From a virus, in IMG/VR virus record IMGVR_UViG_3300038548_000096, positions 1-38,780 of that record: DNA of 38,780 nucleotides. One strand, written 5' to 3'. The notes under the pieces were generated by a model, which was given only the letters and a program-made list of their open reading frames with translations, was not told the origin of the DNA and did not search any database. Made by a program: the position numbers and the translations under genes. Shown in pieces: positions 1-38,780 of the stretch; positions within the stretch are counted from its first letter, which is position 1; each line of letters opens with the position of its first letter.

Positions 1-117
1 CTGACCTAAATCGTTCTCGATCAGATACGAGTTAACTCCGATCTGCTTGACATTGTATTGAGCTGGTGCCGTGAGTTGATCACTGAAGCCGTCGTTGTCT
101 TTGCAGATGATAATCAT
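1..117 (-). CDS. 5' part of small unknown gene crossing the circular join
   Basis: This is the first 39 codons of the 57-aa gene seen in full at 38597-38770. The ATG at 115-117 follows a GGAGAACACC ribosome binding site, the same sequence that precedes the next gene upstream (129-401). The reading frame runs off the left end and continues at base 38653 once the circle is closed. It is the same gene as the 38597-38770 entry, not a second copy. Confidence 0.6.
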   Translation of the reverse strand, partial: MIIICKDNDGFSDQLTAPAQYNVKQIGVNSYLIENDLGQ

Positions 118-127
118 GGTGTTCTCC
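1..127. repeat. Terminal direct repeat, left copy (circular closure)
   Basis: These 127 bases are identical to the last 127 bases of the window (38654-38780). A perfect repeat of exactly 127 bp at both ends is what an assembler using 127-mers leaves when it closes a circle. It is therefore best read as an overlap and not as a biological terminal repeat. It implies a circular or circularly permuted genome of 38,653 bp. Confidence 0.93.
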
Positions 128-128
128 G

Positions 129-401
129 TTAATTGTTGCCCAATTTATCCGTCAGGTTGCCTAGAATCTGATGAACCTTTTTCTGGTCTTGCTTCGACTC
201 CATCGCGTACTCGAAATAATCGTCAATCTCGTTGATCGCTTTCTGATACGAGAACAGCTGGCTATTGGCTTTAATCATACCCAGCCTCAACTCTTCATAT
301 GTAGGGCAGCGACCGTGCTTGTTGCAGCTTCCTGGAGCGTCCATATCCGCAGATACCGAATATCTAACGGGTCTACCGCAGCCACACTTTCCTCCAAACA
401 T
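129..401 (-). CDS. Small Cys-rich early protein, unknown function (90 aa)
   Basis: The function is not recognised. The N-terminus has a CGCG cluster (residues 6-9) and further Cys at about 26 and 32, in a CNKHGRC context that could bind zinc. The C-terminal half is charged and helical, with QKAINEIDDYFEYAMES suggesting an amphipathic helix. AGGAG lies just upstream of the ATG (GGAGAACACC). It sits directly downstream of ssb in the leftward early operon (9 bp gap), so it is probably co-expressed with the recombination genes. Confidence 0.7.
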   Translation of the reverse strand: MFGGKCGCGRPVRYSVSADMDAPGSCNKHGRCPTYEELRLGMIKANSQLFSYQKAINEIDDYFEYAMESKQDQKKVHQILGNLTDKLGNN

Positions 402-410
402 GGTGTTCTC

Positions 411-866
411 CTAGAATGGGATTCCGCTGTTGTCCACGCCTTGTTGTGGCGCTGATTGCCGCTGCTGTTGTGCAGGTGCCTGCTGTTGGTATTGCTGGGG
501 CGCTTGCTGCTGTGGAGCGGCCTGTGAGGGCTGCTGATAGCCTCCCTGAGCCGAATGTCCTGAGTGGACAAACCCTAGCTTTGCGTCTTGGATCTGAAGG
601 CGCGGCTTATACTGAGGATCATCTGGCATCTCAATAATAATACCTGTACCTGAAACCTCAATAATTGCACCTTCAACCAGGGCATCAGCATAGAATTGAA
701 TTTGTCCGTCCTTAGCGAACAGAGCAGCTGAGTAATTCGTCCACTCATTCTCTTTAGTTTTGAAGTTATAGTTCTTCTCCCCTAGATCGACAAAGAATGT
801 CACCCCTGATGCGTTCGGGTGCTGTCGTGCTGCTTTGTTCAGCTTGCATGTGATTGTGTGGCTCAT
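411..866 (-). CDS. ssb: Single-stranded DNA-binding protein
   Basis: This protein binds and protects single-stranded DNA during phage replication and recombination. The N-terminal ~105 residues read as an OB fold (MSHTITCKLNKAAR..., with 'VEGAIIEVSGTGIIIE' as a central strand pair). They are followed by a Gln/Ala/Pro-rich flexible linker (about 108-143) and an acidic-hydrophobic tip ending SGIPF. That tip corresponds to the DDIPF-type tip by which bacterial SSBs recruit partners. The length (151 aa) is normal for phage SSBs. The start is preceded by GAGGAA. It lies in the same leftward operon as erf and the Gp157-like gene. The tip has a single Asp in place of the usual acidic run, so partner binding may be weaker or phage-specific. 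Confidence 0.85.
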   Translation of the reverse strand: MSHTITCKLNKAARQHPNASGVTFFVDLGEKNYNFKTKENEWTNYSAALFAKDGQIQFYADALVEGAIIEVSGTGIIIEMPDDPQYKPRLQIQDAKLGFVHSGHSAQGGYQQPSQAAPQQQAPQQYQQQAPAQQQRQSAPQQGVDNSGIPF

Positions 867-869
867 GTT

Positions 870-1109
870 CTATTCCTCGTTATTAGTGGGTGCTGGTTGC
901 CCGCAGCCGTCAAATATCTGCTCAAGCTCTGCAATCGCGTCATTTGCAATGATGATATCTGCGAAGTAATCTTTACCAATCCCTACTAGCACACTTGAGT
1001 ACGGGACAGCGAAGGTAATCTTCCTTGGCGCTTCTTGAATCTTTCCCCGTCTGATCAACTCCCGAAGCATCTGTAGCTCTGAAAAGTCTCTAATCGTATT
1101 ATCGCTCAT
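870..1109 (-). CDS. Unknown small early protein (79 aa)
   Basis: No family recognised. The protein is acidic and soluble, with an N-terminal helical part (SELQMLRELIRRGKIQEAPRKI) followed by predicted strands and an acidic, Asn/Glu-ending tail. AGGAGAGTACGAC precedes the ATG. Its first codons overlap the end of the gene at 1106-1363 by 4 bp, indicating translational coupling. It lies immediately upstream of ssb (3 bp gap), which suggests a DNA-metabolism operon, but no function can be assigned. Confidence 0.65.
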   Translation of the reverse strand: MSDNTIRDFSELQMLRELIRRGKIQEAPRKITFAVPYSSVLVGIGKDYFADIIIANDAIAELEQIFDGCGQPAPTNNEE

Positions 1110-1363
1110 GTCGTACTCTCCTGTGCAGCCTTATAAAGTTCTGGCTGGGTCATGCCGGTTTCTTGGTAGATCAGATCGCCTATGCTTTGAGCATCCAGTC
1201 TGTAACCCATTGCAATCTCACCAACGCAAGCTGATGAGATATTTGATAACAACTCAACCTTTACCGCAATCATGCCTTGCTCGGCTAACCAGGCTTTGAT
1301 GTCTGATAGCGTTGCCGTATTACCAACAAAGTTTAACTCTCCGCGCTTGTATAAACTCATCAT
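1106..1363 (-). CDS. Unknown small early protein (85 aa)
   Basis: Not recognised. The sequence is mixed alpha/beta with no obvious motif; the segment TLSDIKAWLAEQGMIAVKVELL looks like a compact helix-strand unit. The start is a double ATG after AGAGGAACGG, so either Met could be used. It overlaps the next gene (870-1109) by 4 bp and forms part of the leftward early transcript. Confidence 0.65.
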   Translation of the reverse strand: MMSLYKRGELNFVGNTATLSDIKAWLAEQGMIAVKVELLSNISSACVGEIAMGYRLDAQSIGDLIYQETGMTQPELYKAAQESTT

Positions 1364-1386
1364 CCGTTCCTCTGTGCAGTGTGTGG

Positions 1387-1566
1387 CTAAAGCTCAAATA
1401 TACGAGTTAACTTTTCGACTAAGCGCTTAGCTTCATCTTCATTGAGCCAGTCCGATACAGATTCAGAGTCACTCGCATAGATAGCCATTGAGATCTCTAC
1501 GTGGAGATCGCTATCAACTGTGTCTGAAACGATTAGGCGCTCAGCTGTTCCAAATATCGTACTCAT
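1387..1566 (-). CDS. Unknown small acidic early protein (59 aa)
   Basis: An upstream in-frame Met exists at 1596, but MSTIFGTAERL at 1566 is the better start because AAGGAGAACGAG lies directly before it. The product is acidic, with a C-terminal helix (WLNEDEAKRLVEKLTRIFEL) that could mediate dimerisation. No known family is recognised. It stands alone between the genes at 1106-1363 and 1617-1904 with short gaps on both sides. Confidence 0.6.
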   Translation of the reverse strand: MSTIFGTAERLIVSDTVDSDLHVEISMAIYASDSESVSDWLNEDEAKRLVEKLTRIFEL

Positions 1567-1616
1567 CTCGTTCTCCTTGTTGTCATCAATGTACACGTAT
1601 GGGGGTGTATAGGTTA

Positions 1617-1904
1617 TTAGACGAAGGTATTAGACGCTGCATACTCGGCTTCCGTGCAATAGGTCAGCTCGAAGATGTCATGCCTGCATGGGTAGAACTC
1701 GCCTTTGATGCCTTTGATTATGTAGTCGCCCTTATTTACTGACATTGTTCCTTCAAGAGTCTCGATCTTGAGATTCCTCATTAGATCTGGGGTGTTACTA
1801 TTCCCAGTGCTGCTCATGGTTTTGCAGCCAATGCTTGCGAATGTTGCTTTTGATTCATCCCACAACCACGCTTCAATTGCTATTGGCTTCTTAATGTACT
1901 TCAT
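1617..1904 (-). CDS. Conserved phage protein of the 'IETLEGTM...KGDYIIKGIKGEFYPC' type (95 aa)
   Basis: The sequence matches a small protein seen in many tailed-phage early regions. It starts MKYIKKPIAIEAW and ends with the signature IETLEGTMSVNKGDYIIKGIKGEFYPC...DIFELTY (quoted here in parts). Its function is unknown; the fold is predicted to be beta-rich and resembles small PUA/OB-like barrels. The start at 1904 is chosen because GGGAGAGAAGAG precedes it and because the family begins at this Met. An upstream in-frame extension to 1964 is unlikely. Confidence 0.72.
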   Translation of the reverse strand: MKYIKKPIAIEAWLWDESKATFASIGCKTMSSTGNSNTPDLMRNLKIETLEGTMSVNKGDYIIKGIKGEFYPCRHDIFELTYCTEAEYAASNTFV

Positions 1905-1930
1905 CTCTTCTCTCCCATACTTGTCAATAG

Positions 1931-2101
1931 TTAGTCTTTGACCGCCACACCAAGCGCCACGCAAGCATCTACCAGGAACTTAAACCGATCTGGATAGTTG
2001 CGGTGCATGTCGGATAGTGTTGATAACGGCCAGCCTGTTGCGTATGACATAGCTAGCAGGTTCTTTAGTCCTGCTGCTTTGGCTTGTTTTGATGGTGTCA
2101 T
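1931..2101 (-). CDS. Small HTH-like early protein (56 aa)
   Basis: The ORF begins MTPSKQAKAAGLKNLLAMSYATGW and continues PLSTLSDMHRNYPDRFKF. This reads like one helix-turn-helix unit (helix, turn at TGWPLS, recognition helix TLSDMHRNY), similar to short phage proteins that carry a lone HTH. It may be a small DNA-binding or Cro-like modulator, but this is inference. The upstream SD is weak (ACGGAA). It lies in the leftward early operon directly downstream of the gene at 2150-2425. Confidence 0.6.
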   Translation of the reverse strand: MTPSKQAKAAGLKNLLAMSYATGWPLSTLSDMHRNYPDRFKFLVDACVALGVAVKD

Positions 2102-2149
2102 GATTATTTCCGTGACCAGAAGACCCCGGCTAAGGGGTCTCTGTTGTTG

Positions 2150-2425
2150 TTAGCTGATGTCGAACATTTGGTACCCGCCGGAGCGTTCTGCTGTTCTCAG
2201 CGCCTCAATATCAACCAGTCCGCTGTCAGCCATCCATGTGTTGATCTCGTTTAGTAGGTGGTGCCCAAGCTTGGAATAACTTTTGAACTCAAACCCGCTC
2301 ATGAACCATTTGGTAGTGTGGATGCCGTTGATTAGACGGGTTGTCTCAGTGATGCTTGCGTGTGCTGCTGATACCAAGGTGTCTGTAGTTGCGCTTCCCA
2401 TGTTGCCGATGATTGATACTTTCAT
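2150..2425 (-). CDS. Unknown early protein, first gene of the distal leftward unit (91 aa)
   Basis: No recognised family. The composition is Ser/Thr/His-rich in the first half with a soluble alpha/beta profile. It is the first gene after the gene-free stretch at 2426-3015, and a leftward promoter (2459-2486) lies just upstream. It therefore probably heads a transcript running through ssb. The ATG follows CGGAGCAAACGGAA. Confidence 0.65.
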   Translation of the reverse strand: MKVSIIGNMGSATTDTLVSAAHASITETTRLINGIHTTKWFMSGFEFKSYSKLGHHLLNEINTWMADSGLVDIEALRTAERSGGYQMFDIS

Positions 2426-2458
2426 TTCCGTTTGCTCCGTTGCGGTGTGTATGTGTCT

Positions 2459-2486
2459 ATTATGGACGAATACCGGAGGAATGCAA
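2459..2486 (-). promoter_or_regulatory. Leftward promoter for the 2425-to-ssb unit
   Basis: Read on the minus strand, TTGCAT (2481-2486) is separated by 16 bp from CATAAT (2459-2464), a good sigma70-type match. The predicted transcript would start about 30 nt before the ATG at 2425. The promoter lies downstream of the minus-strand terminator-like structure at 2885-2966, so the early left arm appears to be two transcription units. Confidence 0.5.
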
Positions 2487-2613
2487 TAGTTATTTACGAA
2501 TATCGTGGTTTATTTGCTTAATGGCTGTTTGATGCCAGGGGTTGTGCGGCTTCAAACCTCATAACCTAATAACTAGTAGTTAGTAATATGTTCCAGAGTG
2601 AGTGAGGGAATTT

Positions 2614-2664
2614 AGAGTGTAAGAAACCCAAACCCAAGTGATCAGGTTTTATCTCTTACACTCT
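2614..2664. repeat. 11-bp perfect hairpin with internal stem
   Basis: AGAGTGTAAGA (2614-2624) is exactly complementary to TCTTACACTCT (2654-2664). The 29-nt interior can form a second short stem (AACC with GGTT). There is no U-run on either side, so a simple terminator is unlikely. A structured RNA or a protein-binding site fits better. Confidence 0.6.
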
Positions 2665-2884
2665 GCTATGTTCCGTCGGTCGTTCGGTCATCGCGAGTGG
2701 CTAATCATTAACGCAGTTGATCAGCTCGGTATCTTGCCTCTTTGCGTAGAGTCCAGCCCCTGTAATACCTTTAGAACTCAGTTTCGGTATGGGCTTATCT
2801 TTTACCGTTTAAACCTGGCTCGGTGAGTGCGGCTTGCGCCTGACAGATCCTTCCAAGTCGAATGCTTTGGCCGAAGTCAGGACG

Positions 2885-2966
2885 AAAAAAAACCCATTGA
2901 TTAGGCGGTTGGTACGTTTGAAAACCAGCCTGAGACCTAGTCTTCAAAACACCACCTATCAATAGG
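2885..2966 (-). terminator. Large leftward intrinsic terminator or terminator-ended small RNA
   Basis: On the minus strand the arm at 2966-2951 pairs with the arm at 2909-2893 over 16 positions, allowing two G-U pairs and one bulged A. It is followed at once by eight U (the A-run at 2892-2885). Inside the main stem a second stem (TTTGAA 2917-2922 with TTCAAA 2943-2948) and a small AGAC/GTCT hairpin can form. The branched shape exceeds a plain terminator and may be the 3' end of a small RNA. It would end leftward transcription after the gene at 3016-3297. Confidence 0.6.
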
Positions 2967-3015
2967 CTCTATACTCTCAGGTTGTGACAAATAGCCGACC
3001 AAAGCTATGAGTTAA

Positions 3016-3297
3016 TTATCGTTGGTCATGGGGGATTTTGCAAGCCTGATTTACATCGTAGTCATACTGCTTCTTTACTTTCTTGATATAAATATTTTCC
3101 AGCAAAGTCCACTGCCCTATCCTTCTTTCTCCTATAACGAATACGCTGCCTCTCTTTATCACGCTTATCATGCCGCTGGCGTATCTCTGCGTCCTGTCTT
3201 TTAGATAGAAGACCTCTGCGCTCAGAATGTCCGAAACCTTGAGGTTCATCATATCGTCAAACGTCAAAGGCACTAGGCCATCAAGCCGCTTATCCAT
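3016..3297 (-). CDS. Unknown early protein (93 aa)
   Basis: Not recognised. It begins MDKRLDGLVPLTFDDMMNLKVSD and is beta-rich afterwards, with a basic C-terminus (KKVKKQYDYDVNQACK). The ATG at 3297 is preferred over an upstream GTG because GGTGGAG lies at the right distance. It is the last gene before the terminator-like structure at 2885-2966. Confidence 0.6.
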   Translation of the reverse strand: MDKRLDGLVPLTFDDMMNLKVSDILSAEVFYLKDRTQRYASGMISVIKRGSVFVIGERRIGQWTLLENIYIKKVKKQYDYDVNQACKIPHDQR

Positions 3298-3328
3298 AAT
3301 ACTCTCCACCTGTACTGGTTAATCAAGG

Positions 3329-3514
3329 CTACCAACGTTTAACCTTGCCCTTCTTCACGTTCTTCTGAGGCCCATGCTGTCGGCTCTCACGTATGCGCTT
3401 TGACTCCTCTGTTTCTGTCTCCTCTAGACTCCATGAACAGTCAATGTAATCGTCATATATAATCCATGTGTGATTTGTACCATACCAACCGGGTCCGCCA
3501 TCTGATCCCATCAT
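3329..3514 (-). CDS. Unknown small early protein with basic C-terminus (61 aa)
   Basis: Not recognised. The N-terminus is Gly/Trp/Tyr-rich (GSDGGPGWYGTNHTW), the centre is acidic and the end strongly basic (KNVKKGKVKRW). It starts with a double ATG after AGAGGATAGG, the same start context as the next gene upstream (3532-3738), so these two may share an ancestral leader. Confidence 0.55.
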   Translation of the reverse strand: MMGSDGGPGWYGTNHTWIIYDDYIDCSWSLEETETEESKRIRESRQHGPQKNVKKGKVKRW

Positions 3515-3531
3515 CCTATCCTCTATACTTG

Positions 3532-3738
3532 TTAATCAACCTTATTTTGCCCTGCCCACCACCATCTGCCGTGGGTAGAATGCTTTGGCTCAGGGTCTGT
3601 GACGAGTACAGCTACTTTCCCAGTACATCCGGTTAAAATCTCACTGATATCATCAGGGATGTATGTATCGCCATCCTCTGCGCTGTGAATCGCTGCACAC
3701 AGGACATCGCCGTTTTTTCTGATTCTAAGCGCCATCAT
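3532..3738 (-). CDS. Unknown small early protein (68 aa)
   Basis: The start is placed at the double ATG at 3738 (MMALRIRKNG) after AGAGGATAGG. A longer in-frame version reaching 3837 would overlap the neighbouring coiled-coil gene and lacks a ribosome binding site. The protein is beta-rich with a Trp-rich tail (GRWWWAGQNK). No family recognised. Confidence 0.55.
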   Translation of the reverse strand: MMALRIRKNGDVLCAAIHSAEDGDTYIPDDISEILTGCTGKVAVLVTDPEPKHSTHGRWWWAGQNKVD

Positions 3739-3754
3739 CCTATCCTCTGTACTG

Positions 3755-3943
3755 TTATGGCTGCTTAGCCTTCTTGATCTTCCGTTTAATCCTGCCCAGC
3801 TCTGCCGACAAGCTATTGATGGTATTCCTCTGAGCATCTACCAAGGCATCAAGCACCTCAATGCGTAATATTGATTTGTTTGCCAAGTTTCGCTGGCAGC
3901 CAAGTTCATGCTGTAGAATGTCAATTTCCAATTCGCTCATCAT
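3755..3943 (-). CDS. Small coiled-coil protein (62 aa)
   Basis: Almost the whole sequence is amphipathic helix (SELEIDILQHELG..., LRIEVLDALVDAQRN, SLSAELGRIKRKIKKAK). It has heptad-like leucines and isoleucines, so a coiled-coil dimer is likely. The end is basic. GGAGG precedes the double ATG, and the start overlaps the stop of the 28-aa gene upstream. Function unknown; a small DNA-associated or adaptor protein is possible. Confidence 0.58.
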   Translation of the reverse strand: MMSELEIDILQHELGCQRNLANKSILRIEVLDALVDAQRNTINSLSAELGRIKRKIKKAKQP

Positions 3944-4026
3944 CCACCTCCATACTTAAATAATATCCAACAGCCTATCAGCACCACTACAGCGACCCAG
4001 AGTGCGTGTTTGAGTGTGTCTGACAT
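3940..4026 (-). CDS. Tiny single-helix membrane peptide (28 aa)
   Basis: The peptide is MSDTLKHALWVAVVVLIGCW followed by ILFK and a Gly tail: one clear membrane helix. Its stop overlaps the ATG of the coiled-coil gene (ATGA), a strong sign of coupled translation. The SD is weak (GGTGA). It fits the pattern of tiny membrane peptides scattered through the early regions of this genome. Confidence 0.45.
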   Translation of the reverse strand: MSDTLKHALWVAVVVLIGCWILFKYGGG

Positions 4027-4038
4027 GCTAGTCACCAG

Positions 4039-4344
4039 TTAATGTTCGTGCATCTCTATCGGCAATACAGCGACGACTTCCCCATCTTCATCCTCAAACC
4101 TTAGATCCATCTTGGAACCATTAGGCCATGTGCTTGATTGCTTGACTGTGTAAAACATCACCGTCACACCGTTCGTCTTCAGGTAGCTGATATTGGAATA
4201 CCATTCGATAACATGCTCTGATCCTAGAGACTCAAAACGTCGATTTCTATTAAAGAACTCGTTTTTAGATTCTGCGGGTAGCATGTTAATACCCTTGTGA
4301 TCCAGTGCGCTGTCCAGCTGCTCTATAGTAAAATTACTCATCAT
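4039..4344 (-). CDS. Unknown early protein (101 aa)
   Basis: Soluble and beta-rich, with no recognised family. The segment RFESLGSEHVIEWYSNISYL is followed by YTVKQSSTWPNGSKMDLRF and an acidic turn (EDEDGEV). Possible starts are GTG 4347, ATG 4344 and ATG 4341. ATG 4344 is chosen because it overlaps the upstream stop (TGATG) with GGAG in front. Confidence 0.6.
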   Translation of the reverse strand: MMSNFTIEQLDSALDHKGINMLPAESKNEFFNRNRRFESLGSEHVIEWYSNISYLKTNGVTVMFYTVKQSSTWPNGSKMDLRFEDEDGEVVAVLPIEMHEH

Positions 4345-4520
4345 CACTCTCCAATCTCATCGGTTTGATCCCGCTTATCACGCATCTCAGCCAGCTTAGC
4401 GTCGATCTTCACACGTAGCGGCCATGCTCCCTTATCGTATCTCGATGGCTTATGCTCCTGCCTGGTTGGTGTTAGGTGGCGTTCTTCGAGTATTGCTACT
4501 GCCTGCTCTGATGGTGTCAT
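4344..4520 (-). CDS. Unknown small charged early protein (58 aa)
   Basis: The protein begins MTPSEQAVAILEERHLTPTR and continues with a charged helix ending DKRDQTDEIGE. No family recognised. The stop overlaps the start of the next gene, and its own ATG overlaps the end of the secreted-protein gene upstream (4517-4762) by 4 bp, so all three are coupled. Confidence 0.55.
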   Translation of the reverse strand: MTPSEQAVAILEERHLTPTRQEHKPSRYDKGAWPLRVKIDAKLAEMRDKRDQTDEIGE

Positions 4521-4762
4521 ACTGACTCCTTGGTCATCTCAGGCTCTTCGTTCTTAGCCTCCATTGGCGGCTTGTTGCTGGTGAACATGAACTTGCATGA
4601 GAATGTTGCGTACATCACAGCTCCGGTGATCTTGTTGACCCCCTCCAGTACGATCAGCTCATATTTCAAACAGCTATTAAGGATATCCTCTCGGCTTCCT
4701 ACAGGCTCAGGGTCTGCCATTGCCTGAGTTGAGAATAACAGTGCTATCAGCAGGTATTTCAT
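4517..4762 (-). CDS. Secreted or periplasmic small protein (81 aa)
   Basis: The N-terminus is a typical signal peptide, MKYLLIALLFSTQAMA, with likely cleavage after AMA (about residue 16). The mature part has two Cys (about 31 and 56) that could form a periplasmic disulfide, and an acidic C-terminus. GGAGG is well placed before the ATG. An exported early phage protein may act in the envelope, for example in superinfection exclusion; this is inference. Confidence 0.62.
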   Translation of the reverse strand: MKYLLIALLFSTQAMADPEPVGSREDILNSCLKYELIVLEGVNKITGAVMYATFSCKFMFTSNKPPMEAKNEEPEMTKESV

Positions 4763-4777
4763 GGTGCCTCCGTCTCT

Positions 4778-4966
4778 TTAAGGTATAAATATTAAATAGA
4801 CAACGTATACCGGTATAGACAATGTTGATATCACGTCCCAAACAGATAAGACTGGGCCTGATAACCAATGTTTCTCTAAAGCATCGTTGTAAAGCGCCTT
4901 GTCAGCAATCGCCGTGAATATAATGCAAAAAAGATTTGCCCAAAATAGTTTTGTATAAATATCCAT
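4778..4966 (-). CDS. Small membrane protein with two helices (62 aa)
   Basis: Two hydrophobic segments are visible, LFWANLFCIIFTAIA near the start and VISTLSIPVYVVYLIFIP at the end, joined by a polar loop. The start at ATG 4966 is chosen because AGGAG is 6 nt upstream; the ATG at 4972 abuts the AGGAG and could not use it. Function unknown. It neighbours another envelope-directed gene (4517-4762). Confidence 0.6.
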   Translation of the reverse strand: MDIYTKLFWANLFCIIFTAIADKALYNDALEKHWLSGPVLSVWDVISTLSIPVYVVYLIFIP

Positions 4967-4975
4967 CACCATCTC

Positions 4976-5170
4976 CTAATCAATTTCATCAGCGCATCTA
5001 CCGCAGATCCGCCTCTGTCCAATATCAACAAAACATGCCAGCGATATGACATCACCCTCTTCAAACGCTCGCCCGCATTTAACGCAAACCTCCGACCCTT
5101 TAGCGATTGTGAAGCCTCTCAATAGATAGGCTGCCCGATACTCTTTGTCTGCTACAGTGAACGAATGCAT
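4976..5170 (-). CDS. Small zinc-ribbon-like protein (64 aa)
   Basis: Two Cys pairs are spaced like a zinc ribbon: CVKC (about 29-32) and CGRC (about 56-59), with another Cys between. This predicts a small zinc-binding domain that may contact nucleic acid or protein. GGAG precedes the ATG. It follows the Gp157-like gene in the operon. No specific family is assigned. Confidence 0.6.
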   Translation of the reverse strand: MHSFTVADKEYRAAYLLRGFTIAKGSEVCVKCGRAFEEGDVISLACFVDIGQRRICGRCADEID

Positions 5171-5205
5171 CTCGCTCTCCGCTTTAAAAACTCCTACTTC
5201 TGAAT

Positions 5206-5697
5206 TTATTTGATTCGTAAACTTTCGTCTGACTTCTCAATATGAGCGCCTGGATGCCACCCTTGCTTCAATGCCTTCAGCAAACCGACTTTATCAATCT
5301 TCGTCGTTTCGACTACTTCCTTGAAGTCTTCTGAAATAATCTCAGCATCGTCAATCACAACAACATCTCGACCCTTGGCTAGCGTGATAGAGAACAGCGG
5401 GCATTTGATATTCGTGATGCCGGTCGCTTGCATGTTCATCTTGAGATAGTCGCGCAATGACTTCTGCTTGTTGGTCATCGTCTTCTTACGCGCCTGAAGC
5501 CTCTTAATTTCGTCGTCAACAGCCTTTACGTCTGCATTGATGTTATCTACTACCGCAACGAGAGAAGCTGCTTTGGCGGTCATCTCGCCCTCTAGTGCCT
5601 CAAACGTATCGCGAACGTCGTCAAGGGTTAATTCTTCCCGTTCGACCAACAGGGCAATCTCTCGATGTTCTTTTGTGATCTGGTGTAGTGCTGTCAT
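5206..5697 (-). CDS. Gp157-family protein (phage recombination-associated)
   Basis: This matches the Siphovirus Gp157 family: an N-terminal helical half (residues 1-95, including FEALEGEMTAKAASLVAVVDN and a basic coiled coil KRLQARKKTMTNKQKSLRDYL), then a small beta domain (SITLAKGRDVVVIDDAEI, FKEVVETTKIDKVGLLKAL). The length of 163 aa is normal. The family is regularly found beside ERF or RecT annealing proteins, as here: its start overlaps the end of erf by 4 bp. Its biochemical role is not established; a role in recombination or replication is inferred from context. AGAGG precedes the ATG. Confidence 0.82.
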   Translation of the reverse strand: MTALHQITKEHREIALLVEREELTLDDVRDTFEALEGEMTAKAASLVAVVDNINADVKAVDDEIKRLQARKKTMTNKQKSLRDYLKMNMQATGITNIKCPLFSITLAKGRDVVVIDDAEIISEDFKEVVETTKIDKVGLLKALKQGWHPGAHIEKSDESLRIK

Positions 5698-6224
5698 TTT
5701 GCTGCCTCTGCTTTAATAAACGCCTTAAACTTCGCGTCTGTAATCTGGTCAAGCGCTTGAGGATCAGTCTTAACCGCCTTAATCCACTGTTTGGCCATGT
5801 CATCAACAACAAGCGCTGGATCTGCTGCCCTGGTTGGCTTGGTGTTGTTATCCATTGAGTCGGCGTCTTTGGTGTCATCAATCAGAAACAGGCCGTTAAG
5901 CGCGTACTTCCTGGCATAGCTCGACGCGGTGCCGGTGATCTGAGAATCGTCCATGCCCTTCTTGGTTAGAGACTCGCGGGCAAAGGCAGAGTTTGTAACA
6001 GACTCTTTGCCATCGGTAAGTGTGACGGTAGACTTGATATAGATGCGATCACCGACCATCACCACATCATCTGTCATCGTCACAACCAGGTCACCAAGGA
6101 CAGGCTTCAACCCTTCAAGGATGTCTTCACAGCTCCGGTATTTGAATTTGCTGAAATCATTCCATTGATTCTTTGGCGCTTTCAGGTCTTTCTGAATCTT
6201 GGCTAGCTTCGTGTAGATACTCAT
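5694..6224 (-). CDS. erf: ERF-family single-strand annealing protein
   Basis: ERF proteins anneal complementary single strands in phage homologous recombination; in P22 Erf recircularises the injected, terminally redundant DNA. The conserved core is visible: IYTKLAKIQKDLKAPKNQ at the N-terminus, YRSCEDILEGLKPVL, then the SQITGTASSYARKYAL region (about 116-131) followed by LNGLFLIDDTKDADS. These fit the ERF superfamily well. At 176 aa it is a compact member. GGAGG precedes the start, which overlaps the stop of the small gene upstream. A P22-like headful phage needs such a protein to circularise, which fits the packaging genes here. Confidence 0.87.
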   Translation of the reverse strand: MSIYTKLAKIQKDLKAPKNQWNDFSKFKYRSCEDILEGLKPVLGDLVVTMTDDVVMVGDRIYIKSTVTLTDGKESVTNSAFARESLTKKGMDDSQITGTASSYARKYALNGLFLIDDTKDADSMDNNTKPTRAADPALVVDDMAKQWIKAVKTDPQALDQITDAKFKAFIKAEAAK

Positions 6225-6391
6225 CCCTGCGCCTCCCGCTGCTGTTCTTCAAGCTCAAGCTTGTTCATCTCTACGATAAACTCCATATGATCGTCGGTAT
6301 CATGGGGGAACGGATTTGACTCGACGCCGTGCCCCTCGCTGAACAACCGAGCTGCCGAGAATTTTGGTTGTGGCTGGAAATATTCAGTCAT
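6221..6391 (-). CDS. Unknown small early protein upstream of erf (56 aa)
   Basis: The sequence starts MTEYFQPQPKFSAARLF and ends in an acidic helix (VEMNKLELEEQQREAQG). It is coupled on both sides: the ATG overlaps the end of the gene at 6384-6608 by 8 bp and its TGA overlaps the erf ATG. AGGAG lies upstream. No family recognised. Confidence 0.55.
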   Translation of the reverse strand: MTEYFQPQPKFSAARLFSEGHGVESNPFPHDTDDHMEFIVEMNKLELEEQQREAQG

Positions 6392-6608
6392 TGTCCTGCT
6401 CCTCTGCTAATACGTTATACAGCCCCGTAAGAATGCCGATCAGCATAGCCTCTGCTGTAATCAGCGCCTGCTCATGCGGCCACTTGTCACCGATCAAGTC
6501 CTGGTACTCATCCATCGCTTTACCATATGCTGCTGCGATCTTTACTCTTGATTCTGGCGTGCCATATACGGTATCTGTTGGCGCTTCAAGTACTAGCGGA
6601 CGTTTCAT
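6384..6608 (-). CDS. Unknown small helical early protein (74 aa)
   Basis: The protein begins MKRPLVLEAPTDTVYGTPES and then becomes helical (VKIAAAYGKAMDEYQDLI, ALITAEAMLIGILTGLYNVLAEE). The last helix is hydrophobic enough to be a buried dimerisation helix or a membrane contact. AGGAGAGCGATA precedes the ATG. Not recognised. Confidence 0.62.
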   Translation of the reverse strand: MKRPLVLEAPTDTVYGTPESRVKIAAAYGKAMDEYQDLIGDKWPHEQALITAEAMLIGILTGLYNVLAEEQDND

Positions 6609-6658
6609 TATCGCTCTCCTGTTTTGCTCATTGTGGTACAGCTATAGAGTTGGGGGTA

Positions 6659-6928
6659 TTAGACCTTCGAAGGGGTAGGTTTCGGAATGTTCATAAACGC
6701 TGGAACTTTGTTCGTGACGTACTCCCCAAAGTTCGAAATATAGGCGTTCTCTGATTCCGGCCCTGCTTCGTACAAATCGCATAAAGGCGTAAAGTTGCCT
6801 GCCTTCCTATGCTCATCACTTTCAAAGATTCCCAGGCAGTACCTGAACTCCTCAACGGTAAAGTCCTCGTTGCCACATCGGCATCCCATCATGTATCGCG
6901 TGATCCTGATTCTGTCGCCTTCTTCCAT
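6659..6928 (-). CDS. Unknown early protein with Cys pair (89 aa)
   Basis: An N-terminal CRCG pair (about residues 16-19) is followed by an acidic segment and later single Cys residues, so zinc binding is possible but incomplete. The ATG follows AAGGAGATTGAG. It sits between two small genes in the leftward operon. No family recognised. Confidence 0.6.
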   Translation of the reverse strand: MEEGDRIRITRYMMGCRCGNEDFTVEEFRYCLGIFESDEHRKAGNFTPLCDLYEAGPESENAYISNFGEYVTNKVPAFMNIPKPTPSKV

Positions 6929-6944
6929 CTCAATCTCCTTACTA

Positions 6945-7127
6945 TTAGCTGTGGTTAAGCAGTTTCTTCAGCATGACATCTGAATTATTACAGGCCATTC
7001 GCATTAGCTTATTTTCTTCTTTCCACTCCATACATCCACAATCAGCACATTCCGTACAGATAACGTCATCGTTCAACATCAGAAGCTTGTCAAGCCCCTT
7101 CTCACCACACTCAACGCACCTTTTCAT
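6945..7127 (-). CDS. Small zinc-finger-like protein (60 aa)
   Basis: Cys pairs CVEC (4-7) and CTECADCGC (about 24-32) form a plausible zinc-ribbon. They are followed by a charged helix (MEWKEENKLMRMACN). GGGGG lies 6 nt before the ATG. Function unknown; small zinc-ribbon proteins in phages often contact host RNA polymerase or nucleic acid, but nothing in the sequence shows this here. Confidence 0.62.
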   Translation of the reverse strand: MKRCVECGEKGLDKLLMLNDDVICTECADCGCMEWKEENKLMRMACNNSDVMLKKLLNHS

Positions 7128-7140
7128 ATATCCCCCGTTA

Positions 7141-7260
7141 TCAACCCCAAATCACATACGCAACTTCTGCAACCCGCATCCAACTCAGCCCGCCAGTCAC
7201 GATGATCACGGCTGCTACTGCGATTAGTAAACCCTGTATTGTGTTCTGTTTCCTGGTCAT
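7141..7260 (-). CDS. Tiny single-helix membrane protein (39 aa)
   Basis: The start is placed at ATG 7260 (MTRKQNTIQG), with GGAGATAGTC upstream. A longer in-frame version would run antiparallel-frame through the neighbouring 48-aa gene. One strong membrane helix, LLIAVAAVIIVTGGLSW, follows a basic N-terminus, giving an N-in orientation. Function unknown. Confidence 0.5.
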   Translation of the reverse strand: MTRKQNTIQGLLIAVAAVIIVTGGLSWMRVAEVAYVIWG

Positions 7261-7262
7261 GA

Positions 7263-7409
7263 CTATCTCCGCTGGTTGCGCTTCTTGGCCGCGTATTTGA
7301 TCCGCTTGCCTGGTGTCGGTTTGCGTGGGGCTTCTGGTATGCACAACTCCACCTGCGTCTCCACGGTTGTATTTAAGTACATTGAATATTTAATCGATTT
7401 TGATTCCAT
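7263..7409 (-). CDS. Small basic protein (48 aa)
   Basis: The protein starts MESKSIKYSMYLNTTVETQV and ends in a Lys/Arg-rich tail (PGKRIKYAAKKRNQRR). GGAGATAACGTC precedes the ATG and the stop is 2 bp before the start of the next small gene. The basic tail suggests nucleic-acid or membrane contact; no family recognised. Confidence 0.5.
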   Translation of the reverse strand: MESKSIKYSMYLNTTVETQVELCIPEAPRKPTPGKRIKYAAKKRNQRR

Positions 7410-7442
7410 GACGTTATCTCCTGTTACCCGCTAGAGGGTTGG

Positions 7443-8417
7443 TTAGTAATCGGTAGCTGCGAAGAACATTCCGCGCGCTTTCTCACCGATGCGGCTTGAT
7501 ACGTCCTTTTTCACAAGGCCGGATTTTTCCATAACGTCTGATTCTTCTTTCATGATGTCGGCAAAGAACCAAGACAGGAATTGTCCGGTAGACTTTCGCG
7601 ACAAATCCAAACCCTGTTCTGACAGGTAATCAATACCCTGCTTTACCCTCGCGTCTGTAACCACACGCTCCACGAACTCAACGATTGATCCCAGCTTTAC
7701 CGTATCGACTTCGACCAGTTTTTTAACCTTGGTTACTGAATGCTTCTCGCCTTTGACCTTGAACCATAGTTCTGAGGTTGGGTTGTCAGTGCAGCGCCAT
7801 ACCACGCCCTCACCTACGCCCGACACGCCGAAGTTCTTACCAACTGGGCACTCTGCCTCTACCTGCTCGGTAATAGCCACCAGCTTGTTAACAGACATCT
7901 CTGGCGCGTTGAAGTCGATATCTACTGAATAAGTTTCGAATAGAGTTGAATTAAAAATGCGGTGCGCTGTTGATCCGACTGTTGGGTTAAGATCGGCCCA
8001 TTCACCATTCTCTGGATCATCTTTGAATACCTTAACAGCGAAGATGACGAACATCTTTTCAAGCTCGGAAATAGCCACGCCTTTCTGAACACCGCTGCCG
8101 CACCACTCACCAAACAAGACAACCTTTTCCACGCCTTCGCGTAGGTATCCGCTGGCAATCCCAATGATCACCGACTTGTCAATCTGACTCATGTAGTTAG
8201 CGAAACCAGCGTTGTCAGTTTCAGTCGTTATCTCGTTGTTTCGTGATTGATAGGTGATAGCAGGTTCACCACCCGACATAGACACAACAAGCGCTGCGTT
8301 TGTGCCGTGCAGCTTTACCGTGCCGTTGAACTGCAAAACAGTGTTGGTTGAGCCGTAAGCAAACCCTACCGCCTTCTTTACGTGCCTGAATTGATTGATT
8401 GATGGAAACTTGATCAT
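7443..8417 (-). CDS. RNA ligase, T4 Rnl2-like (324 aa)
   Basis: This protein joins or repairs RNA ends through a covalent AMP-lysine intermediate. The nucleotidyltransferase motifs are in order: motif I KLHGTN with the likely AMP-acceptor Lys35, motif III/IIIa LFGEWCG (101-107) and FVIFAV (123-128), motif IV EGVVWRC (203-209), and motif V WFKVKG (218-223). A C-terminal helical domain of about 100 residues follows, as in Rnl2-type enzymes. The ATG at 8417 has GAGG 8 nt upstream. It is the second gene of the leftward early operon. No tRNA gene or polynucleotide kinase is seen in this genome, so its substrate may be host RNA cut by a defence nuclease. That is inference. Confidence 0.85.
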   Translation of the reverse strand: MIKFPSINQFRHVKKAVGFAYGSTNTVLQFNGTVKLHGTNAALVVSMSGGEPAITYQSRNNEITTETDNAGFANYMSQIDKSVIIGIASGYLREGVEKVVLFGEWCGSGVQKGVAISELEKMFVIFAVKVFKDDPENGEWADLNPTVGSTAHRIFNSTLFETYSVDIDFNAPEMSVNKLVAITEQVEAECPVGKNFGVSGVGEGVVWRCTDNPTSELWFKVKGEKHSVTKVKKLVEVDTVKLGSIVEFVERVVTDARVKQGIDYLSEQGLDLSRKSTGQFLSWFFADIMKEESDVMEKSGLVKKDVSSRIGEKARGMFFAATDY

Positions 8418-8436
8418 CTGTAAATCCTCGTTGTTG

Positions 8437-8700
8437 TTAAGTCAAACTCTGCAACCAGCCCTCAAATACCAGCGCCGACAACATTGCCATTACGCCCATC
8501 GTCCAATAAACCCGGTTCATAATGTGCTCCATTCTGCTCCAATCCTGGCCTCGTACATCAGTGAGGCGGTAGTGGTCGATCCATAGCATAGTGCCGTGAT
8601 CGTCGATTAGAGTGTCGTGCATTCCGATTAGGTGCCGGATAACGCTGATTCTCATTACCCAGCATTCGGTGGTTTGGGTGCCGCTTTGATATTCCATCAT
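8437..8700 (-). CDS. First gene of the leftward early operon, C-terminal membrane helix (87 aa)
   Basis: The start is at the double ATG at 8700, preceded by AAAAGGAGAAGGGCG. A longer TTG-started version would begin inside the promoter. The N-terminal part is soluble (YQSGTQTTECWVMR, LTDVRGQDWSRMEH) and the C-terminus is a hydrophobic segment (VYWTMGVMAMLSALVFEGWL). No family recognised. In lambda this position holds N; the sequence has no Arg-rich N-terminus and is not N-like. Confidence 0.6.
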   Translation of the reverse strand: MMEYQSGTQTTECWVMRISVIRHLIGMHDTLIDDHGTMLWIDHYRLTDVRGQDWSRMEHIMNRVYWTMGVMAMLSALVFEGWLQSLT

Positions 8701-8726
8701 CGCCCTTCTCCTTTTGGTGTACCTAA

Positions 8727-8755
8727 ACAATAGCGCCTTGTTGTACGATCGTCAA
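8727..8755 (-). promoter_or_regulatory. Leftward early promoter (pL-like)
   Basis: On the minus strand TTGACG (8750-8755) is spaced 17 bp from TATTGT (8727-8732), with AAAAGGAG and the ATG of the 87-aa gene downstream. The palindrome ACGATCGT (8745-8752) overlaps the -35 and is a candidate operator. Confidence 0.68.
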
Positions 8756-8761
8756 TAGATA

Positions 8762-8809
8762 TTTGTGTTGTTTTTACCAAAGCTCTGTACTATTATAGCT
8801 AGACACAAA
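8762..8809. promoter_or_regulatory. Inverted repeat flanking the rightward promoter, candidate operator
   Basis: TTTGTGT (8762-8768) and its exact complement ACACAAA (8803-8809) bracket the rightward promoter. The odd palindrome CTATTATAG (8790-8798) lies over the -10. These are candidate binding sites for the HTH protein encoded just downstream. The assignment is inference. Confidence 0.4.
8768..8796 (+). promoter_or_regulatory. Rightward early promoter (pR-like)
   Basis: TTGTTT (8768-8773), a 17-bp spacer and TATTAT (8791-8796) give a sigma70-type promoter. The transcript would start near 8803, with AGGAGG at 8811-8816 leading into the ATG at 8821. It drives the replication and nin-like operon. 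Confidence 0.62.
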
Positions 8810-8820
8810 CAGGAGGCAAC

Positions 8821-9045
8821 ATGGCAACATTAGGCGTTAAAGAGAAACTTGATGAGATCGCGAAGTACATTCCAGGCAAGGCCAGCGACATTGCTGCGAT
8901 GCTTGATGTACATGTTAATACGCTCAATAACATGAAGGCTGACAGCTACAGCGTATCTGTCGTGATGTGGGACAAGATCGAATTGCTGCATAAGAAGGCG
9001 ATGAAGATCAAAAAGATTGCGGGTGATAACGATGAAGCTAATTAA
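8821..9045 (+). CDS. Small HTH DNA-binding protein (74 aa)
   Basis: This is the first gene of the rightward operon, in the position of cro/cII. The centre reads as a helix-turn-helix: ASDIAAMLDVHVNTLNNMKA (about residues 20-39), with the turn at DVHVN. A basic C-terminal helix follows (ELLHKKAMKIKKIAG). A perfect AGGAGG is 4 nt upstream. It is the only clear transcription-regulator candidate near the divergent promoters, so it probably binds the operators there and turns early transcription down, as Cro does. It could also be a CII-like activator or a replication-region factor. Confidence 0.68.
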   Translation: MATLGVKEKLDEIAKYIPGKASDIAAMLDVHVNTLNNMKADSYSVSVVMWDKIELLHKKAMKIKKIAGDNDEAN

Positions 9046-9196
9046 AAAAGAGGTGCCAAATTGGCGATGTGCTGGCTGCCACTACCTCGATGAAAACCCT
9101 GATTGCCTTAATCGCTGCACCGCCCCAAGCCTAACAGAGTGCTGTGGCGAAGAGACCGCATATATCTTTGTTGAGGAGATGCCCAATGAAGCCTAG
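9032..9196 (+). CDS. Small Cys-rich protein (54 aa)
   Basis: Seven Cys and one His lie in 54 residues (RCAGCHYLDENPDCLNRC, then TECCGEE), consistent with a compact zinc-binding fold. It overlaps the HTH gene by 14 bp and the next gene by 11 bp, so all are translated as a block. No family recognised. Confidence 0.55.
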   Translation: MKLIKKEVPNWRCAGCHYLDENPDCLNRCTAPSLTECCGEETAYIFVEEMPNEA

Positions 9197-9365
9197 ATAT
9201 ATAGCTCATACAGGTAAGAAGCAGCCGGTAGCTGATGATGTGGTGGTAGAGGTCAAATTCCGTAGCGGGAGAATCGATGACGATCTAGATGCTGGGGATA
9301 TGTTTTGGGAACACGACGGTTCCTTCTGCGACATCATCGCCTACCGCGTTATAGAGAATGAATAA
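9186..9365 (+). CDS. Conserved small phage protein, 'KQPVADDVVVEVKFRSG' type (59 aa)
   Basis: The sequence MKPRYIAHTGKKQPVADDVV and the later GDMFWEHDGS...DIIAYRV match a short protein found in many phage early regions, of unknown function. The fold appears beta-rich. The start at 9186 is chosen because GAGGAG is upstream and because family members begin at this Met. The stop overlaps the ATG of the O-like gene (TAATG). Confidence 0.65.
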   Translation: MKPRYIAHTGKKQPVADDVVVEVKFRSGRIDDDLDAGDMFWEHDGSFCDIIAYRVIENE

Positions 9366-10285
9366 TGGAGGGCTGGCTAAAACTCCACAGGTCGATAGCA
9401 GACCACTGGATCTATTCATTCAAGGAACCGGACAAGGCTTTAGCCTGGATCGATCTGTTGATCATGGCAAGGCATACGGACGGCACCATTATGTTGAAGG
9501 GTAGAGCGTTAGAGCTTAAGCGTGGACAGGTTGGAATGTCTCAACTAGCCATGCAGAAACGATGGGGGTGGTCACAGAACAAGGTAAAAAGGTTTTTAAA
9601 CTTGCTCAAAAAACACCGTATGTGTGACTTTGAAACGAACGACCTGACAACCGTTATAACCGTATGTAATTTCGATAGTTATCAGAGTCGAGAGCGTACA
9701 GACGAACGACCTAACGAACGAGCAGACGAACGACCAGTCGAACGTACCGCGAACGACCAGTCGAACGACGATATAAGAATGAGAGAATGTGAAGAAGGTA
9801 AGAATGTAATTAAAACCATTGATCAAACAGACCTTGATCGACTGTTCGGTTTCTTCTATTCAGCCTATCCAAAAAAGGTTGATAAGCAAAAAGCCAGTCA
9901 GAAGTTCGGGTTGATCTTCAGAGGTAAGCAACCATCTCAGGCAGACGAACTGTTAGACCTGATCATCAACAACATCAATCAGAGGATTGCAGCCGGTGGG
10001 TGGGACTTGGCAAACAAGCACTTCATACCTGGACCAGCTAAATACCTGTTAAACAAATCTTGGGAAGACGAAATCATAGGGGCACCGAATGGATCACATC
10101 AACAAACATCTGCACAACAACGGGCAATCGACTCAGACGACACAAGCTGGGCAACCTCGCCAGCATTCAGAGGCAGATTGGAAAGCAACGGCTCACATAG
10201 TCAACGGCATCTTCAAGCAGCTTCAGGCGATTTACCCGGCATGGAAGCAGGCTTACTCATCGACCACGACCCTGGGGGAGATTAA
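9365..10285 (+). CDS. Replication initiator, lambda O-like (306 aa)
   Basis: Predicted to bind the origin and recruit the helicase loader. The N-terminal ~115 residues contain a winged-helix pattern: WLKLHRSIADHWIYSFKEPD, then LKRGQVGMSQLAMQKRWGWSQNKVKRFLNLL, then a beta wing. The middle (about 113-135) is a hydrophilic four-residue repeat (DERP, NERA, DERP, VERT) encoded by DNA iterons. The C-terminal domain (LDRLFGFFYSAYPKKVDKQK...PGPAKYLLNKSWEDE) is typical of phage replication proteins acting with a P-type loader. The last 197 bp overlap the P-like gene in another frame. The start overlaps the preceding stop and has only a weak SD. Confidence 0.82.
   Translation: MEGWLKLHRSIADHWIYSFKEPDKALAWIDLLIMARHTDGTIMLKGRALELKRGQVGMSQLAMQKRWGWSQNKVKRFLNLLKKHRMCDFETNDLTTVITVCNFDSYQSRERTDERPNERADERPVERTANDQSNDDIRMRECEEGKNVIKTIDQTDLDRLFGFFYSAYPKKVDKQKASQKFGLIFRGKQPSQADELLDLIINNINQRIAAGGWDLANKHFIPGPAKYLLNKSWEDEIIGAPNGSHQQTSAQQRAIDSDDTSWATSPAFRGRLESNGSHSQRHLQAASGDLPGMEAGLLIDHDPGGD
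9703..9770 (+). repeat. Six iterons inside the O-like gene, probable replication origin
   Basis: The core CGAACG appears at 9703, 9715, 9727, 9739, 9750 and 9762, spaced 12, 12, 12, 11 and 12 bp; most copies extend to CGAACGACC. A further copy is at 9636. An AT-rich purine-loaded stretch (9771-9825, starting ATATAAGAATGAGAGAA) follows directly. Iterons within the initiator gene plus an adjacent AT-rich segment is the plan of the lambda origin. The function is inferred from this layout. Confidence 0.72.
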
Positions 10286-10796
10286 GAAGCAGTGGGCAAT
10301 TGGCCTAGTCGACGCGGGTATCACTGACCAAGAGCTTATTGATGCCGGTATTAATGCCTGTCGTGACTCTGGCTCGCCTTTCATACCTACCGTGGGTCAA
10401 TTCATAGGTTACTGCAATAAGGCCGTGTACGAGCGCCTAGGTGCCTTAGATACGATGGCAGCTTACAAACATCTACAGGGTCATTACGCCACACCAGCAG
10501 AACACAGAGAACCATGCAGACTGAATCCATTCGTTTATCACCTGATCACCGATACCGGTTTCGATCCGTTCGCGTTCAAGGCTATGAGGACTGATGACGC
10601 TATCAAATCATTCTCATCTAGTTATAAGGTCGTATTGGACTATGTGTCAAAGGGTGGTGAACTACGCAAGCCTATCGAACCTGATATGCGGATTGAGAAC
10701 CCTTCCGGCGTTACTCACAAGAAGGGTCGTATACCTGTAGAGGATGCACAGTCAATTATCAAAACGATGCGTGAATCGCTGAACTTGGAGAAATAG
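10089..10796 (+). CDS. Replication protein P-like helicase loader (235 aa)
   Basis: Lambda P captures the host DnaB helicase and brings it to the O-bound origin. The match is clear: HIVNGIFKQLQAIYPAW (about 37-53) corresponds to the QIINGVFSQL segment of P. EIKKQWAIGLVDAGIT...AGINACRDSGSPFIPTVGQFIGYC (about 64-109, quoted in parts) follows the lambda pattern of RRQWVLAF and PFLPSPGQFVAWC. The length is near the lambda protein (233 aa). AGGGG lies 7 nt before the ATG. The first 197 bp overlap the end of the O-like gene out of frame, an unusually long overlap. Confidence 0.87.
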   Translation: MDHINKHLHNNGQSTQTTQAGQPRQHSEADWKATAHIVNGIFKQLQAIYPAWKQAYSSTTTLGEIKKQWAIGLVDAGITDQELIDAGINACRDSGSPFIPTVGQFIGYCNKAVYERLGALDTMAAYKHLQGHYATPAEHREPCRLNPFVYHLITDTGFDPFAFKAMRTDDAIKSFSSSYKVVLDYVSKGGELRKPIEPDMRIENPSGVTHKKGRIPVEDAQSIIKTMRESLNLEK

Positions 10797-10798
10797 AG

Positions 10799-11329
10799 AT
10801 GAAGCAAACTAGAATTATAAGTGCGTTCCCTGCTTGCGGTAAGACCCATATGTTTGAGAAAGGGTATGACGACAAGGTGATTATCGACAGCGACTCTAGC
10901 CTATTCAGCTGGTTGTTAGATGATGACGGAAACCCCACAAAGGTGCGTGATCCAGAATTCCCTGCTAACTACATGGCGCATATAAAAAACCAAATCGGTA
11001 AAGTAGATTTTATCTTGGTTAGCAGTCATATCGATGTACGCAAGGCGCTCAATACTGCTGGTCTTAATTGGTGTTATGTATTCCCAAGAAAAAGTCTAAT
11101 GCTCGAATGGGTTGGTCGATGCTGGATCAGAGGCAGCGATAAACAATTTATTGATTGCCTGATTAAGAATTGGGATCAGTGGACATCAAACCATTGGGAC
11201 TACGCACCAAGCGCTGTTGTATGGCTAAGTAGTGGTCAATATCTTGCTGATCGTATGCCGTTTATTCAAGACTTACAATTTAACTATATTGAGGCACCCA
11301 ATGATAACCATGCTAAACCCAGCGCCTAA
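10799..11329 (+). CDS. P-loop nucleotide-binding protein, kinase-like (176 aa)
   Basis: A Walker A-type loop SAFPACGKTH (residues 8-17) follows the first beta strand. DKVIIDSDSS (about 26-35) is a plausible Walker B-like or substrate-binding Asp pair. Similar phage proteins are annotated as ATPases or nucleotide kinases. The middle FILVSSHIDVRKAL and CYVFPRKSLMLEWVGR resemble the lid/base region of small kinases. The substrate is unknown. GGAGAAATAGAG precedes the ATG directly after the P-like gene (2 bp gap). Confidence 0.68.
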   Translation: MKQTRIISAFPACGKTHMFEKGYDDKVIIDSDSSLFSWLLDDDGNPTKVRDPEFPANYMAHIKNQIGKVDFILVSSHIDVRKALNTAGLNWCYVFPRKSLMLEWVGRCWIRGSDKQFIDCLIKNWDQWTSNHWDYAPSAVVWLSSGQYLADRMPFIQDLQFNYIEAPNDNHAKPSA

Positions 11330-11543
11330 CCTTGCAGAGGCCGAGCGTACACAGAGCCGGTATTACTTGGCTATCAATCCATGCATCAAGAAGGGGCACA
11401 TACCAGCGGTTTACTATACGACTAGCAGAGCATGTGTAGCGTGTTCGTTACAGCGCAGTCATGAGCATCCAAAGCCTAAGCAGGCAGAGGTTGCGGAAAT
11501 CAACGACCCGGCGCGTGATGTGCTTAGAGCTGCTGGGTGGTAG
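11301..11543 (+). CDS. Unknown small protein with CxxC (80 aa)
   Basis: The start is set at ATG 11301 (MITMLNPAPNLAEAE) with GAGG upstream; a longer in-frame version would overlap the kinase-like gene almost 100 bp. A CVAC pair (about residues 48-51) lies in a short basic region (TTSRACVACSLQRSHEH) that with the His residues could bind zinc. It overlaps the preceding gene by 29 bp. No family recognised. Confidence 0.58.
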   Translation: MITMLNPAPNLAEAERTQSRYYLAINPCIKKGHIPAVYYTTSRACVACSLQRSHEHPKPKQAEVAEINDPARDVLRAAGW

Positions 11544-11552
11544 GAGATAGAG

Positions 11553-11774
11553 ATGAGTCAAACTAAAACGCAATCAGCAATCGAGGCGGTGATGAATGTC
11601 GTGGTCGGCTTTCTGATCAACTTCACAGCAAATATGACGCTGTTTCCGCTGTTCGGCTGGTCGATATCGGTTGAGCAGAATATAGGGCTAGGAATTATCT
11701 ACACGCTGATATCCCTGATTCGTTCGTATTGTTTGCGCCGGTTTTATAACTGGAAGCATTCGACTAAAGGATAA
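11553..11774 (+). CDS. Small two-helix membrane protein (73 aa)
   Basis: Two hydrophobic segments, AVMNVVVGFLINFTANMTLFP and LGIIYTLISLIRSYCLRRFY, flank a short loop with FGWSISVEQNIG. The pattern ('IEAVMNVVVGF...PLFG...SLIRSYCLRRFYN') matches a small membrane protein family that recurs in phages of Proteobacteria; I recall it as DUF7220 but cannot check. Role unknown. GGAG precedes the ATG. Confidence 0.68.
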   Translation: MSQTKTQSAIEAVMNVVVGFLINFTANMTLFPLFGWSISVEQNIGLGIIYTLISLIRSYCLRRFYNWKHSTKG

Positions 11775-11829
11775 TACCATTCATCCGCCCATGCTCTAGT
11801 GTGGGTGTATAGATAACAGGGGTAATGAT

Positions 11830-12087
11830 ATGAATAATGCAGATATGCCAGCAATGCCGATTCAGCTAGAGGATTTCGATGAGCAGGGTCTAGTCTTCGA
11901 GGTTGAGCAATTTCACGGCTTGTCCAAGCGGGAACACTTCGCAGCTATGGCTCTAAATACGGTGCTTAGTAACTATAACCCGTGGGAGAACGGTGATTTT
12001 GATTCCAGTGAATGGGAGGCAGCCGCTAAGAATGCTGTTGGCTTGGCAGACGCACTGCTAGCAGCGCTGGAGGCCGAAGATGACTAA
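11830..12087 (+). CDS. Conserved phage small acidic protein (85 aa)
   Basis: The pattern 'MPAMP...GLSKREHFAAMALN...WEAAAKNAVGLADALLAAL' is a recurring phage small protein found in replication/nin regions; function unknown. The centre LSKREHFAAMALN is helical and the C-terminal helix ends in a highly acidic tip (EAEDD). CAGGGG lies upstream of the ATG. Confidence 0.65.
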   Translation: MNNADMPAMPIQLEDFDEQGLVFEVEQFHGLSKREHFAAMALNTVLSNYNPWENGDFDSSEWEAAAKNAVGLADALLAALEAEDD

Positions 12088-12244
12088 CTGCAACAAGTGC
12101 CGCGACATCCCCACATACGCCGAGGCAGGCACTACACAGCCATTAGAGCGTAAACCGTGCCCCCAATGTCAGATAGACCATAACGCTGATGCTGTGCGTT
12201 CTATGGTGCGTAATATGACTACTAGCGTGGATGTGAAGGTATGA
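12080..12244 (+). CDS. Small zinc-finger-like protein coupled to the methylase (54 aa)
   Basis: CNKC (4-7) and CPQC (about 27-30) form a four-Cys zinc-binding pattern. The start overlaps the preceding gene by 8 bp and the TGA overlaps the ATG of the methylase (ATGA), so methylase translation is probably coupled to this gene. No family recognised. Confidence 0.58.
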   Translation: MTNCNKCRDIPTYAEAGTTQPLERKPCPQCQIDHNADAVRSMVRNMTTSVDVKV

Positions 12245-13134
12245 AAGTCCTCGACCTGTTCAGCGGTATAGGTGGATTCAGCTTGGGGCTTGAGAGGGCA
12301 GGTTTTGAGACAGTTGCATTCTGTGAGTTTGAACCACACGCCCAGGCCATTCTTAAAAAACATTGGCCTGATGTGCCGATATTTGACGATGTGAGGGAAT
12401 TAGATGGACGACAATTCAGAGGATCAGTTGACATTGTTTGCGGGGGGTTCCCCTGTCAAGACCTATCCGTTGCAGGCAAAAAAGCAGGCTTTGACGGTGA
12501 CCGCTCAAGCTTATACGTCGAGATGCTTAGAATTATTAGCGAGTGTTTGCCACGATACGCAATTTTTGAAAACGTCACAGGGCTGCTTAGCGGTGACAAC
12601 GGGCGATGGTTCGCACAGTTTCTCTATGACCTGGCCGAGGTCGGGTATGATGCGGAATGGCATTGTATCGAAGCTGCCTACCTTGGCGCACCGCACAGAA
12701 GGGACAGGGTGTGGATTATTGCCTACCCCAGTGAAGGCGGACGCGACGACGGGGAGCATCATCGGGAAAAACGACACATACAAGGTGAATCAGAGCGGAA
12801 CCATACGGAAGATAAACCAGAACGGAGCGGACGGTTCGCTAGGGCTTGGGCGCTGGGTGAAGTTCTTTCCAACGCCTTGCGCGACAGACAACAGAGATCG
12901 AGGGAATTTGACGAATCCGAGTATTCAAAGGCGGTTGAGGATTGGGAAGCAGGTAGGTCTATCAGCGGTTGTATCGGAGAAATCTGGGAAACTGAACCCA
13001 GAGTGGGTCGAGTGGTTGATGGGGTTTGGAAGAAATCATACCAAGACAGACTTGAGCGATTAGGTAACTCAGTGGTTCCGCAAATCCCCGAAGCGATAGG
13101 CCTGGCAATCGCTAACTTTGAGGCTAACAAATGA
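12241..13134 (+). CDS. DNA cytosine-5 methyltransferase (297 aa)
   Basis: Transfers a methyl group from S-adenosylmethionine to carbon 5 of cytosine, probably to protect phage DNA from host restriction. Motifs are complete and in order: I DLFSGIGGF (5-13), IV GGFPCQDLS (68-76, catalytic Cys72), VI ENV (110-112), VIII APHRRDRVWII (150-160), and IX/X RLERLGNSVVPQIPEAIG near the end. The segment between VIII and IX (about 163-260), the target-recognition part, is unusually charged and low in hydrophobics (SEGGRDDGEHHREKRH), probably because a second gene is read through it in the +1 frame. No partner endonuclease is nearby, so it is an orphan methylase. Confidence 0.92.
   Translation: MKVLDLFSGIGGFSLGLERAGFETVAFCEFEPHAQAILKKHWPDVPIFDDVRELDGRQFRGSVDIVCGGFPCQDLSVAGKKAGFDGDRSSLYVEMLRIISECLPRYAIFENVTGLLSGDNGRWFAQFLYDLAEVGYDAEWHCIEAAYLGAPHRRDRVWIIAYPSEGGRDDGEHHREKRHIQGESERNHTEDKPERSGRFARAWALGEVLSNALRDRQQRSREFDESEYSKAVEDWEAGRSISGCIGEIWETEPRVGRVVDGVWKKSYQDRLERLGNSVVPQIPEAIGLAIANFEANK
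12404..13063 (+). CDS. Gene nested in the +1 frame of the methylase (219 aa)
   Basis: This ORF lies wholly inside the methylase gene, +1 frame. It has its own ribosome binding site: GAGGGA 5 nt before the ATG. The sequence is ordered, with motifs I recognise from a recurrent phage protein group found beside cytosine methylases: QLTLFAGGSPVKTYP at the start, TWPRSGMMRNGIVSKLP, repeated LLPTPVKADA and FFPTPCATDNRDRG, and KLNPEWVEWLMGFGRNH at the end. The segment SPVKTYP is the shifted reading of the methylase PCQ motif, and WPRSGMM...LPTP the shifted reading of its motif VI-VIII region. It is therefore probably a true overprinted gene. Function unknown. Confidence 0.68.
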   Translation: MDDNSEDQLTLFAGGSPVKTYPLQAKKQALTVTAQAYTSRCLELLASVCHDTQFLKTSQGCLAVTTGDGSHSFSMTWPRSGMMRNGIVSKLPTLAHRTEGTGCGLLPTPVKADATTGSIIGKNDTYKVNQSGTIRKINQNGADGSLGLGRWVKFFPTPCATDNRDRGNLTNPSIQRRLRIGKQVGLSAVVSEKSGKLNPEWVEWLMGFGRNHTKTDLSD

Positions 13135-13250
13135 GCCTCCTGGTGCCGGTATTGGCGTATTTCGTATGGGTCGTCCTGGTGCTGTGGTACGTGACTAGGA
13201 CTTTGACCTACGACCAATTGATGAGATACATAGGTATGGATTCGGTTTAG
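13131..13250 (+). CDS. Tiny membrane protein after the methylase (39 aa)
   Basis: The ATG overlaps the methylase stop (ATGA). MSLLVPVLAYFVWVVLVLWY is one clear membrane helix, followed by a short polar tail. Too short for family assignment. The coupling to the methylase supports translation. Confidence 0.5.
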   Translation: MSLLVPVLAYFVWVVLVLWYVTRTLTYDQLMRYIGMDSV

Positions 13251-13274
13251 AGTTCAATAAACGAGGAGAGAGTG

Positions 13275-13439
13275 ATGAAAGCCAGGTTATACAAATTCAA
13301 TATCGGACAGGGCGAAAGGGTGATGATCGTGCGACGGCGGCTTATCGATGCGCTGGATGCTATGCCTAAGTGCCTGCAAGCGCGTATCGTATCGATGAAG
13401 AGTCAGCCGGTAACGCTTAGCTCCAAGCCGACCAAATAA
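13275..13439 (+). CDS. Small basic protein (54 aa)
   Basis: A well-placed GAGGAGAG precedes the ATG. The sequence is basic (MKARLYKFNIGQGERVMIVR, then RRLIDALDAMPK) with a strand-helix arrangement that could bind nucleic acid. The stop lies right at the hairpin at 13441-13462. Not recognised. Confidence 0.52.
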   Translation: MKARLYKFNIGQGERVMIVRRRLIDALDAMPKCLQARIVSMKSQPVTLSSKPTK

Positions 13440-13462
13440 AAAGCCCCGATGGATTGGGGCTT
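13437..13462 (-). terminator. Intrinsic terminator facing leftward, within the rightward operon
   Basis: AAGCCCC (13441-13447) pairs with GGGGCTT (13456-13462) around an 8-nt loop. On the minus strand the stem is followed by TTTTTATTT; on the plus strand only TTGGG follows. It should therefore stop leftward (antisense) transcription and let rightward transcription pass. This could shield the replication genes from late leftward read-through. Confidence 0.6.
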
Positions 13463-13474
13463 GGGAGAACAGAG

Positions 13475-13744
13475 ATGAGTTCTAATATTAAGGTTTTATG
13501 GAAAGGTTTTCAAGTCGAGGTTGACGTTACTGATTATGTGCCGTCACGCCCTGCACCGATGGCACAAACGCCGGATTGCCCTGGCTATGATGATGAAGGT
13601 GATGCGGGAGAGATTGAGTTTGAAGTTGTTGATCTGACAGTTGACTGCCCTGAAACTATTGCTGACGCGTTTGATATGAACGCATCCGAGTCATTGGCGG
13701 ATCTGGTGTTTGCAGCGATGGAGAGTGAAGATGGACAGGGTTAG
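13475..13744 (+). CDS. Unknown acidic protein (89 aa)
   Basis: The start at ATG 13475 (MSSNIKVLWKGFQVEVDVTD) is chosen because GGGAGAACAG lies upstream; an earlier in-frame Met lies inside the terminator hairpin. The protein is very acidic (EGDAGEIEFEVVDL, MESEDGQG) and beta-rich. It overlaps the next gene by 14 bp. No family recognised; the charge could suit a DNA mimic, but that is speculation. Confidence 0.58.
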   Translation: MSSNIKVLWKGFQVEVDVTDYVPSRPAPMAQTPDCPGYDDEGDAGEIEFEVVDLTVDCPETIADAFDMNASESLADLVFAAMESEDGQG

Positions 13745-14249
13745 ATTCGAGGACAATCTAGGCGAACACAAACGCACGGTATCAGCCACAAGCGTTCCAC
13801 GCGCTATCGATCAGCTGCCAGACGGTAAGCTGCCTTATGGCTGGTTGGCTATTCCTGAGTATTCAAAGCCTGATTTCGTAGATACGGTAATAAACCTAGG
13901 TCGCATCTCAGATAAGATGGAAGATGGAAGGCACACATACAACCATATGCGCGAGTTGCTTGAGGCTATGACGTTAGAGCGTGATCAGTTGGCGGCAAGG
14001 GTTGTTGAGCTTGAGAGTGAGGTATGCTGGAACAGAAAGCGGAACGATAAACACGGCATGACCAACTTCGAAGATGGCGTTGGCGGTGGGAAAACATCTG
14101 CTTTGCTAATCCACGATGCTGAGGTGCTGGAGAATGCTGTTAAAGACGAATTAGACGATACCTGCATGGATGAATGGGAGCGCGGCTATCTGGCAGCAAT
14201 GGAAGTAATCGCACGCCGAGCTACCAAACTACGCAAGCAAGCCCAATGA
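13731..14249 (+). CDS. Phage Ea31-like/unknown protein with coiled coil (172 aa)
   Basis: The start at ATG 13731 (MDRVRFEDN) is favoured by GGAGAGTGAAG just before it. The middle is a coiled coil (YNHMRELLEAMTLERDQLAA, RVVELESEV), typical of the many small phage proteins that end 'LERDQLAARVVELE'. A C-terminal helical block (MDEWERGYLAAMEVIARRATKLRKQA) follows. The name of any family is uncertain. The stop overlaps the start of the small lipoprotein gene. Confidence 0.58.
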   Translation: MDRVRFEDNLGEHKRTVSATSVPRAIDQLPDGKLPYGWLAIPEYSKPDFVDTVINLGRISDKMEDGRHTYNHMRELLEAMTLERDQLAARVVELESEVCWNRKRNDKHGMTNFEDGVGGGKTSALLIHDAEVLENAVKDELDDTCMDEWERGYLAAMEVIARRATKLRKQAQ

Positions 14250-14404
14250 TCCGCGCCCTGCTCCTATCCCTACTCCTAAGCGGCTGTGCAAATGTAGTCT
14301 GGGAGGAGAAGAACGGGATCAACTTGCCGCATCTGAATCTGGGTGACTGGCACGTTAAGGCGCGGATTAAATATTTAGAGTTGGAATGGAGGAAGAAAAT
14401 ATGA
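14246..14404 (+). CDS. Small lipoprotein (52 aa)
   Basis: MIRALLLSLLLSGC is a lipoprotein signal with a good lipobox (LLSGC, lipidated Cys14). The mature part of about 38 residues ends in a charged helix (KYLELEWRKKI). The ATG overlaps the preceding stop (ATGA) and its TGA overlaps the ATG of the next gene. An early-expressed small lipoprotein is reminiscent of those used for superinfection exclusion (such as T5 Llp). An Rz1-like role is unlikely, given its place in the early operon with no Rz-type gene around it. Confidence 0.65.
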   Translation: MIRALLLSLLLSGCANVVWEEKNGINLPHLNLGDWHVKARIKYLELEWRKKI

Positions 14405-14643
14405 GTGAATTTGAAAGGGAGAATAAATATCTAGTCCTTAAGTGGGATGATTTGAGAGGAGCGCTTTCTGAACTTGAGCATAATCAGTTAGCAAAGATAT
14501 GCGGAAAGATAGGTGGATACCGATCTTCAGTTGGAAAGGAGGTATTTCAGCGGCATGTTGTTGTGAATGAGAATGAAGCCTATGCCGAGCAGGTTTGGGG
14601 GCTAATCGAGGCCGCACAACAGGAGCAAAGCAATGAAGATTAA
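14401..14643 (+). CDS. Unknown small protein (80 aa)
   Basis: The start at ATG 14401 (MSEFERENKYLVLKW) is preferred over one 15 nt upstream because GGAGG lies 8 nt before it. The pattern 'KYLVLKWDDL...AYAEQVWGLIEAAQ' is soluble and helical, and resembles short nin-region proteins, without a known function. It overlaps the next gene by 11 bp. Confidence 0.6.
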   Translation: MSEFERENKYLVLKWDDLRGALSELEHNQLAKICGKIGGYRSSVGKEVFQRHVVVNENEAYAEQVWGLIEAAQQEQSNED

Positions 14644-14806
14644 ATTTGAAAGCCCTGCAATCTCAGGCAACACCGGCATGATGGCTCTGTGGGCGATGAT
14701 GGAGGCGCAGAAGGTGATCATGGAGGCTAATTTGAAAAAGTACATGCCGCTCCAGTATCAAATGATGAAGTCAATGAGGGAAGCTATGGAGCGCGGTAGT
14801 GACTAG
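14633..14806 (+). CDS. Methionine-rich small protein (57 aa)
   Basis: The 57 residues include about 11 Met, grouped in MMALWAMMEAQ and QMMKSMREAMERG. This gives an amphipathic helical protein with flexible hydrophobic faces. The ORF is held between coupled neighbours (11-bp overlap upstream, 8-bp overlap with ninB), supporting translation. Function unknown. Confidence 0.55.
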   Translation: MKIKFESPAISGNTGMMALWAMMEAQKVIMEANLKKYMPLQYQMMKSMREAMERGSD

Positions 14807-15290
14807 ACCTGTCACCCGGGTAATTAAGCGGCTCGAAGACTTGCAACCTTTGCTGATGTTTCTTCATGGTCGCTCTGAATTTCCCTACACAATAACAATC
14901 ACTACCGGCGAGCCTAAACGCTCTGACAAACAAAACCGGCTGATGTGGCAGTGGTTCAAGGATATGGAGGAGCAGGGTGATAAGTTCGCTGAAGAGTATC
15001 GGGCAGAATGTAAGCTCGAAATAGGCGTTCCAATCCTTCGCGCTGAGAATGACGACTTTGCAATCCAGTATGATGAGTTGATCATGCCGATGGAGTACGT
15101 TGATAAGATAGCTTTGATGCTTGCGCCTATCGACTTCCCTGTTACACGTCTGATGAGCGTAAAGCAGAAGACGCGGTTTCTCGATCAGATCAGCCACAGG
15201 TTTTCAGAGCGTGGATTTCAATTAACAGATCCGGCAATGTTAGGGATTGAGGATTGTTGGAGTAGAGGCGCAATACAGGCGCACCAATAG
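14799..15290 (+). CDS. ninB: NinB/Orf recombination mediator
   Basis: Lambda Orf (NinB) binds single-stranded DNA with SSB and promotes loading of annealing or RecA-type recombinases. The match is clear: YTITITTGEPKRSDKQNRLM (about 27-46), MWQWFKDMEEQG, LMSVKQKTRFLDQI (about 128-141), and the spacing expected of the family. Length 163 aa versus about 146 in lambda. The start is GTG at 14799, overlapping the preceding gene. Together with ERF and SSB it makes a lambda/P22-like recombination set. Confidence 0.87.
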   Translation: MTRPVTRVIKRLEDLQPLLMFLHGRSEFPYTITITTGEPKRSDKQNRLMWQWFKDMEEQGDKFAEEYRAECKLEIGVPILRAENDDFAIQYDELIMPMEYVDKIALMLAPIDFPVTRLMSVKQKTRFLDQISHRFSERGFQLTDPAMLGIEDCWSRGAIQAHQ

Positions 15291-15298
15291 GGGGATTT

Positions 15299-15451
15299 AT
15301 GGATCAAGTGCAAGTTAAGATTGCCCAGCGGAAAAGGTTGGCTAGGCTGCGTGAGCGGTATCAGTCAGTATGTGGCAAGCACCATCCGCAAGTTAAAGAC
15401 TATTTGAAAAGGGAAATAGAGCAACTCGCTGCCCGGCTTGGCGACACATAA
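15299..15451 (+). CDS. Unknown small basic protein (50 aa)
   Basis: AGGGGG lies just before the ATG. The peptide is strongly helical and basic in its first half (KIAQRKRLARLRERYQSV), then acidic (DYLKREIEQLAARLG), so a short helical hairpin or coiled coil is likely. No family recognised. Confidence 0.55.
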   Translation: MDQVQVKIAQRKRLARLRERYQSVCGKHHPQVKDYLKREIEQLAARLGDT

Positions 15452-15466
15452 CGAATAGGAGGATTT

Positions 15467-15649
15467 ATGGCTGATATGACAACAGCTGAAAAGATGTGTC
15501 TAGCGTTCGACTTGAAAACTAAGCACCTCAAAGACCAAGAGGAATGCAGCCACGGTTGCAGAAACCATGTCACCCACCGTTGTGAGAAGTGTGCGCGATA
15601 TGCGGCTAATGGTGAGGCGACAATCTTTGTTCCCAGAAAAGACACATAA
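15467..15649 (+). CDS. Small zinc-binding protein (60 aa)
   Basis: A perfect AGGAGG precedes the ATG. The Cys/His cluster CSHGCRNHVTHRCEKCARY (about 27-45) suits a small zinc finger. It sits between NinB and the Ref-like nuclease, in the position of small zinc proteins of the lambda nin region. Function unknown. Confidence 0.6.
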   Translation: MADMTTAEKMCLAFDLKTKHLKDQEECSHGCRNHVTHRCEKCARYAANGEATIFVPRKDT

Positions 15650-15652
15650 CGA

Positions 15653-15979
15653 ATGGTAAAGAGCATGAAACGAGCATCCAGCCCAAACGCATCAGAACGC
15701 GAATACATGACGAAGGTGGCAGAGTTCGGATGCATCGCCTGTTACCTCCTAAGCGGGCAACAAGGCACACCCGCAGCCATACATCATGTTAACGGCAGTC
15801 GTCGCACTGAGAGCAACCCAGAGCCTCACAAGCAGGTATTAGGGCTATGTGGTGAGCATCATCAGGGCACGGCTACGAAACCAGGCGGATATGTTCATGG
15901 CAGGCTGGCAGAGTTTGAAGAGATGTTTGGCAGTCAGCAATCCCTAATTGAAATGACACAGGAGTTGATCGATGGCTAA
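15653..15979 (+). CDS. Ref-like HNH nuclease (108 aa)
   Basis: The sequence follows the pattern of phage P1 Ref and related recombination nucleases: CIACYLLSGQQGTPAAIHHV (about 27-46), then a Cys/His site LGLCGEHHQGTATKPGGYVHG (about 64-84, quoted in two parts: LGLCGEHHQG and KPGGYVHG). These give the Cys pair, the IHH and the final His of an HNH-type fold. P1 Ref cuts DNA in a RecA-filament-dependent way; the same action is inferred here. Either ATG 15653 or ATG 15665 could be the start. It overlaps the VRR-NUC gene by 8 bp. Confidence 0.72.
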   Translation: MVKSMKRASSPNASEREYMTKVAEFGCIACYLLSGQQGTPAAIHHVNGSRRTESNPEPHKQVLGLCGEHHQGTATKPGGYVHGRLAEFEEMFGSQQSLIEMTQELIDG

Positions 15980-16334
15980 GCGCAATGATTTCGAGCATCA
16001 GGAGCAGGTTACTTTGTTCAAGTGGCTAGCGTTGCAATACCCTGATCAGTACGACTCAACCTACGCCATACCCAATGCAGGACGTAGAACGCCACGACAG
16101 GGTGCCTACATGAAGGCTGAAGGGCTAAAGGCTGGTGTTCCTGATATCTGCATGGCTTATCCATCAAACGGCCTTCACGGTCTTTATATCGAGTATAAGA
16201 CCACAAAGGGTAATCCGACTAAATCACAACGCGAATGGATTGCACGGCTTGATAAAAATGGATACAAGGCTGAAATCTGTTATGGGATAGATCATGCCAT
16301 ACGCACCATCAAGAGTTATTTGGAGGATAAATGA
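15972..16334 (+). CDS. VRR-NUC nuclease (120 aa)
   Basis: A stand-alone VRR-NUC domain of normal length. It has HQEQVTLFKWLALQYP at the start, the IPNAGRR motif (about 33-39), GVPDICMAYP (about 54-63, with the catalytic Asp) and YIEYKTTKGNPTKSQREW (about 71-88, with the E-x-K pair). This is a PD-(D/E)xK-type fold. Stand-alone phage versions cut branched DNA such as Holliday junctions in vitro. Here it occupies the place where lambdoid phages carry Rap or RusA resolvases, so a resolvase role before packaging is likely. Confidence 0.87.
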   Translation: MAKRNDFEHQEQVTLFKWLALQYPDQYDSTYAIPNAGRRTPRQGAYMKAEGLKAGVPDICMAYPSNGLHGLYIEYKTTKGNPTKSQREWIARLDKNGYKAEICYGIDHAIRTIKSYLEDK

Positions 16335-16429
16335 TGCCAGCATCAATGTGGTACTTAGCCGGAATGGTAGTTTATATTATTATCGTGGGGTGCATCGTCA
16401 GACTGGTATCGATGAACAACCGGCCCTGA
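16331..16429 (+). CDS. Tiny membrane peptide, last gene of rightward operon (32 aa)
   Basis: The ATG overlaps the VRR-NUC stop (ATGATG). MWYLAGMVVYIIIVGCIVRL forms one membrane helix with a short basic tail. The stop lies inside the convergent hairpin at 16420-16439. Coupling supports translation; function unknown. Confidence 0.42.
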   Translation: MMPASMWYLAGMVVYIIIVGCIVRLVSMNNRP

Positions 16430-16439
16430 TGTGGGCCGG
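16420..16439. terminator. Hairpin between convergent operons
   Basis: CCGGCCC (16420-16426) and GGGCCGG (16433-16439) form a 7-bp GC stem with a 6-nt loop, exactly where rightward early and leftward late transcription meet. The U-run is poor on both sides (TTGTT on the minus strand), so termination may be partial or need Rho. Confidence 0.5.
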
Positions 16440-16483
16440 ATGGTGAGGCGTTATAACCAGCTACCGCGCTGCGCCATAACGAA

Positions 16484-16813
16484 CTACATCGCGGCCCTCT
16501 TAGATCTACGATTAGCTAGTTTATCCTGTGACACCTGTGGCAAGTCGGCATCAACAACTAATCCCTTATCAATCAATACCTGCCACATGTCCTCTACGAT
16601 CCTGGGCATATCTGAGTCGGTAGATGCTAAGTCAGCAAGTTTATTAGCAGATATCTCCTCAACCGTCAAAGCAACCGCATCCCACCCTGAGCCGTTCCAC
16701 TTCTGCCTAGCATCACTGGGAGGACTGCCTACATCGACAGAGCCAACAGGCGGGGTAGCCCCGTTATATGCGCCAACATAATTCCCGTCTTGATCAGCGT
16801 AATACTTGTTCAT
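16484..16813 (-). CDS. Tail-fibre-associated protein, possible assembly chaperone (109 aa)
   Basis: It lies directly after the tail fibre with a 4-bp overlap, the usual place of a fibre assembly factor. The N-terminus MNKYYADQDGNYVGAYNGAT followed by PPVGSVDV and KWNGSGWDAV resembles the short N-terminal part of fibre-assembly proteins. A helical C-terminal half follows (LTVEEISANKLADLAS). The role is inferred mostly from position. Confidence 0.6.
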   Translation of the reverse strand: MNKYYADQDGNYVGAYNGATPPVGSVDVGSPPSDARQKWNGSGWDAVALTVEEISANKLADLASTDSDMPRIVEDMWQVLIDKGLVVDADLPQVSQDKLANRRSKRAAM

Positions 16814-18195
16814 GCGTAAACCTCGATGAATAGATCCCAGTTAGCATTGGTGAAAACAACCGTCGCACCCGTGGTCTTATCTGCTCCAATAAAAACGGAA
16901 GTAGCAGACGACATTCTAACGTTAACATTAGTCGCATCGAAGAACACGCCGCTTGTCCTGTTGTTCGCAGCATCGCCGCTGTTTACTGTTGGGACTTCCA
17001 CTAGATCCCCTGGAGAATACCCTGATTGAGTAGTCGTGTTTACAACATACAGCCTTATGTTTTTCGGCTGCGCTCCTAAGCCATGCGCGAGGGTTATTAG
17101 CCCACCTGATACTATCGTTTGCGCGGTGCTTTGGAACTCCTTTGTAAAAATCACGGATAGAGATGAGGCTGATGGGTTCATCAACTCCCATACATCATTT
17201 GACGTATTTCTAACCAGCATCATTTCATACCCGGCTGCAGGTATGTCACCAATAGCCAGCGCCTGATTTCCATCTTTCTTAATGGTTTTGGCTGTGAGTC
17301 CATCTGGCGCAAAGGTAGGGTTTGTGATGGTATTGGCACCAGAAGCACGAACCCGTACCATAATGCCGTCCTTGAGCGCTCCGACAGCAGGGATAAACGT
17401 TGCTGTGATAGCGTCAACAGTTCCGGCTGCAGCTGCCGACCTGACCTGATCCGATGCTCTCCAGCTGGTTGTTGCATCCGCCACAGGGTCAATATTAAGG
17501 TTCGGGCTGATTAGCGAGTAATAGATTAAACCGTCTGTACCTGTCGCCCCGTTGCCTATCGCGTAGGTTCTGGCTGCATCCCAAGGGTCAAAGCCTGTTG
17601 TCGATGAGTTGCCCCAGTTGGTTCCGAAGTCTGTAACAGGATCGTTGTTCAGGTTGCTGCCGACCAGCGATGTATAAAGCTTGCCATCTGAACCATAGGC
17701 AGAGTCAAAAGCAGAGTAGGTAACGTTGGCGTTCCAAACCCTGCCAAGCCTCAGCAACTCCCAGTTTGTAGGTGATGACGTTGGGTTGTTGTTCTGGTTG
17801 TTGTTCGTGATGGATTGGTAGTCTTCGCCGTCTGACCCTCTGACCTTATCGCCGATGCTGTAAGTCGTTGACGCGTTCCAATCTGAAAAGGCTGAACCTT
17901 CTAGGTTACCGCCTACAGGATCAAACTGCTGTATCTGTTCGCCAGGAGCGCCGGGAGTGATGATCGAGTCTTTGAACGAAATCACATTGTAAGAACCAGA
18001 ACCGAACACGTTAGGACATCGCCCCTCACCGTCTAGCTGTAGGGGATTATCGTTGCCTATGGTCTCTGAGATATCCGCGAAGGTATCTTTATCGGTGTTG
18101 TTCGTGCCGGTCTCGTTAAACTTTAGGAATCCATCAACGAGAGGATTACCCGACCCGTCAAAGAACTGCGCGAATGCTTCGATTATACGTGCCAT
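16810..18195 (-). CDS. Tail fibre with P22-like head-binding domain (461 aa)
   Basis: Predicted to be the host-receptor binding fibre. Residues 1-95 have the layout of the P22 tailspike head-binding domain (AFAQFFDGSGNPLVDGFLKF, PLQLDGEGRCPNVFGSGSYN), which docks to the gp4/gp10 hub. Three copies of a module of about 45 aa follow, starting WNASTTYSIGDKV (106-150), WNANVTYSAFDSA (154-195) and WDAARTYAIGNGA (205-247). Each has a Trp start and Asn-rich end, like chitin/carbohydrate-binding modules. The C-terminal part is beta-rich (LAHGLGAQPKNIRLYVVN, NWDLFIEVYA). No endoglycosidase beta-helix is visible, so this is a fibre and not an enzyme spike. AGGAG is 10 nt before the ATG. Confidence 0.8.
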   Translation of the reverse strand: MARIIEAFAQFFDGSGNPLVDGFLKFNETGTNNTDKDTFADISETIGNDNPLQLDGEGRCPNVFGSGSYNVISFKDSIITPGAPGEQIQQFDPVGGNLEGSAFSDWNASTTYSIGDKVRGSDGEDYQSITNNNQNNNPTSSPTNWELLRLGRVWNANVTYSAFDSAYGSDGKLYTSLVGSNLNNDPVTDFGTNWGNSSTTGFDPWDAARTYAIGNGATGTDGLIYYSLISPNLNIDPVADATTSWRASDQVRSAAAAGTVDAITATFIPAVGALKDGIMVRVRASGANTITNPTFAPDGLTAKTIKKDGNQALAIGDIPAAGYEMMLVRNTSNDVWELMNPSASSLSVIFTKEFQSTAQTIVSGGLITLAHGLGAQPKNIRLYVVNTTTQSGYSPGDLVEVPTVNSGDAANNRTSGVFFDATNVNVRMSSATSVFIGADKTTGATVVFTNANWDLFIEVYA

Positions 18196-18198
18196 TTA

Positions 18199-18226
18199 TT
18201 GTTGCTCCTGTGAAACATGCTAGTAT
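18199..18226 (+). promoter_or_regulatory. Possible rightward promoter for a leaderless small ORF
   Basis: TTGTTG (18199-18204), a 16-bp spacer and TAGTAT (18221-18226) make a moderate sigma70-type match on the plus strand. The expected start of transcription falls at about 18233, the first base of the ATG of the 37-aa ORF. It lies between two leftward tail genes. Confidence 0.25.
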
Positions 18227-18232
18227 CTACGC

Positions 18233-18346
18233 ATGGAACTATTGCTTCTCGCTATCTTGTTTTGCTTATCGCCCTATGCTGCCGCCTTCGTACTTGTTGG
18301 CGCGCTTGCTGTAGGCGTTATCTGTTTTGCTCTTGATCATCTTTAG
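18233..18346 (+). CDS. Possible hydrophobic peptide on the opposite strand (37 aa)
   Basis: MELLLLAILFCLSPYAAAFV followed by LVGALAVGVICFALD is almost entirely hydrophobic, with two possible short membrane segments. It is the only plus-strand candidate in the late region and fills most of the gap between the fibre and gp16-like genes, overlapping the latter by 29 bp. No SD is present; a leaderless start is conceivable. Could be chance. Confidence 0.25.
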   Translation: MELLLLAILFCLSPYAAAFVLVGALAVGVICFALDHL

Positions 18347-20336
18347 GCTCGGTTGACTCAATATCGTTAATCAGCTGCGTTAGCGCTCTAGCCGATGCTG
18401 GGCTGTTGGGGTTTAACGCCCTCAATGCTTTCATTTCAGCCTTCCAGTTGGGATCAAATAGCGCCTTAGACAATGATAACACCCTGCGATTAAAGCCTGC
18501 ATCATCTCCAACAGACACAAGAGTATTTATCGGGTTTGTGAATAGGTTTCTAATTCCCTGCACAAAGCCGCCTCGTAATTCCTGCTTGATCTCTTCTCGC
18601 GCTGCTGTCTGTGATCCGCCAGGTCTGCCAAGGCTTGCGCGTCTTAGTGCTGTCTGTAGAAACTTGAGGTTCTTTCTGCCCTCATCATCCAGCGCATTCA
18701 TTAGAACCTTCGTGCCTTTGTCGTTCGGGAATATCGCCCTAAACAGTTGGCCGGGGATGTTCTCAACAGATCCCTCTTCAAGCGTTGACTTGATCGAGCC
18801 TAAGCGCCGCTCAAGCTCTACCCTTGTGATCTCATTCCATGCATCAGGATCAACGTCTGTGATAGCTTTCTTGGCTCTCTTTATGACAGCCGGGTTAGTC
18901 TGTTGTGGGTCGAATATCTTGCTGCTGACCTGTTTAAGTTGGGTATCATCAAGCGCTGCAATCTTGCCAATGATCGACTCTTGCACCTTCGTTACTGCTG
19001 GTGATGCTTCTGCAAATGCTTCTCTAGCCTCTTTGAATGCTGGGCTAGCTTCGTCCATCTGATCCAACAGTGCGCGTTTAACCTGTGTCAGCTTGGCTTT
19101 AGTCGTGTTACCGAGCGAGTCAGTACCGACCTTGTTCAGCATCTGGTCAATTTCTAGCTTGGCGTTCTGCAATAGCCGCAGGGTTGGCGGCTTCCCTTTC
19201 TTGCCTTTAATCAACCCCTGAATCTTGTTCAAGGCCTTCGCTATCTCCCCGGCTGCAGGCAATTCGTCAAGCTCCGCTGCGATCAAGTCATTAACCGGCT
19301 TTAGGTCAACATCTGCGCCTTCCTTGAATGCCAGGTTGAACAACGGTGACGTTTTCTCTTTGCGTATATCCTTGGCCTTCTGTAGAGCTGCTTGTGCTGC
19401 TGTTCGTAGCCGCTCTGCGCCCGTAATCACAGAGCTATCAGGCGCAATGGTGTTAATGAAGTTCTCGACCGCATCACCCGCCGCTTTATTCTGTGACCGT
19501 AGACCTTCAACAGCAGCCTGTGTACCCGCTGGAAGTTGAGCAACAAAGGATTGCTTCTCAAGTTGTGCAGGGATCGCTGTTTGCTGTGCCTGGAATAGTG
19601 GAACCCCTGTGGCTTCTGTGGCTTCTCTCGCTGCTAATACATTTCCTTCGACTTGCTTTAACTGCTCACCCGCTGCCCCTACCGCCGCAGTCTGCCGCGT
19701 TCCTCTGATTGCTTGGATAGCTGGGACAACCGCCTCTGCTAGCCCGCCTGTACCCGCTGCAATAGCCGTAGAGACAGGATCACGCTCTTGCCTACCCAAC
19801 CCTACCCCGACCTCCTGTAAGCCCTGCTCTGTGGCTCCTGACGCCGCTGCGCCAAACCCTACCTTCTGCAATACGGTCTTGCCTAGATTCGCAAGTCTAG
19901 CCGCTGGTATAAATGAGAGAATCTGAGCAACACCTGTGGTCAAGTCTTGGGGTGATATGCCTGGACGGTTAAGCACTGATCGACGCGTTCCGCCACCTTC
20001 TGTCGGAACCTCAATGATCACCGATCCATCTGCTGTGGTTTCAAAGTTAGCGCCGGGGATATTCTGTAGAATGATGTCTTGCTGGGCTTTCTGGTCAAAC
20101 GTCGATAATAGACCGGCCGCAATCTTGAACGTATCGCCCTCTTCAGTCGTGCCAAACTCTGGCAGCGTGCCCAATTCAGGGGTTGCCGCTATACGCTCGG
20201 ATCCGGTAAAGAAGTCACCAACTCCGGTTTCGGGTTGTTGCTGTACAGGCTGCTCGGCCACTGCTGATCCACCAAACCGGTCAGTTGAGATTCCTGATTC
20301 TGCGTCTGCTGGATCTCCTCCAAATCTATCAACCAT
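18318..20336 (-). CDS. Ejection protein, P22 gp16-like (672 aa)
   Basis: In P22, gp16 is injected with the DNA and helps it cross the cell envelope. This gene holds the gp16 position, last of three ejection genes, and its size is similar (609 aa in P22). Two related N-terminal motifs DRFGG (about 3-7 and 20-24) mark a repeat. A small hydrophobic Ala/Gly-rich part (about 135-215, including GAAASGATEQGLQEVG) could enter a membrane, and the rest is long helix. No transglycosylase motif was seen. The start overlaps the stop of the gp20-like gene by one base (TAATGG). Confidence 0.72.
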   Translation of the reverse strand: MVDRFGGDPADAESGISTDRFGGSAVAEQPVQQQPETGVGDFFTGSERIAATPELGTLPEFGTTEEGDTFKIAAGLLSTFDQKAQQDIILQNIPGANFETTADGSVIIEVPTEGGGTRRSVLNRPGISPQDLTTGVAQILSFIPAARLANLGKTVLQKVGFGAAASGATEQGLQEVGVGLGRQERDPVSTAIAAGTGGLAEAVVPAIQAIRGTRQTAAVGAAGEQLKQVEGNVLAAREATEATGVPLFQAQQTAIPAQLEKQSFVAQLPAGTQAAVEGLRSQNKAAGDAVENFINTIAPDSSVITGAERLRTAAQAALQKAKDIRKEKTSPLFNLAFKEGADVDLKPVNDLIAAELDELPAAGEIAKALNKIQGLIKGKKGKPPTLRLLQNAKLEIDQMLNKVGTDSLGNTTKAKLTQVKRALLDQMDEASPAFKEAREAFAEASPAVTKVQESIIGKIAALDDTQLKQVSSKIFDPQQTNPAVIKRAKKAITDVDPDAWNEITRVELERRLGSIKSTLEEGSVENIPGQLFRAIFPNDKGTKVLMNALDDEGRKNLKFLQTALRRASLGRPGGSQTAAREEIKQELRGGFVQGIRNLFTNPINTLVSVGDDAGFNRRVLSLSKALFDPNWKAEMKALRALNPNSPASARALTQLINDIESTEPKDDQEQNR

Positions 20337-21571
20337 TATGGCTTCCTATGAAGTGTGCCGGTGTCGGGGCTGATGTAACTCGCACCAGATGGGAGTGAAT
20401 CAAACTGTGCTTGGGTGAATGGGATTGCAACGGTTCCATTTACTACCGCGTCAAATATCACCTTTAACCGGCTCAGATTCCTAGTTAGCTGCTCTTGTGA
20501 TTGGCTCTGCTCTACGCTACCAAGCACCGACTGCAACAGCCTGTTTTCGTTCTCAGATACAGAGCCGAGAGCGCCGCCTGTTGGGGAGTTCTCCCTCATT
20601 TGCTGCAGCTTGCCAAAACCCACGTTAGCCTTGATACCATTCAACGTATTCTTAAGGTCAAAAGCTGCAGTTCCTGGCACTGCAGAGGCTATAGAGCCTG
20701 TAAATCCTGTTGTTAGTGATTCAGTAGCCTGGAATAACGCTCTGTCGATATCTAATGACACGATACCGGCTTGCTGTTGCTTGGCCACTGCCGATGCGGC
20801 TTTCTTGGTTTCATCGCTCAGGCGTTTGCGCTCGTTCTTTATTGCGGCTTCTAACGCTTTTACTCCATCTCTACCGCCGCCCGCCGCGATGAATGCTGCA
20901 GATGCTCTAGCACCAACATCATCTGACAGCCCGGCAATCAACTCAGGCGGTGTTACCACTTGAGGCACTGGCGTGTCTCCTGCGACATTGACAGATACTA
21001 ATGGCGTACTTGGCTTTGCAGCAACGGATGCGATTGGTTGGCCTTGAGCGTCGAATCGCTGTTGTCCTTGGCCGAGAGTGAATCCTGCCCCTGCTTCCTG
21101 TGGGCTAAGCACTGTATTAAGCTGCTGTAGATTCTGCGCTCCAGTAACCGGATCAGCCGCAAACTCTACCAAGAATTGACGCATCTCAGGCGATGGAATG
21201 CCCGCAGCCTCGTTTCGATCAATAGCGCGCTGTACCGACTCAAAAGCCGCCTGTGGGTTGTTCTGTGCTAACCCTGCTGCAATGCGTACGTCTTCGGTAA
21301 ACTGTGCTTGACGGGCTTCTCCTGCCACCCCTGTAGCCTCAAACACCTTTAGCGCTAGACTTGGATCAGCCTGAGCCAATCCCTGATCAATACCAGGAAT
21401 GCCGCCAAGAGCCGCACCAGCTAAACCACGCGCACGACCTACCCTGCCCTGTTCGGCTTGCTGCTGAGCAAACAACAGATTTTGCTGCTGTTGAGTTTCA
21501 AATTGTCGCTGACCGCCTGCAATGTTAGCAATCTGAGGTTGTGCGATGAGTTGTGCCAAACCGTTAGCCAT
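20336..21571 (-). CDS. Ejection protein, P22 gp20-like (411 aa)
   Basis: Middle of the three ejection genes, in the P22 gp20 position (471 aa in P22). The N-terminus is Gln/Ala-rich (QRQFETQQQQNLLFAQQQAEQGR), then helical. The C-terminal segment KLQQMRENSPTGGALGSVSE and NRLLQSVLGSVEQSQS is a pattern seen in several phage ejection or internal virion proteins. It probably forms part of the trans-envelope channel with gp7 and gp16. Confidence 0.7.
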   Translation of the reverse strand: MANGLAQLIAQPQIANIAGGQRQFETQQQQNLLFAQQQAEQGRVGRARGLAGAALGGIPGIDQGLAQADPSLALKVFEATGVAGEARQAQFTEDVRIAAGLAQNNPQAAFESVQRAIDRNEAAGIPSPEMRQFLVEFAADPVTGAQNLQQLNTVLSPQEAGAGFTLGQGQQRFDAQGQPIASVAAKPSTPLVSVNVAGDTPVPQVVTPPELIAGLSDDVGARASAAFIAAGGGRDGVKALEAAIKNERKRLSDETKKAASAVAKQQQAGIVSLDIDRALFQATESLTTGFTGSIASAVPGTAAFDLKNTLNGIKANVGFGKLQQMRENSPTGGALGSVSENENRLLQSVLGSVEQSQSQEQLTRNLSRLKVIFDAVVNGTVAIPFTQAQFDSLPSGASYISPDTGTLHRKP

Positions 21572-21579
21572 AATATCTC

Positions 21580-22425
21580 CTAAAGCCTTGAAGCCTGGAA
21601 GGAAGACAATGCGCCGAACCCTTGTTGCGGCTGCGTCTGTTGAGGGCTAAAGAAGCCCTGTTGTGCAAGCTGCCCCACACCTTGTTGAATAGCTGATCCT
21701 ACACCGAGAGTGCCAGCTGCCCGAGCGTTCGCCTGAGCTAGTGCAAGATTCGCCTGTGGTGCAGCTTGCCCGACCGCGATGTTAGCAAGACCTGCGCCTG
21801 CGGTCTGCTGAGCCGATGCCCTAGCCGAGCCTAGCGATGATTGTAGGTTAGCGAGATTAGTCCGAGCCTCGATGCCCTGCCCTGCAATCGTACCCAGCCG
21901 TGAAAACCTGCTTTGTATGTCCCTTGCTCCGAACCCGATAGCTTGACGCTGTAGTTCCTGTTGGATTCTACCGCCTCCTAGGCCTCCTGTAGCCGCTGCG
22001 TTACGTAATGAGGCCTGTTCTGCCTCTTCCTGTAGAAATGCCTGCTCAGGGGATTGCTGGAAGTTCTGGAAGGCCTGTGCCTGTGCTTCCGGCCCCAATG
22101 CTCCAGATATGGCGGCCTGTATATCAAATGCCCCACCCCCTACATCTGCGATAGGTTGCAGCTGCCTTTGTGCTGCTCCTGCGCCTTGTGACAATTCAGC
22201 TAGAGTCTGCGGTAGGGCTTGCCGTATATCTCCCCGTCCGGTTGCTGCCGATTGTGCGGACAGTCTTGCTGCGTCTGCCGCTCCAGCTCGTTGTTGACTG
22301 GCTGCCTGGCTTGCTGTTAATGCCCCGCCGACAGCTGCGCCTGCTATAGCCCCAGCTGGCCCGCCCAATACGCCGCCAACGATTGGGGCTGCGATAGATG
22401 CGACTGCTTTAAACGCTTTGCTCAT
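21580..22425 (-). CDS. Ejection protein, P22 gp7-like (281 aa)
   Basis: First of the three ejection genes. The N-terminus is a Gly/Ala-rich hydrophobic segment (VASIAAPIVGGVLGGPAGAI and AGAAVGGALTASQ), as in P22 gp7, and is likely to insert in a membrane after injection. The rest is Ala/Gln-rich and helical. P22 gp7 is 229 aa and is proteolytically shortened at its N-terminus. GAGGCGGG precedes the ATG, which overlaps the end of the gp14-like gene by 4 bp. Confidence 0.75.
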   Translation of the reverse strand: MSKAFKAVASIAAPIVGGVLGGPAGAIAGAAVGGALTASQAASQQRAGAADAARLSAQSAATGRGDIRQALPQTLAELSQGAGAAQRQLQPIADVGGGAFDIQAAISGALGPEAQAQAFQNFQQSPEQAFLQEEAEQASLRNAAATGGLGGGRIQQELQRQAIGFGARDIQSRFSRLGTIAGQGIEARTNLANLQSSLGSARASAQQTAGAGLANIAVGQAAPQANLALAQANARAAGTLGVGSAIQQGVGQLAQQGFFSPQQTQPQQGFGALSSFQASRL

Positions 22426-22910
22426 TTTCCCGCCTCCAAGAAATCTATAATCTCTTGCTTAGTAATTCCCAAACGATACCGGCCCATCAGTTTACCGTCC
22501 TTAAAGTGGCTGTCTCTATCAAACCCCTCGTCCTTAAAGCCAAACCCTTTTGTGAAGTGATAAACGTTCTTGTATTTATGGGGGATGACTGCGTTAAGCT
22601 TCTTAAATTCCAAGTTAGCTAAACACCACTCAAATATTGCCTTACCTGATAGCGCTGAATACTTCTTTCTAAACTCTGGAATCATAAAGGCGTGGATCTC
22701 ATAAACAGGGCCATTCAAGTGATGCACGTTGTAACAGCCAGCAATAAGATTATCTTCGGTCAGCATCAGCACCCAATATTCATTTAGAACGTCAGGTATG
22801 AACTCTGTCACCCCATCCTCTGCAATAGTCTCGAATATCTCAGGCATCGACGTAATTGCATGGGCCACGCTGAAATCTAGCGTTCGAACTGGTGTTAGAC
22901 CAATATCCAT
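22422..22910 (-). CDS. P22 gp14-like protein, GNAT-type fold (162 aa)
   Basis: It lies in the position of P22 gene 14, just before gene 7, and matches that family (DUF2824). The pattern resembles an acetyltransferase: YEIHAFMIPEFRKKYSALSG (about 69-88) with a following helix (KAIFEWCLANLEFKKLNAVI) and then NVYHFTKGFGFKDEG, like the GNAT motifs A and B. Whether it acetylates anything is unknown; in P22, gp14 is not a tail component and has a minor role in assembly or infection. Confidence 0.75.
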   Translation of the reverse strand: MDIGLTPVRTLDFSVAHAITSMPEIFETIAEDGVTEFIPDVLNEYWVLMLTEDNLIAGCYNVHHLNGPVYEIHAFMIPEFRKKYSALSGKAIFEWCLANLEFKKLNAVIPHKYKNVYHFTKGFGFKDEGFDRDSHFKDGKLMGRYRLGITKQEIIDFLEAGK

Positions 22911-23152
22911 CCTAATGTCTCGTCGCCCCCGATATCGTCCAGCTTTTTAATATACTTGATCGCCCCAGCTACTCCTGCATCGTCCATGTATTCGCGCCCT
23001 TGCTTGGCTACCACTACACCTTCAGGGCTTCCAGTGCCCACGATAAGGTCAAGTTCAGTCATCTGCTCAACCCATCTTTGAAACGTATCGAGCATGTTGC
23101 CTTCAGGATCCACAATCGACTGCGCTACATGCGGAACAGGGATATCAGGCAA
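22895..23152 (-). CDS. Small protein in the tail-needle slot (85 aa)
   Basis: In P22 the gene after gp10 is gp26, a 233-aa trimeric needle. Here an 85-aa protein takes the place (MPDIPVPHVAQSIVDPEGNM, then LDTFQRWVEQMTELDLIVG). It overlaps both neighbours by 8 and 16 bp. It is too short to be a full needle. It may be a plug or an assembly factor with the needle function moved to the 526-aa protein (24590-26170). This is inference. Confidence 0.55.
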   Translation of the reverse strand: MPDIPVPHVAQSIVDPEGNMLDTFQRWVEQMTELDLIVGTGSPEGVVVAKQGREYMDDAGVAGAIKYIKKLDDIGGDETLGWILV

Positions 23153-24590
23153 ACTTAGCCTCCAGTTTAATAATCACAGGCTTAACAGGATCTGACATTC
23201 TAAACTGCAAAATTCTAAATCTTGGCGCTCTACCATTCCTGTACCAAATCTGTCTTGTATCGTATTTGCCTATTTTACCAATAGATCGAACCCTTTGGAA
23301 TTCGAATATTTTACCGTCATCGGATATCTCCATCGATACCATAGGGTCTGCTCTGTCTGAATTACCAACTCCAGATTCCATTGTTAACTCGATCATCGGA
23401 ACCTTTACAGAATTACCTACGTTGGAGAATGGCTGAGTGGTCACGATTCGTCTTATTTCTTCCCCGTACTCTGTGAAGCATTCAGATAATAACTCGCCTA
23501 TCCGCCCATCTATTAGATCGCCAACCAGGACTCGACCGTAAGCTGTAACAATTGCAGAGATGCGCCAGGACAGATCACTCTCGTTTATATGGGATGAACG
23601 CTCATGCCAGCGCTGGGAAACCAGGTCATATACAAACGTGTTCTGACCAAAGGTAAACCCTACAAAATAAGCACCTTTCTGAGCATATGAGAACGAGAAT
23701 GCATCTTCAATCTCTTCATCTGATGCGTCTGATAACAAGTTGTCAATCGCTGTGGTGGATACTTTGGAGAAGTTGTTGCCGCTGAACAACCATACTGCAG
23801 GGGTTTCGTTCTCGCCCCCTCCGATCATGATAAATGAGCCGCTCGTCTTCGTCAGAGTAAACGGAGCGAAACAGCCTTTATCTAGGAATATGTTTGACCG
23901 GATGAACGGGAATCCTGCGCCAGCCGGACGATTCTGGAAGCCTTCTGTGGTTTCTGATCCAGTGATGAACAACTGATTACGCGCAACGATAGGCGCAACG
24001 ATAACATCCGGGTCTGACTCTGCTGTGCCCACGTCTAGAGCATTCCAGCTGAGACCGTCATTTATTGCAGAGATGATCCATTTCTTAGTATCAGTTGATA
24101 CAGCAAAGAAGCTATCAACAAACTTTACATGCTGCGGATTGCCATTAGCAGTGAAGTCTAAATCTGTAATCTGTTGAAAAGGCGTTCCGGCATTCTCATC
24201 AAATATAAACCCGTCACCACCTGGAACCAGGATCATCAGCTGTGTGCCGTTGTCGGCCATTGAAACCCGACCTGATCCGGTAATAGTGCCTAGTGATGTT
24301 GTGCTAAAGGACTCTGTTTGATCGGGGTTTATAGTCCGGTTAAGAACATATAGCGCGTCACCGTTAACAAAATAAGGAATACCGTTCTTTACGTGTGCGC
24401 CTCTGTTTACCTGCGCCACTGTGCCTGTAGTGGCTAACTGCAAAGCACCAGGCGTGCCAAACAGAGACTCTTGAGTTAGTCCAGATGTCTGAACGATGTT
24501 TGGATACCAGTTAACACAGCGCTGTGCACTTATCGGCAGGCTATCAGACTCGTATGAGCCGTTCGCTATAGGTAGCTCTACTTTGGCCAT
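23145..24590 (-). CDS. Tail hub / DNA stabilisation protein, P22 gp10-like (481 aa)
   Basis: P22 gp10 forms the hexameric hub below gp4 and seals the packaged head. The match is clear from the start: VELPIANGSYESDSLPISAQ then RCVNWYPNIVQTSGL, and LFGTPGALQLATTGTV. The length of 481 aa is close to 472 aa in P22. The remainder is beta-rich, as expected of a propeller-like hub. It overlaps the next gene by 8 bp and the gene upstream by one base. Confidence 0.9.
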   Translation of the reverse strand: MAKVELPIANGSYESDSLPISAQRCVNWYPNIVQTSGLTQESLFGTPGALQLATTGTVAQVNRGAHVKNGIPYFVNGDALYVLNRTINPDQTESFSTTSLGTITGSGRVSMADNGTQLMILVPGGDGFIFDENAGTPFQQITDLDFTANGNPQHVKFVDSFFAVSTDTKKWIISAINDGLSWNALDVGTAESDPDVIVAPIVARNQLFITGSETTEGFQNRPAGAGFPFIRSNIFLDKGCFAPFTLTKTSGSFIMIGGGENETPAVWLFSGNNFSKVSTTAIDNLLSDASDEEIEDAFSFSYAQKGAYFVGFTFGQNTFVYDLVSQRWHERSSHINESDLSWRISAIVTAYGRVLVGDLIDGRIGELLSECFTEYGEEIRRIVTTQPFSNVGNSVKVPMIELTMESGVGNSDRADPMVSMEISDDGKIFEFQRVRSIGKIGKYDTRQIWYRNGRAPRFRILQFRMSDPVKPVIIKLEAKFA

Positions 24591-26170
24591 TAGTCCACCC
24601 TGTGAGTTGCGTCAGAAACTAGGATGTTGACGGTGTTAGCGTTGTTCTCTGCAAACACCTCCACAAAATCATTAGTATCAAAGCTGAGCTGCCAAGGTAG
24701 AGTTGTGCGTGAATTTGAAGAGCTGTTCATGTCGTTCTGCGCGCCGGAGTTAGCGATAACCACGCCGTTCTTTGCAATGTAAAATTTGCAGCTATTGGAG
24801 CCACCTGATGCCATCTTTGCCGAGAATGATGCCGTTACAGGTAGAACAGCGGTCTTTGCTCCCAAATATGTAAGCCGTCCAGCAGCCGTAATAGCAAACT
24901 GTGAGCTTCTTTCCTCAATCCATGTCCCTGCTACTAATACTGCGTTTGAACCATCCGTAGACGATGCAGAAATGACTGTCTCAGTTGCATTTGAGATCAA
25001 CACCGCCAACGCATCTGGTCGAGTATTGGCGATGTCATCGTTAAGCTGGAATTCCCACTGTGCATCATCGGGGCTGATCGTGGCTAACATCGTGCCAAGC
25101 CCGGTCAGGTTCTTTGTGTTGATAACCGTGCCTGTTGCTCCTGCTACCATATTCGCAGATGATGCCGCACCATCAAGAAAGGTCACACCTGCTGCGAGTG
25201 CTACGAAGTTTGTATCAAGTGATAAACCTGTGAATGTGGCTGAACCAAGATCAATCATGGTTCCTGCAGCCTGAACGATTAAATTGCCGTTCATCAGCAG
25301 CACGCCGTTGGTCCCTGAGAACGTTAGACCGGAAGCGGTGTTGTTTTCAAATGAGATGTTATTGATCTGAGCAGCCTGGAAATCGGCCATTGTTCCTATT
25401 CCAGTACATGCGGTTACGCTAGCATCAACGAACTGGAAGACATAATCAGCGGCCCCTGTTAGCTCCAACAAGACAGCGTTGGGAGCATTAAGACGGATCT
25501 TGGTGACTTTGTTCGAGTCGCTTACCGACTTAAATAGGGAGTTTGTGCCGGTGTACGTCAGCTGGACAATCGATGAATCTGCAGCCCTGACGACCGTATT
25601 ATTGCCCAATAAGAACCCATCAAGCCCGGTATTGATATCGTTGACAAATAGATAATCTGTGTCATCCGCTAATGGGTGACGTCCTGAGACTACTGATGGT
25701 AGGTCTGATTCTTGAGATATAACCACAGTCTTAGTAGATGTTGGAGCAGCAACGGCTGCTATCTGAATTCTGTTTCCATCCTCGGCAATCGATATGCCAG
25801 TACCTGCAATAAAGCTGCGCAAGATAGGCTGCGTCACTGAAAGGTTTACTACAGGCTTGGCTCCATCGGTATTCTGAGTGAAATTGTGGTTTAGCGTGAT
25901 GCCACCTTGAGGGCTAACAGAAGACTTAACGCCAAATCCGTCCTCAAGGTTGCGGATGTTGTTTACAGTGCCGACCTTGTTAAGAACAGGGGTACCAAGC
26001 ACATTACCCTGCTGCACCAGTGTGCCAGTAGTGCCGAAAGCTGTAAGCATGTTGGCGAATGAAATCTTGCGGTTGCTGCTCAGCGTTACAAAGTCAAACG
26101 TGGCATCAGCTGGGATCGTAGTGTCTTCAACAAATACACTCTTTTTACGTCCGTTTGATTGATTACTCAT
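24590..26170 (-). CDS. Large beta-rich virion protein between gp4 and gp10 (fibre/needle candidate, 526 aa)
   Basis: P22 has no gene in this position. The N-terminal ~150 residues contain strands such as NKVGTVNNIRNLEDGFGVKS and GTGISIAEDGNRIQI. The middle (about 155-360) has short repeated strands with NNISFENNTASGLTFSGTNG and GTMIDLGSATFTGLSLDTNF, typical of a right-handed beta-helix. The last ~140 residues form an independent jelly-roll-like domain (TASFSAKMASGGSNSCKFYI, NTVNILVSD). This is the build of a trimeric fibre or needle. The gene overlaps both neighbours by 1-4 bp, so it is made with the tail. Confidence 0.6.
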   Translation of the reverse strand: MSNQSNGRKKSVFVEDTTIPADATFDFVTLSSNRKISFANMLTAFGTTGTLVQQGNVLGTPVLNKVGTVNNIRNLEDGFGVKSSVSPQGGITLNHNFTQNTDGAKPVVNLSVTQPILRSFIAGTGISIAEDGNRIQIAAVAAPTSTKTVVISQESDLPSVVSGRHPLADDTDYLFVNDINTGLDGFLLGNNTVVRAADSSIVQLTYTGTNSLFKSVSDSNKVTKIRLNAPNAVLLELTGAADYVFQFVDASVTACTGIGTMADFQAAQINNISFENNTASGLTFSGTNGVLLMNGNLIVQAAGTMIDLGSATFTGLSLDTNFVALAAGVTFLDGAASSANMVAGATGTVINTKNLTGLGTMLATISPDDAQWEFQLNDDIANTRPDALAVLISNATETVISASSTDGSNAVLVAGTWIEERSSQFAITAAGRLTYLGAKTAVLPVTASFSAKMASGGSNSCKFYIAKNGVVIANSGAQNDMNSSSNSRTTLPWQLSFDTNDFVEVFAENNANTVNILVSDATHRVD

Positions 26171-26664
26171 GGCGTTTCATCCGCTGTGTCTTCTTCCAGG
26201 CCGATAGAACCAGTCGATTCAGCCAAGATATTGTCTTGTAGGTCGGGATAGAACTTGTGGTGACTGTGGTTGCAGCCTTCGTTACCAGATCCGATTGGCA
26301 GTGTGCTTGGGAATTCAGCAGCACCGATTGTCACGGCAAGGACCCGCATTGTATCAACGCCGTCTCGCGCCTTCTGCGTTAACTCAAAGGGTACAGGAGC
26401 GCCGTCAGAGAACTGTGTCCACAAACGCTCAGCTAGACCGAATATCATGCCTTCAATGGCACCAGCGGCCACTGTTATAGGGCTGGACATCTTGGTTACT
26501 GTGGTATAACCCAGATCGATACCTTTAGCGTCAAGAGCATCCATCATCCGATTGAGATACCGGATAGCAGACTGCGCCTCAGACTCTCCCAGAGACGCCT
26601 CACCGCCGAGTACAACTATCTCGGTCAATGCGTCCTTTATGATTGTTTCTGCTGTCTCAGCCAT
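26167..26664 (-). CDS. Head-to-tail adaptor, P22 gp4-like (165 aa)
   Basis: P22 gp4 binds the portal and starts tail assembly. The N-terminus ETIIKDALTEIVVLGGEASL with ESEAQSAIRYLNRMMDALDA follows the family pattern, and the length (165) is almost the P22 length (166). A C-terminal extension with a His-rich segment (CNHSHHKFYPD) and an acidic tail is seen. Its position after the head genes and before gp10 fits. Confidence 0.84.
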   Translation of the reverse strand: MAETAETIIKDALTEIVVLGGEASLGESEAQSAIRYLNRMMDALDAKGIDLGYTTVTKMSSPITVAAGAIEGMIFGLAERLWTQFSDGAPVPFELTQKARDGVDTMRVLAVTIGAAEFPSTLPIGSGNEGCNHSHHKFYPDLQDNILAESTGSIGLEEDTADETP

Positions 26665-26667
26665 GAT

Positions 26668-26805
26668 TTAGACCTTATCAGCTTTAGGCTTGCGTCCTGG
26701 CTTGCCTTTCTTCTTCTTCCACCCTTGAGACTCCGCGTATTTAACCATTACCTCTGTGTCTTTCAATTCGATTTCAGCGCCGCTTTGGCGAATGTAAATG
26801 GTCAT
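26668..26805 (-). CDS. Small basic protein between head and tail genes (45 aa)
   Basis: The ATG at 26805 follows GAGGAATCACGC. The sequence MTIYIRQSGAEIELKDTEVM is followed by a strongly basic tail (WKKKKGKPGRKPKADK). Short proteins of this kind are found between coat and gp4 genes of several P22/F116-like phages. Possibly a minor head or DNA-contact protein. Confidence 0.6.
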   Translation of the reverse strand: MTIYIRQSGAEIELKDTEVMVKYAESQGWKKKKGKPGRKPKADKV

Positions 26806-26844
26806 GCGTGATTCCTCAGAGAGGGCATCCTTGCCCTTGGTTGA

Positions 26845-27381
26845 TTAAGCGATAGCCGGTAATGTAGCGGTAGGCCCGCCGAACCCGATTACTGCCCAGC
26901 CTCCTGCCAGGAACATCAGCTCAACAGCTTCGCCCGCAGTCGTGAAAGTGATAGTTGAATACCCAAGTCCATTTGCCGGGGTTAGTACGCCACTCCCGCC
27001 ATCAACAACATGGACGACAATTTTACGTTGCCCAATATACCCATCTGCAATAGTCAGAGCCTGCGCCCCGCCGTCAGATGTGAACTGAGTAATTGCGGTA
27101 ATAACGTCAACAGCGCCAGCGCCGGTGATAGCCTGGATGTTTGTGTCTGTGGTTAGTATCAGCCCGGTAGCGTCACGCGTTAGCGCTAAAGTACCCACGC
27201 CGTCAGATGCCTTTACGGTAATGAAATACTCAGCATCTAGATCTGCTGAAATATCATCGAAATACCCTGATGCCCGAACCGTTGCCATTGCGTCTGTGGT
27301 TGTATAGGCAAACATCTTGCCCTTGTCGAAGGCCTTCCCTTTGCCTCCCATTGCTTTTAAACCAGTTGAATTGAATGCCAT
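26845..27381 (-). CDS. Head-associated structural protein, decoration-like (178 aa)
   Basis: It lies directly after the coat gene. The N-terminus MAFNSTGLKAMGGKGKAFDK, then FAYTTTDAMATVRASGYFDD, is a pattern seen in several phage structural proteins (head fibre or decoration types). The C-terminal part is beta-rich with Gly turns (VHVVDGGSGVLTPANGLGYS, AVELMFLAGGWAVIGFGG). It is probably displayed on the capsid. A 5-bp GC hairpin in the gap to the coat gene may reduce its expression relative to coat. Confidence 0.65.
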   Translation of the reverse strand: MAFNSTGLKAMGGKGKAFDKGKMFAYTTTDAMATVRASGYFDDISADLDAEYFITVKASDGVGTLALTRDATGLILTTDTNIQAITGAGAVDVITAITQFTSDGGAQALTIADGYIGQRKIVVHVVDGGSGVLTPANGLGYSTITFTTAGEAVELMFLAGGWAVIGFGGPTATLPAIA

Positions 27382-27402
27382 TTTCTTATCCTCAAAGAGT
27401 TA

Positions 27403-27418
27403 CCCCGCCGAAACGGGG
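27403..27418 (-). terminator. Small GC hairpin after coat gene, possible attenuator
   Basis: CCCCG (27403-27407) and CGGGG (27414-27418) pair with a 6-nt loop on either strand. No U-run follows on the minus strand (GTAACTC), so it is more likely an mRNA stabiliser or partial attenuator below the highly expressed coat gene than a full terminator. Confidence 0.4.
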
Positions 27419-27429
27419 CTTATTGGTTG

Positions 27430-28719
27430 CTAGATGCCGAACAGCTGACCAGCGAATAACGGGTTCATAACCCCGTAAGCTGGGCGGAAGTCGATACGCA
27501 CCAGCTGCTCGTTCTCAAGGAAGTTGACGCCTTTAGACACCCGCAGCTGCAGACCGTCTTTAGTGGTAAAGATGGTATCGGTGCTGTGTAGGCGCTTGAT
27601 AGGCACTGAGGTTACAGTGAACGCGTCACGATGCCAGAACAGACCAGGCTGTACCAGAGTCTCAGCTGCACCAGACAGGGTGATAACATCACTGTTGGCA
27701 ATAACCTGCGATACAGTATTGTACTGACCATCCGATTCGAAGATGGCAGGCCCGGTTACAACCAGCGTTCCTTCTCCTGATGCTCCCAAGGTTACAGTTT
27801 CGGTCACGGTTCCAGTCCACAGAATCGCAGCGCCTGCAGCGTTGACAATTGGTTGACGGGTTGACAGGTTCAGCCGGTTAATCGCACCAGATGCAGCGGT
27901 CACGGTGACAATCTCACCAGCAGCCACAACCAGATTAGCCTGGAATGCGGTTACCGCCAAAGATTGGGTCATTGTGTCCTTCGCACCTAGATAGGTGGGC
28001 GTAGGGGCTGCGGTCATAGTACCAGCACGGTCTGCACCGACTCCGGTAGTATGGGTTGACAAGGTATCAGCTGCTAGAACCCGCATTCCTGCAAAGTCCT
28101 CAGTGATAACACCACGGGTATGAGCTGAACGAACCAACCCACCAGCAGTACCACCAGCACCCAGAGAGCGCTGCACATCGGCCAAGGCGGTTTGTGTAAA
28201 GCCGTTAATGGCTGCATTCCAGCGACCATCGCGGGGGACACCAGTTGCACCAAGAACAGCGCCTGCGTTTGCAATATCGCTCCAAGCGTCGATAGCGGTG
28301 CTAACCGTACCGGACAACAGAGCGGAATTGTTCTTCATGAACCCGGCAAAGTCCAACTCAAAGTCGGTGACCATACGGGTTGCCATCGGAGCCAGAAGCT
28401 CAGGCAGGTTGCCCATCTTGATCGCTTCATCAGCTTCGTCGTAATCAACGAAAGAGGTGAAGTAGTCTTGAACTACCGCGCTTGCCTTACCTGTGATGAT
28501 ATCTGACTTGGTTTCGCCTGATACGTCACCCGTTGAGGTTCGGACGGTCACAAAATCAGTTGGACGACTAATATCAATTGTGTCGCCAGTATCCCCTTTG
28601 AATTTACCTGCGAATAGCTGAGTGTTGACGTTTGCCGACAACACACGCTCGTTCTCGAATGCCGGAAGGAATGCATCCATCAGCTTCCGAGTGAAATTAC
28701 TGTCAAAATTGTTAGCCAT
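27430..28719 (-). CDS. Major coat protein, P22 gp5-type (429 aa)
   Basis: Forms the icosahedral shell. It fits the P22 coat family as seen in wider P22/F116-like phages: MANNFDSNFTRKLMDAFLPA, then GDTIDISRPTDFVTVRTSTG, DIITGKASAVVQDYFTSFVD and LAPMATRMVTDFELDFAGFM. The length is 429 aa, against 430 in P22. An inserted beta domain is visible in the middle (about 255-345), as with the P22 insertion domain. GGAGG is well placed before the ATG. It follows the scaffold gene with a 12-bp gap. Confidence 0.88.
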   Translation of the reverse strand: MANNFDSNFTRKLMDAFLPAFENERVLSANVNTQLFAGKFKGDTGDTIDISRPTDFVTVRTSTGDVSGETKSDIITGKASAVVQDYFTSFVDYDEADEAIKMGNLPELLAPMATRMVTDFELDFAGFMKNNSALLSGTVSTAIDAWSDIANAGAVLGATGVPRDGRWNAAINGFTQTALADVQRSLGAGGTAGGLVRSAHTRGVITEDFAGMRVLAADTLSTHTTGVGADRAGTMTAAPTPTYLGAKDTMTQSLAVTAFQANLVVAAGEIVTVTAASGAINRLNLSTRQPIVNAAGAAILWTGTVTETVTLGASGEGTLVVTGPAIFESDGQYNTVSQVIANSDVITLSGAAETLVQPGLFWHRDAFTVTSVPIKRLHSTDTIFTTKDGLQLRVSKGVNFLENEQLVRIDFRPAYGVMNPLFAGQLFGI

Positions 28720-28731
28720 GAGTGGCCTCCA

Positions 28732-29529
28732 TTAGCTGTATGTACCTCCTGATAACCAGGGATCTGATCCTTCTGGTGCGCCGCGTCCACTTAGGACTTC
28801 AGTCGGCTCAGGGGCTTGTGATATTTGTGGTTTTAACGATGCTGCCTTGGTGCGAATCTCAGCGTTTACGCGGATTGCCGCCTGCATTGGACTCATACGA
28901 CTTAACGCATCAAGCTCAAGCGGGTTTGCGGCGAGATACTTAGTGATCAGCGGGCCTTCCTCATCCCCTAGGATGAACGTAGCCAAATCCTGGCTAATCC
29001 CATACTGAACCACAGTCTCTCCGGCGCGTTCTACTTCACTCGCATCAAGACCAAGCTTTACAGCGCGACCGTTGTACTCTGTTACAAGTCCATCGATCCG
29101 CGTCTGATCTGCTTGCACCTTGTCTTCTTGCGTTCGGGTTACCTGATCTGCTGCAAACTTCTGCTGCGAATCAAACTGAGCCTTGCGCGTAATGGCGTCG
29201 TCACGTTCACGGGTCTTTTCCTCATAATCATCTGCATATGGATCAACAGGAGGAGGAATAACCGGGTCATCGCCTTGCTCAAGCTTCTGCAGTCGGGCTT
29301 CCAATTTATTAGCACGCTCCTCTGACGCTTCGGCATTGCGTTCTGCCTCTTTCATCTGGAAGTGCTTCTTGTTGATCGCCTTATTGACAGCCTCTTGATC
29401 TATGCCATCTGTTTTCGTTTCTTGTTCCGCAGTCGCTAAGTCTGCTCCGCTCTCGACGGTTCCTGCGTCAACCTCTGCTGTGCCTTGGTTCAGGTCAGCA
29501 CCTGCCTCTTCAGTTTGTAGCTCACTCAT
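28732..29529 (-). CDS. Scaffolding protein (265 aa)
   Basis: It lies between portal and coat as in P22. The composition is typical: an acidic N-terminus (EEAGADLNQGTAEVDAGTVE), long coiled-coil helices (KKHFQMKEAERNAEASEERA, NKLEARLQKLEQG) and charged repeats (RERDDAITRKAQFDSQQKF). It directs coat assembly and is released before packaging. At 265 aa it is smaller than the 303-aa P22 protein. Confidence 0.8.
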   Translation of the reverse strand: MSELQTEEAGADLNQGTAEVDAGTVESGADLATAEQETKTDGIDQEAVNKAINKKHFQMKEAERNAEASEERANKLEARLQKLEQGDDPVIPPPVDPYADDYEEKTRERDDAITRKAQFDSQQKFAADQVTRTQEDKVQADQTRIDGLVTEYNGRAVKLGLDASEVERAGETVVQYGISQDLATFILGDEEGPLITKYLAANPLELDALSRMSPMQAAIRVNAEIRTKAASLKPQISQAPEPTEVLSGRGAPEGSDPWLSGGTYS

Positions 29530-29589
29530 GTGTCATGCCCTTTCGGTAGTCAGCCTGGATATCGTCCAGTACGATTTAAAACTTTAATG

Positions 29590-29622
29590 ATTATACATCA
29601 TATCGATAGGTTTTAACTATCG
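29590..29622 (-). promoter_or_regulatory. Internal late promoter and hairpin before the scaffold gene
   Basis: In the 87-bp gap between portal and scaffold genes the minus strand carries a perfect TATAAT (29590-29595) with a weak -35 (TTAAAA, 16-bp spacer). A 6-bp hairpin CGATAG/CTATCG (29604-29609, 29617-29622) overlaps the spacer and -35 and the very end of the portal gene. This may boost scaffold and coat expression independently of the packaging genes. Confidence 0.45.
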
Positions 29623-31794
29623 GTCTGTAATGCGGTCTGTAACGCTCTGAGTCTCAGACGTTGGACTGATAGCGTCCTGGTTCTCTGTGACCAACTCAGC
29701 CTGCTGTATGAACGCCTCTTGAGTGTGTGGCCCCACGATAACATCGACCCCTTGCGCCTCTCTCAGCGTCTTGAGGGTCTGAGCCTGAGTGTTCAGCTGC
29801 TTGATGATGTCGTTGTTCTGCTGAAGAATAGCCCTGAATACTTCCATATCCATTTTGTCATCGTTCTGCTCAGCATCAATAATCTGCTGTTGCTCTTTAA
29901 TCCTCAACTCTTCAATCGCCAACTCTGTCTTATCAGAGCGCTCCTGTGCCTTAGACACTACATCGGCTGTCTGTGCCTGTGCAAGCTCTAGACTCGCTGT
30001 CTCGATAGGGTTTTGCTCTGGTGGCTGCTGTGCCGCTGCTTCCTGTGCGGCTTGGATCTGGGCGCGTTCGTCATCAGTCCACTGAGACTCTGGGATCATG
30101 CCCTGCTCTAGCATCCTAGCCCGAGCGCGTTCTGCCAATATGTCGATACCTGGTGCTGCGATGTTGTTGAGTAGAACGTCAGCACCAAGACTAAGGATTG
30201 ACGGATCGATTGCAGCTAGGCTCTCGATTGCCTTCGTAGTCTCTTGCTGGCGGTTCTGGAATGATGGACCACTTGAGCAGGTTACGTCGTAATTACCCAC
30301 TGAGAGGTCGTTTAAAGCCACATCTTCGCCTGTTTCGTCGTCTCTAACGATGTCATTGAGCATCTGCATATCAAACGAACCGTCTTCGTTCAGGATGCGC
30401 CTCTGCTGCTTGGTGTCGATAGCTCTGGGTAGTGCGTCGATGATGATCCTTGCGGTATGGCAGATAGCGATCTCTTGTGACTCGAAGTAGTCAACAGTGC
30501 TGATGTCACCTTTGTTCTGCAACCGCTCTAACGCTACACCTGACTCATTGGCAAGCTGCTGACCCATGTTGGCTGCGAAGACACCACCGGCTTCTGTGAT
30601 GTGCTGACCCATGTTGGCAACGGTTGTTTGTAGGCCTCCGTTGATCTGGGGTCCACCTAAGCGATAAGGAGGTGGCTGATTATCAACATGCGTATAAAGC
30701 TGAACAGGATCAGCGTTGGTGTTCATTGTCTGCAAGGTGTCAGTATCTGCTACAGCCTGCTCTCTGGTGACCATCAGCTTGTCGCGTGGTGCCAATGCTC
30801 CCTCTTCCACATCTCTCGACGCTGCGTAGTTCAGAACCCGCTGAGCATCCATCAAGTGATCAACGACGCCTTGATACATAACCCTGTTCTCGGTTATCTC
30901 AAAGTTGCCATAGGTTGGGATGACAGGTAGCCATTGGAATACTGTGCGCTTCTCATCATCTAGCCAATCGGAGCCATCAAACTTACGTGTAACAACGGTA
31001 AATGTGTCACGTTTGCGCCGCTTCTCCTCGGTCACACCGAGTTGCTTCAATTCCTTCTCGACTGACTTAAACTTGTCATCAACCTTATAGACTTTGCCGT
31101 TTGACATCTGTACCAGCTCGATCTTCTCAGGCTTTCTCCATAGGAACTCACCAACCACAACCTTATCAACGCCGTTGCAGTGCGTCTCTCTTGTACGGTC
31201 TTCACCGACTGACATCCCTGTGCCTTCAGGGAACTTCTCATCATAGGCGTCTTTGGTCAAAGCTTGGAGCACAAAGCAATACTGAGCGTCCGACATGTCT
31301 TGCATCTCAGCGCCAGGATCAAACCACACCCGGTCTACAGCGTTGGCAATCTTGCGAATGAATAGATCCTGATCGAATGAGTCTCCGTCTGCCCACTCTT
31401 GAGTTACACGCCAAGCATCAAAGCCTGTCTCGATCATCTTGCGGGCTGATGCGTTGAATACTTGTGATGCGTTAGACACGTTCTCGATGTTCCGAACCAG
31501 ACCATCGATAACCTTGGCTATATCCTTTGTAGCTTCACCACCGGCTGGCTTAACCTGGATGTCAAAGTCGGCTTGCTTCAGCTCACCAGCGATAGATTTG
31601 ACGATAGGGTTGCACTTGTCAAACGTGTAACGAGGTCGTCCGCTCATCTTCTGGACTATAGATGGCTCCCACTGCCCATCTTTATCCTTCAGGAAGTGAG
31701 TTATCTCCCGCACACGATCACGGTTGTCATGCTCGGACTCTTGAGCCTTGTCGAGCAGCTTCAGCACATCGGTGTGTTTCGCGAAGTCTACCAT
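29617..31794 (-). CDS. Portal protein, P22 gp1-like (725 aa)
   Basis: Forms the dodecameric DNA entry channel. It has the same length as P22 gp1 (725 aa) and the same character: an N-terminal helical part (KLLDKAQESEHDNRDRVREI), a core with DAWRVTQEWADGDSFDQDLF, and VLNYAASRDVEEGALAPRDK. A long C-terminal Gln-rich helix follows (IQAAQEAAAQQPPEQNP, EELRIKEQQQIIDAEQND), corresponding to the P22 barrel. The start directly follows the large terminase (4-bp gap) and has a poor SD, suggesting coupling. Confidence 0.88.
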   Translation of the reverse strand: MVDFAKHTDVLKLLDKAQESEHDNRDRVREITHFLKDKDGQWEPSIVQKMSGRPRYTFDKCNPIVKSIAGELKQADFDIQVKPAGGEATKDIAKVIDGLVRNIENVSNASQVFNASARKMIETGFDAWRVTQEWADGDSFDQDLFIRKIANAVDRVWFDPGAEMQDMSDAQYCFVLQALTKDAYDEKFPEGTGMSVGEDRTRETHCNGVDKVVVGEFLWRKPEKIELVQMSNGKVYKVDDKFKSVEKELKQLGVTEEKRRKRDTFTVVTRKFDGSDWLDDEKRTVFQWLPVIPTYGNFEITENRVMYQGVVDHLMDAQRVLNYAASRDVEEGALAPRDKLMVTREQAVADTDTLQTMNTNADPVQLYTHVDNQPPPYRLGGPQINGGLQTTVANMGQHITEAGGVFAANMGQQLANESGVALERLQNKGDISTVDYFESQEIAICHTARIIIDALPRAIDTKQQRRILNEDGSFDMQMLNDIVRDDETGEDVALNDLSVGNYDVTCSSGPSFQNRQQETTKAIESLAAIDPSILSLGADVLLNNIAAPGIDILAERARARMLEQGMIPESQWTDDERAQIQAAQEAAAQQPPEQNPIETASLELAQAQTADVVSKAQERSDKTELAIEELRIKEQQQIIDAEQNDDKMDMEVFRAILQQNNDIIKQLNTQAQTLKTLREAQGVDVIVGPHTQEAFIQQAELVTENQDAISPTSETQSVTDRITDR

Positions 31795-31798
31795 TTGG

Positions 31799-33247
31799 TT
31801 ACCATAAGCTTGAGAAGTTAAGTTCTGTCATCGGCTTCATTAAATCAGGCATCTCTTCACCCATAGCTAAGCAATCAGCCATACCTGGTGATTTGATGTC
31901 GTGCTTGTTCTTCATTTCTTGCTTGCTCATTAGCTGAATCTTACCTGTGCCGTTTGGCTTGCGCGGTATCCGGCACACTTCCGATCTTAATTTGTTGATC
32001 AGCTTAATCTCACTAGAGATGCTGATGATCGAATCAGGGTCTACATACTTTCCATTGGTCACTGCCTGCCATGTGTTGAAGAACCGACCGGCCAACCTAA
32101 CGTAAAACTGTGCGCGCTTGTTGTAGAACATCTCTGCGTTGGTCTTCTGCTTATCCTGATACACGCCTTCATACTTGGCTTTTGGATCATCTGGGCTGTT
32201 TGAACCCTTATACATACGAGCCTCGCACTTGATGCCCTTGAGGTTCGTGTCTACCTCTCTACGCAGTAATGCGCCCATGCCGTCACAATCCCATGTGAAT
32301 AGGTCTGCATTAGCCTTGATGGCGCGGTCTGTAGCGTCGTCTAAGGCCTCATTACCGTTCTTAGCTATGATCTCATCAATGTCTGTGTAAAGTATCCCTG
32401 TGCGGCAAGCGTAGCCCTTTGAATCACCGCCCTCATCTGCTGGGTCGAAAGCAACAACCGTCGCACCCTTTGGATCAATACCAAGCTTCAGATGTGAATC
32501 AATAGCAGCGTCAAACCATGCCTTCTTAATAATGGACCGTTCGATGCTCTCGTTATACTCACCACCCCAGATGTGATCATACTCATCCTCATCCAGGTTC
32601 TGCTTATCGTCTGCCCGTTCTTGCTCAAGCTCTACAGGAAACCACGGATTATCCTGATAGTTGACCTGTACAACCATAATCAGATCGTCTTCATACCGTC
32701 CTGTACGTGCTAACTCATCCTCTGCCCTAGATAGATACTTCTTACTGATAGCATCCTCTCTGGAGTTACGGTTCATCGTGATCCATATCTCAGGCGGGTC
32801 TGAGTCTTCGTCCAGGTTGTCTTTAACTGATGACCGTACCGAAGGTGTCAATACTCTTAGACTGCTCTCGCTGACTGATTCACCCTCTTCTATCCACAAC
32901 CGCTTGATTCCAGCTATCGACTTCATTGAGGTGATGTTGCGGGCCAGTCCTTTATAGAATATCTCACCTTCAACCGATGAGTTGATTTTGTTGTTGGTTA
33001 TAGTGAAGCCTTCAATCCCTAACCGGTCAATCTCTTGCTTCAGACTCTCATGTACGGAGTCTTCAATAGATGTCTGGAATTCACGTGTACAGCAGATCCG
33101 CTCGCCCTGGTCGCATAGCATCAGCATGATATCGCCAACACCAATAGACTTGCCCGAACCTCGCCCACCTACTGCGATCTTGATCCGCTTAGGCTTAGAC
33201 AGCAGCCATGCTATCCCCTCTGGGATGCGTAGGGCTATGCTAGCCAT
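31799..33247 (-). CDS. terL: Terminase large subunit (482 aa)
   Basis: The motor and nuclease that packages DNA into the head. The ATPase part has Walker A GGRGSGKS (27-34), Walker B RLWIEEGE (116-123) and a coupling motif IWITMNRNS (154-162). The nuclease part shows VVAFDPADEGGDSKGY with Asp268, LFTWDCDG (315-322) and a late Asp in SPGMADCLAMGEE. This is terminase family 3/PBSX-like. It overlaps the small subunit by 8 bp. Confidence 0.92.
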   Translation of the reverse strand: MASIALRIPEGIAWLLSKPKRIKIAVGGRGSGKSIGVGDIMLMLCDQGERICCTREFQTSIEDSVHESLKQEIDRLGIEGFTITNNKINSSVEGEIFYKGLARNITSMKSIAGIKRLWIEEGESVSESSLRVLTPSVRSSVKDNLDEDSDPPEIWITMNRNSREDAISKKYLSRAEDELARTGRYEDDLIMVVQVNYQDNPWFPVELEQERADDKQNLDEDEYDHIWGGEYNESIERSIIKKAWFDAAIDSHLKLGIDPKGATVVAFDPADEGGDSKGYACRTGILYTDIDEIIAKNGNEALDDATDRAIKANADLFTWDCDGMGALLRREVDTNLKGIKCEARMYKGSNSPDDPKAKYEGVYQDKQKTNAEMFYNKRAQFYVRLAGRFFNTWQAVTNGKYVDPDSIISISSEIKLINKLRSEVCRIPRKPNGTGKIQLMSKQEMKNKHDIKSPGMADCLAMGEEMPDLMKPMTELNFSSLW

Positions 33248-33698
33248 CTTTCTCTGTAGTCACTGGCATAACGGTCCATGTGTTCTGGATGGGCTTGCCA
33301 CCACTTGTAACGTCTGCGTTGTCTTTCAACCCTAGATCACGGGCGATAATGCTGGCGTTCAACAGCCCTGCGCTAGCCCCTTCGAGCTTCTGTGTTCTGA
33401 TAATATTCTTAATCGCTTCTGTGACTAGCGAGTAATCATCTCTTTCTTCGTAGTCTCCAAACGTCCTGCGGCCTATATCTAGGAAGATACACAGCCCCTC
33501 AATGGTCATAGCGCGCATTAGCGGCTCAGGGTTTGTTGACACCTCCCCCTGGTAAACTATCGACTTTTGAAGGGGGTTATCGTCAACCCATTGGAAGTAT
33601 TCACAGGCAGCATCAAACAACTCATCAGCAGACGCAAAAATAGGCTTTCGCCCATGTGTGCTTCGTGCCTTCCAGAACTGGTTGCCTTTTGCTCCCAT
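33240..33698 (-). CDS. terS: Terminase small subunit, P22 gp3-like (152 aa)
   Basis: Recognises the packaging site and regulates TerL. Similarity to the gp3 family is seen in KPIFASADELFDAACEYFQW (about 18-37), then TIEGLCIFLDIGRRTFGDYE and AASAGLLNASIIARDLGLKD-like text (here LEGASAGLLNASIIARDLGL). Length 152 aa against 162 in P22. The start is ATG 33698, overlapping the previous stop (TGATG). P22-type small subunits go with headful packaging, which predicts a circularly permuted virion DNA. Confidence 0.86.
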   Translation of the reverse strand: MGAKGNQFWKARSTHGRKPIFASADELFDAACEYFQWVDDNPLQKSIVYQGEVSTNPEPLMRAMTIEGLCIFLDIGRRTFGDYEERDDYSLVTEAIKNIIRTQKLEGASAGLLNASIIARDLGLKDNADVTSGGKPIQNTWTVMPVTTEKDG

Positions 33699-33760
33699 CA
33701 CTTATTCCCTTTCTTCTTACCCTTGCGCTTCTTCTTCTCTTTCGGTGTATGGCCTGGTAT
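33698..33760 (-). pseudogene. Start-less Lys-rich mini-ORF between HNH gene and terS
   Basis: An open frame of 20 codons (PGHTPKEKKKRKGKKKG core) lies just before terS, with a perfect AGGAGG 8 nt upstream of an ATA where an ATG is expected. There is no other start in frame. The TGA overlaps the terS ATG. Its first bases (ATACCAGG) resemble the first bases of the HNH gene (ATGCCAGG). It may be the remainder of a small gene whose start was taken over when the HNH gene inserted. It could also be translated from ATA at low level. Confidence 0.4.
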
Positions 33761-33772
33761 GGGACTATCCTC

Positions 33773-34225
33773 CTAGACGTATTGACGCCTTTGCTGTGAG
33801 TTTATTCGGCTTACATTTGATTGGTTGATTCCGTACATATGCGCGATCTGAGTCTGTAGGAACAAGCTTGATCTTAACAGGTCGCGTATCTCATTTACCT
33901 CTATTGCATTGATCTTCTGATGCGTCCTATGCTTCTTAGCTGCGTCTATTATGTTTTCTTGATTCGTCCCTATCCACAAATGGTCAGGATTAACACACAT
34001 TCTATTGTCACAAGTATGACAAACGAACAAGTTATCTGGTATCTCGCCCCTGAAAACACGGTAGCTCAGTCTATGAGCGTAATTTTCTCCCTTACTCCAT
34101 TTACCATGTATGGCTGCATACCCGGACTTGTGAGGCTTATAGCTCCATACCCAGCAATCGCCTTCCTTGATCACATGGTTCTCTATGTATTCCTCATATG
34201 ATGACGATAGGATACGACCTGGCAT
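33773..34225 (-). CDS. HNH homing endonuclease (150 aa)
   Basis: A free-standing homing-type enzyme: YAHRLSYRVFRGEIP (49-63), then the HNH core LFVCHTCDNRMCVNPDHLWI with His70, Asn79 and His82. The C-terminal HTH DNA-binding segment has INAIEVNEIRDLL and IAHMYGINQSNVSRI. It sits between the membrane-protein genes and terS, a common place for such selfish genes. Its frame ends at the AGGAGG of the start-less mini-ORF, consistent with an insertion. Confidence 0.85.
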   Translation of the reverse strand: MPGRILSSSYEEYIENHVIKEGDCWVWSYKPHKSGYAAIHGKWSKGENYAHRLSYRVFRGEIPDNLFVCHTCDNRMCVNPDHLWIGTNQENIIDAAKKHRTHQKINAIEVNEIRDLLRSSLFLQTQIAHMYGINQSNVSRINSQQRRQYV

Positions 34226-34276
34226 ATCACTAACCTTTAATCTGTTTACGTATCTTCAATAGTGTGTGCACAGTTG

Positions 34277-34552
34277 TTATTTATCCTCTGACCGTCTGCC
34301 TACCGTCGCCAACTCAGCCTTCTTAATCTGGGTTTCTAGCAATTCGTTCGTAAGTTTTTGCTGCTGTGTTCGGATCTCTATAAAGACTTTGACGCCTATT
34401 CCTATTGATACGCATAGGCCGACAATACCAATGATTAAATTCAATCCATTAGGGGCGACCATCACACCCGTTCCTGTAGCGAGGGCATTTGTCGCATGTA
34501 ATGCCTTCTCCTGTGCAATCAACTGTAGGCCCGCGCTTACTGTCTCGTTCAC
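34277..34552 (-). CDS. Holin-like single-helix membrane protein (91 aa)
   Basis: One membrane helix (LNLIIGIVGLCVSIGIGVKV, about 37-56) is flanked by an amphipathic N-terminal segment and a charged helical C-terminus (IRTQQQKLTNELLETQIKKA). This is the build of small class II/III holins and of phage i-spanin-like proteins. The start is GTG at 34552, overlapping the TGA of the multi-helix gene upstream, so the two are coupled. Position near endolysin and packaging genes favours a holin role. An Rz-like role (helix plus coiled coil) cannot be excluded. Confidence 0.6.
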   Translation of the reverse strand: MNETVSAGLQLIAQEKALHATNALATGTGVMVAPNGLNLIIGIVGLCVSIGIGVKVFIEIRTQQQKLTNELLETQIKKAELATVGRRSEDK

Positions 34553-34658
34553 TTTTGATTCTCGCTAGAGTTATTCGTAAGGCAATGGTCCAGATGATCG
34601 AAAGCCAAAATAGGGCCTGTAACACCTCTGTTAGGTCTGTGAACCATTCCATGAACAT
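34449..34658 (-). CDS. Overlapping small membrane ORF (69 aa)
   Basis: This frame spans the junction of the two neighbouring genes, overlapping the upstream one by 110 bp and the downstream one by 104 bp. It encodes one good membrane helix (ALFWLSIIWTIALRITLA) and a Cys-rich tail (VDCTGEGITCDKCPRYRNGC). The SD is weak. A holin/antiholin or spanin-type nested gene is possible, but a chance frame cannot be excluded. Confidence 0.4.
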   Translation of the reverse strand: MFMEWFTDLTEVLQALFWLSIIWTIALRITLARIKSERDSKRGPTVDCTGEGITCDKCPRYRNGCDGRP

Positions 34659-35049
34659 CGTCCGTAATCCGCGTAGAGAGCATCAGCGCCATCTGTATCG
34701 CGAACGCTATCCCTATCACCCAGTCATAAATATGTTCTACCTCATTGCCTAAATATTCGGCGTACCAAAACGCTATATTAACAGATACAGCAACGCAAAA
34801 AAGCACCATGAGACAAGTGCTTAATCGACATTTGATCCGAGTAAGTATAATTATACTGAGAAGCGGTGCCAATCCCTCGTAGCCGTATTCGGTTAACGTT
34901 TCTTTAACGGGGGTATACCAGGGTGATTCGGAGAGGGCATACGATGCTGCTGTGACCAATAATATTGTTATGCAAGCACGGCGACGACTGACATCAGGCC
35001 AGTTGGTAAATATAGCAAAAGCAAGAACCATCAATACTGCGCCGATCAT
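34549..35049 (-). CDS. Multi-helix membrane protein, holin candidate (166 aa)
   Basis: Four to five hydrophobic segments are seen (VLMVLAFAIFTNW, ACITILLVTAASYAL, LAPLLSIIILTRI, LMVLFCVAVSVNIAFWYAEY, WVIGIAFAIQMALMLS), followed by a soluble C-terminal tail. The ATG overlaps the stop of the basic 29-aa gene and its own TGA overlaps the GTG of the next gene. It could be a holin or another inner-membrane protein; no family recognised. Confidence 0.6.
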   Translation of the reverse strand: MIGAVLMVLAFAIFTNWPDVSRRRACITILLVTAASYALSESPWYTPVKETLTEYGYEGLAPLLSIIILTRIKCRLSTCLMVLFCVAVSVNIAFWYAEYLGNEVEHIYDWVIGIAFAIQMALMLSTRITDDVHGMVHRPNRGVTGPILAFDHLDHCLTNNSSENQK

Positions 35050-35135
35050 TTTCCGGCTGGCTTCTTAGTGCGGCGTCTACGCCGAGGGACGATTGCCTTG
35101 TTTCGCTGTTCCTTCGACTTCTTTGGCGCTGCCAT
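35046..35135 (-). CDS. Highly basic 29-aa peptide
   Basis: A perfect AGGAGG precedes the ATG, and the stop overlaps the next ATG (ATGA), so translation is well supported. The peptide MAAPKKSKEQRN...PRRRRRTKK has 13 Lys/Arg and only one acidic residue. It could be a minor head or DNA-binding peptide, or a cationic membrane-active lysis peptide given its place in the lysis region. No family recognised. Confidence 0.6.
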   Translation of the reverse strand: MAAPKKSKEQRNKAIVPRRRRRTKKPAGK

Positions 35136-35163
35136 ATTGCCTCCTGTAGGTTATATGTATTGT

Positions 35164-35192
35164 ATCATAGATGTAGAAAAGCCCGCATTCAA
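35164..35192 (-). promoter_or_regulatory. Leftward promoter overlapping a terminator hairpin
   Basis: TTGAAT (35187-35192) and TATGAT (35164-35169) on the minus strand are separated by 17 bp, a good sigma70-type match. The -35 is the loop of the terminator hairpin. The transcript would begin about 20 nt before the SD of the 29-aa gene and could run into holin, terminase and head genes. Confidence 0.5.
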
Positions 35193-35203
35193 CGGGCCTT
35201 TCG
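35177..35203 (-). terminator. Intrinsic terminator after the lysis genes
   Basis: GCCCG (35181-35185) and CGGGC (35193-35197) form the stem with flanking A/T pairing. On the minus strand TTTT follows; on the plus strand CTTTCG follows, so it may act both ways. It separates the secreted-protein gene from the next transcription unit. Confidence 0.58.
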
Positions 35204-35227
35204 TAGTCGCCAACCGGCGTAATCGAT

Positions 35228-35536
35228 TTATGAGTGGTAGTTTCGCCAACCAACCTCATGCATTGCTCCCGAGCCATCAGGCCATTGGGCATTTGAGGAA
35301 CCGCCACCAATCAAGTTGTCGGTGACTTTAAACTTTTCAATGCTAGTAAGGTATAGGTCAGCTGCTTCCAACTGATGCCTTACCGAATCCGGCGCTTTGA
35401 TGGCAGGCCGGGGCTCGTCGCTGGTCACAGGGTCAATCAGAGATTCGACCGGGGCAAAGCCCAGAACATCCGTCGCCTGTACCGGCATAGCGAATGCAAA
35501 CAGCATCGCTAGGATTGATAGGAGTGTTAGTTTCAT
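35228..35536 (-). CDS. Secreted small protein (102 aa)
   Basis: MKLTLLSILAMLFAFAMPVQA is a standard signal peptide with cleavage predicted after VQA (residue 21). The mature 81 residues have no Cys and no known domain (SVRHQLEAADLYLTSIEKFK, then GGGSSNAQWPDGSGAMHEVG). A periplasmic helper of lysis or an envelope-modifying protein is possible from its position between lipase and holin-like genes. The ATG is coupled to a 22-codon ORF upstream. Confidence 0.65.
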   Translation of the reverse strand: MKLTLLSILAMLFAFAMPVQATDVLGFAPVESLIDPVTSDEPRPAIKAPDSVRHQLEAADLYLTSIEKFKVTDNLIGGGSSNAQWPDGSGAMHEVGWRNYHS

Positions 35537-35601
35537 GGCGCTTCCTCTTGGTTAACGTTCTGCAGAAATTTGATTATATATTGTTTGTTGCGGTTATCCA
35601 T
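35533..35601 (-). CDS. Possible 22-aa leader peptide
   Basis: A short frame (MDNRNKQYIIKFLQNVNQEE..) preceded by AAAGGA ends with TGA overlapping the ATG of the secreted-protein gene. It may serve as a translational leader. The spacing of the SD is short, so confidence is low. Confidence 0.3.
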   Translation of the reverse strand: MDNRNKQYIIKFLQNVNQEEAP

Positions 35602-35651
35602 TATCCTTTAGTCTAACAATGTTATTTATCTATCCTCCTATGAGTCGTTAA

Positions 35652-35813
35652 TTAGACGCCCGGCTTGATGTCGCGCTTGCCTTCGTTGACTGGTCGCATA
35701 TTGTCGTACCCCTTTGAATACTTGGTTAATCGATAGTTTCTTTTCCACTCGGGCCACTTTGCAACTCTAGCCGAGGCTGCATCCACGCTTAACCAGGTTA
35801 ATCTATCTTTCAT
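35652..35813 (-). CDS. Unknown small basic protein (53 aa)
   Basis: GAGGTGGAGTGG precedes the ATG. The peptide MKDRLTWLSVDAASARVAKW continues PEWKRNYRLTKYSKG and is basic (about 11 Lys/Arg). It lies 10 bp after the lipase gene. No family recognised. Confidence 0.55.
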   Translation of the reverse strand: MKDRLTWLSVDAASARVAKWPEWKRNYRLTKYSKGYDNMRPVNEGKRDIKPGV

Positions 35814-35823
35814 CCACTCCACC

Positions 35824-36438
35824 TCATCCGTTTAAATTATCAATGTACAAATCAATATCGTGATCGTCCCAGTTACGCCTCGGGCCGCGTGTTCCAAGTT
35901 GAGTGTTTTTAGCCATGTGGCGATATCCCCACATCTTCCAGGGTACGGTAGTTACGAAGTCATGCCCATGCCGGTATTGAGTTACTTTGACCCCATCCAG
36001 CTTACCCAGTGCAGATACCCATACCGCTCGGGGGCAGCCAAACGTTACCAGCTCCTGGACGTTATACCCCATCGACTTAAGCATGATCGCAGCGCATACA
36101 GCCAGGCCACCTCCCAGAGAGTGTCCGGTGATAGTTAGCTGGGCGCTTCTACCAAAGAACTTACTAAGGTGCTCATCGACTACAGCCCTTGCACCTTTGA
36201 GGAATCCGCTATGAGCTAGGCCTACTCGTTTGTCGTAGCTGGGGAATACTCTCAAGTCTCGAACGATATCCTCCCACCCGCCCTTCGATATAAGGCTTTT
36301 GGTTTCAGTGCCACGAAAGGCAATGACTGATCCGGTAGGCGTGTTGGTGATTAGGTACTCAACGTCTGCGATGGAGCCTGTGCGCCGCTTGTAGCTATCC
36401 TTGCATTTCTGGGCTAGGTCTTTATGGCTGATATTCAT
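35824..36438 (-). CDS. Class 3 lipase (204 aa)
   Basis: An alpha/beta hydrolase of the Lipase_3 type with every key element: oxyanion-hole segment FRGTET (41-46), nucleophile elbow GHSLGG (105-110, Ser107), acid HDFVTTVP (159-166, Asp160) and late His in DDHDIDLY (His193). Expected to cleave ester bonds in phospholipids or other acylglycerols. No signal peptide is present, so it would need the holin, or cell lysis itself, to reach the envelope. It overlaps the endolysin gene by 17 bp, with AAAGGAGAGAGCG before the ATG. A role in outer-membrane disruption is inferred. Confidence 0.83.
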   Translation of the reverse strand: MNISHKDLAQKCKDSYKRRTGSIADVEYLITNTPTGSVIAFRGTETKSLISKGGWEDIVRDLRVFPSYDKRVGLAHSGFLKGARAVVDEHLSKFFGRSAQLTITGHSLGGGLAVCAAIMLKSMGYNVQELVTFGCPRAVWVSALGKLDGVKVTQYRHGHDFVTTVPWKMWGYRHMAKNTQLGTRGPRRNWDDHDIDLYIDNLNG

Positions 36439-36847
36439 CGCTCTCTCCTTTTGGGTACGCTGCTCTACTCAACTGCCAGTGTGGCATATCTTGATTCTTC
36501 CAGAAACCGCCCCATTCAATATCTACGCTTAACACTATGGCCGCCGAAAACATCGCCGCTGCAATCCTACGATACATCCACGGTCTGTGCTGCGTCTTGC
36601 GCTCATAGTACGGGTACAAGTCAACAGCGAATGCAAATCCGTCTTCATCGGGTAAGTGGCGTGAATCCATCGTCCATGATACGCCGTTTTTAATGTTCTC
36701 CTGCTGCTCCAATACTGTGCGTAAGCAATCAACGACTGAGAAGTCCATGCGGCTGATTAGTATCGCTCGACGCACTACCGCTACGATGTCAGGCTTTCCG
36801 CCCTCTAGATGCCTGTTTGATGCCTTGCCGAGTTGATATGTCATCAT
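36422..36847 (-). CDS. Endolysin, M15-type peptidase (141 aa)
   Basis: Cuts peptide cross-links of the cell wall (L-alanyl-D-glutamate or D-Ala-D-Ala carboxypeptidase type). The zinc-site pattern is clear: DSRHLPDEDGFAFAVDLYPY (about 61-80, with His64 and Asp76) and WGGFWKNQDMPHWQL (about 112-126, with the final His). No signal peptide is present, so it depends on a holin. GGGAGAG precedes the double ATG. It heads the lysis set with the lipase. Confidence 0.84.
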   Translation of the reverse strand: MMTYQLGKASNRHLEGGKPDIVAVVRRAILISRMDFSVVDCLRTVLEQQENIKNGVSWTMDSRHLPDEDGFAFAVDLYPYYERKTQHRPWMYRRIAAAMFSAAIVLSVDIEWGGFWKNQDMPHWQLSRAAYPKGESDEYQP

Positions 36848-36956
36848 CTCTCCCTATCTCTACGATTCATCCATCCATCTGCATCATACCATCTGCGCCT
36901 AATCCTGCATTGTTCTGCCATATAGCGGAAATATCTGATGCAATGTGAATTCATTG

Positions 36957-37364
36957 TTAACACATCTTCGCCCTGTTATGTGCCCTGGCCTTGGACACGG
37001 AGCCTCTCCTTGAGTTTTCAGAGTGCGTAACCCACTCCATGTTTTCCAAGTAATACCCTTCTGACGACTCTACACGGTCAACGGATGGCGTTAGTTTCCT
37101 GTCGTACCCGCTGAACTCCCATACTAGAAACAGCATGTGGAACTCTTCAGAGGCTAACGCCCATTTATAAAACATTTGACGATCTAAAAGAGATTTCCCG
37201 GCGTATAGGTGATGCTTTGCCTTCTGTACTCCGGTTATACGAGACTGCATGTTTCTATAAAGGCGCATAATAAAGCCCTTCTTGGTCTTCTCGTACTTCT
37301 TGGTGTTGGCGTTCCCGTCTGCTTTGCGTCGTTCTCTCTGTCTCTCTAATTGCAGCGCGTTCAT
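36957..37364 (-). CDS. HNH-type endonuclease-like protein (135 aa)
   Basis: The C-terminal half KLTPSVDRVESSEGYYLENM then EWVTHSENSRRGS is a pattern common to small phage HNH nucleases ('SVDRIDS.KGY...N..W'). The N-terminal half is basic and helical (RQRERRKADGNANTKKY). The classical first His and paired Cys are absent, so activity is uncertain. Probably a mobile endonuclease inserted between the phosphoesterase and lysis genes. Confidence 0.65.
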   Translation of the reverse strand: MNALQLERQRERRKADGNANTKKYEKTKKGFIMRLYRNMQSRITGVQKAKHHLYAGKSLLDRQMFYKWALASEEFHMLFLVWEFSGYDRKLTPSVDRVESSEGYYLENMEWVTHSENSRRGSVSKARAHNRAKMC

Positions 37365-37397
37365 ATCACTTCCTCAATCATGGTTAACATGATTATA

Positions 37398-38555
37398 TTA
37401 ACACATTTCAGGAGTGATGCGCTGGTATCCACAAAGGCCCGTATCCTTATGGTAGGTCTTAACGTGCGCTGATCTGTCTGATAGCCAGCCTCCTCTTGCT
37501 GCATAAGCGTCTGGAGCAGCGAGTGTCTGATGCTGAGTAACAATCATGCCGCTAAACTCCTTCTCGTTGTAGTGGTGATAGTGGCCTGTCTCGCAATACC
37601 TAAACTTGGTCGCTCCCCACTCTTCAGGAAACATTGCGGCAAACATCAAAGGTAGCTCGCTAAACTTCAACTTGTGCCCGTGCGACGATGCCAACATGTT
37701 CTTGCCCCATGTGTGGCAATTATAAGGCCTAGGCGATCGATCAATGGCAATGCGTGGCTCGTCCTCATACATCGCGTGTAGCCACTCCCTCGCAGCCGCA
37801 GAGGTAGCTGGGTTATGATTGCCTTCAGACTTAATCATAATTACGTTCTGGTGGGTTTCGAGCAGCATTCTGATTATCTGCCTCGTTGTTCTGACCATAA
37901 CTCTGATCAGCTTCTGCGGGCGAGTATCGCTATCCAGTATGTTGCCTGCCGTGGGAGTGACTGCAGCCATGGAGTCGAAATGTTCATGGTCTCCTAGGTC
38001 TAGGAAATATGCGGTGTTGGCCTTGGGTGCCTCGTGGATAGCAGTGCGAAACCATCGTATAAGCAAGTCTTCAGCAATCTTCAAGTCCCAGTCTTCGCCA
38101 GTCTCTTCTCCCCACGCCAGGCAGCCTAGGTGATAATCGGTAATAACAAACTGGTTAGCTAACTTTGAAACCGAACGTATTGGTCGCTTAACAGGCGGGT
38201 AGGGCTTCATATCCTCCTGAAGCGCCTCGACATACGCCTCAAACATTTGCACACGATGTAGATCGTCAGCGGTGGTCTTGACCCATTGGCGGGTAATCTC
38301 CCCTTCACCGTTAACCTCTGTGGTCAATCGCTCGACTAGAAACCCCTCCGGCGTGGTGTCTCCTAGTATCTGGCCTGGAGCTGTCCCGCTATGGGCTGCT
38401 CTAACTTTGATATCTCTAACTGTGCGTCGGGCTGTGGACTCATTTATCCCTAATTTTCGCGCCGCTTCGGTGACGTTGCCGATGGAGTTGCTGGCCTCAA
38501 TTAGCTTCCGTTGGTGATCGGTATTGCAGAATTCAATCAGTGATAAATAGTCCAT
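37398..38555 (-). CDS. HTH-metallophosphoesterase fusion (385 aa)
   Basis: Residues about 20-50 form a helix-turn-helix (NVTEAARKLGINESTARRTV). From about 130 a calcineurin-like phosphoesterase domain follows with its metal-binding motifs: DYH (139-141), GDHEH (187-191), EGNHN (243-247), SHGH (290-293) and GHYHH (323-327). It may be a sequence-guided nuclease or phosphatase; similar phage proteins are of unknown function. ATG 38555 is chosen because GAGG is 7 nt upstream; a TTG at 38561 is less likely. Confidence 0.8.
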   Translation of the reverse strand: MDYLSLIEFCNTDHQRKLIEASNSIGNVTEAARKLGINESTARRTVRDIKVRAAHSGTAPGQILGDTTPEGFLVERLTTEVNGEGEITRQWVKTTADDLHRVQMFEAYVEALQEDMKPYPPVKRPIRSVSKLANQFVITDYHLGCLAWGEETGEDWDLKIAEDLLIRWFRTAIHEAPKANTAYFLDLGDHEHFDSMAAVTPTAGNILDSDTRPQKLIRVMVRTTRQIIRMLLETHQNVIMIKSEGNHNPATSAAAREWLHAMYEDEPRIAIDRSPRPYNCHTWGKNMLASSHGHKLKFSELPLMFAAMFPEEWGATKFRYCETGHYHHYNEKEFSGMIVTQHQTLAAPDAYAARGGWLSDRSAHVKTYHKDTGLCGYQRITPEMC

Positions 38556-38596
38556 TATCAAGCCTCGTTTGATTGTATCATATTGGATTTAGGTGG

Positions 38597-38770
38597 TTAG
38601 CCATAAGCCCACTGGATGAGAATCAAAAAGTGCATCTCTCCATACCAGCGTTCCTGACCTAAATCGTTCTCGATCAGATACGAGTTAACTCCGATCTGCT
38701 TGACATTGTATTGAGCTGGTGCCGTGAGTTGATCACTGAAGCCGTCGTTGTCTTTGCAGATGATAATCAT
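38597..38770 (-). CDS. Small unknown protein across the circular join (57 aa)
   Basis: Read on the circle, this gene starts at the ATG at 38768-38770 after GGAGAACACC and ends with TAA at 38597-38599. It begins MIIICKDNDGFSDQLTAPAQ and has a mixed strand-helix profile, ending in a short hydrophobic segment (MHFLILIQWAYG). No family recognised. It would be missed by any annotation that does not join the ends. Confidence 0.6.
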   Translation of the reverse strand: MIIICKDNDGFSDQLTAPAQYNVKQIGVNSYLIENDLGQERWYGEMHFLILIQWAYG

Positions 38771-38780
38771 GGTGTTCTCC
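38654..38780. repeat. Terminal direct repeat, right copy
   Basis: Identical to bases 1-127. One copy should be removed when the genome is closed. Confidence 0.93.

Follow-up and report, generated by a model that had tools for sequence, protein, structure and literature searches.

Can a reading frame of 219 codons that lies wholly inside a gene for a C5 cytosine methyltransferase be a gene in its own right and, if so, which function does its product serve? The question is raised by a methylase gene in the replication and recombination block of the window, i.e. the whole stretch of 38,780 nucleotides analyzed here, whose content (portal, terminase, Erf- and Gam-like proteins, a P-like helicase loader and NinB) is of the tailed-phage type. 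We refer to the methylase as alpha and to the nested gene product as beta, and have compiled the parts of the locus in the table. The original prediction of a 660-bp nested frame with its own Shine-Dalgarno sequence proved accurate with regard to coordinates, +1 position relative to alpha and location of the GAGGGA element. The motif correspondences it had pointed out are also present: the PCQ codons of alpha, when read in +1, give SPVKT of beta (12449-12463), and those of DLAEVGYDAEW...RVWIIAYP likewise give WPRSGMM...LLPTP. A further overlap exists elsewhere in the window, where two genes for DnaD-like and P-like helicase loaders (9365-10285 and 10089-10796) share 197 nt in different frames and both match PHROGs.

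Table. Features of the nested methylase locus, with positions in the window
Feature	Position	Strand	Basis
alpha, C5 cytosine methyltransferase, 297 aa, motifs I-VIII and X, without motif IX	12241..13134	+	PF00145, phrog_363, AlphaFold
beta, nested gene, 219 aa, ATG at 12404, TAG stop ending at 13063	12404..13063	+	ORF, PHROG_1008, +1 constraint
Shine-Dalgarno GAGGGA of beta, 5 nt before ATG	12393..12398	+	sequence
alpha motif IV GGFPCQD, including the catalytic Cys; read as GSPVKT in the +1 frame of beta	12442..12462	+	sequence
alpha motif VIII region HRRDRVW; +1 reading runs into ...GTGCGLLPTP of beta	12694..12714	+	sequence
beta target-recognition-like module 1, LLPTPVKADATTGS...SLGLGRWVKF, beta aa 105-154	12716..12865	+	module also in fused-type L176, L179, L181; module arrays
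beta target-recognition-like module 2, FPTPCATDNRDRGN...GLSAVV, beta aa 155-194	12866..12985	+	module also in unrelated phages, e.g. L002, L020, L034
beta motif IX, GKLNPEWVEWLMGF..., beta aa 195-213	12986..13042	+	hhalign versus in-frame motif IX of fused relatives
alpha predicted disordered linker, aa 177-262; read in beta as modules and motif IX	12769..13026	+	pLDDT mostly <50
alpha motif X, RLGNSVVPQIPEAIGLAI	13057..13110	+	conserved in homologue alignments A2 and A6

Alpha matches phrog_363 as well as PF00145 (186.9 bits with a curated cut-off of 22, E=8e-55), the latter over residues 1-195 only. It carries motif I, the catalytic PCQ, ENV (motif VI), the motif VIII arginines and motif X, and the motif columns are invariant in alignment A6. 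The earlier view that the methylase keeps all its motifs thus holds for I, IV, VI, VIII and X but not for motif IX, which is absent from alpha and present in beta. In the AlphaFold model of alpha the catalytic core is ordered, with pLDDT ~95 over the greater part of residues 1-165, and aligns with M.HhaI over 163 columns at 1.8 Å; the motif X helix is likewise ordered. Residues 177-262, where the small domain should be, are disordered in the model, and no folded small domain is predicted in alpha. The methylase part opposite the C-terminal half of beta had been described as oddly charged, and we found it to be charged and predicted disordered. Beta matches PHROG_1008 (E=4e-24, residues 7-215 of 219), so that the proposed search against phage proteins did reveal relatives; searches against Pfam and PDB sequences returned nothing relevant. 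PHROG_1008 is listed as 'DNA methyltransferase', yet the nested protein is devoid of catalytic motifs, and the description of the family does not mention the +1 overlap. Modeled alone, beta gave a poor AlphaFold prediction (pLDDT 62.6, pTM 0.29), which was set aside for fold search and might be as expected for a subunit that folds on its partner.

Homologues had been predicted always to lie in +1 to a C5 methylase, and this was borne out almost without exception. When phage and viral loci were searched by the nested protein and both proteins were found, the nested frame was +1 to the methylase in 89 of 90. The nested alignment was also searched against 84,980 bacterial and archaeal genomes, yielding 322 genome matches, and 79 of the best 80 of these have the same arrangement. 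L060 (shift 2) turned out to be a mismatch of two different genes on one contig, and in L199 (shift 0) the assembly itself seems to have been frameshifted. With a single nested sequence as query at least 441 viral contigs were matched, and 13 of 369 sampled genomes were positive in the class that holds Pseudomonas. To obtain a set without selection on the nested frame, only the methylase was used as query. An open +1 stretch of at least 130 codons is present in each of the 80 best loci of this search, compared with one for +2. Over the aligned overlap of 73 nonredundant methylase-selected genes (14,040 codons), there are seven stops in +1 versus 827 in +2; zero +1 stops occur across the overlap region in 71 of the genes, and six of the seven fall in L140 because this gene belongs to the fused type described below, in which the nested ORF ends before motif IX. 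When a set of this kind was examined over a looser region, 37 +1 stops were observed where ~439 were expected by synonymous shuffling. An SD-like match precedes 82 of 136 first nested ATGs (60%) as compared to 164 of 1021 internal +1 ATGs and 64 of 473 +2 ATGs (14-16%). The nested frame is a real conserved gene, and chance is excluded.

Constraint on the two frames was assessed by shuffling the synonymous codons of alpha, which preserves the alpha protein and its codon usage and scrambles the +1 reading. The +1 similarity among homologues lies above that of the shuffles with z=84 overall; the z-scores ignore phylogeny, and the parts of the same genes outside the overlap, which serve as internal controls, give values close to zero or below it (z=0.2 and -4.9 for alpha aa 1-40, upstream of the nested gene; -4.1 for aa 281-300, downstream of it). 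The excess begins at about alpha aa 41-60 and is gone by aa 280. Conservation of amino acids in +1 is therefore far above the level forced by the methylase frame, and it is so only within the nested gene. In the reverse test, with beta codons shuffled, alpha is better conserved over beta aa 1-100, while over beta aa 121-180 it is beta that is better conserved and alpha is barely conserved. The two tests together confirm the anticipated synonymous-site constraint in both frames.

The residues of LNPxWVEWLMGFPxGWT, the C-terminus of the nested protein, are spaced as in C5 motif IX (M.HhaI KLHPRECARVMGYPDSY). Among the classified loci, 210 have their match to this motif in +1 and five have it in frame 0, one of the five being a probable assembly frameshift. 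In a fused type of methylase (L140, L176, L179, L181 and L254-L256), motifs I-VIII, IX and X all reside in the methylase frame, in which LNPxWVEWLMG is followed by motif X. PF00145 covers residues 2-319 of 324 in L176 and nearly the whole profile is matched in L176, L179 and L181. The fused proteins align with M.HhaI (KLHPRECARVMGYPDSY...FGNSVV) ungapped and colinearly over motifs IX-X; as a separate domain, the M.HhaI motif IX matches are weak (7-11 bits, conditional E ~1e-5 to 1e-4), yet colinear. An hhalign comparison of the nested C-terminus with the in-frame motif IX of the fused relatives gave E=7e-14. From these similarities, the nested C-terminus can be identified as the small domain of the methylase itself, displaced into the other frame and with motif IX at its end. 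All seven fused-type genes have the nested ATG (MQLSK/RT/M-W) in common, and their nested frame is open for 153-180 codons, stopping before motif IX. In L179, +1 constraint amounts to z=11-20 over aa 101-280 and then falls to 0.9 over motif IX. The +1 constraint thus ends before the in-frame motif IX: constraint at the protein level goes with this motif from one frame to the other, and the remainder of the nested frame is preserved whether or not motif IX is there. L014 and L176 have near-identical methylase genes with an apparent one-base shift before motif IX, which may reflect either an error in sequencing or a genuine change of frame.

The middle of beta consists of units that start with [LWFY]PTP. 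In the window, beta contains two such units, the second of which (PTPxATDNRDRGN...) recurs in unrelated phages. Related marine phages (L034-L054) carry overlaps of 336-585 codons in which beta is built from as many as seven units in a row, most of them 34-55 aa long, with order and number varying between relatives; the same stretch of alpha is a hydrophilic, low-complexity linker. Same-strand dual coding of 336-585 codons with varying PTP arrays was noted in L034-L054 and also in the marine phage methylases L068 and L070, and one 145 aa module in such arrays has an insertion resembling a helix-turn-helix segment. Conservation and disorder, as seen in sequence and the single-chain model, favor beta over alpha as the site of target recognition, and the PTP modules may well read the DNA target. 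We lean towards the broader view that a widespread class of methylases has as its specificity subunit a modular target-recognition array whose coding sequence lies entirely in +1 within the gene of the catalytic partner, that modules would be gained, lost and exchanged between phages with both frames kept open, and that each frame would be primary in one half and overprinted in the other.

Could the nested frame be a by-product of the methylase? Methylase DNA read in +1 always shows some similarity, and a chance open frame might stem from composition or codon bias, with its similarity forced by the methylase frame. Shuffles predict many stops and no excess conservation for this case, and both expectations are contradicted. 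Moreover, the +2 frame has its expected number of stops and AT-rich genomes (GC 0.34-0.45) keep 200-585 open +1 codons. A chance ORF is refuted by the stop and constraint tests and deserves practically no credence. Some more, albeit little, can be given to an overprinted accessory protein of unrelated function, a regulator or inhibitor for example, as beta has no Pfam or PDB match and its N-terminal half plainly overprints methylase motifs. Such a protein would not be expected to show motif IX homology at its C-terminus, nor would the motif be missing from alpha and transferable between frames, and the lack of a predicted small domain in alpha argues in the same direction; we consider this explanation improbable.

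Programmed ribosomal frameshifting, by which the N-terminus of alpha would be fused to the C-terminus of beta, has the appeal that motifs I-VIII, target recognition and motif IX would be restored in one chain. At most loci, motif X is in frame 0 and a +1 product would thus be without it. SD sites at the nested ATGs and constraint on the nested frame far upstream of any sensible shift point also speak against a shift, making it even less probable than an accessory protein. The locus very probably encodes a two-polypeptide C5 methylase of the M.EcoHK31I type, consisting of alpha (motifs I-VIII and X) and nested beta (target-recognition modules and motif IX), because there is dual coding with constraint in both frames, motif IX is found in beta and not in alpha, alpha has no predicted small domain and motif IX changes its frame. 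Alpha would bind AdoMet and carry the catalytic cysteine, and beta, read in +1 from its own ribosome site, would supply the small domain with target-recognition modules followed by motif IX. In the complex that we infer, beta would dock on alpha so that the DNA cleft is closed and the target sequence determined, and neither protein alone should therefore methylate DNA; together they would behave as an ordinary C5 methylase divided into two chains. Its role in the phage is likely self-methylation against host restriction.

According to a report by Lee, Kam and Shaw from 1995, the gene for the small subunit of M.EcoHK31I lies within that for the large subunit, in a different frame. Two-polypeptide C5 methylases are exemplified by M.EcoHK31I and M.AquI (PMC3404938). 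In M.EcoHK31I (YGGCCR), motifs I-VIII and X are located in the large subunit and only motif IX in the small one, and the predicted target-recognition domain was placed in alpha, not beta (PMC3404938). Judged by motif layout, the window system resembles this enzyme: its large subunit has I-VIII and X without IX, its small subunit carries IX, and the genes are nested in different frames. It differs in being phage-borne and in having target-recognition-like modules in the small subunit, sometimes as tandem arrays. When M.EcoHK31I was sought in E. coli genomes by DNA similarity, only other methylase copies were found, at least one of them in a prophage. An E. coli prophage copy at L351:1514-2275 is flagged as a pseudogene due to an internal stop, and the two frames are interrupted at almost the same position. 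With M.AquI, the window system shares the location of catalytic part and small domain on separate chains, but M.AquI beta contains IX and X, while here alpha has motif X and one gene lies completely within the other. Motif X was found on the small subunit only in L007 and L014. The former, mycobacteriophage Dylan, has the M.AquI layout: gp7 ends after motif VIII and gp6 (+1) carries a PTP module, IX and X. Both Dylan proteins are annotated simply as DNA methylase. The methylases of the Bacillus phages SPR, phi3T and H2 are single-chain, single-frame enzymes. They are multispecific and possess tandem target-recognition domains (PMC8936443), which the beta arrays with their modules of ~35-55 aa look like.

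How may the arrangement have arisen? The original prediction suggested that the whole group of nested proteins was born by overprinting of C5 methylases. Overprinting does apply to the N-terminal half of beta, which overprints methylase motifs IV-VIII where alpha is better conserved, but not to the C-terminal half, which is itself methylase sequence. Motif IX homology contradicts a separate group and points to beta as the second subunit of the same enzyme. Over its C-terminal half, beta can be taken on this evidence as the true methylase frame and the alpha linker as the overprint. Possibly, a frameshift split an ancestral methylase, as suggested by Dylan gp7/gp6 that still show motif X in the +1 chain, and alpha would then have read through and recovered motif X.

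The kind of enzyme is already known, and an arrangement known from one or two bacterial enzymes is widespread in phages and prophages. In divergent FFAGIGGW-type C5 methylases (L333, L336, L337 and L341), too, a nested +1 frame is present and carries motif IX (as QLNPAHSRWLMG or a similar sequence), and the arrangement thus spans distant methylase groups. In the literature searched, which covered few subscription papers, we found no description of a phage-wide nested subunit; its breadth, the two-frame modular arrays of up to 585 codons, reciprocal overprinting, the frame change of motif IX and the presence in the FFAGIGGW group appear undescribed there. Only one of the two frames is annotated in most phage records examined. 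L001 (Microcystis phage Mwe-JY08) is the reverse of most of these records: its annotation covers just the end of the nested frame and overlooks that of the methylase. Many entries named cytosine methylase are therefore probably incomplete for want of an essential subunit, and this could be a reason why expression failed or no specificity was assigned. The loci also provide an extensive natural collection of long dual-coding regions on one strand, for each part of which the primary frame can be recognized and in which a domain is seen changing its reading frame between relatives, and they offer naturally split methylases for targeted methylation tools.
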